The notes: generated by a model from the sequence alone, not told the origin. A stretch of DNA of 64,000 nt from Planctomycetia bacterium (GCA_016795155.1 JAEUIE010000019.1:62001-126000), one strand, 5' to 3'; shown: positions 1 to 64,000, counted from the stretch's first letter. Translations and numbers: made by a program.

Positions 1-332
1 TTCTGAATACTGGCAGCATAGTCGCCACGAATGGTGCCGGGCATGGCTTTGGCGCCATCGGTTGGGCCAATGATATTGCGGCAGACGGTTACAGCTTCCC
101 GGCCTTCCCAAACCATGGCAACTGTTGGCCCGCTGGTGATGAAACTCACCAGTGATTCATAGAACGGCTTCCCTTGGTGTACCGCATAATGTTTCTCAGC
201 CAGTGCACGGCCTGCTGACACCAGCTTCAATGCCACCAGGCACAAACCCTTGCGTTCAAATCGGCCTGTCAGTTCACCCACCAGATGACGCTGCACTGCA
301 TCCGGCTTCAGCAAAATCAAAGTTCGTTGCAT
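1..332 (-). CDS. ndk: Nucleoside diphosphate kinase, 3' part beyond window
   Basis: The minus strand reads from an ATG at 332 into a protein beginning MQRTLILLKPDAVQRHLVGE, the classic NDP kinase N-terminus (TLxxxKPDxVxR). The phosphate-binding TIRGDY segment follows near residue 100. NDP kinase transfers the gamma phosphate of ATP to NDPs in the cytoplasm. The gene runs off the left edge after about 110 codons, so the catalytic His region (NxxHGSD) is not in the window; full family length is about 140-150 residues. No stop or frameshift is seen in the visible part. It is transcribed divergently from the protease-like gene at 492, with a 159-base gap in which I see no RNA gene or strong hairpin. 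Confidence 0.95.
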   Translation of the reverse strand, partial: MQRTLILLKPDAVQRHLVGELTGRFERKGLCLVALKLVSAGRALAEKHYAVHQGKPFYESLVSFITSGPTVAMVWEGREAVTVCRNIIGPTDGAKAMPGTIRGDYAASIQ

Positions 333-491
333 GTTTCGTATGGTCCCAAACAGAATGGTTATCAAACTTCCAATGACATCTTATCAACTACTCATTTGAA
401 GCAAGACTTGGCTAAGCGCGGTCTTCTGTTTCGTTCGCTTCGGGCAGGCAACTTTGTATGTTATCCTTACCCGATAACACAGGTAATTATC

Positions 492-1364
492 ATGCCGATC
501 ATGTTACTTTTTGCAGCTTTTCTGCTTTTCACCGTGCCGCCGACAAAGGTTGCACAAGATGACGAGAAGCCTGCCCCAGCTTCAAAACTCCTTGAATCGT
601 ACAACATCCCCTATCGCCTGAGCGATGTAAAACACGTGGTAGTTCGCATCAAGGTCAACGGCAAAGGGCCATTTAACTGTGTGGTCGATACCGGAGCACC
701 GGCGGTTTACTTCGGCGATGAAATGGCCAAACAACTCGGATTGACTCCCAAAGAAGCAGGTTTCTTCCACACCTTCGAATCGATAGAAGTGGAAGGCGGA
801 CTAAAACTCAAGAATGTCAAAGCCCGTGTTGAAGAACCTTTCCAACTTATCGGAATGAACAAGATCAATGCACCAGGGATGCGTTATCACGGCATTCTGG
901 GATACTCAGTGCTTTCCCAGTTTCAGATCGAGTATGATTTCACCAAACATCATCTGGTCTGGTCCCGCATCGACTGGACGCCACCGCCTCCCATAGCTCT
1001 GGGCAGCCTGAGCGAAGGAGCCACCAAGAACATGAAAGCTATGGTCGGCCTGAGCATGTTCGCTACCAACCTGATGCCCAAGAAAGCTGATCCCAAGTTT
1101 GTTGCCCGTGGCCAGTTCGGCTGCGAACTCAGGGAAGAAGCAAAACATGTTGTGATTACTCGTGTTCTTGAAAAATCTGCAGCCTCAACAGCAGGCCTCA
1201 AGGTAAACGACAAAATACTCAGCTTGAACGATATGGAAGTTATTTCGCTGAAAGACCTGCAGAAAATCATCTCATCGGTGGAGCCGGAAAAGGAAATCGA
1301 CTTCGCTGTTCAGCGTGGACAGGACAAGGTCACCGGAAAAATTACACCCGTCCGCGGGTTCTAG
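492..1364 (+). CDS. Secreted retropepsin-like aspartic protease with PDZ domain
   Basis: A 290-residue protein. The reading frame extends upstream to 285, into ndk, but the ATG at 492 gives a proper signal peptide (MPIMLLFAAFLLFTVPP), so I use that start. Residues about 40-160 form a single retropepsin-like domain: the phrase VNGKGPFNCVVDTGAPAVYF carries the catalytic DTGA, and HGILGYSVLSQF matches the second half. A PDZ domain follows (about 205-290; AGLKVNDKILSLNDMEV). Single-copy retropepsin domains are expected to act as dimers. The likely location is periplasmic. The gene lies 47 bases upstream of a paralogue of the same architecture, suggesting tandem duplication. Substrate unknown. Confidence 0.8.
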   Translation: MPIMLLFAAFLLFTVPPTKVAQDDEKPAPASKLLESYNIPYRLSDVKHVVVRIKVNGKGPFNCVVDTGAPAVYFGDEMAKQLGLTPKEAGFFHTFESIEVEGGLKLKNVKARVEEPFQLIGMNKINAPGMRYHGILGYSVLSQFQIEYDFTKHHLVWSRIDWTPPPPIALGSLSEGATKNMKAMVGLSMFATNLMPKKADPKFVARGQFGCELREEAKHVVITRVLEKSAASTAGLKVNDKILSLNDMEVISLKDLQKIISSVEPEKEIDFAVQRGQDKVTGKITPVRGF

Positions 1365-1411
1365 TCAATCATCTTAATCGGAAGCATTACACTCAGACAA
1401 CCGAGACACAC

Positions 1412-2212
1412 ATGTTCGCATTGCTGATAGCATTGACTCTTACAACTCCACAAAGCCCAGGCACTGATGCTCCTGCCGTCGTTCCCTTTGAGATCATCGG
1501 CTCCAAGCACATGGCAGTGAAGATCAAGATCAACGGCAAGGGACCTTACCGGGTCATCTTCGATACCGGTGCCCCGATTTCACTGATTTCCAACAAGGTT
1601 GCACAGGAATCAGGCCTTATCAAGCAAAAGGCAGGGTCAAAGACATTCATGGGCATGAATGGCATGATCAAGATTCCTGATCTGCAAGTCGGTGAGGTCA
1701 AAGCCAAAGACATCCAGGTCATCGTCATGGATCACCCCACGGTCAACGCTATCGGCGAAGTCGTTGGCCCAGTGGAGGGTATCATCGGCTATCCGTTTTT
1801 CGCCAAGTTTCGCACTACGGTCAATTATCAGAATAAAACGCTTACCATGCAGCCTTCCGGGTTTGATCCGGGTGATGTCATGGCATCGCTGATGACCACC
1901 ATGATGGCAGGCAACAGGGAAAGAAAAATACCACTGTCACCCACCACCATCTGGGGTTTATCGGTAGGCAAGGAAACCAGCGATGAAGAAAACGGTGTTG
2001 AAGTGGTGCATGTGCTGGAGAACGGAGCCGGCCAGGAAGCAGGCATCAAAGTCGGTGACCGCATTCTGGTGGTCGATGGCATGTGGACCGACACCGTAAC
2101 CGATTGCCAACGTGCTTTCAGCCAGATAAAGACAGGCCAGAAGGTTGCCTTGAAAATCCGCCGTGATGGCAAAGATGTCGATGTCAAGGTGACAGCGCGA
2201 ACCGGCTTCTAA
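1412..2212 (+). CDS. Retropepsin-like aspartic protease with PDZ domain (paralogue)
   Basis: A 266-residue protein with the same order as its upstream neighbour: a short hydrophobic leader (MFALLIALTLTTP), a retropepsin-like domain with INGKGPYRVIFDTGAPISLI (catalytic DTGA near residue 51) and GIIGYPFFAKF, then a PDZ domain near the C-terminus (AGIKVGDRILVVDGMW). The shared phrases [VI]NGKGP and DTGAP, and the identical domain order, support descent from one gene by tandem duplication. The leader is short, and cleavage is less certain than in the first copy. It is probably exported. It sits 69 bases before leuS, and co-transcription is possible but not shown. Confidence 0.8.
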   Translation: MFALLIALTLTTPQSPGTDAPAVVPFEIIGSKHMAVKIKINGKGPYRVIFDTGAPISLISNKVAQESGLIKQKAGSKTFMGMNGMIKIPDLQVGEVKAKDIQVIVMDHPTVNAIGEVVGPVEGIIGYPFFAKFRTTVNYQNKTLTMQPSGFDPGDVMASLMTTMMAGNRERKIPLSPTTIWGLSVGKETSDEENGVEVVHVLENGAGQEAGIKVGDRILVVDGMWTDTVTDCQRAFSQIKTGQKVALKIRRDGKDVDVKVTARTGF

Positions 2213-2281
2213 ATTGAAGTATGCGAACTTATTCGCAACGTAATTCCTCTTTCCGATGTAGAATCCAGGCTTGAGTTGAAT

Positions 2282-5080
2282 ATGCCCGCATACTATCCAG
2301 CATCTATCGAACCGAAATGGCAGAGTTACTGGGAACAACACGCCACGTTCAGAACACCAGACCCTGATGAACTTAAACAGGCAAAGCCCAAGTATTTCAT
2401 TCTCGACATGTTCCCCTACCCCAGCGGGGCGGGGCTGCACGTCGGACACCCGGAAGGTTATACCGCTACCGATATCCTCGCCCGCTACAAGCGCATGCGT
2501 GGCTTCAACGTACTCCATCCCATGGGTTGGGATGCCTTCGGCTTGCCCGCTGAGCAATACGCTATTGAAACGGGTACTCATCCCAGGGAAACCACACAGA
2601 AGAATATCACTACCTTTCGCAGGCAGATCAAATCGCTGGGGTTCAGTTACGATTGGGGTCGCGAAGTAGACACGACTGATCCCCATTATTTCAAATGGAC
2701 ACAGTGGATATTCCTGACCCTTTACAATACCTGGTTTGATGACCAGGCCAATAAAGGCAGGCCTATCGAAGAACTTCCAGTCCCTGATGATATTGTCAAG
2801 CAGGGTGAGAAGGCTATCGCACGTTTCCGCGATCAGCATCGCCTGGTGTATGAAACCAATGCACCAGTAAACTGGTGCCCTGCCCTGGGTACCGTATTAG
2901 CCAATGAAGAAGTGATCGATGGCAAATCGGAACGTGGAGGCCATCCAGTTGTCCGGTTGCCGTTGCGTCAATGGATGATGCGCATCACTGCCTATGCAGG
3001 TCGCTTGCTCGATGACCTGGAAACGCTCGACTGGTCACATGCTCTCAAGGAGATGCAGCGAAACTGGATTGGTCGCAGTGAAGGTGCAGAAATTGACTTC
3101 GCAGTAACTGCTCATGGTAAAGACTCGCCAAAAATTCAAGTGTTCACCACTCGTCCCGATACGTTGTTCGGCGCTACCTATATGGTGCTCGCACCTGAAC
3201 ATCCTTTGCTAAGTAGGATCACCACTCCTGAACAAACCGAAGCAGTAAAGACATACCAGCAGCAAGCATCCTTCAAAAGCGACCTGGAACGCACCGAACT
3301 CGCGAAAACCAAAACAGGCGTTTTCACTGGCGCCTACGCGATCAACCCCGCTACCAACAAGCAGATTCCCATCTGGATTGCAGACTATGTGTTAAGCTCC
3401 TATGGCACCGGAGCCATTATGGCAGTACCAGGCCAGGATGAACGAGACTGGGAATTTGCAGAAAAATACCAGTTGCCCATCATCCGCACGGTTCAGACAC
3501 CTGCAGACTTTACGGGCAAGGCTTTCACCGAAGATGGGCCTGCCATCAACAGTGATTTCCTCAACGGGCTGCATGTTACTGATGCCAAGCAGAAAATGCT
3601 TGCCTGGCTCGAAGAGAAACAGATTGGCACGCGACGCATCAACTACAAACTCCGAGACTGGCTCTTCAGCAGGCAGCGCTATTGGGGCGAGCCCTTCCCC
3701 CTTCTGCACAGACTGGGTGCGGATGGCGAACCGGATGGTATTATTGAGCCACTCAACCCTGAGGATTTGCCTGTCACGCTTCCTGAAATGACAGACTACA
3801 AGCCCTCAGGCAAACCGGAACCACCACTGGGTAAAGCCACCGAGTGGCTCACCGTTCAAAAGAACGGCCACACCTATCGCCGTGAACTGAACACCATGCC
3901 GCAGTGGGCAGGTTCCTGCTGGTATTACCTTCGCTACATCGATCCACGTAACGATAAAGCCTTTGTTGATCCAGCGAAAGAACGCTACTGGATGCCTGTC
4001 GATCTTTACGTTGGCGGCGCGGAACATGCTGTTCTCCATCTGCTCTATGCCCGGTTCTGGCACAAGGTGCTGTTTGATCGTGGCTACCTCTCAACCAGCG
4101 AACCATTCCAAAAGCTGATCAACCAGGGCATGATTCTGGGAGAAATGGAGTTCCATATCACTCCAGAACTGTATACCGAAAACACGACTGTGCTTGAAGC
4201 AAAGAACCTGCTCGCAGTGCACATCAAGAATGATGAAGAAGATTTCTACGTCATCAAAAACCCGCCTATCTCAGCAGGGAGTGTGCCAAGCAACCTCAGC
4301 GAAGATCAAACGGAAAAACGCAAAGGGATGTTCTTCCTCAAAGGCACGCAACTGCCTTTGCTGGGCCGTTCGGAGAAAATGTCCAAGAGCCGAGGCAATG
4401 TCATCAATCCCGATGATATTGTCAAAGCTTACGGAGCAGATTCGCTGCGGCTTTATGAAATGTTCATGGGGCCTCTCGAAGCTACCAAACCCTGGAATAC
4501 CCAGGGCGTTGAAGGAGTGTTCCGATTCCTTTCCCGATGCTGGCGGCTGATCGTTGATGAATCCAGTGAGCAAGTTTGCTTGTCCCCCACTGTCACCGAT
4601 GATGCTCCAGATGAGGAAACACTTCGCAAACTCCATCAGACCATCAAGAAGGTAACCGATGATTTAGAAGGAATGCGGTTCAATACTTCCATCTCAGCCT
4701 TGATGGAATTGAGTAATCATCTCGCCAGGTTGGAGAAGAAACCACGATGGGCGATGAAAACACTGGTTCTATTGCTGGCCCCCTTTGCTCCACACCTGGC
4801 TGAAGAACTGTGGCAGGTGCTGGGCCACTCCTCCACGCTGGCATATGAAGCCTGGCCTGCTTTTGATCCAGTGTTAACAGTCTCTTCCGTCATGGAAATA
4901 CCAGTCCAAATAAATGGCAAACTGCGTAGCAAAGTCACTGTTCCCACCGGCTCAACGGAAGAAATCTGCAAACAGGCAGCTTTGGATGATGATCGCATCA
5001 AGGAACTCCTGGCTGGCAAAATCATCAAAAAAGCTATTGTGGTGCCTGGGAAACTGATAAACTTTGTTATCAGCAACTAA
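2282..5080 (+). CDS. leuS: Leucyl-tRNA synthetase
   Basis: Cytoplasmic class I aminoacyl-tRNA synthetase charging tRNA-Leu; 932 residues from the ATG at 2282 (an in-frame TTG at 2276 is the alternative). The HIGH motif is HVGH at 53-56, within [20 protein letters not shown]; the KMSKS loop is at about 699-703 (EKMSKSRGN). The CP1 editing domain lies at about 230-420 ([20 protein letters not shown]). It is longer than the roughly 860 residues of E. coli LeuRS, with extra segments around 140-165 and in the stretch just before KMSKS (about 625-695, leucine-specific region). The anticodon-binding and C-terminal domains are complete. The gene is followed after 12 bases by the pterin dehydratase gene. 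Confidence 0.97.
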
Positions 5081-5092
5081 GGAGTACTTCAC

Positions 5093-5455
5093 ATGGCATC
5101 CGACATTGCCTGCAGCCTGACTCAGAAAAAATGCAAGCCCTGCGAAGGTGGCGTACCTCCACTGGCTCCAGATGCTGTTCAGAACTATCTATCCGGGTTG
5201 CCAGGCTGGCAGTTGACCGAAAACAAAAAAGGTATCTTTCGCACATGGAAGTTCAAGGACTTCCTGTCTGCGATGGATTTTTTGAACCACATTGCCCACG
5301 TAGCTGAAGATAATGATCATCACCCCGATTTCCACCTGACGGGATATCGCAACGTTAAAATCGAAATGACAACGCACGCCATTGATGGCTTGTCAGAAAA
5401 CGATTTCATTCTCGCTGCCAAAATTGATGAAGTACCAACGGCGCTGAAGAAGTAA
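5093..5455 (+). CDS. 4a-hydroxytetrahydrobiopterin dehydratase (PCD/DCoH family)
   Basis: A 120-residue protein. The C-terminal 95 residues match the pterin-4a-carbinolamine dehydratase fold with the active-site signature EDNDHHPDFHLTGY followed by the second His in TTHAIDGLSENDF. The enzyme dehydrates 4a-hydroxy-tetrahydropterin after aromatic amino acid hydroxylation; in bacteria it is also proposed to help in molybdopterin metabolism. The N-terminal 25 residues contain a small Cys cluster (CSLTQKKCKPCEGG), seen in many bacterial members. No phenylalanine hydroxylase is present in the window. It lies 12 bases after leuS and ends exactly against the convergent gene at 5456. Confidence 0.9.
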   Translation: MASDIACSLTQKKCKPCEGGVPPLAPDAVQNYLSGLPGWQLTENKKGIFRTWKFKDFLSAMDFLNHIAHVAEDNDHHPDFHLTGYRNVKIEMTTHAIDGLSENDFILAAKIDEVPTALKK

Positions 5456-6238
5456 CTACTTCTTCTTACGCTCAATCCCAGACAAACTGATTTGAATTTC
5501 CTTCGTATCAGCCGCCTTCACCAGCTTGGCTGACAGCTTGTCAATGAGCTTTCTCTCAATCGATGGTTTCAACTGATTCATCGCATCCACCGACCAGTCA
5601 CCTATCCATTTCGCTGCTGATCCACCAACACCAGCAACATGCTTAACTTTCAGATCGTCATATGAAGCCTTCGCTCGCTCAGTCTTCAATCGATACTTCA
5701 GGGCAGGTAATCCTTTTGTATCAGTACCGAGTTCAAGGCGTGAAGTGCATAACAACTTGATCTGCATGACCGCCTGCCCACAAACCGTTCCGTGAAACAG
5801 ACGTATTCCGTGATTCCAGTTTTCCTGGGTCACTTCAAAGGTCACATCGGCATCGAGATACAACACGAACGACATCTGATTGTTGCCGGTTATTTTGACA
5901 TCATCCAAGCGAAGCCGCAAATGTTCATCGTGTGGTGTCCGGAGTTGCACCTCGTACTTTCTCCAGGTACCGTGATTACGATCCTGATAACTGAATTCCG
6001 GTTCGCCTGACCATTTCAAGCCAGAGACAGTTCGTTCCTGGTTTCCCCATTTGTCTTTGCCTTGCACCATAGGGTCTGGCATGGCTAATAGCATCGTTTT
6101 TTTGAGTGCAGTCTGCAGCGCCGCCATTTTCTCGGCTGGAATCGTTTTGCCTGTATCATCGCCAGGCAGAAGCAGGCAAGTCAGCAAAAAGAGCAGTCCT
6201 GGCTGATATGCGCATGTCATTGTTGCTACAGTTGTCAT
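5456..6238 (-). CDS. Secreted protein of unknown function
   Basis: A 260-residue protein using the ATG at 6238, which has a GGAAAG about 8 bases upstream; a start at 6253 would add five residues. The N-terminus is a hydrophobic leader (TCAYQPGLLFLLTCLLLPG), so export is likely. The rest is a mixed alpha/beta soluble protein with a basic C-terminus (SGIERKKK). I recognise no family motif. Its stop codon abuts the convergent pterin dehydratase stop with no intervening base, and upstream it diverges from the NagB/PIG-L gene at 6349. Function unknown. Confidence 0.7.
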   Translation of the reverse strand: MTTVATMTCAYQPGLLFLLTCLLLPGDDTGKTIPAEKMAALQTALKKTMLLAMPDPMVQGKDKWGNQERTVSGLKWSGEPEFSYQDRNHGTWRKYEVQLRTPHDEHLRLRLDDVKITGNNQMSFVLYLDADVTFEVTQENWNHGIRLFHGTVCGQAVMQIKLLCTSRLELGTDTKGLPALKYRLKTERAKASYDDLKVKHVAGVGGSAAKWIGDWSVDAMNQLKPSIERKLIDKLSAKLVKAADTKEIQISLSGIERKKK

Positions 6239-6348
6239 GATGATACTTTCCATAACGCATCATGAGGATGCTGGCAGCCTGCGACTGTCGACAGTCAATC
6301 ACCAACACTATATCCTACACTTTAGGTTTCATACCAGCCGAGTTGCAC

Positions 6349-8283
6349 ATGCTGAATAATATCACGACCGAAGAATCTTCCCGTTACCTGCGTGGAACGC
6401 GTGTTCCCACCCTCCTGTTCCGAAACAGCAGTGATGCATCCCGACATGTTGCTCTGATGATTGAAAGCCTGATCAGGCAGAACAATTCAGCAGGCCGATC
6501 AACGGTTCTGGGCCTGGCTACTGGCTCAACGCCTGTCGGCCTGTATCGCGAACTCATCAAGCGGCATCGCGAAAGCCAGCTTGATTTCAGCCGTGTGGTT
6601 ACGTTCAATCTCGATGAATACTATCCGATGGAACCGGAGGACACGCACAGCTACCATGCCTGGATGCACGCCAATTTCTTTCAACATGTCAACATTCGCC
6701 CTGAGAATATTCATATCCCCGATGGCACCATCCCTCCAGACAAAGTGGATGAGTACTGTGATCGCTACGAAGGCATGATCAAGCGGGCCGGCGGAATCGA
6801 CATTCAGATTCTGGGCATTGGCCGTTCAGGGCATATTGGGTTCAACGAACCAGGCTCGACCGATACCAGCCGCACTCGACTGATTTCGCTCGATACCGTA
6901 ACCCGCCGTGATGCCGCCAGCGGATTCTTCGGCATCGAAAACGTTCCGCACCAGGCCATCACGATGGGGGTGGGCACCATTCTGGAAGCTCGGCAGATTG
7001 TTTTGCTGGCGTTCGGCGAACACAAAGCTCCCATCCTCAAGCCCGCTGTAGAAATGCCACCTACCCCTGCGGTCACCGCCAGCTTTCTGCAGGAACACAA
7101 TGATGTCACGTTCTGCCTGGATGAGGCAGCAGCCAATGAACTCACCGCGGTTCGCACTCCCTGGGTCGTTGGCCAGGTGCAATGGTCGCCACAAAATATC
7201 CGCCGTGCTGTGGTCTGGCTGTCGCTGGAGTCAAAGAAACCCTTACTGCTTCTGACGGATGAAGACTTCCGTAATCATGAACTCTATAGTCTGCTTCGTG
7301 ATCATGGACCTGGCCAGAAGCTGGCCCGCCGCGTCTTCGAAGAGATGGCTACCACCATCTGCTATGACCCCGGCACAAGCCTGAAATGCAGCACCAGCGA
7401 AATTACACCAGCCCCCAGCACCACGAAAAAGAAGGTCCTTTGCTTCAGCCCTCACCCGGATGATGATGTCATCAGTATGGGTGGCACTCTGATTCACCTG
7501 GTCGGGCATGGCCACGAAGTGCATGTTGCCTACATGACCAGTGGCAACATTGCCGTGTTTGATCATGATGCCCTGCGCTTTGCTGACTTTATCGCAGAGT
7601 TCAACAAGCATGCCGGTATCGATCCAGGCAAGTCCAAGCAGGTGACCGATCGCATCAGCGAACTTCTAACTACCAAGAAACCAGGCCAACGCGACAGTGC
7701 AGAAGTGCTCTTCATCAAAGGCCTGATCCGTTCGACCGAGGCTCGTGCAGCAGCCTTGACTGTAGGTATTCCACCTGAACGGCTCCATTTCATGGACATG
7801 CCTTTCTATCGCACCGGCACTATTGCCAAGATGCCCATCGGCCCGGAAGACGTCAAAGTCACCGCCGATTTGATTCGATCCATCAATCCGGGGCAAATCT
7901 ATATGGCAGGTGATTTGTCCGATCCACATGGCACGCACCGATTGTGTGCTGACGCCATTCTGGCTGCTGTGGCGGAACTGCAGAAGGAAGGATTAAACCC
8001 CGAAGTCTGGCTCTATCGTGGCGCCTGGCAGGAGTGGGAGCCACACGAAGTAGATCGCGTGGTACCCATTAACCCCGAAGACATGGAACTCAAGAAGCAG
8101 TCGATCTTCAAGCATCAATCGCAGAAAGACCGCGCCATGTTCCCCGGCGGCACTGATGAACGCGAATTCTGGCAACGAGCTGAACAACGCAATCGACACA
8201 CCGCAGCGCTGTACGATCAACTCGGCTTGCCCCAGTTCTATGCACTGGAAGGCCTGGTCATGTGGCGAGGTGAAGGACTTTAA
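6349..8283 (+). CDS. nagB: Glucosamine-6-phosphate deaminase fused to PIG-L deacetylase-like domain
   Basis: A 644-residue two-domain protein. Residues about 20-270 are a NagB-type deaminase/isomerase: LATGSTPVGLYREL, LDEYYPM with the catalytic Asp region at about 88-93, and GIGRSGHIGFNEPG. Residues about 360-630 are a PIG-L/LmbE-type zinc deacetylase: SPHPDDDVISMGGTL (about 367-381) and SDPHGTHRLCADA supply the metal ligands. NagB converts GlcN-6-P to Fru-6-P and ammonia; PIG-L domains remove N-acetyl groups from GlcNAc-type substrates. The fusion could therefore deacetylate and deaminate amino sugars in one polypeptide (inference). The ATG at 6349 fits the family start better than the upstream ATG at 6262. 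Long NagB fusions of this kind are known in other bacteria. Confidence 0.9.
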   Translation: MLNNITTEESSRYLRGTRVPTLLFRNSSDASRHVALMIESLIRQNNSAGRSTVLGLATGSTPVGLYRELIKRHRESQLDFSRVVTFNLDEYYPMEPEDTHSYHAWMHANFFQHVNIRPENIHIPDGTIPPDKVDEYCDRYEGMIKRAGGIDIQILGIGRSGHIGFNEPGSTDTSRTRLISLDTVTRRDAASGFFGIENVPHQAITMGVGTILEARQIVLLAFGEHKAPILKPAVEMPPTPAVTASFLQEHNDVTFCLDEAAANELTAVRTPWVVGQVQWSPQNIRRAVVWLSLESKKPLLLLTDEDFRNHELYSLLRDHGPGQKLARRVFEEMATTICYDPGTSLKCSTSEITPAPSTTKKKVLCFSPHPDDDVISMGGTLIHLVGHGHEVHVAYMTSGNIAVFDHDALRFADFIAEFNKHAGIDPGKSKQVTDRISELLTTKKPGQRDSAEVLFIKGLIRSTEARAAALTVGIPPERLHFMDMPFYRTGTIAKMPIGPEDVKVTADLIRSINPGQIYMAGDLSDPHGTHRLCADAILAAVAELQKEGLNPEVWLYRGAWQEWEPHEVDRVVPINPEDMELKKQSIFKHQSQKDRAMFPGGTDEREFWQRAEQRNRHTAALYDQLGLPQFYALEGLVMWRGEGL

Positions 8284-8372
8284 ACAAATGAAGTTATACT
8301 GGTCGGGTGCATGCTTTGCGTAGACTTACGCTAGCCGTGCCAATTCACCGAACAGTTACTTTTACCGGTTTC

Positions 8373-9305
8373 TTACTTCACCAGGCTCCTGAAATAATTC
8401 AGCGTTTGCGACAGGCCTGTTGCACGGTCTACCTTCGGCTCCCAGCCCAGCAGCTTGCGGGCCAAGCTGATATCCGGCTGGCGTACCTTGGGATCATCGA
8501 CCGGCAACGGCCGATAAATGATCTCGCACTTTTCGCCAACGAGTTTCATGATCTCCTGGGCAAACTGCAGAATGGTGATCTCCGCTGGATTCCCCAGATT
8601 CACCGGTTCGTGATAATCGACGTTGAGCAGCCTGACAATTCCTTCGACCAGGTCATCCACGTAACAGAAGCTTCGAGTTTGCCCACCATCACCATAGACC
8701 GTTAATGGCTCGCCTCGCAGCGCCTGGCCCATGAAGTTGGGCAGCACACGGCCATCATCCAGCCGCATGCGCGGTCCGTAAGTATTGAAAATACGAATGA
8801 TGCGCGTGTCAACACGATGTGCCCGGTGGTAAGCCATCGTCATCGCTTCGGCAAAGCGTTTGGCCTCATCATAAACGCCACGAATACCAATGGGGTTGAC
8901 GTGGCCCCAGTAATCTTCGGTTTGCGGATGCACCTGCGGGTCGCCATATACTTCACTCGTGCTAGCGATGAGAAATCGGGCATTCTTGGCTTTCGCCAAC
9001 CCCAGGGTATTGTGAGTGCCCAATGAACCCACCTTCAAAGTCTGAATCGGATATTTCAAGTAATCAATCGGGCTGGCTGGCGAGGCGAAATGCAGCACGA
9101 TATCTACCGGGCCATCAATATTGATCTCTTTGGAAACATCGTGATGGACAAAACTGAACTTGGGATTCTTCCGTAAAGGAGCTATATTCCCCTCGGCACC
9201 CGTGATCAGATTATCGATTGCGATAACTTCATGCCCCTCTCCCAGAAAACGCTCGCTCAAATGAGAACCAATAAAGCCCGCTCCACCTGTAATAACTACT
9301 CTCAC
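8373..9305 (-). CDS. UDP-glucuronate decarboxylase-like extended SDR
   Basis: A 310-residue NAD-dependent sugar nucleotide enzyme. The N-terminus has the Rossmann glycine motif [10 protein letters not shown] (residues 7-16); the catalytic Ser/Tyr/Lys region reads [10 protein letters not shown] and [12 protein letters not shown], the latter typical of UDP-xylose synthases (UDP-glucuronate decarboxylase). [11 protein letters not shown] and NLGNP are further family landmarks. It probably makes UDP-xylose for cell-surface glycans in the cytoplasm. A dTDP-glucose dehydratase or epimerase is less likely because of the YDEAKR motif. It faces away from the DUF1559 gene at 9488 across a 182-base divergent gap with no visible RNA gene. 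Confidence 0.87.
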
Positions 9306-9487
9306 GTTGACCTCATCTCGATACGGTTAAACCCATAACAACTCTGTTTTAGGAAACATAGCATATCAACCAAGAGTTATTTACCTCATGTGAAAATGTT
9401 GTGTGGATTTAGTGTAGTTGCTATCGGATTGATATTCGCCAATGTAGAACACTCCTCGTCGATCATCATGTCACAGGAGGCTGCACA

Positions 9488-10462
9488 ATGTGTCGTCATA
9501 CAAGGCGAACTGCGTTTACACTGATTGAACTGCTGGTGGTCATTGCCATCATTGCCCTACACATGGCGTTATTGCTGCCAGCCATTCAGAAAGTGCGTGC
9601 TGCAGCAGATAAAATGCTGTGTGCCAGCAATTTGCGGCAACTGGCAACCGCTGCCCACAATTACCATAACGATTATAACAAATTACCCCCTGGTTTGAAC
9701 TTGCCCATTTCAACACAGTCAGGCGCCATTTTCCCAACCAATCCATTGGTCACCTCCGGCAAGGTTCAGCAACCTCCCTTCCCTGGCATGTTTGCTTCGT
9801 TCTTTGAACTGCTACTGCCCTATGTGGAACAAGATAACCTTCAAAAGAACCTGAACCTGACTCAGCGGGAATATGCCAATACGCTTGGACCAACTTCTAC
9901 TGGTGCCCAGGTAGTGAAAATCTTCCTCTGCCCTTCCTCTGCCATGAAAGATCGTGTGGTTACCTACACCACCGGCGGCAACACCTATTACTTTGGAATG
10001 AACAGCTACGGCGCCAATGGAGGCACGCGTTCCTGGTTTATCACCAACATGACAACGGACGGCGTCTTCTGGATCAACAGCAAAGTCAGCCTTTCACAAT
10101 TGACCACGATGGATGGAACGAGCAACACGTTCATGTTTGGTGAACGCCATCACTGGGATCCTGTCTACACTGCCATGGACGGCCTGGGTGGCTGGGCCTG
10201 GGCAAATTACCTTGCTCCACAGGATTATATCCTCAGCACTCCGGTACCAGTCAATTACACCATCCCACCAGGTACACCATTAACCTTTGCTGTGCAGGAT
10301 AATCGTATTTCGGCGTTTGGAAGTGCCCATCCCGGTGGAGCCAATTTCGTCTTCTGCGATGGTTCCACCCGTTTCATCTCGCTGACCAACAATGCAGACT
10401 TGCCTGTTCTACAAGCCCTCTCCACTCGCCGTGGTGGTGAAATCATCAGTATTGATCAGTAG
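9488..10462 (+). CDS. DUF1559 pseudopilin-like protein
   Basis: A 324-residue planctomycete DUF1559 protein. The N-terminus is a type IV prepilin-like signal (RTAFTLIELLVVIAIIA) with Glu at mature position 5, so processing by a prepilin peptidase and assembly in the inner membrane are expected. The DUF1559 domain follows (SNLRQLATAAHNYHNDYN near 47-64) and ends with the usual C-terminal signature around SAHPGGANFVFCDGSTRF. A strong GGAGG lies 8-9 bases before the ATG. The usual 'IAILIGLLLPA' stretch is altered here to IALHMALLLPA, with an unexpected His in the helix. The role of these expanded families is unknown; they are typically present in dozens of copies per planctomycete genome. Confidence 0.92.
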   Translation: MCRHTRRTAFTLIELLVVIAIIALHMALLLPAIQKVRAAADKMLCASNLRQLATAAHNYHNDYNKLPPGLNLPISTQSGAIFPTNPLVTSGKVQQPPFPGMFASFFELLLPYVEQDNLQKNLNLTQREYANTLGPTSTGAQVVKIFLCPSSAMKDRVVTYTTGGNTYYFGMNSYGANGGTRSWFITNMTTDGVFWINSKVSLSQLTTMDGTSNTFMFGERHHWDPVYTAMDGLGGWAWANYLAPQDYILSTPVPVNYTIPPGTPLTFAVQDNRISAFGSAHPGGANFVFCDGSTRFISLTNNADLPVLQALSTRRGGEIISIDQ

Positions 10463-10475
10463 CAGGCTCTGGCTT

Positions 10476-10518
10476 TCTCTCTTCTTCCCTGGTGGGAGAG
10501 GGGTTGGGGGTGAGGGCG
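10476..10518. repeat. G-rich dispersed intergenic repeat, copy 1
   Basis: Pyrimidine-rich arm (CTCTCTTCTTCCCT) facing a purine-rich arm (GGGAGAGGGGTTGGGGGTGA) in the gap between the DUF1559 gene and the lipoprotein gene. It can fold imperfectly and resembles the copies at 33740 and 39151. Confidence 0.7.
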
Positions 10519-10557
10519 TTCTTTGTGCTTCGAGCACTACTCAGGAAATGTCTCTTC

Positions 10558-11016
10558 ATGATACATAACTCTCGTTTCTGTCTGGTATCTGGATTTCTCG
10601 TGTTGCTGCTCGGTTGCTCAGGCAAGCCCATTCCACAATTCGTAGTTACCGAAGGCACATTGATGCTGGATGGCAAACCGTTGCCGCTGGCGCTAGTTGA
10701 GTTCATGCCCGATGTCAAGAACTTCGGTGCAGAAGTCAATTCAACTGCCGTTACCGATGCCAATGGCAAATTCGTTATGATTTGCGGTAATACACTGGGC
10801 GCCATGGTGGCAACGCATCGTGTTGTGATTAACGAAGGCCCGCCACCGGCTGGTACGCGTGGGCAGGATGCTGAAAGTCAGACCAAGCTGGCTGAGTACA
10901 CCAGCAAGCTGACCAATCGTCCTATCCCGGCTAATTACGGCAACTTTTCTTCCACGCCTTTGAGAGTGGAAATCACGGCTGAAAAACGCGATCACATTCT
11001 GAATATGAAAAAGTAA
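10558..11016 (+). CDS. Small lipoprotein with carboxypeptidase-regulatory-like fold
   Basis: A 152-residue protein from the ATG at 10558; the frame opens at 10492 but that part covers the dispersed repeat. The N-terminus ends in a lipobox (VLLLGCSG), so it is probably a lipid-anchored exported protein. The body (TEGTLMLDGKPLPLALVEFM, then VTDANGKFVM) resembles the planctomycete family of small lipoproteins with a transthyretin/carboxypeptidase-regulatory-like beta fold, commonly encoded directly after DUF1559 genes, as here (95-base gap). Function unknown. The DUF1559-lipoprotein pairing supports co-expression. Confidence 0.8.
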   Translation: MIHNSRFCLVSGFLVLLLGCSGKPIPQFVVTEGTLMLDGKPLPLALVEFMPDVKNFGAEVNSTAVTDANGKFVMICGNTLGAMVATHRVVINEGPPPAGTRGQDAESQTKLAEYTSKLTNRPIPANYGNFSSTPLRVEITAEKRDHILNMKK

Positions 11017-11094
11017 GAATCCTGTGAACCGCGATTCATTTTCTGATATCCTTCAGGTTACCGGTATATCAAATACCGTTAGTCTGGAGCTATC

Positions 11095-11445
11095 ATGGCT
11101 ACGTTAACACACGACGTTGAAGAAACACAGGTAGTCACGAAACGGCGTACCACGACGAAGCCCACCTCGCAACCGCTGCCTGTTTACAAACTGATACTCC
11201 ATAACGACGATTACAACACCTTCGGTTTTGTCATTCGCATTCTGGTTCAGGTAGTCCCCTGTTCGAGCATGAAGGCAACCTGGCTCGCGCTCAAGGCACA
11301 TTGTTCAGGATGCTGCATCATATGGAGTGGCTGCCTGGAACTGGCTGAATTGAAAGCAGACCAGATCAAGACATTCGGTGCAGACCCGGAAGCTAGTAAT
11401 CAGGAAAAGGTTCAACCGCTGCGAGTTACTATCGAGCCAGCATGA
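11095..11445 (+). CDS. clpS: ATP-dependent Clp protease adaptor ClpS, divergent
   Basis: A 116-residue protein. The N-degron-binding face is intact: YKLILHNDDYNTF (His36-Asn37-Asp38-Asp39) and a His at 69 in KAHCSG, corresponding to the conserved His of the binding pocket. The C-terminal half (LELAELKADQIKTFGADP) and the ending VTIEPA fit the family. ClpS delivers proteins bearing N-degrons to ClpAP/ClpCP in the cytosol. The middle is unusual, with five cysteines between residues 56 and 80 (C56, C70, C73, C74, C80). I tested the other frames and found no frameshift that restores a better match. No clpA or clpC is adjacent. It converges on the methyltransferase with a one-base gap. Confidence 0.83.
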   Translation: MATLTHDVEETQVVTKRRTTTKPTSQPLPVYKLILHNDDYNTFGFVIRILVQVVPCSSMKATWLALKAHCSGCCIIWSGCLELAELKADQIKTFGADPEASNQEKVQPLRVTIEPA

Positions 11446-11446
11446 A

Positions 11447-12202
11447 TTACACTGTTACCTTGAAAGCCCAGTCCCACGATTGCGGAAACTTCTTCAACGT
11501 TCTACCCTCTGCAAACTGATCCCAGGGCAACCCTGCTTTCCGAACCTGGATTTGGCGATACCCCGCCTTCTGCAGCCGATGTTCCACTTCCTCACGAAGC
11601 CACAGATGCTGGTGAATCTTGTCAAACGTAAAGGTTGCAGTGTTCAGATCGTAGCCATGCAGTTCCGCTTTGTTGGCTGCAAACTTCTGGGCATCCGGTA
11701 GGCTCATGCCTCGATCGAGCGCCAGATCGGTCAAGTGCATGATGTGATAGAACAGTCCTTCCAGCGAAGGTACGATGCCATACAAGTGCCCCTGCTTCCT
11801 CACTGCTTTCCGCATTGAAGCCAGAGCATTATCCAGTATCGAAACATCGGAACTGACCAGGCTGTTCATGCTCACAGCCAGGTCAACCTTCTGAGACAAC
11901 TCATCCAGATGATCGAAGGGCAATTGATAAAAACTGATGTTCTTGAGTCCCTTGCACCGTCGCCTGGCTTCCTTGATCATCTCTTCCGAAAAATCAACGG
12001 CAATGACATGCTTGAACTGTGATGCAAGCCGTGGCAGGAATGGCCCGGTGCCACAGCCGAAATCGCCTACTACCAGAGATGATTTGCCCTGCATCCCTGA
12101 AATGGCGCGTAAAACAGGGTTATGTCCATCTTCCTGATAGGGATCGACAAACAGCTCATCATACTTCCGAGCTACCAGCCCCCAGGCACGCGACTGATCC
12201 AT
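11447..12202 (-). CDS. Class I SAM-dependent methyltransferase
   Basis: A 251-residue soluble enzyme with the SAM-binding motif I VVGDFGCGTGPFLPRLA (about 42-58), motif II acidic residue in VIAVDFSEEMI and a downstream DLAVSMNSLV segment corresponding to motif IV. Substrate is not evident; the sequence resembles the broad Methyltransf_11/25 group acting on small molecules. It is preceded by its own promoter region and by the terminator of the S9 peptidase gene, so it is probably a single-gene transcript ending against clpS. Confidence 0.82.
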   Translation of the reverse strand: MDQSRAWGLVARKYDELFVDPYQEDGHNPVLRAISGMQGKSSLVVGDFGCGTGPFLPRLASQFKHVIAVDFSEEMIKEARRRCKGLKNISFYQLPFDHLDELSQKVDLAVSMNSLVSSDVSILDNALASMRKAVRKQGHLYGIVPSLEGLFYHIMHLTDLALDRGMSLPDAQKFAANKAELHGYDLNTATFTFDKIHQHLWLREEVEHRLQKAGYRQIQVRKAGLPWDQFAEGRTLKKFPQSWDWAFKVTV

Positions 12203-12235
12203 GATTGAAATCTAATTGAAGTTTATGGTGGCCAT

Positions 12236-12266
12236 AAAAAAGCGAAGCCAGAAATCGGCTTCGCTT
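12236..12266 (-). terminator. Rho-independent terminator of S9 peptidase gene
   Basis: A 10-bp perfect stem (12240-12249 with 12257-12266) and a 7-base loop, followed on the minus strand by a run of five T from 12240 to 12236. It lies 24 bases after the S9 peptidase stop codon. Confidence 0.85.
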
Positions 12267-12289
12267 AAGTTAGTTTTACTAATCATAGC

Positions 12290-14410
12290 TTATTTCTTCA
12301 TGACCAGGTTCTCAATGAAGAATTCCATCATGCGCTGCTGATTCACTGCTGTATGACCCAGATCAGGCCCGACCTGCACATCAAAGCTCTTGCCTGCTCG
12401 TTGAAGCGCCCTGATCAACTGCATGCTGTTATTGGGATGCACGTTGTCGTCCGCAGTGCCGTAGTAAATCATCAATCGGCCTTTCAGATTATTGACATAG
12501 GTCATGGCAGAACCTTCATCGTAACCCTTCTTGTTTTCCTGTGGCGTGTACAGGTACCGTTCCGTGTAGATTGTATCGTAGTGACGATAATCGGTCACTG
12601 GCGATGATGCACAGGCTGCCTGAAACACATCAGGATGGCGTAGTATACAGAGAATGGAGGCATAGCCACCATACGACGTGCCATGAATGCCAACGCGCTC
12701 CTTGTCAAGATACGGACGAGAATAAAGTGATTTCACTCCTGCAGCCTGATCATCGATTTCCGTTACACCCAGTTTCAGGTAAATGGAATCGAGGATTTTC
12801 TTGCCACGGTTGGCAGCACTGCGGGAATCCAGCGTTGCCACCAGGAAACCATACTCGGTGTAAGGGTGAGGTGTAATGAACCGTTCACCAGCACCATTGG
12901 TTTCCGGACCTGCATATACACTCACCAGCAATGGATACTTTTTGTTCGGATCAAAGTTGGATGGGAAATGGAGCAAACCATAGAGATCGGTTTCACCATC
13001 TGCTGCCTTGTATTTGATCAGCTCAACCGTTTTGAAACCTTTGGCAATGAAGGCGCTCATGTCATACTTGGTCAGTTCGGCCAAAACCTTGCCTTCATCA
13101 TTGACCAGACGAGCCGATTCAGGCTGGTTGTGTGTCTGAATGGTATCAATGAAATGCTTGCCATCAGGTGCAATATCTACCGAATGGTTGAATGCTGGAT
13201 CGGTCAGGCGAATATCACCTTTGCCATGCAGTCCCACACGATGCAATTGGAGCTTGTAAGGATTATCACCATCATGCGCCATGTAATAAAGTAATCCCTG
13301 CTTTTCATCTACTCGCACAATGTTATCCACATCATGCTGCAGGTTGGTCAGGGTGGCATGCAGCTTGCCACTCAAATCGTACAGATAAAAATTCTTGAAA
13401 CCGGTACGGGATGATGTCCAGATAAACCGGTTGTTATCGCTCAGGTATCGCTTCTTGGGCAGATTCTCTGTCCAGCTAGGCAACCATTCTTCGCGTACTA
13501 TCACTCGACAGGAACCCGTTTCGCTAGCAGCACAGAATTCCATGATGTTCTGTCGGCGGTTGGTGCGATTGAACAGCAGTTCCTTGCCACCGTTGGGCGA
13601 CCAGGCGATGTTGTAGACGTAGTAACCAATGGCACTGTCCTCAAACGGCTGTCCGCTGCGTACATCAACCTTGGTTGATTGCTTGGTTGCTACATCGTAG
13701 ATGAAAAGATCGACCACAGGATTATCCGTACCAGCCTTGGGATATGGCTCGGTATCCATGGTACCCTGAACTTTGGTTTGGTTCATCTGAAGATAGTAAT
13801 CTTTGACTTTGCTTTCATCGAAACGGTAGTACGCCAGTTTGCTGCCATCAGGCGACCACCACATGGCAGTATTCTGATAGAGTTCCTCACCATATACCCA
13901 ACTGGCAGTACCGTATTTGATGCGATCTTTTTCGCTGCCATCCGTTGTTACCGGCGTTTCATTGCCTCCGTCTGCGTCAGCAATGTACAGATTCCGGTTC
14001 TTGTAAACGGCTTTAACCTTGCCACCAGGCGCTATCATTTCTGTTGCCTGACGACCACGTGCTACTCCAATTTGTGGTGCGGCAGCATCGTTGTTGCGAC
14101 GACGCCCTTTAACTGGTGCGGCTTCGGTTACTTTTTCTGATTTAGTACCAGGTTTAACCTCCTCTGCTTTCTGCGTTGCAATATCGAAACGGTATCGTTT
14201 GCCATCCTTGCTGTACTCAAAGGCTTTGCCTTCGTCTTTCCATGACACAATCAGAGCGCCACGTTTGACCGTGCCAGCCGCCTGGCCCTGCATCTTTTGA
14301 TAATTTTCGTAGCCAGGCATCGTTTTGAGACGATCTTGAGCCGCCATGGGCGAACCAATCAAAATTCCCATCACCAAAGCTGTTGCGTTCAACACCCTAC
14401 GAAATCGCAT
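12290..14410 (-). CDS. Dipeptidyl peptidase IV-like S9 family serine peptidase
   Basis: A 706-residue exported peptidase with a signal peptide (ALVMGILIGSPMAAQ). The N-terminal two thirds form a DPP IV-type beta-propeller; WVYGEELYQNTAMWWSPDG keeps the double Glu that binds the substrate N-terminus. The C-terminal alpha/beta hydrolase domain carries the nucleophile in GTSYGGYAS, the Asp in YGTADDNVHP and the His in DLGHTAVNQ. It should remove N-terminal dipeptides (X-Pro or X-Ala) from peptides in the periplasm. A lysine/arginine/alanine-rich linker (about 80-115, GRRRNNDAAAP) is inserted early in the propeller. An RBS (GGAGAAGACC) precedes the ATG and a heptamer tandem repeat lies just upstream of it. 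A hairpin terminator follows. Confidence 0.93.
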   Translation of the reverse strand: MRFRRVLNATALVMGILIGSPMAAQDRLKTMPGYENYQKMQGQAAGTVKRGALIVSWKDEGKAFEYSKDGKRYRFDIATQKAEEVKPGTKSEKVTEAAPVKGRRRNNDAAAPQIGVARGRQATEMIAPGGKVKAVYKNRNLYIADADGGNETPVTTDGSEKDRIKYGTASWVYGEELYQNTAMWWSPDGSKLAYYRFDESKVKDYYLQMNQTKVQGTMDTEPYPKAGTDNPVVDLFIYDVATKQSTKVDVRSGQPFEDSAIGYYVYNIAWSPNGGKELLFNRTNRRQNIMEFCAASETGSCRVIVREEWLPSWTENLPKKRYLSDNNRFIWTSSRTGFKNFYLYDLSGKLHATLTNLQHDVDNIVRVDEKQGLLYYMAHDGDNPYKLQLHRVGLHGKGDIRLTDPAFNHSVDIAPDGKHFIDTIQTHNQPESARLVNDEGKVLAELTKYDMSAFIAKGFKTVELIKYKAADGETDLYGLLHFPSNFDPNKKYPLLVSVYAGPETNGAGERFITPHPYTEYGFLVATLDSRSAANRGKKILDSIYLKLGVTEIDDQAAGVKSLYSRPYLDKERVGIHGTSYGGYASILCILRHPDVFQAACASSPVTDYRHYDTIYTERYLYTPQENKKGYDEGSAMTYVNNLKGRLMIYYGTADDNVHPNNSMQLIRALQRAGKSFDVQVGPDLGHTAVNQQRMMEFFIENLVMKK

Positions 14411-14420
14411 GGTCTTCTCC

Positions 14421-14455
14421 TATCTACTTGCTACTGGCTACTAACTACTCGCTAC
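14421..14455. repeat. Five tandem heptamers, consensus TNNCTAC
   Basis: Five exact 7-base units (14421-14427, 14428-14434, 14435-14441, 14442-14448, 14449-14455), each ending CTAC with the second and third bases variable. They fill most of the 53-base gap between the acyltransferase stop and the S9 peptidase RBS. On the minus strand they read GTAGNNA. Confidence 0.85.
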
Positions 14456-14463
14456 TTAAAGCA

Positions 14464-15618
14464 TCATATCTTGAGGAACAGCTTTCGCCGATACATCCAA
14501 TACAGGATTAACCAAAGTATCAGCAGGATAGCGAATCCCATGAAAAGTTCTTCATAACGTTCGCCGAAGATGCGGAAGAAGCCTTTCCCGAAGTGGGTAT
14601 ACAGAGAGGTTCGAATGAACCCATCAATCAAGTGCGACAGACAATAAATCGCAATCGAATTCACACCAAATACCATCAATGGAAAAAAGAGCTTCTTCAG
14701 TGGCAAAACGTCCACCAGCAGCATGAATATCGGCAGCATGACATAGCACCAGCCTCCGCTGTAGAAAACCCAGGTAGGCGTCCAGATGCGTTTGACATTG
14801 GGGCAGATATCGAATTCATGCAGAAAGTAGCCAATGGCAATTCCCGCTACCCCCATAACCAGGCACAAACCGATCTGTTTCCATTTCTCCCATGGCTGCT
14901 GCAACAAGTGGCCTGCCATCAAACCCAGAATCATGGTTGCCAGTGTCGGTATAAAACTGAGCGTCAGATACCCGCCACTATTGGCTGTAAAGGGAGCTTT
15001 GCGTGGAAAGAGATTCAGAAACCAGGTGTCGAATGCCCATCCCAGATTGGCATTCTTCTGCCAGTGCGAAATGAAATCCGGCCCAGCGGCAGGGTATAGA
15101 GTCCACGCCCCCCAATAGCCAATAACGATTGCAAAAAAGGCCAGCACCGCAACCCAGGTCTTCTGCCAGCCTAGCAGATAAAGGAAAAAGTAGCCCAGAC
15201 CAATCTGCGTCAAAGTGTCTTCAAACGTCCAGTTGGTCATGGAGGAGTGCGTTGATCGCAGAAAAACTCCAAGAAGAATCAGAATCAGCGACCGCCACAT
15301 TGCATGCAGCGTCATTTTGAGAAACGAATCGCCTCGTGATAACCGATTAGCCAACGAAAACGGTAATGCCACGCCTACCAGAAAGCTGAAGCTGGGCTGA
15401 ATCATGTCATGCAGTGAACAACCCACCCATTCGACATGGGTGGTATGAAACTTAATCGCCTGCCATACGGGATTATCAGGAAACTTCGAGGCCAGCTTCG
15501 CGAGTTCCAGCACTTCTGCGACCATGAGGAACATGACGAAGCCGCGATAGACATCAACCGATGCCAAACGCACGATTGATGGCTGAAGCACAGGTACTTC
15601 TTGGTTCTGCAGCATCAT
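14464..15618 (-). CDS. HGSNAT/DUF5009-like integral membrane acyltransferase
   Basis: A 384-residue protein with about ten hydrophobic segments. It begins with the family signature RLASVDVYRGFVMFLMVAE and has SLHDMIQPSFSFLVGVALPF soon after, the conserved His-containing region of the heparan-alpha-glucosaminide N-acetyltransferase-like (DUF5009/YeiB-related) family. Bacterial members are thought to transfer acyl groups to sugars across the membrane; the substrate here is unknown. The C-terminus ends in basic residues (RRKLFLK) that should face the cytoplasm. It precedes the S9 peptidase by 53 bases on the same strand and may share a transcript with it. A divergent 124-base gap separates it from the propeller/phosphoesterase gene. 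Confidence 0.82.
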   Translation of the reverse strand: MMLQNQEVPVLQPSIVRLASVDVYRGFVMFLMVAEVLELAKLASKFPDNPVWQAIKFHTTHVEWVGCSLHDMIQPSFSFLVGVALPFSLANRLSRGDSFLKMTLHAMWRSLILILLGVFLRSTHSSMTNWTFEDTLTQIGLGYFFLYLLGWQKTWVAVLAFFAIVIGYWGAWTLYPAAGPDFISHWQKNANLGWAFDTWFLNLFPRKAPFTANSGGYLTLSFIPTLATMILGLMAGHLLQQPWEKWKQIGLCLVMGVAGIAIGYFLHEFDICPNVKRIWTPTWVFYSGGWCYVMLPIFMLLVDVLPLKKLFFPLMVFGVNSIAIYCLSHLIDGFIRTSLYTHFGKGFFRIFGERYEELFMGFAILLILWLILYWMYRRKLFLKI

Positions 15619-15742
15619 GTCACCGATCCTTCTCGCAGTTGCGATCCACCGATCTGGTCATCTTCATCATATCTTTTTGCTGACAAGCCCTCAGAAGTCG
15701 CTACAGTGTCACTGAACGATCTCTTTGAACAAGGATTCCACA

Positions 15743-18208
15743 ATGTTCAGCCGTACCCTGCTGACACTTACATGGTCTACCCTCTCTCTGCTGACATTGC
15801 AAGCAATTCAACCCCCGAAAGACGGAGAACCTGTGCAATGGCCAGGCGCCAAGATGGGCGGCGGGGTGCTGCTCCCCAACGGCTGGTCGCTCAAACCGGT
15901 CGGGAGACAGACCGCCCTGGGCGACTTTCCAGTCAACATCGCCCTGCATCCGTCCGGCAAGTACCTGGCTATTCTGCATGCGGGCTATGGAGATCATGAG
16001 ATCATCATCGTTGATGCCAAATCGGCCAAGAAACTCTGCCGAGTCATCATCGATCAGACGTTCTATGGCCTCGTGTTTTCTCCGGATGGCAAACGATTGT
16101 ACGCATCTGGAGGTGAGTTTGAAGTTGTCAATGCCTACGAGTTCGATGACGGCCTGTTGAGCAAGCATCAGCAGATACCAATTGCCAAGATAACCGATAA
16201 GTTCATGCCCAGCGGCCTGGCGGTCAATCATGCGGGTGATCGGCTCTACGTGGCCGGCCTCCTTGGCAATCAACTCGTCACGGTTTCATTGAGCAACCAT
16301 GATGAAAAAAAGGTTATTAAATTGGGAGACGCCAGCTTCCCTTACGGCGTGTTGCTCAGCCCCGATCAAAAAACTCTCTTCGTCAGTAAGTGGGGCAAGA
16401 GCGAAGTGGCTGTCATTGATGTCGCCGATTACAAAGTAGTAGAAACGCTTAAGACCGTGGATCACCCTACCGAAATGGCCATCACCCCTGATGGCAAACG
16501 CCTGTTTGTCGCCTGTGCCAATTCGACACAAGTCACCGTTCATGATCTGGTCGCGAAGAAGACTCTGGAAACCATCTCAGCAACACTCTACCCCATGCCC
16601 AAAGTGGGCAATACGCCCAACAGTGTGTCGATGACGCCTGACGGACAGTTGCTCTTTGTCGCCAATGCCGATGCCAACAACATTGCTGTGTTCAACATCG
16701 CGGAAGCCAGAGAGACCAAACCGCTCGGCTTCATCCCAGTGGGCTGGTATCCTACTTCGGTGCGGTACAATCCAGCTGATAAGAAAGTCTATGTTGCCAA
16801 CGGTAAAGGCGGTTCATCGTTCGCAAATCCTCAGGGCCCCATGCCATTGCCAGGAAAGGATACTCGCAGCCCCACGACACAGTACATTGGCGGATTGATG
16901 CGGGGTACACTATCGACGTTCGACCTGCCCACACCTGTAAAGATGGGTGACTACACCAAGAGCGCGTTCGCTTGCAGCCCGTTTAAGGGAGAAGTAGTTA
17001 ATCAACCCATCGAGAATAATCCGATCCCTGCGAAAGTCGGCGACCCCAGCCCGATCAAGTACTGCATCTATGTCATCAAAGAGAATCGCACCTACGATCA
17101 GATCTTTGGCGATATGGCTCCACGCAAGGGCAACGGCGAACCCAGCCTGTGCCTGTTCCCGGAGAAGGTGACTCCCAATCATCACAAGCTGGCTGACACG
17201 TTTGTACTTCTCGACAATTTCTATGTCGAAAGTGAAGTCTCAGCTGATGGGCATGAATGGTCGATGGCAGCCTACGCTACCGATTATGTCGAGAAGCTCT
17301 GGCCGCTGAACTATCGTGGCAGCCCCCAAAAGAAGATTGGCTACCCGGCTGAAGGAGAGAATATTCAAATAGCGCCTTCTGCCGGCGGGTATATCTGGGA
17401 CCGGTGCAAAGAAGCAGGCGTCAGTTACCGCAGCTATGGTGAATTCGTGGACAACGGTGCAACGCCCAACGATCCATGCACCACCAAGTTCAAAAACCTC
17501 GAAGGCCACTTCGATCCCTGGTTTCGCAGCTACGATCTCGAGTACACGGATCAGAAGCGGGCGGATCGCTTCATCAGTGAGTTGCAGCGATTCGAGAAGG
17601 AAGGCGAGATGCCACGCTTTCAGATCCTGCGATTGCCCAACGATCACACCTCAGGCACACGAGTGGGCAAGCCAACCCCGACAGCCATGGTGGCGGACAA
17701 TGACCTGGCCCTGGGGCGCTGTGTGGAAGCCATCAGCAAGAGCAAGTTCTGGAAGGAAACTGCGATCTTCGTCGTGGAAGATGATGCCCAGAACGGTTCC
17801 GACCATGTCGATGCCCACCGTTGTGTGGCGTTAGTCATCAGCCCCTACACCAAACGCAGCCATGTCGATTCTACGCTCTATAGCACCGCCAGCATGCTAC
17901 GAACGATGGAACTGATCCTGGGCCTGAAACCCATGTCACAGTTTGATGCGGCTGCCCGACCGATGTATCACTCCTTCACTATGAAGGCCGACTTTTCTCC
18001 TTACATTCACTTGCCCAGCAACGTCGATCTGAACGAAAAGAACCGCCCCGATGCCTTCGGCGTCGCCCTTTCGGAGAAGCTGAACCTGGCTCGGGAAGAC
18101 CAGGCAGATGATCTGCTCTTCAACGAGATCATCTGGAAAGCAGTCAAGGGCAAGGAGTCGCTAATGCCACCACCAGTTAGGGCAGCGTTTGTGATACCGA
18201 AGGAGTAA
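15743..18208 (+). CDS. YVTN beta-propeller plus phosphoesterase (alkaline phosphatase fold) protein
   Basis: An 821-residue exported protein. The ATG at 15743 gives a signal peptide (MFSRTLLTLTWSTLSLLTLQ); an in-frame TTG upstream is unlikely. Residues about 40-400 form a beta-propeller with repeated VSMTPDGQLLFVANADA-type blades. Residues about 440-780 are a phosphoesterase/phospholipase C-like domain of the alkaline phosphatase superfamily: VIKENRTYDQIFGDM has the metal-site Glu-Asn-Arg-Thr, with SADGHEWS and VVEDDAQNGSDHVDAHR further on. Such proteins are common in planctomycetes; substrate unknown, probably a periplasmic phosphoester hydrolase. It is first in a likely operon with lipA (20-base gap). 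Confidence 0.88.
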   Translation: MFSRTLLTLTWSTLSLLTLQAIQPPKDGEPVQWPGAKMGGGVLLPNGWSLKPVGRQTALGDFPVNIALHPSGKYLAILHAGYGDHEIIIVDAKSAKKLCRVIIDQTFYGLVFSPDGKRLYASGGEFEVVNAYEFDDGLLSKHQQIPIAKITDKFMPSGLAVNHAGDRLYVAGLLGNQLVTVSLSNHDEKKVIKLGDASFPYGVLLSPDQKTLFVSKWGKSEVAVIDVADYKVVETLKTVDHPTEMAITPDGKRLFVACANSTQVTVHDLVAKKTLETISATLYPMPKVGNTPNSVSMTPDGQLLFVANADANNIAVFNIAEARETKPLGFIPVGWYPTSVRYNPADKKVYVANGKGGSSFANPQGPMPLPGKDTRSPTTQYIGGLMRGTLSTFDLPTPVKMGDYTKSAFACSPFKGEVVNQPIENNPIPAKVGDPSPIKYCIYVIKENRTYDQIFGDMAPRKGNGEPSLCLFPEKVTPNHHKLADTFVLLDNFYVESEVSADGHEWSMAAYATDYVEKLWPLNYRGSPQKKIGYPAEGENIQIAPSAGGYIWDRCKEAGVSYRSYGEFVDNGATPNDPCTTKFKNLEGHFDPWFRSYDLEYTDQKRADRFISELQRFEKEGEMPRFQILRLPNDHTSGTRVGKPTPTAMVADNDLALGRCVEAISKSKFWKETAIFVVEDDAQNGSDHVDAHRCVALVISPYTKRSHVDSTLYSTASMLRTMELILGLKPMSQFDAAARPMYHSFTMKADFSPYIHLPSNVDLNEKNRPDAFGVALSEKLNLAREDQADDLLFNEIIWKAVKGKESLMPPPVRAAFVIPKE

Positions 18209-18228
18209 GCTGATCGTATAATGCAAGT

Positions 18229-19203
18229 ATGGCCAACAAAACCATCGAACTTCTCGACAAACGCACCAGCCGCACGATTTCTCTCAAAGTCGTCGATAAC
18301 GGCGTAGCCACCACGCGAAGTGAACCCGTTGATCGAGGCAAACCCAGCTGGTTGCGTGCTACCCTGCCCACTGGTCCCAATTACGAACGGCTCAAGGCCA
18401 TGAGCAAAGAGTTGGGACTTTACACCGTTTGCCAGGAAGCTCACTGCCCCAATATCGGCGAATGCTGGAGCCACGGCACCATGACCATCATGGTACTGGG
18501 CGGGGTCTGCACACGCTCCTGCAAGTTCTGTGCAGTCGATACTGGCAACCCACAAGGCTGGCTCGATATTGATGAACCGAAACATGTCGGCGTTGCTATC
18601 TCGCAAATGGGTTTGAACTACGTCGTCATGACATCCGTTGACCGCGATGATCTGCCCGATGGCGGTGCTACCCATTTCGCTCAGTGCGTACGCGAGATCA
18701 AAGAGCGCGATGCACGGGTGAAGGTAGAAACCCTGACACCCGACTTTCAGGGCGATCTGGGTGCCGTTGAAACGGTACTCGCTTCAGGTGTTGACGTTTT
18801 CGCACACAACATCGAAACCGTTCGTCGTTTAACTCCGACGGTACGCGATCATCGTGCCACTTATGATCAAACGCTCAGAGTGCTGGATCACGCAAAAAAA
18901 CATCGACCTAACGTGTTGACCAAAAGCTCCATTATGCTCGGCCTGGGCGAAACGGAAGACGAACTCAGACAAACAATGCGTGACCTGCGAGCCGTTAAGG
19001 TTGATATCTTCACACTTGGACAGTACCTGCGACCGACGCAGCATCACCTGCCTGTTGATCGCTATGTACCCCCTGCTGATTTCGATAAGTACCGTGACTG
19101 GGGAATCGAAGAAGGCTTCCTCGAAGTCTTCTCCGGCCCGATGGTACGCAGCTCCTACCGTGCGGAAAAGGTGTTTATGGAAGGCAATTCTAAACGATCC
19201 TGA
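18229..19203 (+). CDS. lipA: Lipoyl synthase
   Basis: A 324-residue radical SAM enzyme that inserts two sulfurs into octanoyl groups on E2 and GcvH proteins. The auxiliary 4Fe-4S cluster ligands are C68, C73 and C79 ([14 protein letters not shown]) and the radical SAM ligands are C94, C98 and C101 (CTRSCKFC). The conserved C-terminal [12 protein letters not shown] with the cluster-ligating Ser is present. The N-terminal 35 residues form a basic extension. lipB is not in the window. Spaced 20 bases after the phosphoesterase gene and 14 bases before a small membrane protein gene. Confidence 0.97.
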
Positions 19204-19217
19204 CTGGTATCGGTTGT

Positions 19218-19736
19218 ATGTCTGACCAAATGCAGTTCAACTTGATCAACTTCGGGTTGCAACTGCCCATCGGCTTCATCACGTTGATGCTGGCTATTCT
19301 GGCAGCCCACTTCTGGACTGCCAGCGGCAGCTTTCCTTTTGTACGAACCTTACTGGTAACGGTTATGATCACCGTGGTCTTTGCGTTGCCCAGCCTATGG
19401 TCCTGGCCAACCTTCTTCTCCTCTCCTCTCAGCCTTGCTGCCGCTTTTTATCTGCCTTTCTGGCTTTCTGCCATCTGGTTTGGTTATCGTCTGGATGTCA
19501 AAGAAGCCTGGACAATCATCACCATCCACTGGCCTATAGCTATCGGCGTGATGTTCTTTATTTATCTGCCCATCTGCTGGTCAATCGAACGAGAATATGA
19601 AGAGAAACAACGTCAACGAAGGCGTGATGAAATCAGGCTGGTCATAAGTAACCGGGACAACTGCACGGCTTCCACAAATCATCGCTATTTGCAGACATTT
19701 ATTTCCGGTTCTCGAACCGTGGCTCCGCCGGTTTGA
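19218..19736 (+). CDS. Small integral membrane protein, unknown
   Basis: A 172-residue protein with four hydrophobic segments (about 12-32, 42-62, 68-90, 100-122) and a highly charged cytoplasmic stretch (REYEEKQRQRRRDEIR) near residues 125-141. I recognise no family. It starts 14 bases after lipA and is likely co-transcribed. Its last 38 bases overlap the 3' end of the convergent DUF1559-domain gene, so the final residues may be the product of gene drift into a neighbour. Confidence 0.65.
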   Translation: MSDQMQFNLINFGLQLPIGFITLMLAILAAHFWTASGSFPFVRTLLVTVMITVVFALPSLWSWPTFFSSPLSLAAAFYLPFWLSAIWFGYRLDVKEAWTIITIHWPIAIGVMFFIYLPICWSIEREYEEKQRQRRRDEIRLVISNRDNCTASTNHRYLQTFISGSRTVAPPV

Positions 19737-21570
19737 AAGTTCCAATCCCCTCCGCCCGGCTTGGTTCAACCATGATGGGATCGGTATCTTCATACATCCC
19801 ATCGCGTCGGCCGATGAGTTGCCGCATCAGCTTTTCATACTCCTTCGCATTGGGAAGTGAACGCTTGATTGCACGCACGCTGGCATCGCCGAACGCCACC
19901 AACAGATCGTCCTCATCGGGAACACTGCCCAGCTTGGGAAGCGGTTGATCATCGCCCAGTATCTCCATGTCATCGGGCTTGGTCCAGATGACCGGCTTGG
20001 CGGCTTCAGCAATCATGATGGTGTTGCTGGTGCCATCCTGCACAGTGAGTTGGCCGAGGGTGAGAGGCCTGCCAGGCGTGAACATGGGAGCGAACCGTTG
20101 CTTTTGCGGATCAGCAGGTTTCTCCGGGGCAACGAAGACCTGGTAATAGGTCAGGCCGACGCCGGCATCCACGCCGGGCATGGAGTAAATCTTGGGCATC
20201 ATCGGGATCAGCTTCTTGTTGTGCTCGCTGTCCCAAGGTTCATTCGTACGGAATTGCTTGAAGAGATTGTCCTGTTCGAGGTAAGGCAAAATGGCAACGC
20301 GCCAGGACAGGCCCAGTTTGCTATTGGAATTCTGGACATCCTTCTGTGGCCTCATCCCACCGCCTCCAACGTAGTAACCCGCCGAGGGCAGACGATTGTA
20401 ATCGTTGTGGTAGTTGTGCATAGCTATGGCCATCTGGCGGAGGTTGCTTTGTCGAAGGCTGCGGTTCTGCATCAGGCTCATACGGGAGATAATGCTGGCC
20501 ATAGCAAGTGAAATCTCCTTGCCGCCTCCCGGCGAATGAAGTGTCATCAAAACTTTGGTACCATCTCGTTTGATGGTGCTCTGGGCACAGGCTTCTGACA
20601 GTGAGCCGAAGAATTTGCGGAACTCGCGAATTTCGACATTACTTTCGTTCGCTGCCAGCCGCTGAAGATGCTGCAGGCCAAATTCGCCAGTGAGAGCGAG
20701 TGAGCCGAAGAGTCGCTCCATCCGAACTGCTGCCTGTTCCGAATTGGCATCGACACGTACATCGAATGCGAAATCCTGCAGAAGTCTGGCGTTGATGTTC
20801 AACTGTTTGATATCAATCACTGCTTTGATAATACTCAGCCCCAACCCGAAAGTAGCTTCGTCGGCAGGGTTCATGTTTCGGCCAGCCTGCCCCATTAGCA
20901 TCAGAGCATTCAGCTGGTTGTGCAGGTTCTCGCTTATCTGCAGGCCGATGCCCAGTTCAGCATTCCCAGAGGTACTGGCAAAGGCTGTCAAGGCAACGTT
21001 GTTCTTGCGTTTGATGATCTTGCTTAGCGTCTCGTCATCGCCGATAGCTGGCGTCTTGGGATCAATCAGGCAGGCATACAAATTCTTGCCTTGGATATTG
21101 GCAACCTGCTCCATGACTACGCCATCTGCATTACGGGTATTGCCTGCGACAGTGGCGAACGGAAACTTGAGTGCTATGTACTTCTTCACACTGTTAATGA
21201 AGCGATTGCTGTCCACCGGCACACTCGATTGCATGAGCATAGCGAAGCCGGGTACTTGTGGCACATCCCAGCTATCAACCATGATGGTGGCTGATTCAAA
21301 GTTGCGACGGGGTATGGTGGTGATCTGTTCGCTGATTTCAAAAACTTCTTTCTCCAGCTTCTTCCACTTCTCCGCCGGCATCCGCTTCTTGACTTCATCG
21401 AAGGCAGGATTGTTCCAGAAGGCGTTACCCTTGAGGTGTACATAGAGAATCGAGTCATCTGGAATGAGCCGTAGTGGCGATTCCCCAGCAGCAGGCTGTT
21501 GGCCGGAGGATGGCCAGGAACACAGGCCAATAACACCCAGAGTCAGCAATATGAAAGCAATCCGAAGCAT
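19699..21570 (-). CDS. Exported protein with C-terminal DUF1559 domain
   Basis: A 623-residue protein from the ATG at 21570, giving the signal peptide MLRIAFILLTLGVIGLCSW; the frame extends upstream to 21627 without a better start. The first 350 residues are a periplasmic domain beginning IPDDSILYVHLKGNAFWNN. From about 375 there is a DUF1559-type region (SNLRQMAIAMHNYHNDYN, then LSWRVAILPYLEQDNLF and TVQDGTSNTIMIAEA). The pilin-like N-terminal helix found in normal DUF1559 proteins is absent, so it should not be an inner-membrane pseudopilin. It shares HNYHNDYN with the pseudopilin at 9488. Function unknown. Confidence 0.85.
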   Translation of the reverse strand: MLRIAFILLTLGVIGLCSWPSSGQQPAAGESPLRLIPDDSILYVHLKGNAFWNNPAFDEVKKRMPAEKWKKLEKEVFEISEQITTIPRRNFESATIMVDSWDVPQVPGFAMLMQSSVPVDSNRFINSVKKYIALKFPFATVAGNTRNADGVVMEQVANIQGKNLYACLIDPKTPAIGDDETLSKIIKRKNNVALTAFASTSGNAELGIGLQISENLHNQLNALMLMGQAGRNMNPADEATFGLGLSIIKAVIDIKQLNINARLLQDFAFDVRVDANSEQAAVRMERLFGSLALTGEFGLQHLQRLAANESNVEIREFRKFFGSLSEACAQSTIKRDGTKVLMTLHSPGGGKEISLAMASIISRMSLMQNRSLRQSNLRQMAIAMHNYHNDYNRLPSAGYYVGGGGMRPQKDVQNSNSKLGLSWRVAILPYLEQDNLFKQFRTNEPWDSEHNKKLIPMMPKIYSMPGVDAGVGLTYYQVFVAPEKPADPQKQRFAPMFTPGRPLTLGQLTVQDGTSNTIMIAEAAKPVIWTKPDDMEILGDDQPLPKLGSVPDEDDLLVAFGDASVRAIKRSLPNAKEYEKLMRQLIGRRDGMYEDTDPIMVEPSRAEGIGTFKPAEPRFENRK

Positions 21571-21635
21571 GATGACTACTCCCCAAGTTTGCTTCAAAGC
21601 ATAACATGAGTTCGTTGAAGTTGCCAACAGAATGC

Positions 21636-21665
21636 AACGAGCTTCAGCAATTGCTGAAGCTCGTT
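21636..21665. terminator. Perfect 30-base palindrome between kamA and DUF1559-domain gene
   Basis: Bases 21636-21650 are the exact reverse complement of 21651-21665 (core AGCTTCAGCAATTGCTGAAG). It lies 20 bases after the kamA stop codon on the minus strand. No T run follows on that strand, so intrinsic termination is likely but not certain. Confidence 0.6.
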
Positions 21666-21685
21666 TACGATTGTCGATTTGGTTG

Positions 21686-23173
21686 TTAATACACTTTGAC
21701 CTTCATCGGCCCATCAACGACTGGCTCCAGGTCACTGCTGTCAAAGTCAGAACCCTCATCGTGAGATGAAATCGGCAAAGCCGGAATGGAACCCATCATT
21801 GCATCCGACGGCTCAAGATCAGAATCGCTGCAGCTCATCTGCTCTGCGACCTGCTCGAGTGCAATCTTGCGACGGCGGGCCATGCGCTCGCTGCCTTCGG
21901 GAATCAGGAAGGTCTGATCGCCTTGCAGTAGCTTGCTCACGCCGCGGGTTCGGGTTTTGACATTCTCCTCAGCCGGCTTGTCTTCTGCCTGGTAACGAAC
22001 CAGCATGCCTTCGTAATTGCGAAGAATGACGGAATCGTTGCTGGCCGAGACGAGGTAGTTCGGCATAAGAGGAATCTTGCCACCACCGTGTGGGCTGTCC
22101 ACGACGTAGGTTGGCACACCCAAACCTGACATATGGCCTCGCAGGCCTTCCATGATCTCCAGGCCCTTCCAGACCGAAGTACGGAAGTGCCCTGCCCCGA
22201 TAACCGGGTCGCAATGGAAGATGTAATAGGGGCGAAGTTTGATACGGAGCACTGCCCGCATCAAGGCACGCATCACCTCGACGGAGTCATTGACCCCCTT
22301 CATCAAGACGCTGTGATTATTTACCGGGCAGCCAGCCTTGAGAAGTGACAGGCAAGCACGGGCCGATTCGGGTGTGACTTCGCGTGGATGGTTGAAATGT
22401 GTCTGAATCCAGACTTTGCCATTGCTGCCGAGCAGGTCGATCAGTTTCTGATCGAACAGTCGCTGGGGCAGCGTTACTGGCACACGGGTTCCAATGCGAA
22501 TCACATCGACGTGCCGAATATCCCGGAGCGAATCCAGGAAGAACTGCAGCTTGCCGGTGTTGAGAGTCAGCGGATCGCCACCAGAAACGATGACATCCCG
22601 GATTTCAGTATGCTGGGCAATATAATCGATCATACGCTGATCATCAGCGGTGACCGATTCCCAGCCGCCCCTTGTCAACGTCTTGCGTTTACGGGTGCAG
22701 AACCGGCAATACATCGTGCAGACACCTGTGATGGCGATCAGGCAACGATCAGGGTACCGGTGGGTCAGCCCAGGAACGGGCATATCCTTGTCTTCTTCGA
22801 GGGGATCTTCCAGCTCGAAGCCTGAAGGATTCTCCAGTTCCATGGCAGAGGGGCAAGATTGCAGCCGGATCGGATCATACGGATCACCCGGATCAATCAG
22901 CGAGAAATAGTAGGGTGGGATGGCGGTCTTGAACTCGGATTCGAGTTTGAGCAGAGAGGTGAGTTCATCGGCCGAGAAAGTCAGTAACTCGGTTAGCTGT
23001 TTGGTGGTCTTGATGGCATTTTGAGATTGCCAGCGCCAGTCATTCCACTTTTCGTCGGGGATGTTGTTCCAGTAAGGGTGTCGTCGCGGACGACTTGGAG
23101 GTTCCTCTTCATCAAATGCGACCAACGCGGCAGGTCGCGAGGGCAAGCCTCGACGCGCTTCGATCTCGTTCAT
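21686..23173 (-). CDS. kamA: KamA-family lysine 2,3-aminomutase, with long acidic tail
   Basis: A 495-residue radical SAM, PLP-dependent enzyme. The cluster motif is CTMYCRFC (C152, C156, C159). VSGGDPLTLNTGKLQFFLDS and HSVLMKGVNDSVEVM fit the KamA/EpmB family, and VDSPHGGGKIPLMPNY contains the PLP lysine region. It is expected to convert L-lysine to beta-lysine. The start at 23173 is favoured because AGGAG lies six bases upstream; the ATG at 23179 would touch it. A C-terminal tail of about 85 residues is rich in Ser, Asp and Glu (SCSDSDLEPSDAM; GSDFDSSDLEP). EpmB, the EF-P lysine enzyme, is much shorter, so a metabolic or osmolyte role is more likely. Confidence 0.9.
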   Translation of the reverse strand: MNEIEARRGLPSRPAALVAFDEEEPPSRPRRHPYWNNIPDEKWNDWRWQSQNAIKTTKQLTELLTFSADELTSLLKLESEFKTAIPPYYFSLIDPGDPYDPIRLQSCPSAMELENPSGFELEDPLEEDKDMPVPGLTHRYPDRCLIAITGVCTMYCRFCTRKRKTLTRGGWESVTADDQRMIDYIAQHTEIRDVIVSGGDPLTLNTGKLQFFLDSLRDIRHVDVIRIGTRVPVTLPQRLFDQKLIDLLGSNGKVWIQTHFNHPREVTPESARACLSLLKAGCPVNNHSVLMKGVNDSVEVMRALMRAVLRIKLRPYYIFHCDPVIGAGHFRTSVWKGLEIMEGLRGHMSGLGVPTYVVDSPHGGGKIPLMPNYLVSASNDSVILRNYEGMLVRYQAEDKPAEENVKTRTRGVSKLLQGDQTFLIPEGSERMARRRKIALEQVAEQMSCSDSDLEPSDAMMGSIPALPISSHDEGSDFDSSDLEPVVDGPMKVKVY

Positions 23174-23499
23174 ACTCATCTCCTGAAGACCACGATATCC
23201 CATACACACAGGACGCACGAGGACGTCCCGCGGCTGCGGCAGAATACTGAAGTCGCTTTTCTACACAACCCCGATTTGAAGTTTTGCATGCTTTTCTGTC
23301 CCTCAATGACGACGACCCCACCTTGTTGGAAAGTGGGGTCGAGTGTCAGTTGTGTTGTAGACATCCAAGTCACGAGTGCATCATGCTCCGGGTTACGCTT
23401 CTTCGCGATCAGTCCCACTGACCGTTGAACCAATAGTAGACCTTCTCGAAAACAAGGCAAGATGAACTTGAGATTTTCTTGAAGGATTTTTTGTTTTTC
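23174..23499. other. Longest gene-free gap, with one hairpin
   Basis: This 326-base stretch separates the VWA gene stop from the kamA start. I find no convincing gene: the minus-strand frame from about 23460 starts at TTG, lacks an RBS and has no family motif. A 9-bp stem (23313-23321 with 23333-23341, arms CGACCCCAC/GTGGGGTCG, 11-base loop) lies about 140 bases before kamA. It may be a leader element of kamA or a weak terminator for the VWA gene; no T run follows it on the minus strand. Confidence 0.5.
23180..23184 (-). promoter_or_regulatory. Ribosome binding site deciding the kamA start
   Basis: AGGAG on the minus strand, six bases before the ATG at 23173; it overlaps the space needed by the alternative ATG at 23179 and so supports the shorter protein. 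Confidence 0.6.
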
Positions 23500-24636
23500 T
23501 TATTTCGGTATCTCGATGCCTTGGCGAGCAGACTGCTCTCGAATCACACTTCTCAGCGCCTCATCCAGAGTGTTCCCACTCTGCCTGCTCTGCTTTTGCT
23601 CTTCCAATTTCAGGAACTCGGCACGCGCTTTACTCAGTTGATTGATTTCACGTTTGATCTCTTCCCGCATCTTCATCTGCCTTTCAACGTGAGCTTTTCG
23701 TTCAGCAGGATTAAGCTTCTTGAATTCGTCAGACAACTCATTCTCCGGCAGCTTGCTGAAATCCAGTTTGGGATCAGCCTGATATCGATCGACGAGGTCT
23801 GCTTCGGTCATGCGATAGTTGGCGCCTGCCTTGGCAATCGCACGCTCCGCCGATGCACTCGCGCCACCAGCTCCACCCAAGGACAGTACATTGGTATCCT
23901 GCGCAGATTGATTAGCCATTCTGGCAGGTGCAGAACTGCCATAGAATACATAAGTAGTATTCAGCTTGGAACTCAGTTCAGCAAGCTTCTTATCCTGCGG
24001 AGCAGCAATAACCATACTGGCGCTGTCCTGCTCTATAGCTGAAAACTTACCTTCAGCACGTTCAGCCAGATATTTCCAGCCTTGTGCCTCGGAATGGTTT
24101 CTTGGGCCGCAGTAAATCGTATTGATGATCACATTCTGCCTGACTGCTGATTCAGCGAGGCCTGCCAACTTCACTTCAGGATCCTGATCAGCAGGCTCAT
24201 TGCCGCATACAAACATGATTTTGAGCGAACCAGGTTCTTTGGACCATTCAAGCTGGTTCAACGCAGCCTGGCTGACCCTTCCGACATATTCCGTGCCGCC
24301 TTGCGTGCGCAAGCCGAATAGCTTTTCCGATACTTTATCAAGATCGGTAGTTAAACCTGTTTCCTGCCTGACCCACCCAGTTGAGCGTGAGTAGGTATCG
24401 TTGCCGTAACTGTAGAGTGCCACGCGCAGTTTCGGTAGAGGCTTGGCTTTGCCAAAGTTATTGACAATATCCCAGAGTTTCCGCTTGGCTGAATCAATCA
24501 AGCCATCCATGCTGTTGGAAGTGTCCAGACAGAGAACCAGATCTACATGCTTCTGCACAGGTTCGTGTGCCCCTGCAGTTCCCTGTGGTTGAAATACCAT
24601 GACACAATATGTCAACAGTGCAAATACTCGCAACAT
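23500..24636 (-). CDS. Exported von Willebrand factor A domain protein
   Basis: A 378-residue protein from the ATG at 24636, which has GGAG six bases upstream and gives a signal peptide (MLRVFALLTYCVMVFQPQG). The VWA domain (about 33-210) has the MIDAS motif DTSNSMDG in the phrase VLCLDTSNSMDGLIDSA, so divalent-metal-dependent ligand binding is likely. The C-terminal 150 residues are charged and probably helical (about 300-370). It sits 86 bases downstream of smc on the same strand. Secreted VWA proteins are common in planctomycetes; partner unknown. Confidence 0.82.
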   Translation of the reverse strand: MLRVFALLTYCVMVFQPQGTAGAHEPVQKHVDLVLCLDTSNSMDGLIDSAKRKLWDIVNNFGKAKPLPKLRVALYSYGNDTYSRSTGWVRQETGLTTDLDKVSEKLFGLRTQGGTEYVGRVSQAALNQLEWSKEPGSLKIMFVCGNEPADQDPEVKLAGLAESAVRQNVIINTIYCGPRNHSEAQGWKYLAERAEGKFSAIEQDSASMVIAAPQDKKLAELSSKLNTTYVFYGSSAPARMANQSAQDTNVLSLGGAGGASASAERAIAKAGANYRMTEADLVDRYQADPKLDFSKLPENELSDEFKKLNPAERKAHVERQMKMREEIKREINQLSKARAEFLKLEEQKQSRQSGNTLDEALRSVIREQSARQGIEIPK

Positions 24637-24642
24637 GACTTT

Positions 24643-24646
24643 CTCC
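24643..24646 (-). promoter_or_regulatory. Ribosome binding site deciding the VWA gene start
   Basis: GGAG on the minus strand, six bases before the ATG at 24636; it favours this start, at the signal peptide, over the in-frame ATGs at 24648 and 24726. Confidence 0.5.
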
Positions 24647-24722
24647 ATTCCAATAGACGTGATATTAGAATGACGAAACGGTCGAGCAGTTGGTTTGATG
24701 ATCCGTGAAAGAACATGATTTT

Positions 24723-27700
24723 TCAAGCAGCGAGCCGCTGTGCTGGTTCTTCGTATTCTTCCAGACGCATGGCAACTCGTTTGGAGACACCCGCTTCCTG
24801 CATGGTAACACCATACAGAACATCTGCGGAGGCCATCGTTTTCTTCGAATGAGTAATCAGAATGAATTGACTCAGATGCAGAAATTCTCGCAGGACAGAG
24901 GCGAACCGACCGACATTGGCTTCATCAAGGGCTGCATCGACTTCGTCCATGATGCAGAACGGGCTGGGCTTGTTCTTGAAAATGGCTAACAGCAATGCAA
25001 CAGCGGTCAGCGTTTTTTCGCCGCCACTGAGCAGCGACATGTTCCGCATCTCCTTGCCAGGCGGCCTGGCAGCAATCTCCACACCGGTTTCCAGCAGATC
25101 ATCCGGATTTTCCAGCGTAATATCTGCCATGCCTCCGCCAAAGAGTTTGCGGAACAACTCCTGAAAGTGAACTCTTACTGCTTCATAGGTTTCCTTAAAC
25201 ATCTTTCTGCTGTCAGCATTGATTTTTTGAATGATCTCATCCAGCGATGCTTTGGCCTGGGTCAGATCGTCGAGTTGAACCTGGAGGTCCTTCGCCCGCA
25301 CTTCCAGGCTTTGCAGTTCATGCAGCGAATCCATACTGACGTTGCCCAATCGGCTGATCTTACGCCTCAGTTCATTGATCTGCGTTTGCACTTCCTGCGA
25401 GTCTAACAGCGTTTCAGGAGGCTGATACTCCTGATAGGCTTCTTGCAGGTTGACTTCATGCTCCTCTAGCAATCGGGAAGATAACCCGTCAAGCTTCAGT
25501 TTCAATTCACCACAGCGCATCTCTCGTGAATGGATATTATCCACTAGTTGCTGCCACGCCTGACGAATCTGGTGAGTCTGTTCACGAATGCTGGCCGTTT
25601 TCTGACGATATTGCTGACCCGCTTCCACTGCTTCTGCTAATTCATGTTCCAACCGCTGCTTCTCAAACTGGCCGGTTTCCAGTTGCGTCTTAGTTTCTGT
25701 AATCAGCTTTTCGCTGGCAGCCTTCCTGTTCAGTAGTTCCTCGTGATGATTCCGCAGTTCAACGAGTTCATTCTGACGACGTAGTGATTCCTGCTCGTGC
25801 AGTTGAATCTTCTCCATGAGAGCTTCAAGCCCCTGCTGCAGCCTGGCTGCCTGCAGCGACACCGTCATCAGGTGTTCCTGATCTTTCTGCCGCTGCACTT
25901 CCATTTCCGATGCCTGCTCTTCCGCCTGCTGCAATTCCTGCTGCAATAGTTGGGCAGCCTGCTCCGCCTGTTGCGCCAAGTCTTGTGCCTGTTTCTCACT
26001 GTGCGTCAAGCGGGACAGTTCTTCTTCCAGAGTGTGCAGCTCATGCTGACTGATTCTTACCTCTTCCTGCAGTTCTTTGCCTTGCAGTTCCTTCTGTTGG
26101 AGTCGGGCACGTAGCGACGCCGCTTCTTCCGATTGCACCTGCAGTGCCTGCTCCGTCTGCTCTTCCTGAGTGCTGTATCGCACCAGGTTGGCACGCAGCG
26201 AAGCAATTTCCATTTCAGCTTCCTGGATAGAACTGTCCAGTTCGATCACCTGCTGATGCAGTTCACGCAACTCCGATTTTCGTGACAGAAATCCTGTTTC
26301 TTCCCGGTCAGGCCCCAGGCTGACAATGCCTTGTTCATCCAGATATTCTGCTTGCGGAGTGATCCAGGAATATCCCGGGTAATGCTGCGACCATTGCCTG
26401 GCCTGCTCGAGCGAATCGACAACACAGGTTGATGAAAGCAGATGCTCTACCAGCCCTGCTGCATCGGGCTGTGATGATCCGGCAAAAGAAGAAAGCGTCT
26501 CGACGCCGTGAAGGGGCGATGCCGTTCGCTGTTGTTGCAAGCGATTCAGTGCAATGTATTGCCAGCGGCCAGGCAACGGCTCTGATAACTCGCTGAGTGC
26601 CTGCAGCAAACTTGCTTCCTCCCTGACGACGATTGCCTGAATGCGGTCTTTCAGAATGGCATCCACCAGCCGGGCATGTTCTCGATCTACCAGGATGATG
26701 TCTGCAACAATTCCCAGAACATTCGACCAGAGACCTGGATTCTCCTGAGAAGCCAGGTCCAGAATCTGCTTGACGGATGAACCAATGCCCTCCCGGCTTT
26801 GCTCCAGGTGTTCCAGTACCTGAATGCGGCTTACTAGTGCACTGCGGCGTTCACGCATGCTGGTCCATTGCGCCGTCTGCGATTCCAGAAGCAGCCCGGC
26901 CTGTTCCTTGTTTTGCCTCTGTAAAGTCAACTGATTCCGCAGCGCATCAATCCGGCTGTTTCCGTCTTTCTCCGCAGCCAGAAGGGCCTGAAGATCAACA
27001 TCGAGAGCAGACAGACTTTCTTTGGTCTGCGAGTGCTTCTGATTGACTCGCCTTCGATGCTGCTGCAAGCTTTCCAGTTGAGACTTCAGGCTGACCTGTT
27101 CGTTGTGGGCACGGGCTGCTGTCTGCAACTTCTCGTAAAGTATCGTCTTGCCTTCCTGCATCTTTTGCTTCAGCGAAGCCAGCAACTTCACCAGGCTATC
27201 TAGATCTTTTTCATGCTTGGCAACATCATCTCCTAATTCCGTTTGCCGGGCTGCATCTTTTTCATACAGCGCACTTAGAGTTTCTCTCTGCTGCTGAAGC
27301 CGTTCCAACTGGCGAAGCAGATTGCCTTCCTTCTCGTGAAACTGTGACAGTGACTGTTCACACGTCTCCAGTGTCGATGCTTCGTGCTTCACTGTCAAAT
27401 CACATGCGGTCAGCTTTTCCCGCCATTCACTGAGGGACGCTTCGCGACGACGGATGGTTTCCTCCGTCTGTGTCAGCAGCGCTTCCAGTTCTGCCAATTG
27501 CTGTTCCTGCAGGCTGGATTGCCTTGATTGCTCTTCGAGTTGCTGCTTCAGTCCAGTCAATTCCTGTGAAGCAGTATTCCAGAGTTGTGAATCCTGATGC
27601 CAATCCTGCAGTGCCAGGTCAACCCGTAATCGCTTCAGTTCATTGCTGTAATCACGAAACTTTTCAGCCTTGGAGGCCTGCAACCGTACCGATTGAAGCT

Positions 27701-28298
27701 GCTTGGTGAGTTCATCCTGAATATCCTTCACTCGCAGAATATTCAATTCAACCTGTTCCAGCTTCTTGAGTGTTTCAAGTTTCTTGACTCGAAACCGACT
27801 GATCCCCGCTGCCTCTTCCAGGATGAATCGCCGTTCCTGTGAGGATGCCTGCAACAATGCATCAACTCGTCCTTGGGCAATGATGCAATACGCATCGTTC
27901 CCTGCCCCGCTGCCAAGGAACATTTCCTTGATGTCTTTCAGCCGGGTCATCTGCTTGTTGATCAGATACTCGCCAGTGCCGTCGCGATAAACCCGGCGGG
28001 TAATCTGCACTTCGTCTGCATCAACATTGAAAAATCGTTTGCTGTTATCCAGAGTCAGCGACACCTCAGCCAGACCTAACGATTTACGCGTGGCAGAACC
28101 ATTGAAGATGACATCGGTCATACCACCGCCACGCAGGCTCTTGGCTGACTGTTCTCCCATGATCCAGCGAACAGCATCAACGACGTTACTCTTGCCACTA
28201 CCATTAGGGCCAACTACCGCAGTAATGCCCGCACCAAATTCAAAGATGGTGCGTTCGGCAAAACTCTTGAAGCCGATCAATTCCAGTTGCTTGAGCAT
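24723..28298 (-). CDS. smc: Chromosome segregation protein SMC
   Basis: A full-length 1191-residue SMC ATPase. Walker A is VGPNGSGKSNVVDAVRW (about 31-47); the ABC signature LSGGEKTL (about 1090) and Walker B FCIMDEVDAALDEAN follow at the C-terminus. Two long Gln/Glu-rich coiled coils (about 170-500 and 670-1010) flank a hinge domain at about 510-660 (SVKQILDL; GIVADIILVD; GYSWITPQ). It condenses and organises the chromosome, normally with ScpA/ScpB, which are not in the window. It starts nine bases after the stop of the FlgI-like lipoprotein gene, so the two are probably co-transcribed. Confidence 0.96.
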   Translation of the reverse strand: MLKQLELIGFKSFAERTIFEFGAGITAVVGPNGSGKSNVVDAVRWIMGEQSAKSLRGGGMTDVIFNGSATRKSLGLAEVSLTLDNSKRFFNVDADEVQITRRVYRDGTGEYLINKQMTRLKDIKEMFLGSGAGNDAYCIIAQGRVDALLQASSQERRFILEEAAGISRFRVKKLETLKKLEQVELNILRVKDIQDELTKQLQSVRLQASKAEKFRDYSNELKRLRVDLALQDWHQDSQLWNTASQELTGLKQQLEEQSRQSSLQEQQLAELEALLTQTEETIRRREASLSEWREKLTACDLTVKHEASTLETCEQSLSQFHEKEGNLLRQLERLQQQRETLSALYEKDAARQTELGDDVAKHEKDLDSLVKLLASLKQKMQEGKTILYEKLQTAARAHNEQVSLKSQLESLQQHRRRVNQKHSQTKESLSALDVDLQALLAAEKDGNSRIDALRNQLTLQRQNKEQAGLLLESQTAQWTSMRERRSALVSRIQVLEHLEQSREGIGSSVKQILDLASQENPGLWSNVLGIVADIILVDREHARLVDAILKDRIQAIVVREEASLLQALSELSEPLPGRWQYIALNRLQQQRTASPLHGVETLSSFAGSSQPDAAGLVEHLLSSTCVVDSLEQARQWSQHYPGYSWITPQAEYLDEQGIVSLGPDREETGFLSRKSELRELHQQVIELDSSIQEAEMEIASLRANLVRYSTQEEQTEQALQVQSEEAASLRARLQQKELQGKELQEEVRISQHELHTLEEELSRLTHSEKQAQDLAQQAEQAAQLLQQELQQAEEQASEMEVQRQKDQEHLMTVSLQAARLQQGLEALMEKIQLHEQESLRRQNELVELRNHHEELLNRKAASEKLITETKTQLETGQFEKQRLEHELAEAVEAGQQYRQKTASIREQTHQIRQAWQQLVDNIHSREMRCGELKLKLDGLSSRLLEEHEVNLQEAYQEYQPPETLLDSQEVQTQINELRRKISRLGNVSMDSLHELQSLEVRAKDLQVQLDDLTQAKASLDEIIQKINADSRKMFKETYEAVRVHFQELFRKLFGGGMADITLENPDDLLETGVEIAARPPGKEMRNMSLLSGGEKTLTAVALLLAIFKNKPSPFCIMDEVDAALDEANVGRFASVLREFLHLSQFILITHSKKTMASADVLYGVTMQEAGVSKRVAMRLEEYEEPAQRLAA

Positions 28299-28307
28299 GC
28301 TTTCCCA

Positions 28308-29984
28308 CTATTGAACAGGCAACTCGGCGCGGGCCAATTCAGTCCACGGAATGAGCCTTGGCATGCCATCCACCACCAGGTTGCATTCGAGGTTGTGTCC
28401 AACCGATGCCTGCTTGAGGAAGTCGACAACATCAGCATACGATGCCCCCAACTGCATGCACTGCGTCAGCACGGCTGGCACTGTGGCCTGGCAACGCCGT
28501 TTCACCACTTTGCCGCCCACTTCCGTCAGGCTCACGGTACATTCCGTTTCGCCTTCTCGCATGGTCACTACCAGCTCCGGCCCTGCCGTCAGGCTGCAGG
28601 GAGCCATCAGACTATGTCCTTTGCCAAAGAAAACGATCTCAGGTTTTCCGGTCGTTGATACATGCAGCATGGGCTTGGACTGTGGAGCCACCTCGAAGAT
28701 GGCGTAACCCGATTCGCGTGAATTTACCACCTTCAGACCAAGATCAGTTGGATGTGCTGTTCGCAAAGCTACAAACGCACCGTAACGGGTTTCCACACTG
28801 TCCTGAGCCATCAACTCCCGCAGGCGTGTTGCACAGGCCGTATCCTGTACTGCTGAAAGTGCTGTCAGAGCATAGGGACGCATTTCAGGAGATTTCCGGG
28901 CCACTTCTGCCAGAGTATCAGCAGCTTCCGCTGAGATGCCCAGATAAGCTAATGCTTCTGCAGAAGCAAATCTCACCTTCAGATTCTGATGCTTACAACC
29001 CCTCATCAAGTAGGGCTGCACCTCTCCACCAAGCGATTCCATTCGCAAGGCAGCTTCAAAACATTTATCCGGATTGAGAAGGTCTTCCGAGCACTGTTTC
29101 TGCCACATCAGTTTCTCTGCTGAACCAGCCTCGTACGGAATGCGTGTCAGCACTTCCAGATATCGCGGAATGTTGTACCGATATTGATCCGGAACACGCA
29201 GGGTGATGTATTTGCTGTCCTTCGGGTCTGCAATCTTGGCAAAGCTGCCCGAAGCCTGAACACGGAAGCGATCATCAATGGCAGCGCCAATCAACATGGC
29301 CTGGTCTGCCTTCTTGGAATATTCACTGCGAATGAGCAGTGCAAGCGGCCTTTCCTTTTTGAGCCTGGCCCCTGCAACAACCCGCCCTTTTCTGCTATCA
29401 CTTTCCTGCCCGGTTGCCAGCATCACAGGACCATTGGCAAATGCCCATTCGAAACCGGTTCGATACTCTGGATTACCACCCTTTTCAGAGAGTTCACGAA
29501 CGTCAGCTACATCTTTCAACGAACTCAGGAGCAGAAACCCACCACGAAGGCTGGTTGTCTGCCGGTCTTCATCGAGACATTTGACTTCAACATCGAACAA
29601 ATCACCCACCTTGGCGCCTGGCGCAACTTTGCCACGTACCAATACCACTGCTGCTTCTTTCGATGCAAGGAACTCGGTAGGTTTCTCCATTTTCTGTTGT
29701 GTCAGCATGCCCAGAGCAGCAGAACGTGCTGGCCCCTGCGGAATATTACCGCCTGTTCCAGGCAAGCCGACCACCACCCCATAACCCATCACTTCCATAG
29801 GCTCAAGGCCATATGGCGCTGCGGTTGAACCTATCATGCGTGGAAGTTTCTCTTCCCGTGATGGTAACTGCAGAATCTCTTTATTGCATCCGAGGTTGGA
29901 GACAAATACCGGTGCCAGGAGCAGGCAGCCAGATATGATGGGATACAATCTGGTAAATACCGATTTTTTCGGTTTGAAATCCAT
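28308..29984 (-). CDS. Lipoprotein with FlgI (P-ring)-like domain and HEAT-like repeats
   Basis: A 558-residue protein from the ATG at 29984 with GAGGGGGA upstream; an earlier in-frame start at 30071 would spoil the signal peptide. The leader ends in a lipobox (VFVSNLGCNK). Residues about 60-270 resemble the flagellar P-ring protein FlgI: GYGVVVGLPGTGG, then AAVVLVRGKVAPGAKVGD and TSLRGGFLLLSSLK match the FlgI phrases GYGLVVGLxGTGD, A.LPPFA.PG and SLRGGTLL. Residues about 320-440 are alpha-helical HEAT-like repeats (VRFASAEALAYLGIS; RYGAFVALRTAH). A C-terminal beta domain follows. There are no flagellar genes nearby, so it may form or anchor an envelope ring unrelated to motility. It precedes smc by nine bases. 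Confidence 0.75.
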   Translation of the reverse strand: MDFKPKKSVFTRLYPIISGCLLLAPVFVSNLGCNKEILQLPSREEKLPRMIGSTAAPYGLEPMEVMGYGVVVGLPGTGGNIPQGPARSAALGMLTQQKMEKPTEFLASKEAAVVLVRGKVAPGAKVGDLFDVEVKCLDEDRQTTSLRGGFLLLSSLKDVADVRELSEKGGNPEYRTGFEWAFANGPVMLATGQESDSRKGRVVAGARLKKERPLALLIRSEYSKKADQAMLIGAAIDDRFRVQASGSFAKIADPKDSKYITLRVPDQYRYNIPRYLEVLTRIPYEAGSAEKLMWQKQCSEDLLNPDKCFEAALRMESLGGEVQPYLMRGCKHQNLKVRFASAEALAYLGISAEAADTLAEVARKSPEMRPYALTALSAVQDTACATRLRELMAQDSVETRYGAFVALRTAHPTDLGLKVVNSRESGYAIFEVAPQSKPMLHVSTTGKPEIVFFGKGHSLMAPCSLTAGPELVVTMREGETECTVSLTEVGGKVVKRRCQATVPAVLTQCMQLGASYADVVDFLKQASVGHNLECNLVVDGMPRLIPWTELARAELPVQ

Positions 29985-30136
29985 GTCTTCCCCCTCGACA
30001 GTCTGCACGCCAGGAAATGGCTGCAATCCCCCAGGAAGGCAGGACGATAGCGTCCTCTCTATCTGTGTCAAGTTCAGGAATTTGTCATCATTTCTTTTGC
30101 TAGAACTAAAGGGCTAGGTCTGGCGCTTTAGGCAAC

Positions 30137-31327
30137 TTACATATTCTGCTGATCCACCTGCTTATCTGTCTGCAAGCCACACATCATTACTGCTGCAATC
30201 ACAGCAATTGCTGCGGTCACCAGAAATGGCACTTTGGCGCCAAAGTGATCGTAGAGCCAGCCAAATAACACACTGGCTGGCAGCACAATGACCCCTGTTA
30301 TGAAGTGATACCAGCCAAAGGCCTGTCCGCGTATCTTCGCAGGAACCATCTGCGCTACCAGTGCCCTTTCTGGCGGTTCGGTCATGGCATAATAGAAGGC
30401 GTAGACCATGAACAATCCAATGGCCACGTATTCAGAAGTTATCAAACCAAACAAACCATAAATCACTGCATACAACAACCAGCCAAGAATAATCAACCAT
30501 TTCGGTGTCACTACATCAGTCAGCTTACCAAAAACAAGGTTGCCTCCGCTTTTCAGCAGATGAAACACGCACCAGATGATAAGCAAGTATTTTTCATCAA
30601 TGATCCCTAACTCTTTCAGCCTGACAAGAATAAACATGTCGCTGGACGCGCCTAAAGAAAATACTGCAATCACCAGCATGAACCACCAGAAATTCCTGCC
30701 CAGTTCTTTGACCTGAAACCGGAACGGAGTCTTCTCCTCGCTCGATTGGCGAGGCTGTTCCTGCAGGCCAAACATCACCAGAAGGGTTACAATCATTCCG
30801 GGGATGATCGCCAGCAGCATCAGGAAACGCACTTCACCGGGCATCCAGAGCAGAAAGAGAAAGGCTATCACCGGCCCTAACGCAGCCCCCAGATGATCCA
30901 TCGCTCGATGAAAGCCAAACGCATACCCCCGTTGGTCTGCTGGTGTGGAATCGGCAATCAAGGCATCCCTGGCTGAAGTGCGTATGCCCTTGCCAAACCG
31001 GTCGCCTGAACGAATCAGAAAGACATGCCACCATGAAGTCGCCAAGCCTATGAGTGGACGCAAGAGTGCTGGCATGGCGTAGCCGGTAATAATCAGCCAC
31101 TTCCGCTTGGAAAGTCGATCTGACCATGCCCCGGCAAACAACTTCAACATGCTCGAAATGAAATCGGCAACTCCTTCTATCCATCCAATTACTTGCTTGC
31201 CCGCGCCTAACCCCAGGAGAAACACCGGCAGCAATGGCACAAACATCTCACTGGCCACATCGTTAAAGAAACTGGCCCAGGCTAACAGTAATACATTGCG
31301 ATGAAGCGGTTTCTTATTCATATCCAA
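30137..31327 (-). CDS. Major facilitator superfamily transporter
   Basis: A 396-residue protein with about 12 transmembrane helices. The loop 2-3 motif region reads GAWSDRLSKRKWLIITGY, the typical MFS motif A (GxxxDrxgrR/K). FNDVASEMFVPLLPVFLLG near the N-terminus and FGKGIRTSARDALIADS resemble the planctomycete/proteobacterial branch annotated as MFS efflux permeases. Substrate not predictable. The start (ATG 31327, or 31321) lies inside the end of the upstream Ddl-like gene (14- or 8-base overlap), so the two are translationally coupled. Confidence 0.88.
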   Translation of the reverse strand: MDMNKKPLHRNVLLLAWASFFNDVASEMFVPLLPVFLLGLGAGKQVIGWIEGVADFISSMLKLFAGAWSDRLSKRKWLIITGYAMPALLRPLIGLATSWWHVFLIRSGDRFGKGIRTSARDALIADSTPADQRGYAFGFHRAMDHLGAALGPVIAFLFLLWMPGEVRFLMLLAIIPGMIVTLLVMFGLQEQPRQSSEEKTPFRFQVKELGRNFWWFMLVIAVFSLGASSDMFILVRLKELGIIDEKYLLIIWCVFHLLKSGGNLVFGKLTDVVTPKWLIILGWLLYAVIYGLFGLITSEYVAIGLFMVYAFYYAMTEPPERALVAQMVPAKIRGQAFGWYHFITGVIVLPASVLFGWLYDHFGAKVPFLVTAAIAVIAAVMMCGLQTDKQVDQQNM

Positions 31328-32306
31328 GATGGTTTCTGACTAACTGGACAATCAGCTTTTCGTAAGTTGTTCCAGAAGCTCTGATCATGCGTGCCAACCC
31401 TGCTGATTCACCAAGATCGGGATTGGGGTTCACTTCCATGATGTAGGGCTGCTGATTATCATCCAATCTCAAATCAACCCGTGCATAATCTCTGCATCCG
31501 ACTAATTGAAAGGCCTGAAGCGCCAAGGATTGCAACTGTTCTGCCAATGCACTCGGTATCTGTGCCGGACATCGAGGTTGCATGGCCAGGTCATCTGCTG
31601 AACCGATATCCCATTTGCTTTCATAACTGACAATAGGCCAATCAACCCCCGGCTGTGGTGTGTACACCATTTCTGCAACAGGCAAGGCCATCAAGCCCTG
31701 GTTATCTATCACTCCAACATTAAACTCCGTACCAGGTAAATACTTCTCCACAAGAACCGGCGCCCCATAATCCTTCAGTATCTGCTCTACCTTGTTGCGT
31801 AGCGCCTGAATCGTACTCACCACGCTATCCTGATGAATGCCAATGCTCGCATCAGTTCCAGCAGGTTTTACGATTAAGGGCCAACTTGCCGGGACATGCA
31901 ATACATCAACCGACGAAACTACCTGAAATTCCGCTGTCGGCAAACCAGCGCCTTTCAATAGATATTTCGTCCTGACCTTATCTCGCCCCAGCACCATCGC
32001 TTCCAGAGGACAGCCGGTATAGGGAACCTTAAGCCATTCCAGTAGCCCGGCAATGTAATATTCGCTGGCAGGCCTGTCGCCAAATCCTTCAAACAGATTG
32101 AAGACCAGATCAGGCTTGTTCTCAGCAATTGACTTGAGCAGCTCCTCAGGCGACTTTTTCAACCCAGTCAGCGCAACCTGGTACTGGGCTTGTTGCAAGA
32201 CACGAGAGATCGTTTCGACTGTATGCAGCAGGTCGCGTTCTGATTCAGCATCGGGATGATTCGCTGGCAATACCGGCTCGTTATAAAGTATTACGATCCT
32301 CGCCAT
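31314..32306 (-). CDS. ATP-grasp ligase of the D-Ala-D-Ala ligase family
   Basis: A 330-residue protein. The N-terminal Ddl-type domain has DLVFNLFEGFGDRPASEYYI and VPYTGCPLEAMVLGRDK; the ATP-grasp part has PLIVKPAGTDASIGI, a phosphate-binding loop, and the metal-binding EVNPNPDLGESAGLA near the C-terminus. Housekeeping Ddl usually reads EVNTxPG at that place, so this is likely a paralogue with another carboxylate-amine substrate rather than the cell-wall enzyme. It acts in the cytoplasm. Overlapping the MFS transporter gene suggests that a dipeptide-like product might be exported (inference). Confidence 0.8.
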   Translation of the reverse strand: MARIVILYNEPVLPANHPDAESERDLLHTVETISRVLQQAQYQVALTGLKKSPEELLKSIAENKPDLVFNLFEGFGDRPASEYYIAGLLEWLKVPYTGCPLEAMVLGRDKVRTKYLLKGAGLPTAEFQVVSSVDVLHVPASWPLIVKPAGTDASIGIHQDSVVSTIQALRNKVEQILKDYGAPVLVEKYLPGTEFNVGVIDNQGLMALPVAEMVYTPQPGVDWPIVSYESKWDIGSADDLAMQPRCPAQIPSALAEQLQSLALQAFQLVGCRDYARVDLRLDDNQQPYIMEVNPNPDLGESAGLARMIRASGTTYEKLIVQLVRNHLGYE

Positions 32307-32388
32307 GCGTTTCTTTCAAAAGTGCGTAGACAAAATCGACTGTTGCAAGCTATGCTCTAGCCTCATCCTATGAAAGTTGAAATCCTTC

Positions 32389-33729
32389 ATGAACCATCAA
32401 TCACCTACAGGCTTCCCGGATTTTTCCATCGAACGGCTAGGACCTGCTATCGTCGAATCCCCCCTGCTGAAGCAGTTTGATGATGCATCAGGATTTTTTG
32501 TCGGTGACGATGTGCGAACACTTTACGATACCGTGGGAGTAGCCTGGTCACATGGCTCCATGCCCAGCGAAATCGATGCCGTCAACATGGAAATGGCTGG
32601 CCCGCGCCGTTTCATCTATTTCGAACCAGACCAGGTGAAGGCGGGCATTGTGACCTGTGGCGGTTTGTGTCCCGGATTAAACAATGTCATTCGCAGCCTG
32701 GTGCTGAGCCTGTCGAATCAGTACGGAGTTCGAGAGATTCTCGGTTTCCGCTACGGATATTCAGGATTGGTAGAAAGTGGCACACCACCGATGGAGTTGT
32801 CGCCTGAAGTGGTTGATCCCATCCATCTGAATGGTGGAACCTTTCTGGGCTCATCACGCGGCCCTCAGGAAATTGGGGAGATGTTGAACTTCCTGCGATT
32901 GCGCAAGGTCAACATCCTCTTCACCATTGGTGGCGACGGCACTCAGAAGGGCGCTATGCTCCTGGCACAGGAAGCAATCAAGCAGCGCTATCCTCTTTCT
33001 GTCATCGGCTTGCCTAAGACCATCGATAACGACATCAACTTTGTGGATAGAACCTTTGGATTTGAAACTGCCTTCTCCCTGGCTGATCAAGCATTGCGAG
33101 CCGCTTATGCTGAAGCACGGGGCGTCATCAACGGCATCGGCATGGTCAAGTTGATGGGAAGACATTCGGGTTACATCACTGCTTTATCAAGTCTTGCACA
33201 TGGCCAGGTGAACTGCGTTCTGATTCCCGAAGTGAAATTCGACATTGAAGGTCCAAGTGGTTTCCTGAGGGTCCTTCAGAGTATTCTCGATCGACAGCGT
33301 TTTGCCTTAATCGCAATCGCTGAGGGTGCCGGTCAGGATTTGCTCGAAGACGAAGTCAAAAAGGCAGGCACCGATGCATCAGGCAACCAGAAACTGGCAG
33401 ATATCGGTATCGCCCTGCGAAAGGCGATTGAAGCCTACGCCAAATCCAGACGAATGACTGTCAATGTCCGCTATATCGACCCCAGCTACATGATCCGCTC
33501 TGCAGTTGCTACCCCCAACGACAGCGTCTTCTGTCTGCAACTGGCTCAACATGCAGTGCATGCCGCCATGTCTGGCCGAACCAGCATGATCGTTGGCATC
33601 TGGAAAAATACCTTTACCCATATTCCAATGTGTACTGCCATTGATCAAAAGCGAAAAATCGATCCCTGCAGTTCGATCTGGCAATGCGTACTGCAATCCA
33701 CCAATCAACCAGCATCGATGAAGAATTGA
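32389..33729 (+). CDS. pfkA: 6-phosphofructokinase, Lys-124 subtype with Gly-104
   Basis: A 446-residue enzyme of the long PFK group (ATG at 32389; an in-frame TTG lies at 32377). Landmarks: TCGGLCPGLNNVIRS, TIGGDGTQKGA, LPKTIDNDINFVDRTFGF, MGRHSGYITA. In this superfamily Lys in PKTIDND usually goes with PPi-dependence only when the earlier motif is GGDD; here it is GGDG, the pattern of the TP0108/trypanosomal-type ATP-dependent enzymes. ATP as phosphoryl donor is therefore more likely. It phosphorylates fructose 6-phosphate in glycolysis. The gene ends at a G-rich dispersed repeat facing the H4MPT operon. Confidence 0.93.
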   Translation: MNHQSPTGFPDFSIERLGPAIVESPLLKQFDDASGFFVGDDVRTLYDTVGVAWSHGSMPSEIDAVNMEMAGPRRFIYFEPDQVKAGIVTCGGLCPGLNNVIRSLVLSLSNQYGVREILGFRYGYSGLVESGTPPMELSPEVVDPIHLNGGTFLGSSRGPQEIGEMLNFLRLRKVNILFTIGGDGTQKGAMLLAQEAIKQRYPLSVIGLPKTIDNDINFVDRTFGFETAFSLADQALRAAYAEARGVINGIGMVKLMGRHSGYITALSSLAHGQVNCVLIPEVKFDIEGPSGFLRVLQSILDRQRFALIAIAEGAGQDLLEDEVKKAGTDASGNQKLADIGIALRKAIEAYAKSRRMTVNVRYIDPSYMIRSAVATPNDSVFCLQLAQHAVHAAMSGRTSMIVGIWKNTFTHIPMCTAIDQKRKIDPCSSIWQCVLQSTNQPASMKN

Positions 33730-33739
33730 TTTTCACTTT

Positions 33740-33782
33740 CTCCCCTCTCCCTTTTGCGGGAGAAGGGTTGGTGGTGAGGGGG
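33740..33782. repeat. G-rich dispersed intergenic repeat, copy 2
   Basis: CTCCCCTCTCCCTTTTGCGG followed by GAGAAGGGTTGGTGGTGAGG. It occupies nearly all of the 53-base gap between two convergent stop codons (pfkA and beta-RFAP synthase), a position suited to a bidirectional terminator. Confidence 0.75.
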
Positions 33783-34697
33783 TTAAGCACCCTTCACTTT
33801 CGCCATCCGAAGAGTGCATCCGGGCAACTTAACTGAATCGATGAATGTCTTTGCAGCAGCCTCATCCGGGAAAACTGCAAACAACCCCGGCCCCCAGGAT
33901 GATTGTCCCAGTCCAATAGCGCCTGCAAGCTTCATCATCTCCAGGCGGGTGGCATTCAGTTCAGAACTGTAATCGCCTTGCTGTACTTTATGATAATGCG
34001 TGCCTGCTAGTCGGTTGTATTCAGTCAATGCTCTGGCAAAGATCTCAAACTGCCGGTTCTGAACCGCGTGCAGAATTTGATCGCGGATGATGTTTTGCAT
34101 CTGCCTTACTACTTCAACCTTTGCTTGCTGCAGTTGCGAAAACGCGCTTCGCTCCGATTCAGCAAATAATCCTTGCTCCTGTCCCGGCTCAACCAGCACG
34201 AAGGTCCATGATTCTGGAAATGGAATGGAAATCACTGGCGACTGCACCTTTCCATCAGCCGACTTACCTTGATCGAACAGAAAACCACCCTGTTCATAGC
34301 CAACTATTCCAATGCCAGAACGCGAACCTCTACCCGTCACGCAAGCCATCTCTATAGCATTCCAGGGTTTGCTGGCAGCAAGACAACAGGCCTGGGCCAC
34401 CGCCAAAGCTAACTGCGTACCCGTTCCCCAGCCCTGATGTGCAGGGGCATGACGTAATACCTCCAGCTTCAATGGCAATAGATCAGTGAACCGGCTTTTG
34501 AGATGATGGACTATTCGCGATACTGTCGATGGATCATCATCCTGGATGTGCCATTCTCCTGCATGCTCAGCTGTTACTTCAATGCCTGGTGTATCGACCA
34601 TCACACCCAGACCGCCATACACCAGGTCGAGTTCGGAAACCGGTACTGGCGCAAGCAGGCCAAAGTGCAATCGTCGATTGGTCCGAATACGAATCAA
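33783..34697 (-). CDS. Beta-ribofuranosylaminobenzene 5'-phosphate synthase
   Basis: A 304-residue GHMP-superfamily protein. It opens RTNRRLHFGLLAPVP, with GLGVMVDTP and the glycine-rich loop APAHQGWGTGTQLALAVA (about 87-104), all typical of beta-RFAP synthases; TGRGSRSGIGIVGYEQGG is the other strong family landmark. The enzyme condenses p-aminobenzoate with PRPP, losing CO2, in the first committed step of tetrahydromethanopterin biosynthesis. It is the last gene of a four-gene minus-strand operon that also supplies pABA (pabB), overlapping the DUF447 gene by four bases. Misassignment to another GHMP kinase is unlikely. Confidence 0.9.
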   Translation of the reverse strand: MIRIRTNRRLHFGLLAPVPVSELDLVYGGLGVMVDTPGIEVTAEHAGEWHIQDDDPSTVSRIVHHLKSRFTDLLPLKLEVLRHAPAHQGWGTGTQLALAVAQACCLAASKPWNAIEMACVTGRGSRSGIGIVGYEQGGFLFDQGKSADGKVQSPVISIPFPESWTFVLVEPGQEQGLFAESERSAFSQLQQAKVEVVRQMQNIIRDQILHAVQNRQFEIFARALTEYNRLAGTHYHKVQQGDYSSELNATRLEMMKLAGAIGLGQSSWGPGLFAVFPDEAAAKTFIDSVKLPGCTLRMAKVKGA

Positions 34698-35290
34698 GTT
34701 TCCGGCACCTCTGGCGGAGTATACTCAGCGACATATTTTCTCAAAAAATCGAACGCGGCATGCTCCCGCTTGCCACCCGTTTTTTCAACCAGTGGCTGCA
34801 ATCGATCCATTTCGCTCAGAATCTGCTCTTTCGGCAGCAGATGCAGCCTGGTTGCCAGGATGCTTGCTTCAATGACCGCAAACATGGCCCGATTAAATCC
34901 GACATGATCTCGTATTTTGCCAGACCAGACGATATCCACATCAATTGTTGCCCGTTCACTGGCATCATCAATGCGATCTACGCGAAACGCAAAATATCTA
35001 CAGGAATCAGGCAGATAGTAACCGTTGACGTGGTTTGATACGAGGAGCATGGGCCACGGCTCGATTTTCCCAACCGCAGCTTGTGCCAACAGGTAAACAT
35101 CATCGACAATATGGAACACACCTTCGGGATTCTGCACCAGGTTCTGGTATGTTTGTGAATTCTTGAACGGACGCAGTGTCAGATATTTGAAATGCCTGTC
35201 AACTCGTGGCCCCATGGGTGCAATATTGATCTGGCCAACGGCATTCACGGTGGTGACGAGCCCTTCAATAACCAGCGAATCACGCGACAT
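34694..35290 (-). CDS. DUF447 family protein of the H4MPT cluster
   Basis: A 198-residue soluble protein. The N-terminus VIEGLVTTVNAVGQINIAPM and the FHIVDDVYLLAQAAVG segment fit DUF447, a split-barrel, flavin-reductase-like family that recurs beside methanopterin biosynthesis genes in methanogens, methylotrophs and planctomycetes. The biochemical role is unestablished; a flavin- or pterin-related step is a reasonable guess. It overlaps beta-RFAP synthase by four bases and starts four bases after pabB ends, so it is tightly operonic. Confidence 0.82.
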   Translation of the reverse strand: MSRDSLVIEGLVTTVNAVGQINIAPMGPRVDRHFKYLTLRPFKNSQTYQNLVQNPEGVFHIVDDVYLLAQAAVGKIEPWPMLLVSNHVNGYYLPDSCRYFAFRVDRIDDASERATIDVDIVWSGKIRDHVGFNRAMFAVIEASILATRLHLLPKEQILSEMDRLQPLVEKTGGKREHAAFDFLRKYVAEYTPPEVPET

Positions 35291-35294
35291 AGTG

Positions 35295-36731
35295 TTAACT
35301 TACCGAACGCAGCAGAGGGGTACAAGCTAACGCAGACAGCATTCCCTGAGCCTTATCGAGAGTCTCCAGGTACTCCATTTCAGCATTGGAATCAGCAACG
35401 ATGCCACCACCTACCGGAAACTGTGCCCAGCCATCTCCCAGCGTAATGGTTCTAATCAAAATATTGGTATCCATGCAACCGCTGAATGAAATAAAGCCCA
35501 GGCAGCCACAATAGGCGCCGCGTGCAGTTGGTTCTAGCTCGGCAATGATCTCCATCGCACGTACCTTGGGAGCACCGGTAACCGAACCACCCGGAAGGGT
35601 CGCTTCCAGCACATCAAATGGGGTTAATTCACGTCGCATACATGATCGCACCGAAGAAACCAGATGATGCACACTCGCATTGCTTTCCAGCTTGCAGAGT
35701 TCAGGTACGCTGATCGAACCAAATTCTGAGACTCGGCCCAGATCATTCCGGAGAAGATCAACAATCATCACATTCTCAGCACGGTCTTTGGAGCTGTGTA
35801 CCAGTTCCTGTGCCATTGCTTGGTCGAGTTGCGGATCAGTTCGTCTCGGCCTGGTTCCCTTGATGGGTCGCGTTTCAATTTCGCCAAAATGATTAATCTG
35901 GATAAACCGTTCGGGCGATGAACTGGCCAGGATGTACTGCCCCATGTCAAAGTACCCCGCGCATTGTGCCGGGCTTTGGTACCTCAGATTCTGGTACAAT
36001 TCAACGGGATTACCTTCAAAGGGCATCATCAGCCGCTGTGCCAGATTGACCTGAAAACAATCACCGGCATGGGTGTACTCGATTCCCTTCTGAATGACCT
36101 CGCGAAATCCCTCCAGAGTAAAATTGCTGAAGACCCCCTCGTACTTAGGTAATGAATAACAGGGCGATTTCGGACATATTCGTTCAACCACACGTTCCGG
36201 CATAATGGGAAGAACTTTGCTTTCCAGCCAACTCAAAACCTGTTCCGCCCGCTCTTCCGCTCTATTCTGCTGCAGCACCCGTTCCTGTTCAGGTAAACCG
36301 GTGGAAATGAGAAAACTCTGATGCTCTAGATGGTCAATTGCAATCACCCAGTCGTACCAGCCCAGGCACAAGTCAGGCACAGCAAAATCATTCCAGCGCG
36401 GCGAAGGGATATTCTCCAGTGCCTGATTCACCCCATATCCCCATAAGCCAGCCAGGCCACCCTGGAACGGAGGCAAATAATCGAAATGAGCTGTTTGCCA
36501 TTGTCTCCCTTGCGATTTGACCTGCTGCAATCCTCTTCGAATCTGTGCAGGCCCATTCACTTTCACCACCTCGAATGGATCAGCAGCTAGGTATGAATAC
36601 CTTCCCAATACCGAATGATGGGTAGCACTGTCCAGGAAAAGTACATAAGGCAGATGGGCTATACGTATAAAGCAATCCCACGATGAAAGGCTGCCAGGCA
36701 GATGAATGACCAAAGGCTCAGGGGGTTGCAT
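35295..36731 (-). CDS. pabB: Aminodeoxychorismate synthase component I
   Basis: A 478-residue chorismate-utilising enzyme. The C-terminal domain holds AGDCFQVNLAQRL, the key motif RPIKGTRPRR, DLLRNDLGR and PGGSVTGAPKVRAME. PIKGT with Lys is characteristic of PabB; anthranilate synthase TrpE has PIAGT. With an amidotransferase subunit (not in the window) it makes 4-amino-4-deoxychorismate, on the way to p-aminobenzoate. Within this operon the pABA probably feeds beta-RFAP synthase for H4MPT as well as folate (inference). It overlaps the DHPS-like gene by 14 bases. Confidence 0.93.
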   Translation of the reverse strand: MQPPEPLVIHLPGSLSSWDCFIRIAHLPYVLFLDSATHHSVLGRYSYLAADPFEVVKVNGPAQIRRGLQQVKSQGRQWQTAHFDYLPPFQGGLAGLWGYGVNQALENIPSPRWNDFAVPDLCLGWYDWVIAIDHLEHQSFLISTGLPEQERVLQQNRAEERAEQVLSWLESKVLPIMPERVVERICPKSPCYSLPKYEGVFSNFTLEGFREVIQKGIEYTHAGDCFQVNLAQRLMMPFEGNPVELYQNLRYQSPAQCAGYFDMGQYILASSSPERFIQINHFGEIETRPIKGTRPRRTDPQLDQAMAQELVHSSKDRAENVMIVDLLRNDLGRVSEFGSISVPELCKLESNASVHHLVSSVRSCMRRELTPFDVLEATLPGGSVTGAPKVRAMEIIAELEPTARGAYCGCLGFISFSGCMDTNILIRTITLGDGWAQFPVGGGIVADSNAEMEYLETLDKAQGMLSALACTPLLRSVS

Positions 36732-38112
36732 TGGTATCCCCCTCTTGACCCTTGCGTGCTCGATGACTGATTTCCTCCTCAGTCAGGTAACCCCAGCGCA
36801 ATGCCTGGTCCTGCACATAATTCTTGCCTAGCTGCAGAGCAAGTTTTGCCTTGCACAGTTCGTATCCCAGGTAAAAAGCATGGGATGCTTCAATTGATGG
36901 ATCGCTTTTCAGCATTTCATCAAAAAGTTGAAATGGGTCAGAAGAAGCAAAATGTGATTCACCATTCAACGCGTGAAGCGTACCTGTTTCTGCAAACAGA
37001 CGATAATGGCGGTCTCTGATTTCCGAAGCCAACTGTTCGAAATAACTGTTTCCAAAAGCACGCAGCTTGCGATCCCGCAATGTCAGCAATCGATCATCCA
37101 CTTTTTTGGGTATGCGTTGATACACAACAGAATGATAGGCCAGGCGTCTGGCAATATCACATTCAATTACCGAACTCCGGGCATGATTGGCAACCGCCGT
37201 CGTCAGCACGCTGGATATCTGCCATTCCTGGCATAATGCCATCAGGATGAGATTGACACCGGCTGAATCAACTTCCGTTAACTCAGTCAGGTTACCAATA
37301 CCCATCATCATCGCGAATGCAGGATATTTCTTTCGAATCTCCGCATATCTCAGCAACGATGCCCCGAAACCCATTCCAATCGGTTCCAGCACCGGATCAA
37401 TGCGATAGGGCACTTGTCGAGAAGCAAGGAATTCAATGGTCTCATCCAGCGATTTCAGATCATGTGGCTGATCAGGGATGGCTACTACTTCACAGCCCCA
37501 GTCAACACAGGCTTCCCGATTGACCGAACTTACACTTAGCACCAGTTCCGCACCGGCTTCGCAACCCCAGGCTACCTCCTGCACATTGAACGTATCCAGA
37601 CTTACCCGGAAGCCTTCGTCCTTGAGGCATCTAACAGCATCACCGATTTCAAGCCAGGTGTTGCCCGGAATACATCCGAGGTCGATAACATCAGCGCCCT
37701 GTTGTTTGAACCTTCTGGCTTGTTCCAGCAGTTGTTCACGGGTCAGTGCAGGTGCATGGTTGATTTCTGCAATGATCTCGATGGAGTATTTGCCATAGTC
37801 CAGTGTTGATTTCTTGCCAAACAGTTCCGGCAGGTCTCGCACATCCTGTGGGCCGGGAGTCACAGAAACTCCAGTCGCCTTCTCCAACACCGACCAATCA
37901 CCCTGGCAAGCGCCCGGCACATAAATATGGTCAACTTTGTCAGGAATCTTTTCCAACCGCCGCATCACCCATTCGGGAGTCATCAACGCTGCAACGGTGA
38001 TATTGAGCACCAGCAGTTCATACTCGAAGCCAACACTGCTGGAAAGCGTTTTCAGAACATCACGCACTACCGGCTCTGCCAGCTTACCAGTGATGAATAG
38101 ATACCTGGGCAT
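36718..38112 (-). CDS. Dihydropteroate synthase-like protein (DUF6513), H4MPT biosynthesis
   Basis: A 464-residue protein. The N-terminal 120 residues (MPRYLFITGKLAEPVVRDVL) fit DUF6513; residues about 120-370 form a pterin-binding TIM barrel with EIIAEINHAP, GADVIDLGCIPGNTW and VSLDTFNV, the DHPS-like strands. Such proteins are found in archaeal and methylotroph methanopterin clusters and are thought to join the pterin to the ribofuranosylaminobenzene moiety. A normal folate DHPS is shorter and lacks the N-terminal domain. It is the first gene of the operon; a 73-base divergent gap separates it from the cytochrome-like gene. Confidence 0.87.
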   Translation of the reverse strand: MPRYLFITGKLAEPVVRDVLKTLSSSVGFEYELLVLNITVAALMTPEWVMRRLEKIPDKVDHIYVPGACQGDWSVLEKATGVSVTPGPQDVRDLPELFGKKSTLDYGKYSIEIIAEINHAPALTREQLLEQARRFKQQGADVIDLGCIPGNTWLEIGDAVRCLKDEGFRVSLDTFNVQEVAWGCEAGAELVLSVSSVNREACVDWGCEVVAIPDQPHDLKSLDETIEFLASRQVPYRIDPVLEPIGMGFGASLLRYAEIRKKYPAFAMMMGIGNLTELTEVDSAGVNLILMALCQEWQISSVLTTAVANHARSSVIECDIARRLAYHSVVYQRIPKKVDDRLLTLRDRKLRAFGNSYFEQLASEIRDRHYRLFAETGTLHALNGESHFASSDPFQLFDEMLKSDPSIEASHAFYLGYELCKAKLALQLGKNYVQDQALRWGYLTEEEISHRARKGQEGDTNATP

Positions 38113-38185
38113 GCCTGATGTTCTGGGTTGACTGGTTTTCTTGGAATAGTGCCCACATATACTAATTTCAACTTATCGAGCACTC

Positions 38186-39139
38186 ATGACAATGGCGAAT
38201 CACTCCCCCTGCCGGTTAACCTCACTCAGCAACCTGAACTGGCCTGTCCGCATCATGCTGGCTACTTTCATGGCCGCTGCTGGCATAGGATACATGACAG
38301 GCCTGCTGCAACTCGTGGTACAGCATTCCTCCACAGGCGACTCGCTCCCCACCCGCGAAGATGTAGTCAAAATATTTCACGGCCACACCGGTGAAAAGAA
38401 GACTCAGATTGAACGACTGATCGAAGCACCTGAAACCTTGCCCTTCAACGGTACAGGCAGCATGCGCAAGGCTTTCTTCGATAAGTCTGATGACTGGAAG
38501 GATGCCATCAAACAGAAACCGGAAGCTGAAGTTCGGAAGGAACGTGAGGGCGAAGCTTTGGCATTACTGGCCTGGTTGCGAAATGGTGCCAAAAAGGAAC
38601 ACTACGAGAAGGACGCTTTCCCTTTGCCTGAAACTCTGGCACAACAGCCTATTACCATCGATTTCCTGAAAGTAGATGACCAGGGCAAGCCGTCTACTCC
38701 CCGCACAGTATCCATTAAATCGCTCATCACCACCCGTTGTGCAGGTTGCCATGGATCTGGTGGCGAAGTTGCCAAGTTCTCGCTGGAATCCCATGAAGGA
38801 GTTGTCAAATACAACAAAGAGGCAACATCTGGGGCCATTCCCCTGCAGAGGCTCGCATCCATCACCCATACTCACATGATGGCGTTCGCTGTGTTGTTTG
38901 GCTGCACCGGTCTGCTGTTTACGTTGACACGTTACCCCGCCTGGATTCGCGCCATCTTTGGCCCCTGGGTTCTATTCTTCCAGGTTCTGGAACTGGGCAT
39001 GTGGTGGCTGGCCCGGCTGGATCCCTTCTTCGCAGAGTGCATCCGCATCTGCGGCGGCCTGGTCGGGGTTGGCCTTGCCATTCAACTGCTGGGCGGCTTG
39101 TACGATGTACTCGGACCAAAAGTAAAATCAGACGTCTAA
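38186..39139 (+). CDS. Membrane protein with single CxxCH heme site
   Basis: A 317-residue protein. A membrane anchor at about 23-45 is followed by a charged periplasmic region, a c-type heme motif CAGCH at 185-189 (SLITTRCAGCHGSGGEVAKF), and four C-terminal hydrophobic segments from about residue 228 (HTHMMAFAVLFGCTGLLFTL; WIRAIFGPWVLFFQVLELG). The heme is probably attached covalently on the periplasmic side. Histidines (ITHTHMMAF) at the entry of the first C-terminal helix might ligate a further cofactor. I know similar planctomycete proteins but not an assigned function; an electron-transfer or sensory role is possible. Confidence 0.75.
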   Translation: MTMANHSPCRLTSLSNLNWPVRIMLATFMAAAGIGYMTGLLQLVVQHSSTGDSLPTREDVVKIFHGHTGEKKTQIERLIEAPETLPFNGTGSMRKAFFDKSDDWKDAIKQKPEAEVRKEREGEALALLAWLRNGAKKEHYEKDAFPLPETLAQQPITIDFLKVDDQGKPSTPRTVSIKSLITTRCAGCHGSGGEVAKFSLESHEGVVKYNKEATSGAIPLQRLASITHTHMMAFAVLFGCTGLLFTLTRYPAWIRAIFGPWVLFFQVLELGMWWLARLDPFFAECIRICGGLVGVGLAIQLLGGLYDVLGPKVKSDV

Positions 39140-39150
39140 CAGGATTACTG

Positions 39151-39187
39151 CCCTCTCCTCTTTGGGAATGGGATTGGGGGTGAGTGG
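39151..39187. repeat. G-rich dispersed intergenic repeat, copy 3
   Basis: CCCTCTCCTCTTTGGGAATG followed by GGATTGGGGGTGAGTGG, in the 79-base gap between the cytochrome-like gene and the GNAT gene. Same plan as copies at 10476 and 33740, with a degenerate purine arm. Confidence 0.7.
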
Positions 39188-39218
39188 TTGTTGATAACAC
39201 CCGTCGAAAAGGAGTTCG

Positions 39219-39686
39219 ATGAACTATCAGATTCGTTCTGTCACACTCAATGATGTATCCGTACTGTGTGTGCATCGTCGCCGCATGTTTGAAGACATGG
39301 GGTATAACGACACACAGTTGCTTTCAACAATGATGGATCGTTTTGCCGAATGGGTAACAGTGCGCCTGCAGACGGAGCACTACTTCGCCTGGCTGGCTGA
39401 GTCGTCGGAACAGGATGTGATAGCCAGTGCAGGATTATGGCTGATGGACTGGCCTCCACATGTTCTCGATCCCATCGGCCCGCGAGGCTATATTCTGAAT
39501 GTCTTTACAGAACCTCAACATCGAAGACACGGTCTGGCACGTATGCTGACGGAACACTGCATACAGTTTTGCCGTAAACGTCATATCAAAGTGGTCACTC
39601 TACACGCCAGTCAGCACGGTCGGATGCTCTATGAATCGATGAAATTTGTCGAATCCAATGAAATGAAGCTGCTGTTGGAAACATAA
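39219..39686 (+). CDS. GNAT family N-acetyltransferase
   Basis: A 155-residue protein. The acetyl-CoA-binding motif A is GYILNVFTEPQHRRHGLARM (about 89-108), with the canonical Q/RxxGxA/G spacing as QHRRHGLA. C-terminal KVVTLHASQHGRMLYESMKF matches motif B. Substrate unknown. It has an AAAAGGAG-type RBS before the ATG and lies 23 bases ahead of the permease gene, consistent with co-transcription. Confidence 0.9.
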   Translation: MNYQIRSVTLNDVSVLCVHRRRMFEDMGYNDTQLLSTMMDRFAEWVTVRLQTEHYFAWLAESSEQDVIASAGLWLMDWPPHVLDPIGPRGYILNVFTEPQHRRHGLARMLTEHCIQFCRKRHIKVVTLHASQHGRMLYESMKFVESNEMKLLLET

Positions 39687-39709
39687 TGCACTTGAGGACA
39701 CAGTAAAGA

Positions 39710-40954
39710 ATGGACGCTCGCCAATGGTTTTGCATCATTATTTTCGTCATTACTTACATTGGTATGGCGCGAGGCAGTTTCCCCGGCCTCATACTCGATC
39801 GCGTCGCGATTGCCTGGCTCGGCGCGGTGGCGCTCTTAACAGCAGGTGTGATTCACTTCCAGCAAGCTACCCAGTTCATCAACTTTGAAACTCTGGGCCT
39901 GCTGCTCGGCATGATGGTGATAGTTGCAGTACTGCGTCGAGCACGGTTCTTTGTCCGCGTCGCAGATTGGGCAGCTTCCAGAGTAGCCACTCAACATGGC
40001 TTTCTCTTCCTGGTGATAGTCTTATCCAGCACATTTTCTGCGATACTTGTGAATGATGTCATCTGCCTGGCCCTGCCGCCTTTGGTCATTCGAGTCTGCC
40101 GGGATCGTGGCTGGTCTGTCAAGCCCCATCTTATCGCTCTGGCACTTGCTTCCAACCTGGGTTCTGCCTGCACACCCATCGGCAATCCACAGAACATGCT
40201 GATTGCAGAATGGTCGCACATCAGCTTTCTGACGTTCCTTTCCCGACTTAGTGTACCCACACTCATCAGCCTGCTGGGTTGCTTTGGTATCATGTGCCTG
40301 ATGTTTCAGAAGTCGCTGAGTTCCACCATTCCAATCGAGCGAACTCTCCACGATGTCATTTATCTCAAACCCTCCCGACGGCACGACCGCTTGATGGTAA
40401 AGTCTATCCTCATCCTGGTTATCACAGTTGCAGGCTTCCTGGCTGGATTTCATTTGGCCACCGTGGCCCTGACAGCAGCAGCAGTGCTGATTCTCGACCG
40501 GTTCTCGCCACGATTCATCTGGCGAGAGATTGATTGGAGCCTGCTGCTGATGTTCACCGGCCTGTTCATCGTGGTTGGTGCCATGGATGCCATTATCATC
40601 CAGCCCGGGAATTGGACGCAATGGCCACTGCTGGAAAGAGATCCTGTGGGATTGCTCAGTCTTCTTTCCGCAACGCTGTCGAATCTGGTCAGCAACGTAC
40701 CCGCCGTTCTGCTCTTCAAACCCATTCTCTTATCGCTGCCCGTTGCCCAACAGGAAACAGGCTGGCTTGCATTAGCCATGAGCAGCACTTTTGCAGGCAA
40801 CCTGACCATCCTCGGTTCGGTGGCCAACCTCATCGTCGTGGAATATGCACGGCGAGACGGCATCAACATCAGTTTCTGGGATTACAGCAAGGTGGGCATC
40901 CCGGTTACCATCGGCTCGATCCTGATTGGTGTATTCTGGCTCTGGATGTCTTAA
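39710..40954 (+). CDS. ArsB/NhaD (SLC13-like) ion transporter
   Basis: A 414-residue protein with 10-12 hydrophobic helices. Family marks of the ion transporter superfamily are NDVICLALPPLVIRVC, SNLGSACTPIGNPQNMLI (near residues 148-165) and a second hairpin SNLVSNVPAVLLFKP plus GSVANLIVVEYAR. ArsB, NhaD and citrate transporters share these; arsenite, sodium or a carboxylate are the possible substrates and nothing nearby (no arsR, arsC) favours arsenic. Its stop codon overlaps the end of the convergent ABC ATPase gene by four bases. Confidence 0.87.
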   Translation: MDARQWFCIIIFVITYIGMARGSFPGLILDRVAIAWLGAVALLTAGVIHFQQATQFINFETLGLLLGMMVIVAVLRRARFFVRVADWAASRVATQHGFLFLVIVLSSTFSAILVNDVICLALPPLVIRVCRDRGWSVKPHLIALALASNLGSACTPIGNPQNMLIAEWSHISFLTFLSRLSVPTLISLLGCFGIMCLMFQKSLSSTIPIERTLHDVIYLKPSRRHDRLMVKSILILVITVAGFLAGFHLATVALTAAAVLILDRFSPRFIWREIDWSLLLMFTGLFIVVGAMDAIIIQPGNWTQWPLLERDPVGLLSLLSATLSNLVSNVPAVLLFKPILLSLPVAQQETGWLALAMSSTFAGNLTILGSVANLIVVEYARRDGINISFWDYSKVGIPVTIGSILIGVFWLWMS

Positions 40955-41880
40955 TCCCGAAGAGCGCGGCCCGTCAAGTGCAGGAACACTCGCTCCAGCG
41001 TCGGTATTTGCGGCTCCATGTGTATCACATTCAAACTGAACTGCCTGATACTCTCTACCGTTTTCACAAGCAGGCTGGACGAATCTTTCATTTCAAGCTG
41101 AACAGTATTGCCTTCAAGTTCCAGAACAGACATGCCTTCGATTTTGGATAGATGCTGAACAAATTCCGGTGACAGTCTTTCCAAAGTCAATGATACCCGG
41201 CTTGGAATCAAATTGATCAATGAAGGAAGGGTATCAACCACTATGAGTTTTCCATGATCGAGAATTGCCACTCTGCTGCAAAGCGCCTCTACTTCTTCCA
41301 TGTAATGCGTGGTGTAGATGATGGTAGTACCTTGTCTGTTGACTCGTCTGATTTCTTCGAAAAGATGATGGCGCGATTGCGGATCAACTCCCGCCGTCGG
41401 TTCATCCAGCAAGAGAAGTGGTGGCTTGTGAACAAGTGCTGCAGCCAGGTTCATCCTGCGTTTCATGCCGCCGGAAAAGGTTTCGACACGGTGATGGGCT
41501 TTGCTCTGCAGCCCAACGGCCTCCAGCAGATTGTCCACTCGCTCGTGAAGTTCCGTCTTGGCAACACCATACAGTCTGCCGAAAAAGAGCAGGTTTTCCC
41601 TCGCAGTCAGTGCTCCGTAAACTGCTATTTCCTGGGGAGCCAGCCCAATGGATTGGCGACAAGCCTGATTGTGGCTGGATATCTTCTCGCTTTGAAGCTG
41701 AACCCAACCGGACTGTGCATCTCGATAACATGAAAGAATCGATAGTAAAGTGGATTTGCCAGCACCGTTAGGCCCCAGCAGACCAAAACATTCCCCCGCC
41801 TCAACAGAAAAGCTCACACCATCCAGCGCACGCTGTGCCCCATACTGATACACGATGTTGTGAAGCTCAAGAAATGCCAT
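40951..41880 (-). CDS. ABC transporter ATP-binding protein, orphan
   Basis: A 309-residue ATPase of the CcmA/DrrA-like group. Walker A is GLLGPNGAGKSTLL (about 34-47), the signature is ETFSGGMKRRMNLA, Walker B is LLLLDEPTAGVDPQSR and the H-loop is TIIYTTHYMEEVEAL. The C-terminal 80 residues are the extension typical of exporters of drugs or polysaccharides. The start at 41880 (MAFLELHNIVYQY) is preferred over an upstream in-frame start. No permease gene is adjacent; an ABC-2 permease is encoded 15 kb away at 56626. Cytoplasmic membrane partner unproven. Confidence 0.92.
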   Translation of the reverse strand: MAFLELHNIVYQYGAQRALDGVSFSVEAGECFGLLGPNGAGKSTLLSILSCYRDAQSGWVQLQSEKISSHNQACRQSIGLAPQEIAVYGALTARENLLFFGRLYGVAKTELHERVDNLLEAVGLQSKAHHRVETFSGGMKRRMNLAAALVHKPPLLLLDEPTAGVDPQSRHHLFEEIRRVNRQGTTIIYTTHYMEEVEALCSRVAILDHGKLIVVDTLPSLINLIPSRVSLTLERLSPEFVQHLSKIEGMSVLELEGNTVQLEMKDSSSLLVKTVESIRQFSLNVIHMEPQIPTLERVFLHLTGRALRD

Positions 41881-41958
41881 GCAAATCATCTTATGAAAAC
41901 AAAAACAGCACCCATAACTATCGTGGTTACGAGTGCTGTCTACCATTGAACAATGGCA

Positions 41959-42942
41959 CTACGCTGCCTGTGAATAGGTTGCTAATTCCTGTTCAGGCTT
42001 GTGCATCGCCATCTTGCTGGCCACTGCAGCATGCAACAAGGGGATCAAAATCTCGTGCTGTCCAATCAGTTCATATCCCTTCTCTGCTGGCCGCTCCGTG
42101 ACATTCACTTTGCTTCGATACTGACTGTTTTTATCCAGGTTGACCGCAACCATCCCGTCCAGGCTATGCGCGAAATTCCGCACCACGCTGACAGCTTTGA
42201 GGAACACTTCAGGCATGATGACAGCGCTGCCCAGGTTCATCCATACGCCTCCAGCCATCTGGCTGAGCACCGTGCAGAGAAGCCTGAAATCGATCATGGT
42301 AGCCTCGCCTAGAGAGGATCCACTCACATGCGGATGCATGTGAACAATATCAGTACCCATGGCGACATGAACCGTACAGGGAATGCCAGCCTGGTATGCC
42401 GCCAGCACCACACTGACTTCCGGATGCCGCAATGGCAATTCACTCATGTACCGCCCCAGGCCATGTCCTAAACCATAACCTTCTGCCCCCATGCGGGTAG
42501 CAACTGCAAAAGCATCCGCTGTTTCCTGGGCCATTCCAAACTTGCCCTGTGGCAACTGCCTGGCGACATCCTCACTGGTCTTTCCCACCAGTGCCAGTTC
42601 AAAATCATGGATCGAAGCAGAGCCATTCATGGAAACCGACTGGATGATGCCTCGCTTGATCCAGTCAATGAGGTAAGTGCCACATCCTGTCTTAATGACA
42701 TGCCCACCCAAAGCAACTGCCACCCGTTTATCCGTTGCAACAGCCCGGCAGATATGATCACGCACTTCGCGCAGGTCTTTCGCTCCCAACTGACTGGGCA
42801 GACTGTCCAGCCAGTCGCCCACCGTGGTATCCGGACCTACAGGCTTACCCAGATCCTCTGCAAAAACCTTACTGGGGCGACTTTGCAATTCGTAAGTCAC
42901 CAAACCATGCAGATCAAACGGGCTGAGTGTTGGCGGAATCAT
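41959..42942 (-). CDS. Deoxyhypusine synthase-like protein
   Basis: A 327-residue protein (ATG 42942, AAGGA about five bases upstream; ATG 42948 also possible). The fold family is suggested by ALGGHVIKTGCGTYLIDW, SASIHDFELALVG, VHVAMGTDIVHMHPHVSG and NLGSAVIMPEVFLKAVS, which match the bacterial branch of the deoxyhypusine synthase (DS) family. In eukaryotes and archaea the enzyme modifies eIF5A using spermidine and NAD; bacteria have no eIF5A, and some bacterial relatives make homospermidine or have unknown roles. I do not see the GGGxPKN phrase of authentic DHS. The 5' end overlaps the end of lpxK by about 29 bases. Confidence 0.68.
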   Translation of the reverse strand: MIPPTLSPFDLHGLVTYELQSRPSKVFAEDLGKPVGPDTTVGDWLDSLPSQLGAKDLREVRDHICRAVATDKRVAVALGGHVIKTGCGTYLIDWIKRGIIQSVSMNGSASIHDFELALVGKTSEDVARQLPQGKFGMAQETADAFAVATRMGAEGYGLGHGLGRYMSELPLRHPEVSVVLAAYQAGIPCTVHVAMGTDIVHMHPHVSGSSLGEATMIDFRLLCTVLSQMAGGVWMNLGSAVIMPEVFLKAVSVVRNFAHSLDGMVAVNLDKNSQYRSKVNVTERPAEKGYELIGQHEILIPLLHAAVASKMAMHKPEQELATYSQAA

Positions 42943-44098
42943 AAGCATCCTTGCGAAAAGAAAGGAACGGATTGATGGAACGAAAACTGGAAGACGGGCA
43001 ATCCTTGTCCGCCTTGCCAATGGCTTGTTGTATACTGCTCTCCAGCAGTTCCTGATTTCGGGTGACTTCAATGCCGATTCGCAGGAACCAGAGTGGCTTA
43101 TTGCCTAGTTCATTGCATTGCAGTTTCACCCAGTCTTTCTGTGTGGTGATAATCCAGGTGCCTTCTGGCTGTTGCCTGCTCCAAGCTGCGAGCGACTCAA
43201 CATCGGTTCGAGTATAGTTATGATGATCGGGAAAAGTCTTCGTCGCAATCATGTCAGCGTTAAGCGACCGCAGCATTTGAAAAAAGCTCTCGGCATTGCC
43301 AATGCCACAGAATGCAGCGACACGCTTTCCGTCCAACTCGCCTGCTGTTCGTTCTTGTTCACTGTTTTGCAGATGTAACGGCGCGTGTCTGCACCAAACG
43401 ACAGGACAGTTGGGGACAATCGTTTTGATCCTCTTTTCGATTACATTGGCTTGCTGAATGTCGATTTGATCCGTTCTTGTCAGCAGCACCAGCCCTGCTC
43501 TTCTGAGCGATGATATAGGTTCACGCAGCATCCCGCGAGGCAGACAGTAGCCATATCCAAAGGGACGTGTCACATCTATGAGTACGATGTCGAGATTTCG
43601 CGCCAGCCTGCGATGCTGAAACCCATCATCGAGCAGCAGCAGTTCGCTTTCCAGTTCGTCGATAGCTGTCCGTGCTAATGCAACCCTATCTCGTCCCTGC
43701 AAATGAGGTACATCCACCAGATTCGCTTCCAGCAGCATGGCTTCGTCATTTTGCCCAACTGATGATTGATAGCCTCGACTCAACAAGGTCACCCGGCAAT
43801 CCAGTTGACGATAATATCGGGCGATCCATTCAACAACTGGTGTTTTGCCTGTGCCGCCTACCGTAAGGTTGCCTACCACTACCACCGGCACATCGACACG
43901 ATGCTGACGCAGCATACCAGCATTGTACATCCAGTTCCTGATGATCATGACCAGGCCGTAACCGAAACTCAGAACCAGAAGTATGCTCCTCAGCCCACCT
44001 GCAGCCAGTCCTTGTTTCTTTCCGGATATCAGTTGCTGCCACGATTCAACATCAAACTTCACAATTGCACCTGCAGGCACGAGCTTTTCAACTTCCAC
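42914..44098 (-). CDS. lpxK: Tetraacyldisaccharide 4'-kinase
   Basis: A 394-residue inner-membrane-associated kinase. It has an N-terminal hydrophobic helix (LLVLSFGYGLVMIIRN), then VGNLTVGGTGKTPVVEWIA (Walker A, about 75-93), LLSRGYQS, LLLDDGFQHRRLARNLDIVL and LPRGMLREP, all LpxK hallmarks. It phosphorylates the 4' position of the lipid A precursor, which implies lipopolysaccharide in this organism. The C-terminal 30 residues extend beyond the usual end and overlap the following deoxyhypusine-synthase-like gene by about 29 bases, suggesting translational coupling. Confidence 0.95.
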   Translation of the reverse strand: MEVEKLVPAGAIVKFDVESWQQLISGKKQGLAAGGLRSILLVLSFGYGLVMIIRNWMYNAGMLRQHRVDVPVVVVGNLTVGGTGKTPVVEWIARYYRQLDCRVTLLSRGYQSSVGQNDEAMLLEANLVDVPHLQGRDRVALARTAIDELESELLLLDDGFQHRRLARNLDIVLIDVTRPFGYGYCLPRGMLREPISSLRRAGLVLLTRTDQIDIQQANVIEKRIKTIVPNCPVVWCRHAPLHLQNSEQERTAGELDGKRVAAFCGIGNAESFFQMLRSLNADMIATKTFPDHHNYTRTDVESLAAWSRQQPEGTWIITTQKDWVKLQCNELGNKPLWFLRIGIEVTRNQELLESSIQQAIGKADKDCPSSSFRSINPFLSFRKDAYDSANTQPV

Positions 44099-44255
44099 TC
44101 TTGAGGAACTTATAGCTTAAATGTGCAAACTGGTTCAATTCCATTCTTCCCCAGCAATGCAATCCGGCGTGCAATTGCTATTGACCTGATTCCTCTATTT
44201 CTTCTGACCTGCAATAAGCTATGGTTGGGTATTCTGGAAGAACTGGTACACCGAG

Positions 44256-46010
44256 ATGCATATGATTCGCTGGATCGCCCTGGCTGCTGGCCTGGCCATG
44301 ATGACGGCCAGCGCTCTGTCTCGTGAATTTGAACGAGTGCAGTTAACCATTCCACTTTCGATGGCCATCGGCTTCATTGTGGCTCGCTGGCTGACACAAC
44401 AGCCTGCCAGGCAACTCCAATTGTTCTGGGAAGAGGTTGGCACCAAACGCATACATTGGGTGATCCCATCCATCTTCACATTATTCCTCGCCTTGCTGCC
44501 CAGCCTCATTCGTGGACACTTCCCTTACCCGGGCAATCATGATGAACTTTCCTATCACCTGGCAGCAGACACTTATGTACATGGAAGATTTAGTAACCCG
44601 ACACCTGCCGGTTGGGAGCATTTCGAGAGCTTTCACATCAATGTCGTTCCAGGCTATCACTCCAAGTATCAACCCGGCATGGGCATCGCACTCGCTGTCG
44701 GCCAACTTTTGGGGCATACCTACTTTGGTGTGTTGCTAGCCTTACTGCTGGCAACCAGTGTCCTCTCTTGGACGTTTCAACAATGGCTACCAGCACGCTG
44801 GGCCTGGCTGGCTTCAATCCTGGCCGGCCTGCTGATGTCTAGCAACTGGAGCGATTGCTATTTCGTGGGCGGCCCACTCGCTGCCACAGGTAGTGCACTA
44901 CTGCTGGGTACATATCGGCAACTTTGGCATCGTCCAGCACGTTCAATCGACGGACTATTCCTGGCGATGGGATTAGTGCTGCTGGCATGGACTCGACCGT
45001 TTGAAGGCGTCATTGTTTCAACGTTGATCGGCATACCCACTCTTTATCTTCTCCTTAGCAAGACGAACCGAATGAACTTTCTGTGTAAGGTCATGCCTGC
45101 TGCATTACTGGCTTTAGTTCCAGCAGGTTATCTCCAACTGCAATTGAATAAAGCATGTACAGGCAACAAGTTCCTGATGCCTTATCTGGAACATGAACGG
45201 CAATATGGCAGAACTCCGCTGTTTCTGATCAGTTCTCCACGTCACGAAATACCGGCTTATCAGCATGAACAGATTCGCTTGTTCAATCAACAAATGTTTG
45301 AATGGTATGAAATGCAGCGTAACCCTGCTCAGTGGTTTACCATTGCCCGTTTCAAATTCGGTGTGGCGTGGACCTGTTTTTTCGGTTTGCTCTGGCTAAT
45401 ACCCCTAGCAACACTGCCAGAGTTGCTTGAGCGAAAAGATACAGCCTTTCTGCTGCTGATCTGGGTAGCCACTCTGACCATACTGACGAGTGTCTCCTGG
45501 TTTCTGCATCATTATGCTGCACCGGCCTTCCCAGCCTGGACGATGGTGATTGTCTTCGGCATACGTTTTCTCTGCTTCTGGAAATATCGCAACTTTCGAC
45601 TTGGGGTTTTTATTGCAATCATGCTACTCACTGGCTACGTCAGCCAGGTCGTCTTTGAACGCGCCATGGCGGGTGTTCAGTCAGGCAGCGCATGGACTGA
45701 ACAGCGTGAAAAGATCAAACGCGAATTGTTATCACAAGGAGAGAAGCATCTCGTGTTGTTGACATATGGCAAAGGGCACAACACCGGCCAGGAATGGGTA
45801 TACAACAACGCCGACTTGGCCAACCAGCCAATCATTTGGGCACGTTCTATTACAGATGCAAAAAACGACACCTTGATTGGCCAGTACCCCGACCGCATCG
45901 TCTGGCATCTGCATGCTGACAGTAACAATCAAGACAAGCCGATTTGTCTTGAGCGGTATGGCAACTCACGTCAATTTCAACGACGAACCACTAACAATTT
46001 CAGTAATTGA
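44256..46010 (+). CDS. GT-C type polytopic membrane glycosyltransferase-like protein
   Basis: A 584-residue membrane protein with about 10-11 hydrophobic segments. The first periplasmic loop contains PYPGNHDELSYHLAADTYVH (about 92-111), the acidic motif near the start of the first large loop that is typical of GT-C glycosyltransferases using polyprenyl-phosphate sugars. A soluble C-terminal part follows (about 470-584; REKIKRELLSQGEKHLVLLT). Acceptor unknown. It begins 157 bases after the divergent lpxK start, and its last 34 bases overlap the convergent Tm-1-like gene. Confidence 0.78.
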   Translation: MHMIRWIALAAGLAMMTASALSREFERVQLTIPLSMAIGFIVARWLTQQPARQLQLFWEEVGTKRIHWVIPSIFTLFLALLPSLIRGHFPYPGNHDELSYHLAADTYVHGRFSNPTPAGWEHFESFHINVVPGYHSKYQPGMGIALAVGQLLGHTYFGVLLALLLATSVLSWTFQQWLPARWAWLASILAGLLMSSNWSDCYFVGGPLAATGSALLLGTYRQLWHRPARSIDGLFLAMGLVLLAWTRPFEGVIVSTLIGIPTLYLLLSKTNRMNFLCKVMPAALLALVPAGYLQLQLNKACTGNKFLMPYLEHERQYGRTPLFLISSPRHEIPAYQHEQIRLFNQQMFEWYEMQRNPAQWFTIARFKFGVAWTCFFGLLWLIPLATLPELLERKDTAFLLLIWVATLTILTSVSWFLHHYAAPAFPAWTMVIVFGIRFLCFWKYRNFRLGVFIAIMLLTGYVSQVVFERAMAGVQSGSAWTEQREKIKRELLSQGEKHLVLLTYGKGHNTGQEWVYNNADLANQPIIWARSITDAKNDTLIGQYPDRIVWHLHADSNNQDKPICLERYGNSRQFQRRTTNNFSN

Positions 46011-46645
46011 TCGACTACAATCTGAATGAACAATGAATCGTTGATGTGTCGATGTGACTCTATCAATTCAATCGCGGGTGATTTCCAGAGTAACAGGCTA
46101 TCCAGCAAGGCCTGATTCATCTGGCTGTCATAGTCAGGCTGTTCTGCAACATCCCACGACGACAATCCGCCTCGCGGGAACACTATTTTCACAATGCCAT
46201 GGCTGGCGCTCGCTTTGAAGGCTAACTCTTTTCCGAGGGCATCACAATCTTCTGCTGAGGTGCGAATCAGCGTGGTAACCTGATCCAGCGCCATCTGTTC
46301 CCTGTCGATGGGAACAGGATCATTGCTTGAGACAATGACGTGATCCAGGCACCCAGGCACAATTACCTGTGGGATGCCTAGCATGGCGGCTGATGTTAAT
46401 CTTTCGGGCACGACTTTAGGTCGAACCCCCAACTGCATAGCAGTCAGATCACTCAGACTGAGTTCAAGTACTGCGGCGATGGATGGGTTATGTAGTAACG
46501 TGTTTTCGAATGATGATTGCTGTTCACCTGTCATGGTAAACAACTGCGATCGCCAGCCACTGCGGCGAAGCATCTCGACTGCATGAAATGCACCCACTTC
46601 GACTGCAGGATCTACACTGATGGCCACAAAACGGTTAAGACTCAT
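45977..46645 (-). CDS. Stand-alone C-terminal domain of Tm-1/UPF0261 family
   Basis: A 222-residue soluble protein matching only the C-terminal half of Tm-1-like (UPF0261) proteins: HNPSIAAVLELSLSDLTAMQ corresponds to the 'GVLDLTTTELAD' region, IPQVIVPGCLDHVIVSS to the 'IPQVVSPGALD' region, LIRTSAEDCDALGKELAFKA and IVFPRGGLSSWDVAEQPDYD to the later conserved parts, ending with HINDSLFIQIVVDQLL. Family members are usually about 400 residues with an N-terminal nucleotide-binding domain, which is absent upstream. Function of the bacterial family is unknown; the tomato Tm-1 protein inhibits a viral replicase. Confidence 0.75.
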   Translation of the reverse strand: MSLNRFVAISVDPAVEVGAFHAVEMLRRSGWRSQLFTMTGEQQSSFENTLLHNPSIAAVLELSLSDLTAMQLGVRPKVVPERLTSAAMLGIPQVIVPGCLDHVIVSSNDPVPIDREQMALDQVTTLIRTSAEDCDALGKELAFKASASHGIVKIVFPRGGLSSWDVAEQPDYDSQMNQALLDSLLLWKSPAIELIESHRHINDSLFIQIVVDQLLKLLVVRR

Positions 46646-46783
46646 TCAATCTTCCCAGCCACCCTGCTTCGCAATACCCCAATTCAATGTATGAAAGAAA
46701 TGGAGAAGGTGTTGGCAACGTCGTACCTGTAAAGTAAGCTAGTGAGTAGAATTGGTTGAGTACCGCTACTCATCGAGAGCCCC

Positions 46784-48418
46784 ATGCGAACTGCACTGGT
46801 TTTGTCAACAGCCCTGATTGTACTGGCGACTCTGGCATGTCCCACATCACTCACATCGCAGGATGAAACGCTGAAGGAATTGGTAAAGCCTGCTATTGAG
46901 CGGGGCGTTCAGTTTCTTCGCAACTCCCAGACCAAGTTAGGCACTTGGGAATTCGGCGGAAGTGCCGATCCTACGAACAAGAATGTCATTGGAGCTACCG
47001 CACTTTGTGCCATTGCACTGATGGAGTCTGGCGTGCCCTCGAACGATCGGCAGATCCAGGCAGCCGCCAGCGTCGTACGCAAGGCCGTCAGCAATCCGAA
47101 TTTCAATTACAACTACACGATTTGCCTTTGCGTGCTGTTCCTGGATCGCATCAACAGGGACCGCAATATGACTCAAAGTGACAAAAACTCTATTCTCCGA
47201 TTAGCCAATCTGATAGCCAAGGGACAACATTCCGATGGCGGATGGGGCTATGATTTACCTTTTACTTATACTGACAATTCCAACACGCAGTTTGCCGTCG
47301 TGGCATTGTGGGTAGCAAGAAAGCATGGAAAACCGGGTGGTGCAATTGATGCAGCACTGAGTCTATGTGAAAAGAAATTCCGTAAATCGCAGCGTGCAGA
47401 TGGTGGCTGGGGATACGACACTACTTATGCCGTCAGCATACCCAATCCGCCTACTGGATCCATGACCTGTGCTGGCATTCTCGGCATCGCTCTGCATGCT
47501 GGTGCTGCCACGCAGAGCCAGTCGGCAGATTTCCGCGGTGCGGGAAGCAGCGGATCTACCGATGTTGTCAAACGGCTTGACACCGATGAGCAGATTGTCA
47601 AAGCCAGAGCATACATTATGCAATCGTTGTTCAACTTCATCAACGGCAACCCCAAAGAAGGACATATCTCGTATTTCTTCTGGTCGCTCGAACGTGTTGC
47701 AACCCTTTATCGCTGGCGAAAGATTGACGGCGTGGACTGGTTTGAAGTAGGCTCGAAATTCCTCATGTCCAAACAAACGAACAATGGCGGATGGAGTATG
47801 GATGCCCACCAGGGGCCTTTTGTCGATACTGCCTTTTGCCTGTTATTCCTGTCTAAATCCAATCTGCTGGGCAGCTTGCAGGAAGCAGATTTCACCGCAG
47901 GTTCAATTGGTTCAGGTCCAACTCTCAACATGAAAAAAGCCGAACCAAAGAAGACAGACAGCAAGTCAATTGCCAAGGATTTGATGGATGAATTGCTCAA
48001 GGCGCCACCACCCCGACAAGCTGAAATCCTGCAGCAATTATCTGACACTCCTGGCACAGACTATGGCATTGCACTGCTGGATGCCATCGGCAAATTAAAC
48101 ACGAACACTTCCAAGGAACTGGCTCGTGAAGCACTGGCTCAACGATTCAAACGCATGAAGACGGAAACACTTGCACAAAACACACAAAGTGATGATCGCG
48201 AAGTACGTCTTGCTGCCGCGATCGCCATTCGTCTGAAAGATGACAGGGAGAATATGGATGGTGCTCGCAGCCTGATTCCTCTGCTGGCAGATCAGGATGT
48301 TGGCGTATCTGCCGCAGCACTCGAATCACTTAAAGTCATTTCCGGACAGGATTTTGGAAAATCGGTTGATCGCTGGAATCGCTGGCTGGAAAGTGCGAAA
48401 ACCAGAAAACCTGAATAA
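46784..48418 (+). CDS. Exported prenyltransferase/squalene-cyclase-repeat protein
   Basis: A 544-residue protein with a signal peptide (MRTALVLSTALIVLATLACP). Residues about 30-365 contain alpha-alpha barrel repeats with QW-like motifs (GQHSDGGWGYDLPFT; SQRADGGWGYDTTY; TNNGGWSMDAHQGPFVDTAF) as in squalene-hopene cyclase and the prenyltransferase repeat family. The aspartate-rich catalytic DXDD motif of cyclases is not seen, so terpene cyclisation is doubtful. The C-terminal 140 residues form HEAT-like helices (REVRLAAAIAIRL; VGVSAAALESLKV). A structural or sugar-related periplasmic role is possible. A terminator-like hairpin follows the gene. Confidence 0.83.
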   Translation: MRTALVLSTALIVLATLACPTSLTSQDETLKELVKPAIERGVQFLRNSQTKLGTWEFGGSADPTNKNVIGATALCAIALMESGVPSNDRQIQAAASVVRKAVSNPNFNYNYTICLCVLFLDRINRDRNMTQSDKNSILRLANLIAKGQHSDGGWGYDLPFTYTDNSNTQFAVVALWVARKHGKPGGAIDAALSLCEKKFRKSQRADGGWGYDTTYAVSIPNPPTGSMTCAGILGIALHAGAATQSQSADFRGAGSSGSTDVVKRLDTDEQIVKARAYIMQSLFNFINGNPKEGHISYFFWSLERVATLYRWRKIDGVDWFEVGSKFLMSKQTNNGGWSMDAHQGPFVDTAFCLLFLSKSNLLGSLQEADFTAGSIGSGPTLNMKKAEPKKTDSKSIAKDLMDELLKAPPPRQAEILQQLSDTPGTDYGIALLDAIGKLNTNTSKELAREALAQRFKRMKTETLAQNTQSDDREVRLAAAIAIRLKDDRENMDGARSLIPLLADQDVGVSAAALESLKVISGQDFGKSVDRWNRWLESAKTRKPE

Positions 48419-48437
48419 TTTCATAAAACTACTGCAT

Positions 48438-48476
48438 TACCCAGGAACAGCTTCGTGCATCCTGGGTATTATTCAT
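48438..48476 (+). terminator. Terminator after the cyclase-repeat gene
   Basis: A 9-bp stem (48438-48446 with 48460-48468) with arms TACCCAGGA/TCCTGGGTA, followed on the plus strand by TTATTCAT. It lies 20 bases after the stop codon, before the next gene at 48478. Confidence 0.6.
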
Positions 48477-48477
48477 A

Positions 48478-49245
48478 ATGATCATTATTCTATTATCACT
48501 GCTGGTACAAGAACCCATCAGCCCCGTGGCGGTGCAATGGTCCTTTAAAACGGGTCAGGAATTTTTTGTCGTCGAATATCAACGGCAATACATTCAGGTT
48601 CTCGAACCCGTTCAGACCAATAGCTATTTCGATACGACACGTCTCTGGAGATATTCTGTAGTGAATCGCACTGGCGACCGTGTCACGCTGAAAGTGACGC
48701 TGGAAAAAATCATCGTCAATAATCCAAACGAATCAGGAGCGAGAGCTGAGGTGATGCTGAAAAATATGGAAGGCACTCAGTCCGAGTGGGTTCTGCTTGC
48801 AGATCAGCAGACATGGAAATGTCTCGTCAATGAGTCCAAGCCAGGTAAACACTCGCCTCCCTGGTTCCTGACAGTGGGTACCCGTGACTGGGATAAAACA
48901 CCCGTTGGCTGGAAGCAAGACTGGGAAATGCCGATCCCTTCCATGGGACAGGCACAAATTCAACTCTCCTGTACACTGAAGCAGCAGACTCAGAGTACTG
49001 TCAACATCACTACTTCTGCCAAACCCATTTGGAAAAGCACTCAGGATGCAAAAGTCGAATTAGTCTCCAGTTCCAGTTTGCCGCTGGGCATGGGTGAATA
49101 TGATATTAATCGAAAATGCTGGCAGTATTTTGACTATCGTTTTTCAGGGACCTGGCGGGTGCAACAGCACGAAAAAACCGCCAAAGTTAAACTCGATTTC
49201 TTTGGCGGCTATCGTTGGTATGAGCGTCAACCGCTGATGCGTTGA
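48478..49245 (+). CDS. Exported protein of unknown function
   Basis: A 255-residue protein with a short hydrophobic start (MIIILLSLLVQEPISP) and otherwise beta-rich, Trp-rich sequence (KTGQEFFVVEYQRQYIQVLE; SPPWFLTVGTRDWDKTPVGW). It could be a periplasmic beta-sandwich protein. No motif recognised. It begins just after the terminator of the cyclase-repeat gene and converges on the proline-rich lipoprotein gene with a five-base gap. Confidence 0.6.
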   Translation: MIIILLSLLVQEPISPVAVQWSFKTGQEFFVVEYQRQYIQVLEPVQTNSYFDTTRLWRYSVVNRTGDRVTLKVTLEKIIVNNPNESGARAEVMLKNMEGTQSEWVLLADQQTWKCLVNESKPGKHSPPWFLTVGTRDWDKTPVGWKQDWEMPIPSMGQAQIQLSCTLKQQTQSTVNITTSAKPIWKSTQDAKVELVSSSSLPLGMGEYDINRKCWQYFDYRFSGTWRVQQHEKTAKVKLDFFGGYRWYERQPLMR

Positions 49246-49250
49246 TATTC

Positions 49251-49985
49251 TTATTTACCCCCCAGTACCGGTATGGCTGGTGCCGGAGGAAGCGGTGGTG
49301 GCACCGTTCCGGGATTCATTCCCGCTGGTGTTGCAGCGCTGCCAGACTTGGGAGCGGACTGAATCACCGGCGCATTGATTTGTGGCGATCCCACAGCAGG
49401 CATCTCAATCACGGGTGGAGGCAACTGTAATGTAGCTGCCGCACCGGGAGATGGTGATGTAACCGGCACCAGCAACATGGGCGTTGCTGGTGATGGAGCT
49501 TGTGACATGGAACCAGGCAAATTCAGATCAATGGACTTCGTACTCACTGCCGGTGCTGAGATCGCAGGTGGAGCCAGGACAGGATTAGTGTTACCCGTGC
49601 TGGTTAATTCAGCAGTGGGCAATTGATTGAAAGTCCCCTGGTTCCGCATGGCTCCCGGCGAGGAGAGTTCGCTTGGCATGGAAGGAGGTGTCAACAATGG
49701 ACTCGATCCAGACGCTGGGACTGATGGCGGGGCTGCCTGCGCGGGACTGGAAATGATCACCGGTGGAGTATTGGTCCCATTTCCGAAAGCTGGAGGAGTC
49801 ACCGTACTCGCTCCCGGCTTGACGTAAGTGCCTGCAATGGGGCCTGTCTGCACTGGTGTCGGCTTTTTTCCCATGTTGGTCGATCCATCGGTGTTGCGGC
49901 CAAACCAGTTACAGCAATCCATAGATGCACAACCTGAGATCACAGGTAACAATAATAGCCACATACTGATGGTTCGACGCTTCAT
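49251..49985 (-). CDS. Proline/serine-rich low-complexity lipoprotein
   Basis: A 244-residue protein from the ATG at 49985; an earlier ATG (49994) adds three residues. The leader MKRRTISMWLLLLPVISGCAS ends in a clear lipobox (VISGCAS), and CNWFG follows. The remainder is dominated by Pro, Ala, Ser, Thr and Gly (SGSSPLLTPPSMPSELSSPG), with no predicted fold, consistent with a disordered envelope-spanning tether. Planctomycetes often have such proteins next to envelope genes. The function is unknown. The gene converges on the one at 48478. Confidence 0.7.
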   Translation of the reverse strand: MKRRTISMWLLLLPVISGCASMDCCNWFGRNTDGSTNMGKKPTPVQTGPIAGTYVKPGASTVTPPAFGNGTNTPPVIISSPAQAAPPSVPASGSSPLLTPPSMPSELSSPGAMRNQGTFNQLPTAELTSTGNTNPVLAPPAISAPAVSTKSIDLNLPGSMSQAPSPATPMLLVPVTSPSPGAAATLQLPPPVIEMPAVGSPQINAPVIQSAPKSGSAATPAGMNPGTVPPPLPPAPAIPVLGGK

Positions 49986-50107
49986 TTTCACCACTCCCCT
50001 TCACCATGCTTGAGTAGCAAAGCTCGCCACTTTGCAGTTATTTCAAACAGCCTATAGTCTGTCACGATATTCAGGTCAATCTGACTTTCTGGCTCAAGAA
50101 ATGAAAC

Positions 50108-50129
50108 ATGCCAGCTGCTGAGCTGGCAT
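50108..50129 (-). terminator. Hairpin after the TIGR03000-type gene
   Basis: A 9-bp stem, ATGCCAGCT with AGCTGGCAT, and a GCTG loop, followed on the minus strand by a T-rich stretch (TTTCATTTCTTG). It lies 24 bases after the TIGR03000-type gene stop. Confidence 0.5.
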
Positions 50130-50153
50130 ATTATGCCTGGAATGAATCGAGCA

Positions 50154-50651
50154 TTATTTTGTTTTGTTGTTGCGGGCCGGAACTGGTGTGGCATGTGCAG
50201 CCTGTCGAATCAGGTCTTTCGTGGAGGTCGGCTTCACTTCCTTCGTATGGGTAACCAGCGGCGTGAAATCCACACTAGTTGTTTCACCAGCTTTGACTGC
50301 AATCTCCTGCTCCGTCACGAAATCCTTGGCCATCGTTCCTGTTCCGGTAGGCCAGCTTACTTTAACCTTGTAAAAATAGGTCTTTTTCATTTCCAATGCA
50401 GGCGACTGAAAGATACGTTGATCGCCACTTTGATTCATCTTTTGATTTTCAAACCAGATCACAGCGTTATCGGGAACCTTAATCTTGATAAGGGCTGGCA
50501 CAGCCTTGCTTTTTTCCGCTGTGGATTGGTCCAGCACCGTCGTTGCCGGTGTTTCAGGCAATTGCCGGGGTGCATTTTTGGGAGGCTGCATGGCACAAAT
50601 CGATACCCCTGTCAACCAGCACACTATCGTCATGCATTTGCCAATCATCAT
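50154..50651 (-). CDS. TIGR03000-type exported protein
   Basis: A 165-residue protein with a hydrophobic leader (MTIVCWLTGVSICAM). Residues about 52-130 fit the planctomycete TIGR03000 domain: IKIKVPDNAVIWFENQKM, RIFQSPALEMKKTYFYKVKV and VKAGETTSVDFTPL follow the pattern of a beta-sandwich with the conserved RxFxSPxL element. Family function is unknown; members are frequently exported. It is followed by a hairpin terminator and lies about 160 bases upstream of, and divergent from, the gene at 50814. Confidence 0.72.
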   Translation of the reverse strand: MMIGKCMTIVCWLTGVSICAMQPPKNAPRQLPETPATTVLDQSTAEKSKAVPALIKIKVPDNAVIWFENQKMNQSGDQRIFQSPALEMKKTYFYKVKVSWPTGTGTMAKDFVTEQEIAVKAGETTSVDFTPLVTHTKEVKPTSTKDLIRQAAHATPVPARNNKTK

Positions 50652-50813
50652 AATACATCTCCCATGCGTTATCTGGATATAACTGCTCTGGTAATCTGGT
50701 CAAGATGAACTTGCAACATGGTTCTGAGGTAATAACCTGTTGGCGATTGTGAAACAACCTTCAGCAGCAATGAGTATGTTCTGTGACTCAAACCCCATGA
50801 AGGTGCTTTTCTC

Positions 50814-52580
50814 ATGGTTGCCTTGCAGTTTCTTGCCTTGCATCTTGCGTTATTGTTGCCTGCCTCACTGCCCTGGCACCATCAACATCTGGCTGATCCG
50901 CTCAAGTGCCTACCGGAAAATGCCATTGCGGTTCTGCAGATACCCTCACCCACCCGTTTGATTAACCAATGGCAAGGCTATTTCAATCACCTTCAGCTCA
51001 ACCGATTTGAAGAAGTCAGCGAGTTGCTCCAATCTACTCCCGCTGTTCGTTTCAAACAGTACCTGAACTACCTCGAAACAGAATATAAGCAGCCCTGGCA
51101 TCAACTGCTCGATGGCCTGGCAGCTAAGGGACTCACTTTAGCCCTGGTGCCTCAAGAAGGATCCAAACAACCTCAGATTATGGCTTTGGCAGTTGCGAAT
51201 GATTCAGTTCAGTTGAAAAAGATATCTTCTGGAATTCTCGACCTGATCAAGGAAAACCTTGGGCAGGAAAATGTCTTTCTCTCGTTCCAGAAACAACAGC
51301 ATCGCGGAGCAACTATCCATTCGTTGGGCAACCAGTTCTACCTGGCAGTGTTCGAGAACTACTTCATGGCAGGCAATGGTTCTACTTTGATCAAGACTAC
51401 CATTGACCGCATTATTGATGGCAAGGGCAAATCGCTACTCGATCATCCTCGTTTCATTGTCAAAGAAAAGCCATCGTCAGAAGATGTTACTCTCTGGGGC
51501 TGGTTCGATGCACAATATTACAAGGATCAGGCAAAATCGGAGTTGGAAAACATCAAGCTGCCCGCCAACGACATTATCCCCCAACTCTTGCTGGGAGGCC
51601 TGCTGGATACCTGGGTACGCTCCGATCATTTCTGGCTGAGCCTCTCACAAGGTACGCACGGCCCATGTCTTGAAGTTACCAGCCCCGCTGGGCGGAAACT
51701 GAGCCAAGAGGGTGCCAGGATTCTGCATATGCACGATCCGGAACGCGAATCGTTGCTTTCGCTCCTCAACCCACCAGGCACGGTCTTCAGCACCAGTTTT
51801 TACTTCAACTTCGCTGAAATGTGGAAGCATCGAACCAAGCTGTTCAAGGAAGGTGCTCTCAAGGATGTTGAAGAAGGGGAAAAGACGATCAAACCCTTCC
51901 TGGCTGGCAATACACCCGGCAAGATCATCAGCACGCTGGGCGCCAGGCATCGGCTGGTCATTGCACAACAGAGAAAACGGGAATACACGACCAAACCCAA
52001 GATCATTTACCCTGCTGCAGCCCTGGTGTTCGAATGCACTGATCCAGATCAGTTCAACAAGATGATTGCCGTGCCACTGCATACTGCCGGGTTCCTCTAC
52101 TCCACGCAAGTCAGCATGAAGCTGAACGAAGAAACATTCATGGATACTAAAATCATCTCCTACCAGTTCACCGAGAATGAGAAGAACCAGCAGTATGAAC
52201 AGGGAGTATTGTTTAACGTAACACCCTCGTTTGCCCGTGCTGGTAATTACTTCGTACTCAGTTCCAGCAGAGAACTGTGCAGGAACCTGGTCAAGGAACT
52301 ACGGTCAAACCAGACAGATGGTCATGCTGATAAAGACCATGCTGATATCAGGCACCGTTTCTCCTGGACTGCACTGGGACAGGTTCTTTCATCCGAGCAG
52401 CCTCGCATTGCAACCGAACTGACGCTGAGACACGGCGGCGATGCTGAAACTGTTGAAACCCAAATATCGAGCTTGTTATCCCTGTTGAATGAACTAGGCA
52501 CCATCGAGTTATCCATCAGCCACAGCCCCGTTTTCCGTTTGCAATTGCAGGCGAATTATCTCAACCCTAAAGCACGGTAG
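50814..52580 (+). CDS. Exported protein of unknown function in DUF1800/DUF1501 operon
   Basis: A 588-residue protein with a hydrophobic leader (MVALQFLALHLALLLPASLP). The mature start CLPENAIAVLQIPSPTRLIN resembles the beginning of two other exported proteins here (IPDDSILYVHLKG at 19699 and PEGTDTVIQLNLNQL at 55445), suggesting a shared periplasmic fold family. The body is otherwise unrecognised, with VTLWGWFDAQYYKD and TPSFARAGNYFVLSSS as examples. It is the first gene of a tight operon; DUF1800 starts eight bases after its stop. Confidence 0.65.
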   Translation: MVALQFLALHLALLLPASLPWHHQHLADPLKCLPENAIAVLQIPSPTRLINQWQGYFNHLQLNRFEEVSELLQSTPAVRFKQYLNYLETEYKQPWHQLLDGLAAKGLTLALVPQEGSKQPQIMALAVANDSVQLKKISSGILDLIKENLGQENVFLSFQKQQHRGATIHSLGNQFYLAVFENYFMAGNGSTLIKTTIDRIIDGKGKSLLDHPRFIVKEKPSSEDVTLWGWFDAQYYKDQAKSELENIKLPANDIIPQLLLGGLLDTWVRSDHFWLSLSQGTHGPCLEVTSPAGRKLSQEGARILHMHDPERESLLSLLNPPGTVFSTSFYFNFAEMWKHRTKLFKEGALKDVEEGEKTIKPFLAGNTPGKIISTLGARHRLVIAQQRKREYTTKPKIIYPAAALVFECTDPDQFNKMIAVPLHTAGFLYSTQVSMKLNEETFMDTKIISYQFTENEKNQQYEQGVLFNVTPSFARAGNYFVLSSSRELCRNLVKELRSNQTDGHADKDHADIRHRFSWTALGQVLSSEQPRIATELTLRHGGDAETVETQISSLLSLLNELGTIELSISHSPVFRLQLQANYLNPKAR

Positions 52581-52588
52581 AGCATGTC

Positions 52589-54007
52589 ATGAAACTGCAT
52601 TATCACAAGGATATTGACCCACAGTGGGCCTGGGCAGAATACAAGCCAACCGCGCAAACGCCTTGGACCATGAAGCAGGTGGCACATCTGTATCGCCGTG
52701 CCGGCTGGGGAGCCAACTGGACCGAATTGCAAGCCGCTTTGAAGAATGGCCCCACCCAGACCATCGATCTGTTGATGACCGGCAAGCCGGGCCTCAAAGC
52801 TTTCCAAACGCGTGTAGCCAAACTGGCTGCTCCGCTGGAAGAAACTGCCGATGAGCACCGTCTGCGTGCCTGGTGGCTCTATGTCATGATGAACTCGCCT
52901 CATCCATTGCTGGAACGGATGACATTATTCTGGCACAATCACTTCGCAACCAGCAATGCCAAGGTGCAGCATGTTGGCCGAATGTATCGGCAGAATCAAC
53001 TCATTCGCACACATGCTCTGAAACGATTCGGCCCCATGTTGCATGCCATCTCTGAAGACCCCGCCATGATGGTCTGGCTGGATACTGTCAGCAATCGAAA
53101 GAAAACTCCCAACGAGAATTACGCCCGCGAATTAATGGAATTATTCAGCTTGGGAATTGACCAGTACACCGAACAAGATATTCGTGAGGCTGCCCGCGCG
53201 TTTGCCGGCTGGGGCATCAAGAATGATGCATTTCATGTCTATCAGGAAGACATCGACTCGGATTCCAAAAAAGTGTTCGGCAAAGCTGGCTCATTCGACG
53301 GCCATCAGATTGTTGACATGTGCCTGGACAAGAAGACATGTGCATCGTTCTTATCTAGAAAACTATTCAAGCATTTCATGAGCGATACGCTCGTCCCCGA
53401 TGATGCACTGATCCAGCCACTCGCTGAACGCTTCTACAAGAGCCAGTATGATATCGCAGATCTGGTTGGCGTGATGCTCCGTTCGAATCTCTTTTTTTCT
53501 CCCGATTGCTATCGGGCTAAAATCAAATCGCCGGTCGAGTTCGGGCTGAGTGTCGTACATATGCTCGAAGGCAGAGTTGACACCATTCAGTTTGCAGAAA
53601 TGCTCGATCCGCTGGGTCAAAGACTGTTTGCACCTCCATCTGTCAAGGGATGGGATGGAGGCGCACAATGGCTGAACTCTTCGACTTTGCTCCTGCGCCA
53701 TAACCTGTGTCTGGCTTTATCTTCAACCGAAGATCAACGTATCCTCAATCGATGCGATCCTTCCCGGCTGGTGAAGAAGCACAAAACTGGAGCCCAATCT
53801 GAACTGGCCCCGGTTGTCACCATGCTTTCTGAATTGCTGTTGCAGAATGATCTGCCTGCGACAACAAGGGAACGACTGCAATTACGTATGAAGCAGTTGC
53901 GTGAGCAGAAATATGCCCGATACTGGAATGCGGAGCTGATCATGGAGTATCAAATCCGATCCATGTGCCATCTGATCATGACCTTGCCTGAATTTCAGCT
54001 ACTGTAG
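52589..54007 (+). CDS. DUF1800 family protein
   Basis: A 472-residue protein. It starts HLYRRAGWGANWTELQAAL in its first third, has FWHNHFATSNAKV and NYARELMELFSLGIDQYTEQ, which are the DUF1800 landmarks, and AARAFAGW. DUF1800 genes regularly precede DUF1501 genes, as here with an eight-base gap. Despite wide occurrence, the biochemical role is unproven; an envelope or export-related function linked to the partner is assumed. No signal peptide is seen at this start. Confidence 0.92.
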   Translation: MKLHYHKDIDPQWAWAEYKPTAQTPWTMKQVAHLYRRAGWGANWTELQAALKNGPTQTIDLLMTGKPGLKAFQTRVAKLAAPLEETADEHRLRAWWLYVMMNSPHPLLERMTLFWHNHFATSNAKVQHVGRMYRQNQLIRTHALKRFGPMLHAISEDPAMMVWLDTVSNRKKTPNENYARELMELFSLGIDQYTEQDIREAARAFAGWGIKNDAFHVYQEDIDSDSKKVFGKAGSFDGHQIVDMCLDKKTCASFLSRKLFKHFMSDTLVPDDALIQPLAERFYKSQYDIADLVGVMLRSNLFFSPDCYRAKIKSPVEFGLSVVHMLEGRVDTIQFAEMLDPLGQRLFAPPSVKGWDGGAQWLNSSTLLLRHNLCLALSSTEDQRILNRCDPSRLVKKHKTGAQSELAPVVTMLSELLLQNDLPATTRERLQLRMKQLREQKYARYWNAELIMEYQIRSMCHLIMTLPEFQLL

Positions 54008-54015
54008 GAGTTGCT

Positions 54016-55263
54016 ATGTTTCTCCATCGTCGATCATTTTTGAAATCAACCTTCGCTGGCACTGGCCTGGTGGCCTATGGCTTGTCATCGCCCCAATTCC
54101 TGACTCGTGCCGCAGCAGCCACACCACTGCTGGATGCCAAAGGCAGCCGCGATACCATCCTGGTGGTGGTGCAGTTAACCGGTGGCAACGATGGCTTGAA
54201 CACCGTCATTCCGTTCAATGATCCCCTTTATGCCGCATCTCGTCCTACGCTGAAGCAAAAACCTTCGGATATCAAAAAGCTCAACAAGGATATTGGCTTG
54301 CACCCCGTCTTGCAGGGGCTTGCTGAACTCTTTAACGAACAGGCTTTAACCATCGTCCAGGGTGTGGGCTATCCTAATCCCAATCAATCACACTTCACTT
54401 CGATGGACATCTGGCACTCCGCTCGCTTGGATGGCCCCTACAGTGATGGATGGCTTGGACGTAGTCTGGGACATTTCAAACAAGGCTCAGGTTCTGGTTA
54501 TCATCTGGGCAATCAGGGCGAAGCTTCGCCCCTAGCCCTGACCGGTTCCATCAAGTGTCCTACCATCACTTCTCTGGCAGATATGGAACTTCGCGCTTCA
54601 GGCCACACCAACCTCGATCGTAAGCATCAGAGGGAAATCATCGAAAAATCTGGACAGGCCAGTGTAACCGAGTCATCCTCCTTGCTCGACTATGTGCAAA
54701 GAACTTCCGCCGGTACTTTCTCGACGGTCAAGAAATTGCGTGAGATAGCAAAAAACTACGATTCAAAAGTCCCCTACCCTGCCAACCGCCTGGCCGAACG
54801 GCTCAAGCTGGCAGCACAACTCATTGATGTCGAAATCGGAGCCAGAATCTTTTACGTGGAACAGGATGGCTACGACACCCATGCTGACCAGGCCGGTAAT
54901 CATTCCCGGCTGCTTACTGAACTTTCCAGTGCTCTCACTGCTTTCTACCGGGATTTGAAGGCACGCGGCCACGCCAAGCGGGTTGTTATTCTTACCTTTT
55001 CTGAATTTGGACGACGAGTTAAAGAGAATGGCAGCCAGGGAACCGATCATGGCGCTGCTGCACCAGTCTTCTTGTTAGGCGAAAGTGTAAACGGCGGCCT
55101 CGTCGGCGCTCACCCCAGGTTGGATAAGCTCGATGATGGCAATCTGATTCACCACACCGATTTCCGAAGCATTTACTCAACTATTCTCGATCAGTGGCTC
55201 GGCGTCCCGAGTAATAAAATCGTAGGCCAATTCCAGAACCTGCAACTACTGAAGAAAACATAA
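54016..55263 (+). CDS. DUF1501 family protein, Tat-exported
   Basis: A 415-residue protein beginning with a twin-arginine signal (MFLHRRSFLKSTFAGTGLVA), so it is likely folded before export. The body has the alkaline-phosphatase-superfamily-like DUF1501 features: VVVQLTGGNDGLNTVIPF, GGLVGAHPRLDKLDDGNLIH, and VVILTFSEFGRRVKENGSQG, with the final catalytic-like FGRR segment. It is the last gene of an operon with the unknown protein and DUF1800 (gaps of eight bases each). Function unknown beyond the family. Confidence 0.92.
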   Translation: MFLHRRSFLKSTFAGTGLVAYGLSSPQFLTRAAAATPLLDAKGSRDTILVVVQLTGGNDGLNTVIPFNDPLYAASRPTLKQKPSDIKKLNKDIGLHPVLQGLAELFNEQALTIVQGVGYPNPNQSHFTSMDIWHSARLDGPYSDGWLGRSLGHFKQGSGSGYHLGNQGEASPLALTGSIKCPTITSLADMELRASGHTNLDRKHQREIIEKSGQASVTESSSLLDYVQRTSAGTFSTVKKLREIAKNYDSKVPYPANRLAERLKLAAQLIDVEIGARIFYVEQDGYDTHADQAGNHSRLLTELSSALTAFYRDLKARGHAKRVVILTFSEFGRRVKENGSQGTDHGAAAPVFLLGESVNGGLVGAHPRLDKLDDGNLIHHTDFRSIYSTILDQWLGVPSNKIVGQFQNLQLLKKT

Positions 55264-55390
55264 GATAGATGAACCTCTGTGGCAGGCTCGTCAATGTACT
55301 CATTTTCGACCCTGCAGGTTTGCGACAATGCAATAAGTCTACTGGTTCGAGATGGAGTACCATCACGACCCTTTCATTCACAGCAGACGC

Positions 55391-55421
55391 AAAAAAAGCT
55401 CCTTCCATTCGGAAGGAGCTT
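55391..55421 (-). terminator. Rho-independent terminator of the exported protein gene at 55445
   Basis: An 11-bp stem (55396-55406 with 55411-55421) around a four-base loop, followed on the minus strand by a T run from 55395 to 55391. It lies 23 bases after the stop codon. Confidence 0.85.
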
Positions 55422-55444
55422 CGATGTTTGTAGTGCCAAAACAA

Positions 55445-56467
55445 TTACTTCGCATCTTTCATGGCTTTGATCAGATCATCTCCATTGACTGAAAGATTCA
55501 TCTTAACGTTTGAACCAGTCACCTCAGCTTTGACTTTCTTAAGGGATTCGCTGAGTGGCTTGAGTTCTGGATGATCATCGGCAAAACCCATGATGGTTGA
55601 AACGGCGCCTTCAAAGCCTTCATTGGCTTCCTTGGCTTTTTCCTTGGCCTTGTCTGCATCTTCGCATTCAACATTGACATTGCCGTTAATGTCTTTATCG
55701 ACAGTCAGTGTAGCTACAAAATGCTTTTCGCCAGGCCTGTTCTTGGGGGCCAGACCTGCAGCAAACAGCGTATAGCTGTTTTTGCGTTGTGCGAGTAGTG
55801 CCTTGAACTCAGGATTGACGTTATTTTTGCCTTTGTTCTTGATGGTCTTGGTCAGCGTATCCTTGGAGATGCTCATGACCATCATGCCATCTTCAGGAAC
55901 TGCCATGTAGAAAGCCATGGGTGCGGTATTGGGCTTCATTTCAAACACCGTTACACCACCAATTTCCTCTGACTTGACTTCAATCTGACCGGAACCCTGC
56001 ATCATGGGTACAAACTGTTCCACCATGGCTGCATTCACTGCAGGGATACCCATGCAGATCGTGAGTTGGGGAATGCCATTCACTTCTTCCTTGGAATTGA
56101 TGGCCACGGTGAAATCACGAACCGCTTCCTTTCCGGCTTCCATGGCCCGGGACACCGCTTCTTCGGTAACATGGTTCTTCAATTCCGGGGCCATGTCCTG
56201 CATCATCTTTTTGACGTTATCGTCGGGCACGAAGTTGGCCATCATGCTCATGACGTTCTCGCCATACTTCTTCACCACCAGGGGAATGCCCTTGGCCAGA
56301 AGCTTGGAACCCATCAGTTGATTCAAGTTGAGTTGAATGACTGTATCGGTTCCTTCCGGGAAATACTTATCTGCTGAAACGCCCTGCGCCAGCGATCTGG
56401 CGGGGTTCAGCAACAGCATCGCTGCACAAGCTAACGTAAGCAATCTCATCGAACACTTCATCAACAT
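55445..56467 (-). CDS. Exported protein of unknown function
   Basis: A 340-residue protein with a signal peptide (LLTLACAAMLLLNPARSLAQ). Mature sequence begins KYFPEGTDTVIQLNLNQLMG, a pattern shared with the exported proteins at 19699 and 50814. The rest is alternating alpha/beta (PQLTICMGIPAVNAAMVEQF; VNVECEDADKAKEKAKEANE). No known enzymatic motif. It is monocistronic, with a strong terminator downstream and the ABC-2 permease gene ending 158 bases upstream of its start. Confidence 0.7.
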   Translation of the reverse strand: MLMKCSMRLLTLACAAMLLLNPARSLAQGVSADKYFPEGTDTVIQLNLNQLMGSKLLAKGIPLVVKKYGENVMSMMANFVPDDNVKKMMQDMAPELKNHVTEEAVSRAMEAGKEAVRDFTVAINSKEEVNGIPQLTICMGIPAVNAAMVEQFVPMMQGSGQIEVKSEEIGGVTVFEMKPNTAPMAFYMAVPEDGMMVMSISKDTLTKTIKNKGKNNVNPEFKALLAQRKNSYTLFAAGLAPKNRPGEKHFVATLTVDKDINGNVNVECEDADKAKEKAKEANEGFEGAVSTIMGFADDHPELKPLSESLKKVKAEVTGSNVKMNLSVNGDDLIKAMKDAK

Positions 56468-56625
56468 AAATCACCCTGATCAAGGTTGAAGGTTTCTGCT
56501 TCTAACTGATAGTAAGCATCTTGCAGTTTTTTGCAGGTTTGGCAAGTAATGCAGCCACACTGTATTAAACCGTCTCGCCAAAAGTCTTAATGTGTACTCC
56601 ACGACACTCTACGAAGTTTCAAGCG

Positions 56626-58143
56626 TCATTCATTTCTGAAAAACAGGTGTGCAAGCAGCACAAATCCCGTGCCAAAACCAAGCAGTACCAGGCACGAGGT
56701 CTGTACCATCATCAGGTTCGGCGATGGATTCAACAAAAGCTGGGCATAGGCGTCCAACGACCACGCTTGGGGAGTAACTCGGCTGATTTCCTTCATCGAT
56801 TCAGGCATCAGCTCGCGAGGCATCAAACATCCGCTGATGCCTGCCATCACCAGTACCAGCAACGTACCAAGAATAGCAACCTGGCTTTCCGTTTTGGCAA
56901 TGACTGCTATCAACAATGCCAGCCCGGTTGCTGCAAAACTCGTGCAGAGCACCACCGGTATCAGCCAGCCCGGCGTTGTGCCCCAGTTCATGCCAAAGAT
57001 CAGCCTGCCCATCAACAGAAGGAAGAAACCCTGTAGTATAGACAACATCAGACAAGGCAGAAACTTGCCACCCAAGATCACATGCTTCCCCATCGGTGCA
57101 ATCGCCAGTCGATACATCGTACCCTGCCGACGTTCCTGCACAAACATCCAACCTACGGTCAACACCATAAAGAAGGCAAACATCACGGTGTAGGATGGTA
57201 CCAGTACCTGATAACGCACTGCCCCTCGTTGTAACAGTCCGCCTTGGTCTGCCTGGTAGGTCAACCATTCAGGGTTGTCCGACCAGCGTGATTCAGACTT
57301 GGTAAGAGCTGCCCAGGTTTTGCCTGTCAGATTGTACTTGGCAAACAACTTCTTCAACGCTGCCTTGATGCCAGTCCCCATTTGTGTTTTGAAATCTTCG
57401 GTAAGGAGGAAACGAGGAATTTTCGCCTCTGCAGCCAGTACACTCAAGAACGATGGATCGCTCAGTTTTTCAAATGCACGACCGATCATCCATGGCAAAA
57501 TCACCCGCAGCAGCGAAACCTGGCCAACCTGCTCAATAATCGATGCAGCAGCAGACTGCGTAGGATCACGCAACACCCGTGCATCCAAGAGCTCCAGCCG
57601 AACGCCATCCCGATAGAACGGGTTAATACCGGTTGTCAGAAAGGAACACTGAAAAACCTTCTGACTGAACTCAGGCCCAAAGACAATGATCGCTGATCGC
57701 TGGGACGATTGCACCAGCTTTTCCGCTGTTGCCAGATCAGGTAGTACCTCGATGCGGATCTCTGCCGTTTCGGCCAGATCACGCATCACTACCCTGGCCC
57801 ACGATTCATACGGAAACTGCGATAACCGAAGAATCTGGGCCATGCCCGTTTGACCAGTCCATGTTGCAACATGACAGCTCATGGGCAAAGGCAATGCTTG
57901 CAGCCAGGCTGCCGATTCTTTGATCGCTGCTTCGCGATCCTCTACACCACGGTCCAGATCAACCAGGCTGATTCGCAACCGGTCATCAGGTTTCTGGCCA
58001 AAGGTTTCCCCCAGTGCCATGCCGAGCACGAGTATGAAAATGACAGGCATGACCAGCAAAAGTAGTGCTGAACGCCGGTCACGCAACAGCAGTGCAATAT
58101 CCTTGCCCGCCAGAATCCACAATGATTGCCACGATTGCAACAT
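56626..58143 (-). CDS. ABC-2 type transporter permease
   Basis: A 505-residue membrane protein. One helix near the N-terminus (LLLLVMPVIFILVLGMALGE) is followed by a large periplasmic domain (about 45-320) and five helices at the C-terminus (LVPSYTVMFAFFMVLTVGWM; ILQGFFLLLMGRLIFG; VLVMAGISGCLMPRELMP), the layout of ABC-2 exporter permeases of the NatB/YhhJ type. WMFVQERRQGTMYRLAIAPM is the usual cytoplasmic coupling region. It begins three bases after the map stop codon and is thus in the adk-map transcript. No ATPase gene is adjacent; the ABC ATPase at 40951 is a possible partner (inference). Confidence 0.88.
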   Translation of the reverse strand: MLQSWQSLWILAGKDIALLLRDRRSALLLLVMPVIFILVLGMALGETFGQKPDDRLRISLVDLDRGVEDREAAIKESAAWLQALPLPMSCHVATWTGQTGMAQILRLSQFPYESWARVVMRDLAETAEIRIEVLPDLATAEKLVQSSQRSAIIVFGPEFSQKVFQCSFLTTGINPFYRDGVRLELLDARVLRDPTQSAAASIIEQVGQVSLLRVILPWMIGRAFEKLSDPSFLSVLAAEAKIPRFLLTEDFKTQMGTGIKAALKKLFAKYNLTGKTWAALTKSESRWSDNPEWLTYQADQGGLLQRGAVRYQVLVPSYTVMFAFFMVLTVGWMFVQERRQGTMYRLAIAPMGKHVILGGKFLPCLMLSILQGFFLLLMGRLIFGMNWGTTPGWLIPVVLCTSFAATGLALLIAVIAKTESQVAILGTLLVLVMAGISGCLMPRELMPESMKEISRVTPQAWSLDAYAQLLLNPSPNLMMVQTSCLVLLGFGTGFVLLAHLFFRNE

Positions 58144-58146
58144 GGC

Positions 58147-58944
58147 TTACTCAGCGGTCAAAACCTGAACGCCCTGTTCGGTAATCGCCACCGTATGCTC
58201 AACATGTGCACTGGGCAGACGATCGCGTGTAATGACGGTCCACTGGTCAGGCAGTTCCTGCACATCCTTCTTGCCGAAATTCACCATCGGCTCTATGGCC
58301 AGCACCAGGCCCGGCACCAAGTCGAAATCCACCTCCCGCATTTCCCGGCTCACATAATTGGGAACCTGTGGCGCTTCATGCATACTGCGGCCAATGCCAT
58401 GCCCTACGAATCTCTCCACCACGCTGAAGCCGTTCTTTTCAATTGTCTGCTGCATCAAACTCGATACTTCGGTCCACCGCTTCTTGCGGCCTACTTCACG
58501 AATCGCAATAGCCAAGGCTTCTTCGGCAACCTTTACCAGTTTGAGGATATCCGGCCTGACATTATCACCAATGGGGATACAGACTGCCGAGTCTGCACAG
58601 AAGCCATCGAGCTTGCAGGCTGTATCCACTTTAAGTAGATCGCCTGGCCGCAAGACTCTTGGCCCCGGTATGCCATGCACCACTTGTTCATTCAGGCAGA
58701 TGCAGGTAGATGCTGGAAAAGGTCGCTTGCCAGGATAACCCTTGAACAAAGGCTCCGCACCATGCTTGGCAAACAGGGCATCCACTGCCTGATCGATGTC
58801 CAGTGTTCGCGTACCTGGTTTGGCCATAGTGCGGGCAATCTGAAGGGCTTCAGCAACCAGTTTGCCGGCTTCCCGCATCTTGGCAATCTGTTCGGGTGTC
58901 TTCAAAATCGGCTTTTGTACTTGATGCTGGCTTTTCTGCATCAT
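58147..58944 (-). CDS. map: Methionine aminopeptidase, type I
   Basis: A 265-residue enzyme removing initiator Met from nascent proteins. The five metal ligands are visible: the two Asp in LLKVDTACKLDGFCADSAV, His in VGHGIGRSMHEAP, Glu in LAIEPMVN and Glu in VAITEQG, plus the substrate His in QVVHGIPGP. Its first codon overlaps the adk stop (ATGA), and it has a spare N-terminal Met pair (58944 and 58941). In most bacteria map follows secY-adk, as here, but infA and rpmJ do not follow; the ABC-2 permease does. Confidence 0.97.
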   Translation of the reverse strand: MMQKSQHQVQKPILKTPEQIAKMREAGKLVAEALQIARTMAKPGTRTLDIDQAVDALFAKHGAEPLFKGYPGKRPFPASTCICLNEQVVHGIPGPRVLRPGDLLKVDTACKLDGFCADSAVCIPIGDNVRPDILKLVKVAEEALAIAIREVGRKKRWTEVSSLMQQTIEKNGFSVVERFVGHGIGRSMHEAPQVPNYVSREMREVDFDLVPGLVLAIEPMVNFGKKDVQELPDQWTVITRDRLPSAHVEHTVAITEQGVQVLTAE

Positions 58945-59597
58945 GGGGTCAATTCCTTTTCGAGTGCTTTCATCAAAGCCTCGGTAACTGATTCTACACT
59001 TCCCAGCCCATTCACTTCCTGAAATAGTCGATGTTTTCGGTAATAGTCAATGACCGGAACTGTCGAAGTCCGAAAAGTTTCCAGTCTCTGACGGATAATT
59101 ACTTCGGAATCATCGGGACGCTGAATCAACTGGCCGTGACAGTTATCGCATTGATTTGCAATACGCGGCGGCTGGTACCGCAAATGATGGCTGTGACCGC
59201 ACTTCGAACAGATGCGTCGCCCACAAATGCGTTCCACCACTTCCTGATCATTGACATTGAGCAGCAGCACGGCATCGAGTTGCATTCCCGCGTGCTTCAA
59301 GATGACATCAAACGATTCAGCCTGTGGCAGGGTGCGAGGGTATCCATCTATCAGAAATCGGAATGGACAATGCGGACCGCTGAAACGTTCTTCGATCACT
59401 CCATTGATCAACGTATCGGGAACATACTTGCCGGCATCCATGTAGGGCTGTGCCGTCTTCCCCAAAACGGTACCCTGCTTGATCGCTTCGCGTAAAATAT
59501 CACCCGTGGATAAGTGAAGCAGTCCCAGACGCTGACACAATCGTTCTGATTGCGTGCCTTTGCCGCTTGCCGGGGGACCTAGTAATATCAGACGCAT
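58941..59597 (-). CDS. adk: Adenylate kinase, zinc-lid type
   Basis: A 218-residue enzyme balancing AMP, ADP and ATP. The ATG at 59597 is preceded by AAGGGA seven bases upstream; the longer frame to 59690 is discarded. P-loop is LLGPPASGKGTQSERL (about 5-20), AMP-binding LSTGDILREAI follows, then FLIDGYPRTLPQAE. The lid holds a zinc-type Cys4 set (ICSKCGHSH and NQCDNCHGQL), as in Gram-positive-type and many planctomycete Adks. Co-transcribed with map (four-base overlap). A terminator lies between it and secY, so it likely has its own promoter. Confidence 0.96.
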   Translation of the reverse strand: MRLILLGPPASGKGTQSERLCQRLGLLHLSTGDILREAIKQGTVLGKTAQPYMDAGKYVPDTLINGVIEERFSGPHCPFRFLIDGYPRTLPQAESFDVILKHAGMQLDAVLLLNVNDQEVVERICGRRICSKCGHSHHLRYQPPRIANQCDNCHGQLIQRPDDSEVIIRQRLETFRTSTVPVIDYYRKHRLFQEVNGLGSVESVTEALMKALEKELTP

Positions 59598-59703
59598 CCC
59601 GAGTTCCCTTTTGCCGTGAACGAACTCGACATCCTGCCGAGGGAGAGAATCGCCCGGCCATTCAGAAGTGTAATATATGAAACTCTCCACAAAACTCGCA
59701 TCC

Positions 59704-59738
59704 CAAAAAAGTGAAAGGGAGCCGATTTTGGCTCCCTT
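59704..59738 (-). terminator. Rho-independent terminator of the secY operon
   Basis: A 9-bp stem (AAGGGAGCC with GGCTCCCTT, 59715-59723 and 59730-59738) and a GATTTT loop, with a run of six T after it on the minus strand (59710 to 59704 region). It separates the spc ribosomal operon and secY from adk-map. Confidence 0.85.
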
Positions 59739-59765
59739 GAAGAATGCGTTACTGACGGGTCCAGG

Positions 59766-61139
59766 TTAATCTTCCGTCACACCCTGGTAGTTTCTCATCA
59801 CCAGATGACTGTTGATTTTCTGCACCAGATCCAGGCACACACTGATGACAATCAAGAGGCTGGTGCCACCAAAGAAGCTGGCCACCATGTAATCCACTTT
59901 CATGCCACGTGCTATGACGGTCGGCAGGACAGCGATAAGCGACAGGAATGCCGCTCCCACCAGGGTGATTCGCGTCATGACTTTGTTGAGATATTCTTCA
60001 GTTCGCTTGCCAGGGCGATAACCCGGAATAAAGCTTCCTTGATCTCGCAGGTTATTCGCCACTTCCTTCGGATTGAAGGTGATGGCCACCCAGAAGAATG
60101 AGAAACCAAAGATACCCACCACATACAGCAGGTTATAGATGTAGCCCTGTTCCTGAAACTCGTTGGCCAGCTTCATGCCGAACGACCACTTGTTATCCAC
60201 CAGGTTGTTGATCATGCTGAGCAGGAAGAAAGGCACCATCAGCAGGCTGCTGGCAAAGATCACTGGCATCACACCAGCATGATTCAGTCGCAATGGCAAT
60301 GACTGCCTCATGCCGCCATAGACACGTCGTCCTCGAACATGCTTAGCGGATTGTGTAGCTATGTGACGCTGGGCTTTGGTGATCAGCACCACAAAATAAA
60401 CGACCAGAATGAAGAGCAGAATGAGGACGATCAACGTTGTTAAGTTGGCCCCCTGACCACTGCTGCTGATTTCAAAAATACCCCAATTGAACTTGGTTCC
60501 GTTCTCAATAAAGAACAGTCGTTTGAATGCTTCAGGAATACGAGAAACAATACCAGCCATAATGATCAAGCTGATGCCGTTGCCAATGCCATACTCATCA
60601 ATCTGCTCACCGATCCACATCAGGAACATGGTACCGCATGTCATGATCATGACTGCAGTGAGTATGTCAAAGAAATTATCCCACCCCGGCAGGAACAAGG
60701 TTTTTCCGCCGCCCTGCTGGGCCAGAATGAAACTGTTGACATAAATGTAGCTCTGCACGAGGCAGATTGGCACGGTGGCGTAGCGTGTATATTCGTTGAT
60801 TTTCTTCCTGCCGCTTTCTCCTTCTTTCTGCAGTTTTTCCAGAGGTGGATAAAACGTAGCCAGAAGTTGGAAGATAATCGACGCCGAAATGTAGGGCATG
60901 ATACCAAGACCGAAGATGGTACCGGCACTGAGTTGCGAGCCTGAGAAGACTGAAGCAAAAGCCAGCAGTTGCCCGAATCCGCCACCCAGGCCTGAAAACT
61001 GATCTGCAATCTGTTGCTGATCAATCATAGGAAGTGGTATGTGGTAACCGATGCGGTAGACTGCCAGGAAGATAATGGTGATCAATATCTTCTGCTGCAG
61101 TTCAGGAATACGAAAGAAAATCGTATAGAGCGTATTCAC
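59766..61139 (-). CDS. secY: Preprotein translocase subunit SecY
   Basis: A 457-residue, ten-helix membrane protein forming the protein-conducting channel with SecE and SecG. The start is a GTG at 61139 with AAGGGA six bases upstream; an in-frame GTG at 61190 lacks an RBS and adds 17 unconserved residues. Family marks: RIPELQQKILITIIFLAVYR, FGLGIMPYISASIIFQLL (plug region), GIGNGISLIIMAGIV and ATQSAKHVRGRRVYGGMRQS. SecY is the last gene before the operon's terminator. The 145-base gap to rplO is unusually long for this operon and carries a hairpin at 61201. Confidence 0.95.
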   Translation of the reverse strand: MNTLYTIFFRIPELQQKILITIIFLAVYRIGYHIPLPMIDQQQIADQFSGLGGGFGQLLAFASVFSGSQLSAGTIFGLGIMPYISASIIFQLLATFYPPLEKLQKEGESGRKKINEYTRYATVPICLVQSYIYVNSFILAQQGGGKTLFLPGWDNFFDILTAVMIMTCGTMFLMWIGEQIDEYGIGNGISLIIMAGIVSRIPEAFKRLFFIENGTKFNWGIFEISSSGQGANLTTLIVLILLFILVVYFVVLITKAQRHIATQSAKHVRGRRVYGGMRQSLPLRLNHAGVMPVIFASSLLMVPFFLLSMINNLVDNKWSFGMKLANEFQEQGYIYNLLYVVGIFGFSFFWVAITFNPKEVANNLRDQGSFIPGYRPGKRTEEYLNKVMTRITLVGAAFLSLIAVLPTVIARGMKVDYMVASFFGGTSLLIVISVCLDLVQKINSHLVMRNYQGVTED

Positions 61140-61145
61140 GTGAAT

Positions 61146-61151
61146 TCCCTT
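61146..61151 (-). promoter_or_regulatory. Ribosome binding site deciding the secY GTG start
   Basis: AAGGGA on the minus strand, six bases before the GTG at 61139. Confidence 0.6.
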
Positions 61152-61200
61152 GCGTTTCAGAACGTGCCAGGCAACATCCTGTCCTGTCACGGGTAATGCT

Positions 61201-61230
61201 AACAGCCGCCAACTTCAGTTGACGGCTGTT
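61201..61230. other. Hairpin in the rplO-secY gap
   Basis: A 13-bp stem with one G-T pair (arms AACAGCCGCCAAC / GTTGACGGCTGTT, loop TTCA), 54 bases after the rplO stop and 61 bases before the secY start codon. No T run follows on the minus strand, so it looks like an RNA processing or attenuation element rather than a full terminator. Confidence 0.55.
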
Positions 61231-61284
61231 TCGTGTTTCATCACAGCCTCTGTACATCGTATCGAGAGGCCAAGAACGAATCAA

Positions 61285-61791
61285 TTACTTCGTCTTGGCA
61301 GGCCGAGGCTTCATCTTGTTTTTGACTGGCTTCTTGGGTGGAGGAATGATCTCCACCTTGCCACCGGCAGCTTCAATCTTCTTGCGGGCAGGCTCGGAGA
61401 TGCCATGCACTTTGAGATTGAACTTCTTGGTGACATTGCCCATGCCAAGGATACGAATGCCATCGCCCTGCCCGTTGGCCAGGCCTGCTTCACGCAAGGA
61501 GGCATGATCGATGCTGGCATTGGCTGCAAACTTGGCTTCCAGATCGCCCACGTTGACTTCGATATACGTGTTGCGCCAGGTTTCATTGCTGAAACCACGC
61601 TTGGGGATACGGCGGATGAGCGGCATCTGACCGCCAGCATAGAGATCCGAATAGGAACGGGTACCAGCCCGGCTCCCCTGCCCCTTGTAACCGCGGCTGG
61701 AGGTCTTGCCATGCCCTGAGCCGATTCCACGACCAACCCGTGTTTTGGGACGACGTTTATTTACACCAACATGTACCGTTGTAAGATCCAT
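61285..61791 (-). CDS. rplO: 50S ribosomal protein L15
   Basis: A 168-residue ribosomal protein of the large subunit. The Gly/Arg-rich N-terminus (RVGRGIGSGHGKTSSRGYKG) and LIRRIPKRGFSN are diagnostic. A Lys/Pro-rich extension at the C-terminus (about 145-168; PPPKKPVKNKMKPRPAKTK) is longer than in E. coli (144 residues in total). It is in the order rpsE-rplO-secY; no rpmD (L30) lies between rpsE and rplO (42-base gap). Confidence 0.95.
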   Translation of the reverse strand: MDLTTVHVGVNKRRPKTRVGRGIGSGHGKTSSRGYKGQGSRAGTRSYSDLYAGGQMPLIRRIPKRGFSNETWRNTYIEVNVGDLEAKFAANASIDHASLREAGLANGQGDGIRILGMGNVTKKFNLKVHGISEPARKKIEAAGGKVEIIPPPKKPVKNKMKPRPAKTK

Positions 61792-61833
61792 TGTCCTTCG
61801 CCTTTGCTTACACTCATCACGTGGTGTACTTAA

Positions 61834-62316
61834 TTAAGCTTTTACGCCACGCAGCGCTTCAACTGTTTCCTTGGTTCGCAACTGCAGCAAACCGTTAATC
61901 GTAGCCTTCACCAGTGTCTGGGCATTGGAACTGCCATGCACCTTGGTGAGAATGTTTCGCACGCCGGATAGTTCAAGCACTTCACGCACGCCCGAACCGG
62001 CTTTCACACCCGTACCAGGCCCGGCAGGCACCATCACCACGCGCGTTGCACCAGCACGGCCGATGACACGGTGCGGGATGGTTTCACCTTTGAGGATGAC
62101 TTTTTTCAGGCTGCGTGAGGCATCCTTGACTGCTTTTTCTACAGCAGGCGGCACTTCATTGGCTTTGCCATAACCATAACCCACCTGGCCGCGACGGTCA
62201 CCCACCACGACGAGTGCATTAAAGCTGAAACGTCGTCCGCCTTTGACCACCGAGGCACAACGGCGAATCTTGATCACTTTATCTTCCAAGCCACCCTGTT
62301 TTGAATCGCTCGACAT
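61834..62316 (-). CDS. rpsE: 30S ribosomal protein S5
   Basis: A 160-residue small-subunit protein. VVKGGRRFSFNALVVVGDRR and GKANEVPPAVEKAVKDASRS are characteristic S5 double-stranded RNA-binding sequences; AGPGTGVKAGSGVREVLELSG completes the family. It is 12 bases after rplR. S5 mutations affect accuracy and spectinomycin response in E. coli; nothing unusual is seen in the 20-30 loop here. Confidence 0.96.
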   Translation of the reverse strand: MSSDSKQGGLEDKVIKIRRCASVVKGGRRFSFNALVVVGDRRGQVGYGYGKANEVPPAVEKAVKDASRSLKKVILKGETIPHRVIGRAGATRVVMVPAGPGTGVKAGSGVREVLELSGVRNILTKVHGSSNAQTLVKATINGLLQLRTKETVEALRGVKA

Positions 62317-62328
62317 ACATTGCCCCGG

Positions 62329-62697
62329 TTAGAATTCGAGTCCTGCTTTGCGTGCTGCTTCCGCCAACACCTGGATGCGACCATGATAACGGTAAGGCCC
62401 GCGATCAAATGCAATCTTGGTGATGCCGGCTGCCTTGGCTTTCTCCGCAATGCGGGTGCCGATGACTTCAGCAGCCTTCTTGTTGCCGCCGTATTTCAAT
62501 CGGCCTTCTTTTTCATTAGTGCTGGCCGCCACCAGCGTTTTGCCTGTCTGGTCATCAATGATCTGCACATAAATATGCTGATGACTGCGATGGACGCTCA
62601 ATCGGGGCCGGGCATGAACACCACGTGCACGGAGTGTATTCCGTACATGGTGCTTGCGTCGCACGGCCCGTTTGGCTTTGAGTACTAAACGATCCAT
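62329..62697 (-). CDS. rplR: 50S ribosomal protein L18
   Basis: A 122-residue 5S rRNA-binding protein, starting at the ATG at 62697 (DRLVLKAKRAVRRKHHVRN); the frame runs 12 codons further upstream, which are not conserved. RPRLSVHRSHQHIYVQIIDD and FDRGPYRYHGRIQVLAEAAR are the family signatures. It lies between rplF and rpsE in the usual spc operon order. Confidence 0.95.
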   Translation of the reverse strand: MDRLVLKAKRAVRRKHHVRNTLRARGVHARPRLSVHRSHQHIYVQIIDDQTGKTLVAASTNEKEGRLKYGGNKKAAEVIGTRIAEKAKAAGITKIAFDRGPYRYHGRIQVLAEAARKAGLEF

Positions 62698-62739
62698 TTC
62701 ACCAATCCCGCTGAAAATTGTTGCTGGTAGCACTCAGGC

Positions 62740-63306
62740 TTACGCGCCGGTGCTGCCCATGGTCTTGCCTTCCTTACGTCGGACAACTTCATTTTCGTAA
62801 CGAATGCCTTTGCCCTTGTAAGGCTCAGGCTTCCGCATGGCTCGAACTGATGCGGCAAAGTGCCCCACCTTTTGCTTGTCGATGCCGGTGACATTAATGG
62901 ATGTCGGATCAGGACAGGTTACTGTAATACCATCGGGAATAGGGACTTCGATGGCATTGGCAAATCCAACAGTCAGAACCAGTTTTTTCTTGTCGAGCCG
63001 GGCCTGGTACCCAATGCCCTCCACTTTCAGTTTCTTTTCGAACCCCTTGGTCACACCCTCAATCAGGTTATTCACCAGTGTGCGAGACAAACCATGCAGC
63101 GATTTCACCATGCGCTCGGTGCTGAGCGTATCAGTACGCTGGGAAAATGTGAGTGACTTGGACTTGTCATCATAAGCAACGCCGATTTCCGGACGTACAT
63201 CCAGAGACAGCTTCCCTTTAGGACCTTCCACATTGACTTTCTGCCCCTGCACGGCAACTTTGACGCCGGTGGGAACAGTGATCGGTTTTCGTCCAATTCG
63301 TGACAT
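62740..63306 (-). CDS. rplF: 50S ribosomal protein L6
   Basis: A 188-residue large-subunit protein near the factor-binding site. SRIGRKPITVPTGVKV and the C-terminal phrase EPYKGKGIRYENEVVRRKEG are unmistakable. A short C-terminal tail (GKTMGSTGA) follows. It is in the canonical order between rpsH and rplR. Confidence 0.97.
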   Translation of the reverse strand: MSRIGRKPITVPTGVKVAVQGQKVNVEGPKGKLSLDVRPEIGVAYDDKSKSLTFSQRTDTLSTERMVKSLHGLSRTLVNNLIEGVTKGFEKKLKVEGIGYQARLDKKKLVLTVGFANAIEVPIPDGITVTCPDPTSINVTGIDKQKVGHFAASVRAMRKPEPYKGKGIRYENEVVRRKEGKTMGSTGA

Positions 63307-63354
63307 CGATATCGATCCTTACTGCCAGGCAGCAATGCTGCCAGGGTTATTGTC

Positions 63355-63801
63355 TTACCACACTTCACAAATGACTTCGCCACCCAGCTTTTCCTTGCGG
63401 GCCTGGCGATCACTTTTCACACCTTTGTTGGTACTGAGCAACGCAATGCCCAAACCATCCAGCACTGGCTTCAGATCCTTATAGCTGCGGTAGATGCGAC
63501 AGCCAGGTGAACTGATGCGACGAATCTTCTGGATGACTCGTTCGCCCGTTGCGCCATATTTCAGATAGATGCGGATAACGCGTTTTGCCAGCTTGGGATC
63601 GCTGGTCTGCTCGAACTGCTCAACGCCACCTTCGTTTTTCTTGAAGTGGCCTACCTGGTATTCGTAAATGTAGCCTTCCTGCTTCAAGGCTTCAGCCAGA
63701 CCAATTTTCAGTCCATTGGCAGGAATGTCAACTACTGCACGTTCGATGCGGCATGCATTGCGGATACGGGTGCAGAAATCCGCAATCGGATCAGTCATCA
63801 T
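63355..63801 (-). CDS. rpsH: 30S ribosomal protein S8
   Basis: A 148-residue protein, slightly longer than the E. coli 130. TDPIADFCTRIRNACRIE at the N-terminus and GIALLSTNKGVKSDRQARKE plus GGEVICEVW at the C-terminus are diagnostic. The central part contains an insertion (about 50-70, HFKKNEGGVEQFEQTSDPKL). It binds 16S rRNA and is a translational regulator of the spc operon in E. coli. Start Met codons at 63801 and 63798 are equivalent. Confidence 0.95.
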   Translation of the reverse strand: MMTDPIADFCTRIRNACRIERAVVDIPANGLKIGLAEALKQEGYIYEYQVGHFKKNEGGVEQFEQTSDPKLAKRVIRIYLKYGATGERVIQKIRRISSPGCRIYRSYKDLKPVLDGLGIALLSTNKGVKSDRQARKEKLGGEVICEVW

Positions 63802-63891
63802 CTCTAGTTTCCTCGCACGCTCCGGGACACGCCCAGTCGTATGCCTGGACTTATGTATCTATCAATTCACACTGAACTGGCAAGACATTTC

Positions 63892-64000
63892 TTACCAACT
63901 TGCCTTTTTCAGGCCTGGAATCAAACCATCGCTGCCGAACTTTCGCAGACAGATACGGCAGCAGCCAAATTTGCGGTAGACGCCTCGTGGTCGTCCGCAC
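63892..64000 (-). CDS. rpsN: 30S ribosomal protein S14 type Z, 5' part beyond window
   Basis: The C-terminal 35 residues are visible: [20 protein letters not shown] and [15 protein letters not shown]. The Cys pair CRIC, with upstream CGRP, is the zinc-binding type-Z form of S14 (about 61 residues in full). The remainder lies right of the window, in the expected operon position before rpsH. A 90-base gap separates its stop from rpsH, where I see no other gene. Confidence 0.95.

Follow-up and report, generated by a model that had tools for sequence, protein, structure and literature searches.

Four conserved genes in a planctomycete genome very probably form a biosynthesis cluster for tetrahydromethanopterin

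Tetrahydromethanopterin (H4MPT) is a carrier of one-carbon (C1) units that is best known from methane-making archaea. To our knowledge, the use of H4MPT in bacteria is well studied, while parts of its synthesis are still without assigned enzymes. In this regard, we ask whether four closely packed genes of a planctomycete belong to this synthesis, and which steps their products could carry out. The analysed stretch of 64,000 nucleotides (G000:C19:62001-126000, hereafter the window) comes from a genome of 5.28 Mb that is assembled in 68 contigs and is 97% complete.

Layout and conservation of the locus

Read 5' to 3' on the minus strand, the four genes encode a DUF6513 protein, PabB, a DUF447 protein and a homologue of beta-RFAP synthase (Table 1). 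The DUF6513 gene and pabB overlap by 14 bases, pabB and the DUF447 gene are separated by a gap of 4 bases, and the DUF447 gene overlaps the RFAP homologue by 4 bases, so that the TGA stop of the former and the TTG start of the latter have bases in common. This layout is exactly the one given in a first-pass annotation of the same sequence, which had read the locus as an H4MPT biosynthesis operon.

Table 1 Coordinates of the features in the window and in the compared loci.
Feature	Position	Strand	Product or ORF	Families and domains
DUF6513 protein	36718-38112	minus	464 aa, ATG start, intact ORF	PF20123 + PF14251; N-terminal DUF6513, central pterin-binding TIM barrel (model residues 108-334), C-terminal PterinBD-DUF4346
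PabB	35295-36731	minus	478 aa, ATG start, intact ORF	PF00425 + PF04715
DUF447 protein	34694-35290	minus	198 aa, ATG start, intact ORF	PF04289 + PF20766
RFAP homologue (mptG/orf4 type)	33783-34697	minus	304 aa, TTG start, intact ORF	PF08544; NF040726 and TIGR00144 both sub-threshold
Divergent neighbour	38186-39139	divergent from DUF6513
ATP-grasp gene	31314-32306			D-Ala-D-Ala-ligase-like
Protein with flagellar P-ring domain	28308-30071		587 aa	FlgI domain, HEAT-like repeats
Protein resembling deoxyhypusine synthase by eye	41959-43071		370 aa	ArgZ-like match, sub-threshold
DUF447-RFAP fusion	L140:925-2475	plus	single ORF
DUF447-RFAP fusion	L145:1492-3042	minus	single ORF
PabB and adjoining diverged DUF6513 of G167	L047, 6183-9223
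Second fhcD-type gene	L009:13260-14180 (G000:C27)	minus		fhcD-type formyltransferase
Second fae gene	G000:C16:26662-27151 (L010)		two frames

The gene next to the cluster is in divergent orientation and starts 73 bases upstream of the DUF6513 gene. It carries a CAGCH motif of the haem-binding (CXXCH) type, and a profile search of Pfam and NCBIfam returned no match for it. The neighbouring PFK, MFS, GNAT and CitMHS genes fall outside the block that is conserved in the compared planctomycete loci. An ATP-grasp gene in the window was considered as the glutamate ligase that the first-pass annotation had listed as missing, and it was set aside, being D-Ala-D-Ala-ligase-like by profile, overlapping the MFS gene and not being conserved beside the cluster in relatives. 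An adjacent MptN-type ligase is in any case not to be expected, since dephospho-H4MPT, known from Methylobacterium, lacks the moiety that such a ligase would add (PMC8141765). Further along the window, one protein combines a flagellar P-ring domain with HEAT-like repeats, and another resembles deoxyhypusine synthase by eye, its Pfam result being a sub-threshold ArgZ-like match alone.

For the distribution of the cluster, we searched 246 Planctomycetota genomes. DUF6513 was found in 23 of them, and MCH and strong RFAP matches in 22 each; these are the same 22 genomes, with one exception (G167), which has DUF6513 only. The co-occurrence gave a Fisher p of 1.7e-30, with relatedness ignored. Three further RFAP matches near 21 bits appeared to be other GHMP kinases. 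A scan of named genomes yielded 80 planctomycete loci, the flanks of which hold PabB in 46, DUF447 in 49 and the RFAP homologue in 41. Of 104 loci, 58 have PabB following DUF6513, and of 66 RFAP loci, 54 have DUF447 immediately before RFAP; the contigs behind both counts are often broken off, and some few places enter them twice. Two genomes, each from a different family, encode DUF447 and the RFAP homologue as one fused ORF, and in Limnoglobus roseus (NZ_CP042425.1; L128) all four genes of the window cluster stand in identical order and orientation. Because this order recurs across Planctomycetota, the four-gene arrangement is far beyond chance.

The first-pass annotation had also placed the users of the cofactor outside the window, which proved correct. 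The genome encodes mch on contig C28 (TIGR03120, 390.9 bits against a cut-off of 228.8), an intact fae on C21 (above the curated NCBIfam cut-off), an MtdB/C-type methylene-H4MPT dehydrogenase on C14 (above the Pfam cut-off), fhcC with two fhcD-type genes on C27 (curated NCBIfam cut-offs passed) and fhcA on C32 (594.5 bits against 392.75). None of the searched H4MPT C1 genes (mch, fae, mtd, fhcA, fhcC, fhcD) lies on the contig of the window itself. A genome devoid of H4MPT-linked C1 enzymes, which the annotation had named as evidence against its proposal, is therefore not what we found. The second of the fhcD-type genes, which likewise scores above the curated fhcD cut-off, is located at a distance of a few kb from fhcCD. 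A second fae gene is spread over two frames by an apparent frameshift, which is either real or an assembly error.

The gene set has already been described as linked to H4MPT (PMC4109929, PMC3615186). Gene lists of the pathway in Methylophilaceae include pabB, mptG, orf19 and orf20 (PMC4109929), in methylotrophs pabB is reported to occur commonly with H4MPT biosynthesis (PMC3615186), and genes for H4MPT/MF have long been known in planctomycetes (PMC5020050). The proteobacterial H4MPT islands (orf19-orf20-afpA-orf21-orf22, mptG, pabB; PMC3615186, PMC4109929) likewise contain a member of the RFAP synthase family, and on plasmids of Azospirillum (A. brasilense NZ_CP032347.1) and Phyllobacterium, DUF6513 adjoins DUF447 inside annotated H4MPT islands. 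Gene order alone would equate the DUF447 protein with the orf19 type and the DUF6513 protein with the orf20 type. In the proteobacterial islands these genes lie together with fhc, mch, fae, mtdB and the methylofuran genes, whereas the present genome encodes its C1 enzymes on other contigs, and homologues of afpA, orf21 or orf22 were not seen within the window cluster. The cluster is real and conserved, and it is an expected and ordinary feature of planctomycetes rather than a new system.

The RFAP synthase homologue and PabB

According to a genome-wide search, the RFAP homologue is present in a single copy. It has a C-terminal GHMP-kinase-type domain (PF08544, 29.8 bits against a cut-off of 21) and stays below both curated models of the enzyme, with 112.2 bits for NF040726 (cut-off 328) and 100.4 bits for TIGR00144 (cut-off 113.5). 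The NF040726 cut-off was reached in none of the 246 searched genomes of the phylum, the 22 mch carriers included, so this threshold is non-discriminating here. The window protein differs from M. thermautotrophicus MTH0830 (PMC6787355) and from ForT (PMC8183095) in scoring about 100-112 bits with the curated models, and it has in common with both the GHMP fold family, the PRPP-binding loop and arginines.

The residues equivalent to the PRPP ligands Arg19, His99, Thr106, Arg135 and Ser139 of ForT are kept in the window protein, within the stretches RLHFG, HQGWGTGTQ and GRGSRSG. It has also kept a GQSSWGP block that is absent from ForT. Unlike MTH0830 and ForT, it has Leu25 at the position of R26 (MTH numbering) and a two-residue insert in that loop. 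Among 36 other aligned planctomycete homologues, with loci containing frame errors excluded from the alignment, the equivalent residue is Arg in 34 and Pro in 2. The R26A variant of the M. thermautotrophicus enzyme is inactive (PMC6787355), but the equivalent R33 of ForT lies ~18 A from PRPP in the structure (PMC8183095), so the role of R26 is disputed.

In the tree, the window protein and the RFAP homologues split from three GHMP outgroups with a support of 100/99. The GHMP protein thus stays among the RFAP homologues, a position outside them being what the first-pass annotation had named as evidence against its proposal, but it sits weakly placed on a long end branch (2.32), outside any small well-supported set, and ForT falls inside the RFAP set too. 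With a divergent sequence and an unsure tree placement, the functional assignment is argued mainly from context, and we regard the protein as a divergent homologue which probably has the function of the enzyme.

The same divergence could be read in another way, with the GHMP protein as a ForT-like C-nucleoside synthase that joins PRPP to another aromatic carboxylate, the product of the cluster then being a different pterin or a C-nucleoside. Its sequence matches among solved structures are ForT-type entries only, which would agree with such a reading, as would the Leu at the R26 equivalent and the scores under the cut-offs of the curated RFAP models. However, this protein is the sole RFAP homologue of a genome with H4MPT C1 enzymes, it has the GQSSWGP block that ForT is without, and in this phylum its family occurs together with MCH and lies beside DUF447 or is fused to it. 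We therefore consider a ForT-like function very unlikely and keep the assignment as a putative RFAP synthase.

PabB, component I of aminodeoxychorismate synthase, matched PF00425 with 276 bits and TIGR00553 (pabB) with 333.3 bits against a cut-off of 328.4, and its PIKGT motif begins at residue 289. The search of the genome for chorismate-binding enzymes returned two, namely this PabB and one TrpE paralogue (574.5 bits against a cut-off of 517.7; PLAGT motif). The idea that the window holds a dedicated second copy was rejected, as the genome search returned one pabB. One PabA/TrpG-like glutaminase is encoded on contig C32, and a true FolP is encoded elsewhere in the genome. The presence of FolP means that pABA is needed for folate too. 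Since this is the only pabB of the genome, beside TrpE and a real FolP, PabB probably feeds folate synthesis as well as that of H4MPT.

These results do not bear out the view of the first-pass annotation that pabB was specially recruited to this locus, and its description of a self-contained arylamine-pterin branch is wrong, given that the PabA/TrpG glutaminase and FolP are on other contigs. In many planctomycete relatives, pabA (encoding the glutaminase) sits between pabB and DUF447, so the window represents a version of the cluster without pabA at that place and not a newly recruited pabB; the Isosphaeraceae-type loci (L063, L082) are without pabB too.

The single pabB and the presence of FolP might also be taken to mean that the locus mainly serves folate, with the other genes lying nearby by chance or as relics. 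The genome G167 (one contig, 99% complete) offers a case of this kind. There, a PabB with the PIKGT motif adjoins a diverged DUF6513 of 34% identity, in which the EINHAP and S-ID-SF motifs are altered, and a profile search of this complete genome found no MCH and no RFAP match. The pattern fits a loss of H4MPT with pabB retained for folate, and the DUF6513 of G167 may have become a relic or taken on a new role. In the window, however, none of the four genes is disrupted, the genome has mch together with the other C1 genes tested, and many families share the linkage, so that a folate locus is scarcely credible as an explanation here and a role in H4MPT synthesis is preferred.

The DUF6513 and DUF447 proteins

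The DUF6513 and PterinBD-DUF4346 domains of the first protein both pass their cut-offs (PF20123, 69.0 bits against 23.9; PF14251, 40.3 bits against 29.6). TIGR00284 scored 192.7 bits, under its cut-off of 256.65, and by this profile score the protein is filed under DUF6513 and not under TIGR00284. Its score for Pterin_bind (PF00809) was 20.3 bits, also under the cut-off (25.5). Despite a DHPS-like fold, we do not file it as FolP, of which the genome has a separate one. With the DHPS (FolP)/Sul enzymes it has in common a central barrel with GAD-ID-G and S-ID motifs. It differs from them in its extra N- and C-terminal domains, and it has EINHAP in place of the loop NATPDSFSDGG, which is the loop of the genome's own FolP.

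The predicted structure of the DUF6513 protein (mean pLDDT 84.4) has the fold of pterin-binding enzymes, and its reaction is read from the gene context. The barrel matched DHPS with a Z of 21.6 and methyl-H4folate methyltransferases with a Z of 20.9, scores that fail to separate the two groups; the Foldseek matches of the model include MetH and a methyltransferase component, and there is a weak tail match to MtrA. Together with the true FolP in the genome, these matches would suit a different pterin-binding TIM-barrel enzyme, for example an H4MPT methyltransferase or carrier, in a cluster that still serves H4MPT but leaves the condensation to FolP or another enzyme. We judge this unlikely, though by no means negligible. 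By sequence profile, the protein matches DHPS and Sul almost exclusively (best E 4e-6 and 1.6e-5) and methyltransferases not at all, and in planctomycetes the gene sits among the arylamine-branch genes, not among C1 enzymes. We thus retain DUF6513 as the candidate condensing enzyme.

In the DUF447 protein, DUF447_N (PF04289, 64.8 bits) and DUF447_C (PF20766, 60.5 bits) are both above the cut-off, and the predicted structure (mean pLDDT 94.6) has an FMN-binding split-barrel type fold. The model matches the structure 3b5m from Rhodopirellula baltica, with 37% identity, as well as the archaeal homologues 2nr4, 2iml and 2ptf, which are FMN-bound according to their entry titles; FMN is absent from the title of 3b5m, the nearest of them. 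All four structures are direct homologues of the window protein, and our literature searches returned no relevant published function for DUF447 or for 3b5m, 2nr4, 2iml and 2ptf. The predicted FMN-type fold, combined with the DUF447-RFAP fusions, points to a step adjoining RFAP formation that would depend on FMN.

Proposed pathway and its implications

The observed gene order, families and folds, the C1 enzymes found in the genome, the co-occurrence, the synteny, the fusions and the published gene lists all support the H4MPT assignment of the first-pass annotation. We hold it very probable that the locus is the planctomycete biosynthesis cluster for H4MPT, probably dephospho-H4MPT, with the following scheme of steps. 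In this scheme, of which we infer every substrate and reaction, pABA would be used in preference to 4-hydroxybenzoate. PabB, together with the PabA/TrpG glutaminase encoded elsewhere, would produce aminodeoxychorismate, from which pABA derives. The GHMP-fold RFAP synthase homologue would then combine pABA and PRPP into a C-riboside arylamine, with loss of CO2 and PPi. The DHPS-like DUF6513 protein would most likely condense this arylamine with 6-hydroxymethyl-dihydropterin pyrophosphate, and the FMN-type DUF447 protein would most likely catalyse a redox reaction of the arylamine or of its pterin conjugate. Our best guess for that step, drawn from general knowledge of the pathway, would be that the ribofuranosyl group is reduced to the 1-deoxyribitol form. 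The finished cofactor would serve Fae, Mtd, Mch and Fhc, which are encoded on other contigs.

The enzyme of methanogens has been named RHP synthase, that is, for a route through the phenol (PMC8183095), and a phenol-to-aniline route in methanogens is attributed to White 2011 as cited in PMC3261824. Given this methanogen route via the phenol, the linkage of pabA and pabB in planctomycetes is of some interest for the bacterial route. We tentatively put forward a more specific joint reading, which is possible but which we would not yet expect to hold in all its parts. In it, DUF447 would be an FMN-dependent reductase of the H4MPT arylamine branch that acts directly on the product of RFAP synthase, DUF6513 would be an H4MPT-specific analogue of DHPS, and the pabB/pabA linkage would mark a bacterial pABA route, unlike the phenol-to-aniline route of methanogens. 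The overlap of the two genes and the DUF447-RFAP fusions would then exist because DUF447 acts directly on the RFAP synthase product.

For the search for the enzymes of this pathway, the adjacency of the genes, the two DUF447-RFAP fusions and the near-strict co-occurrence with mch narrow the field to DUF6513 and DUF447. The candidate chemistries are those of a DHPS-like condensing enzyme for DUF6513 and of an FMN protein for DUF447, which gives an unassigned flavin protein a testable job. In addition, pABA as the precursor in bacteria is supported at the genomic level by pabB and pabA being linked to the arylamine genes.
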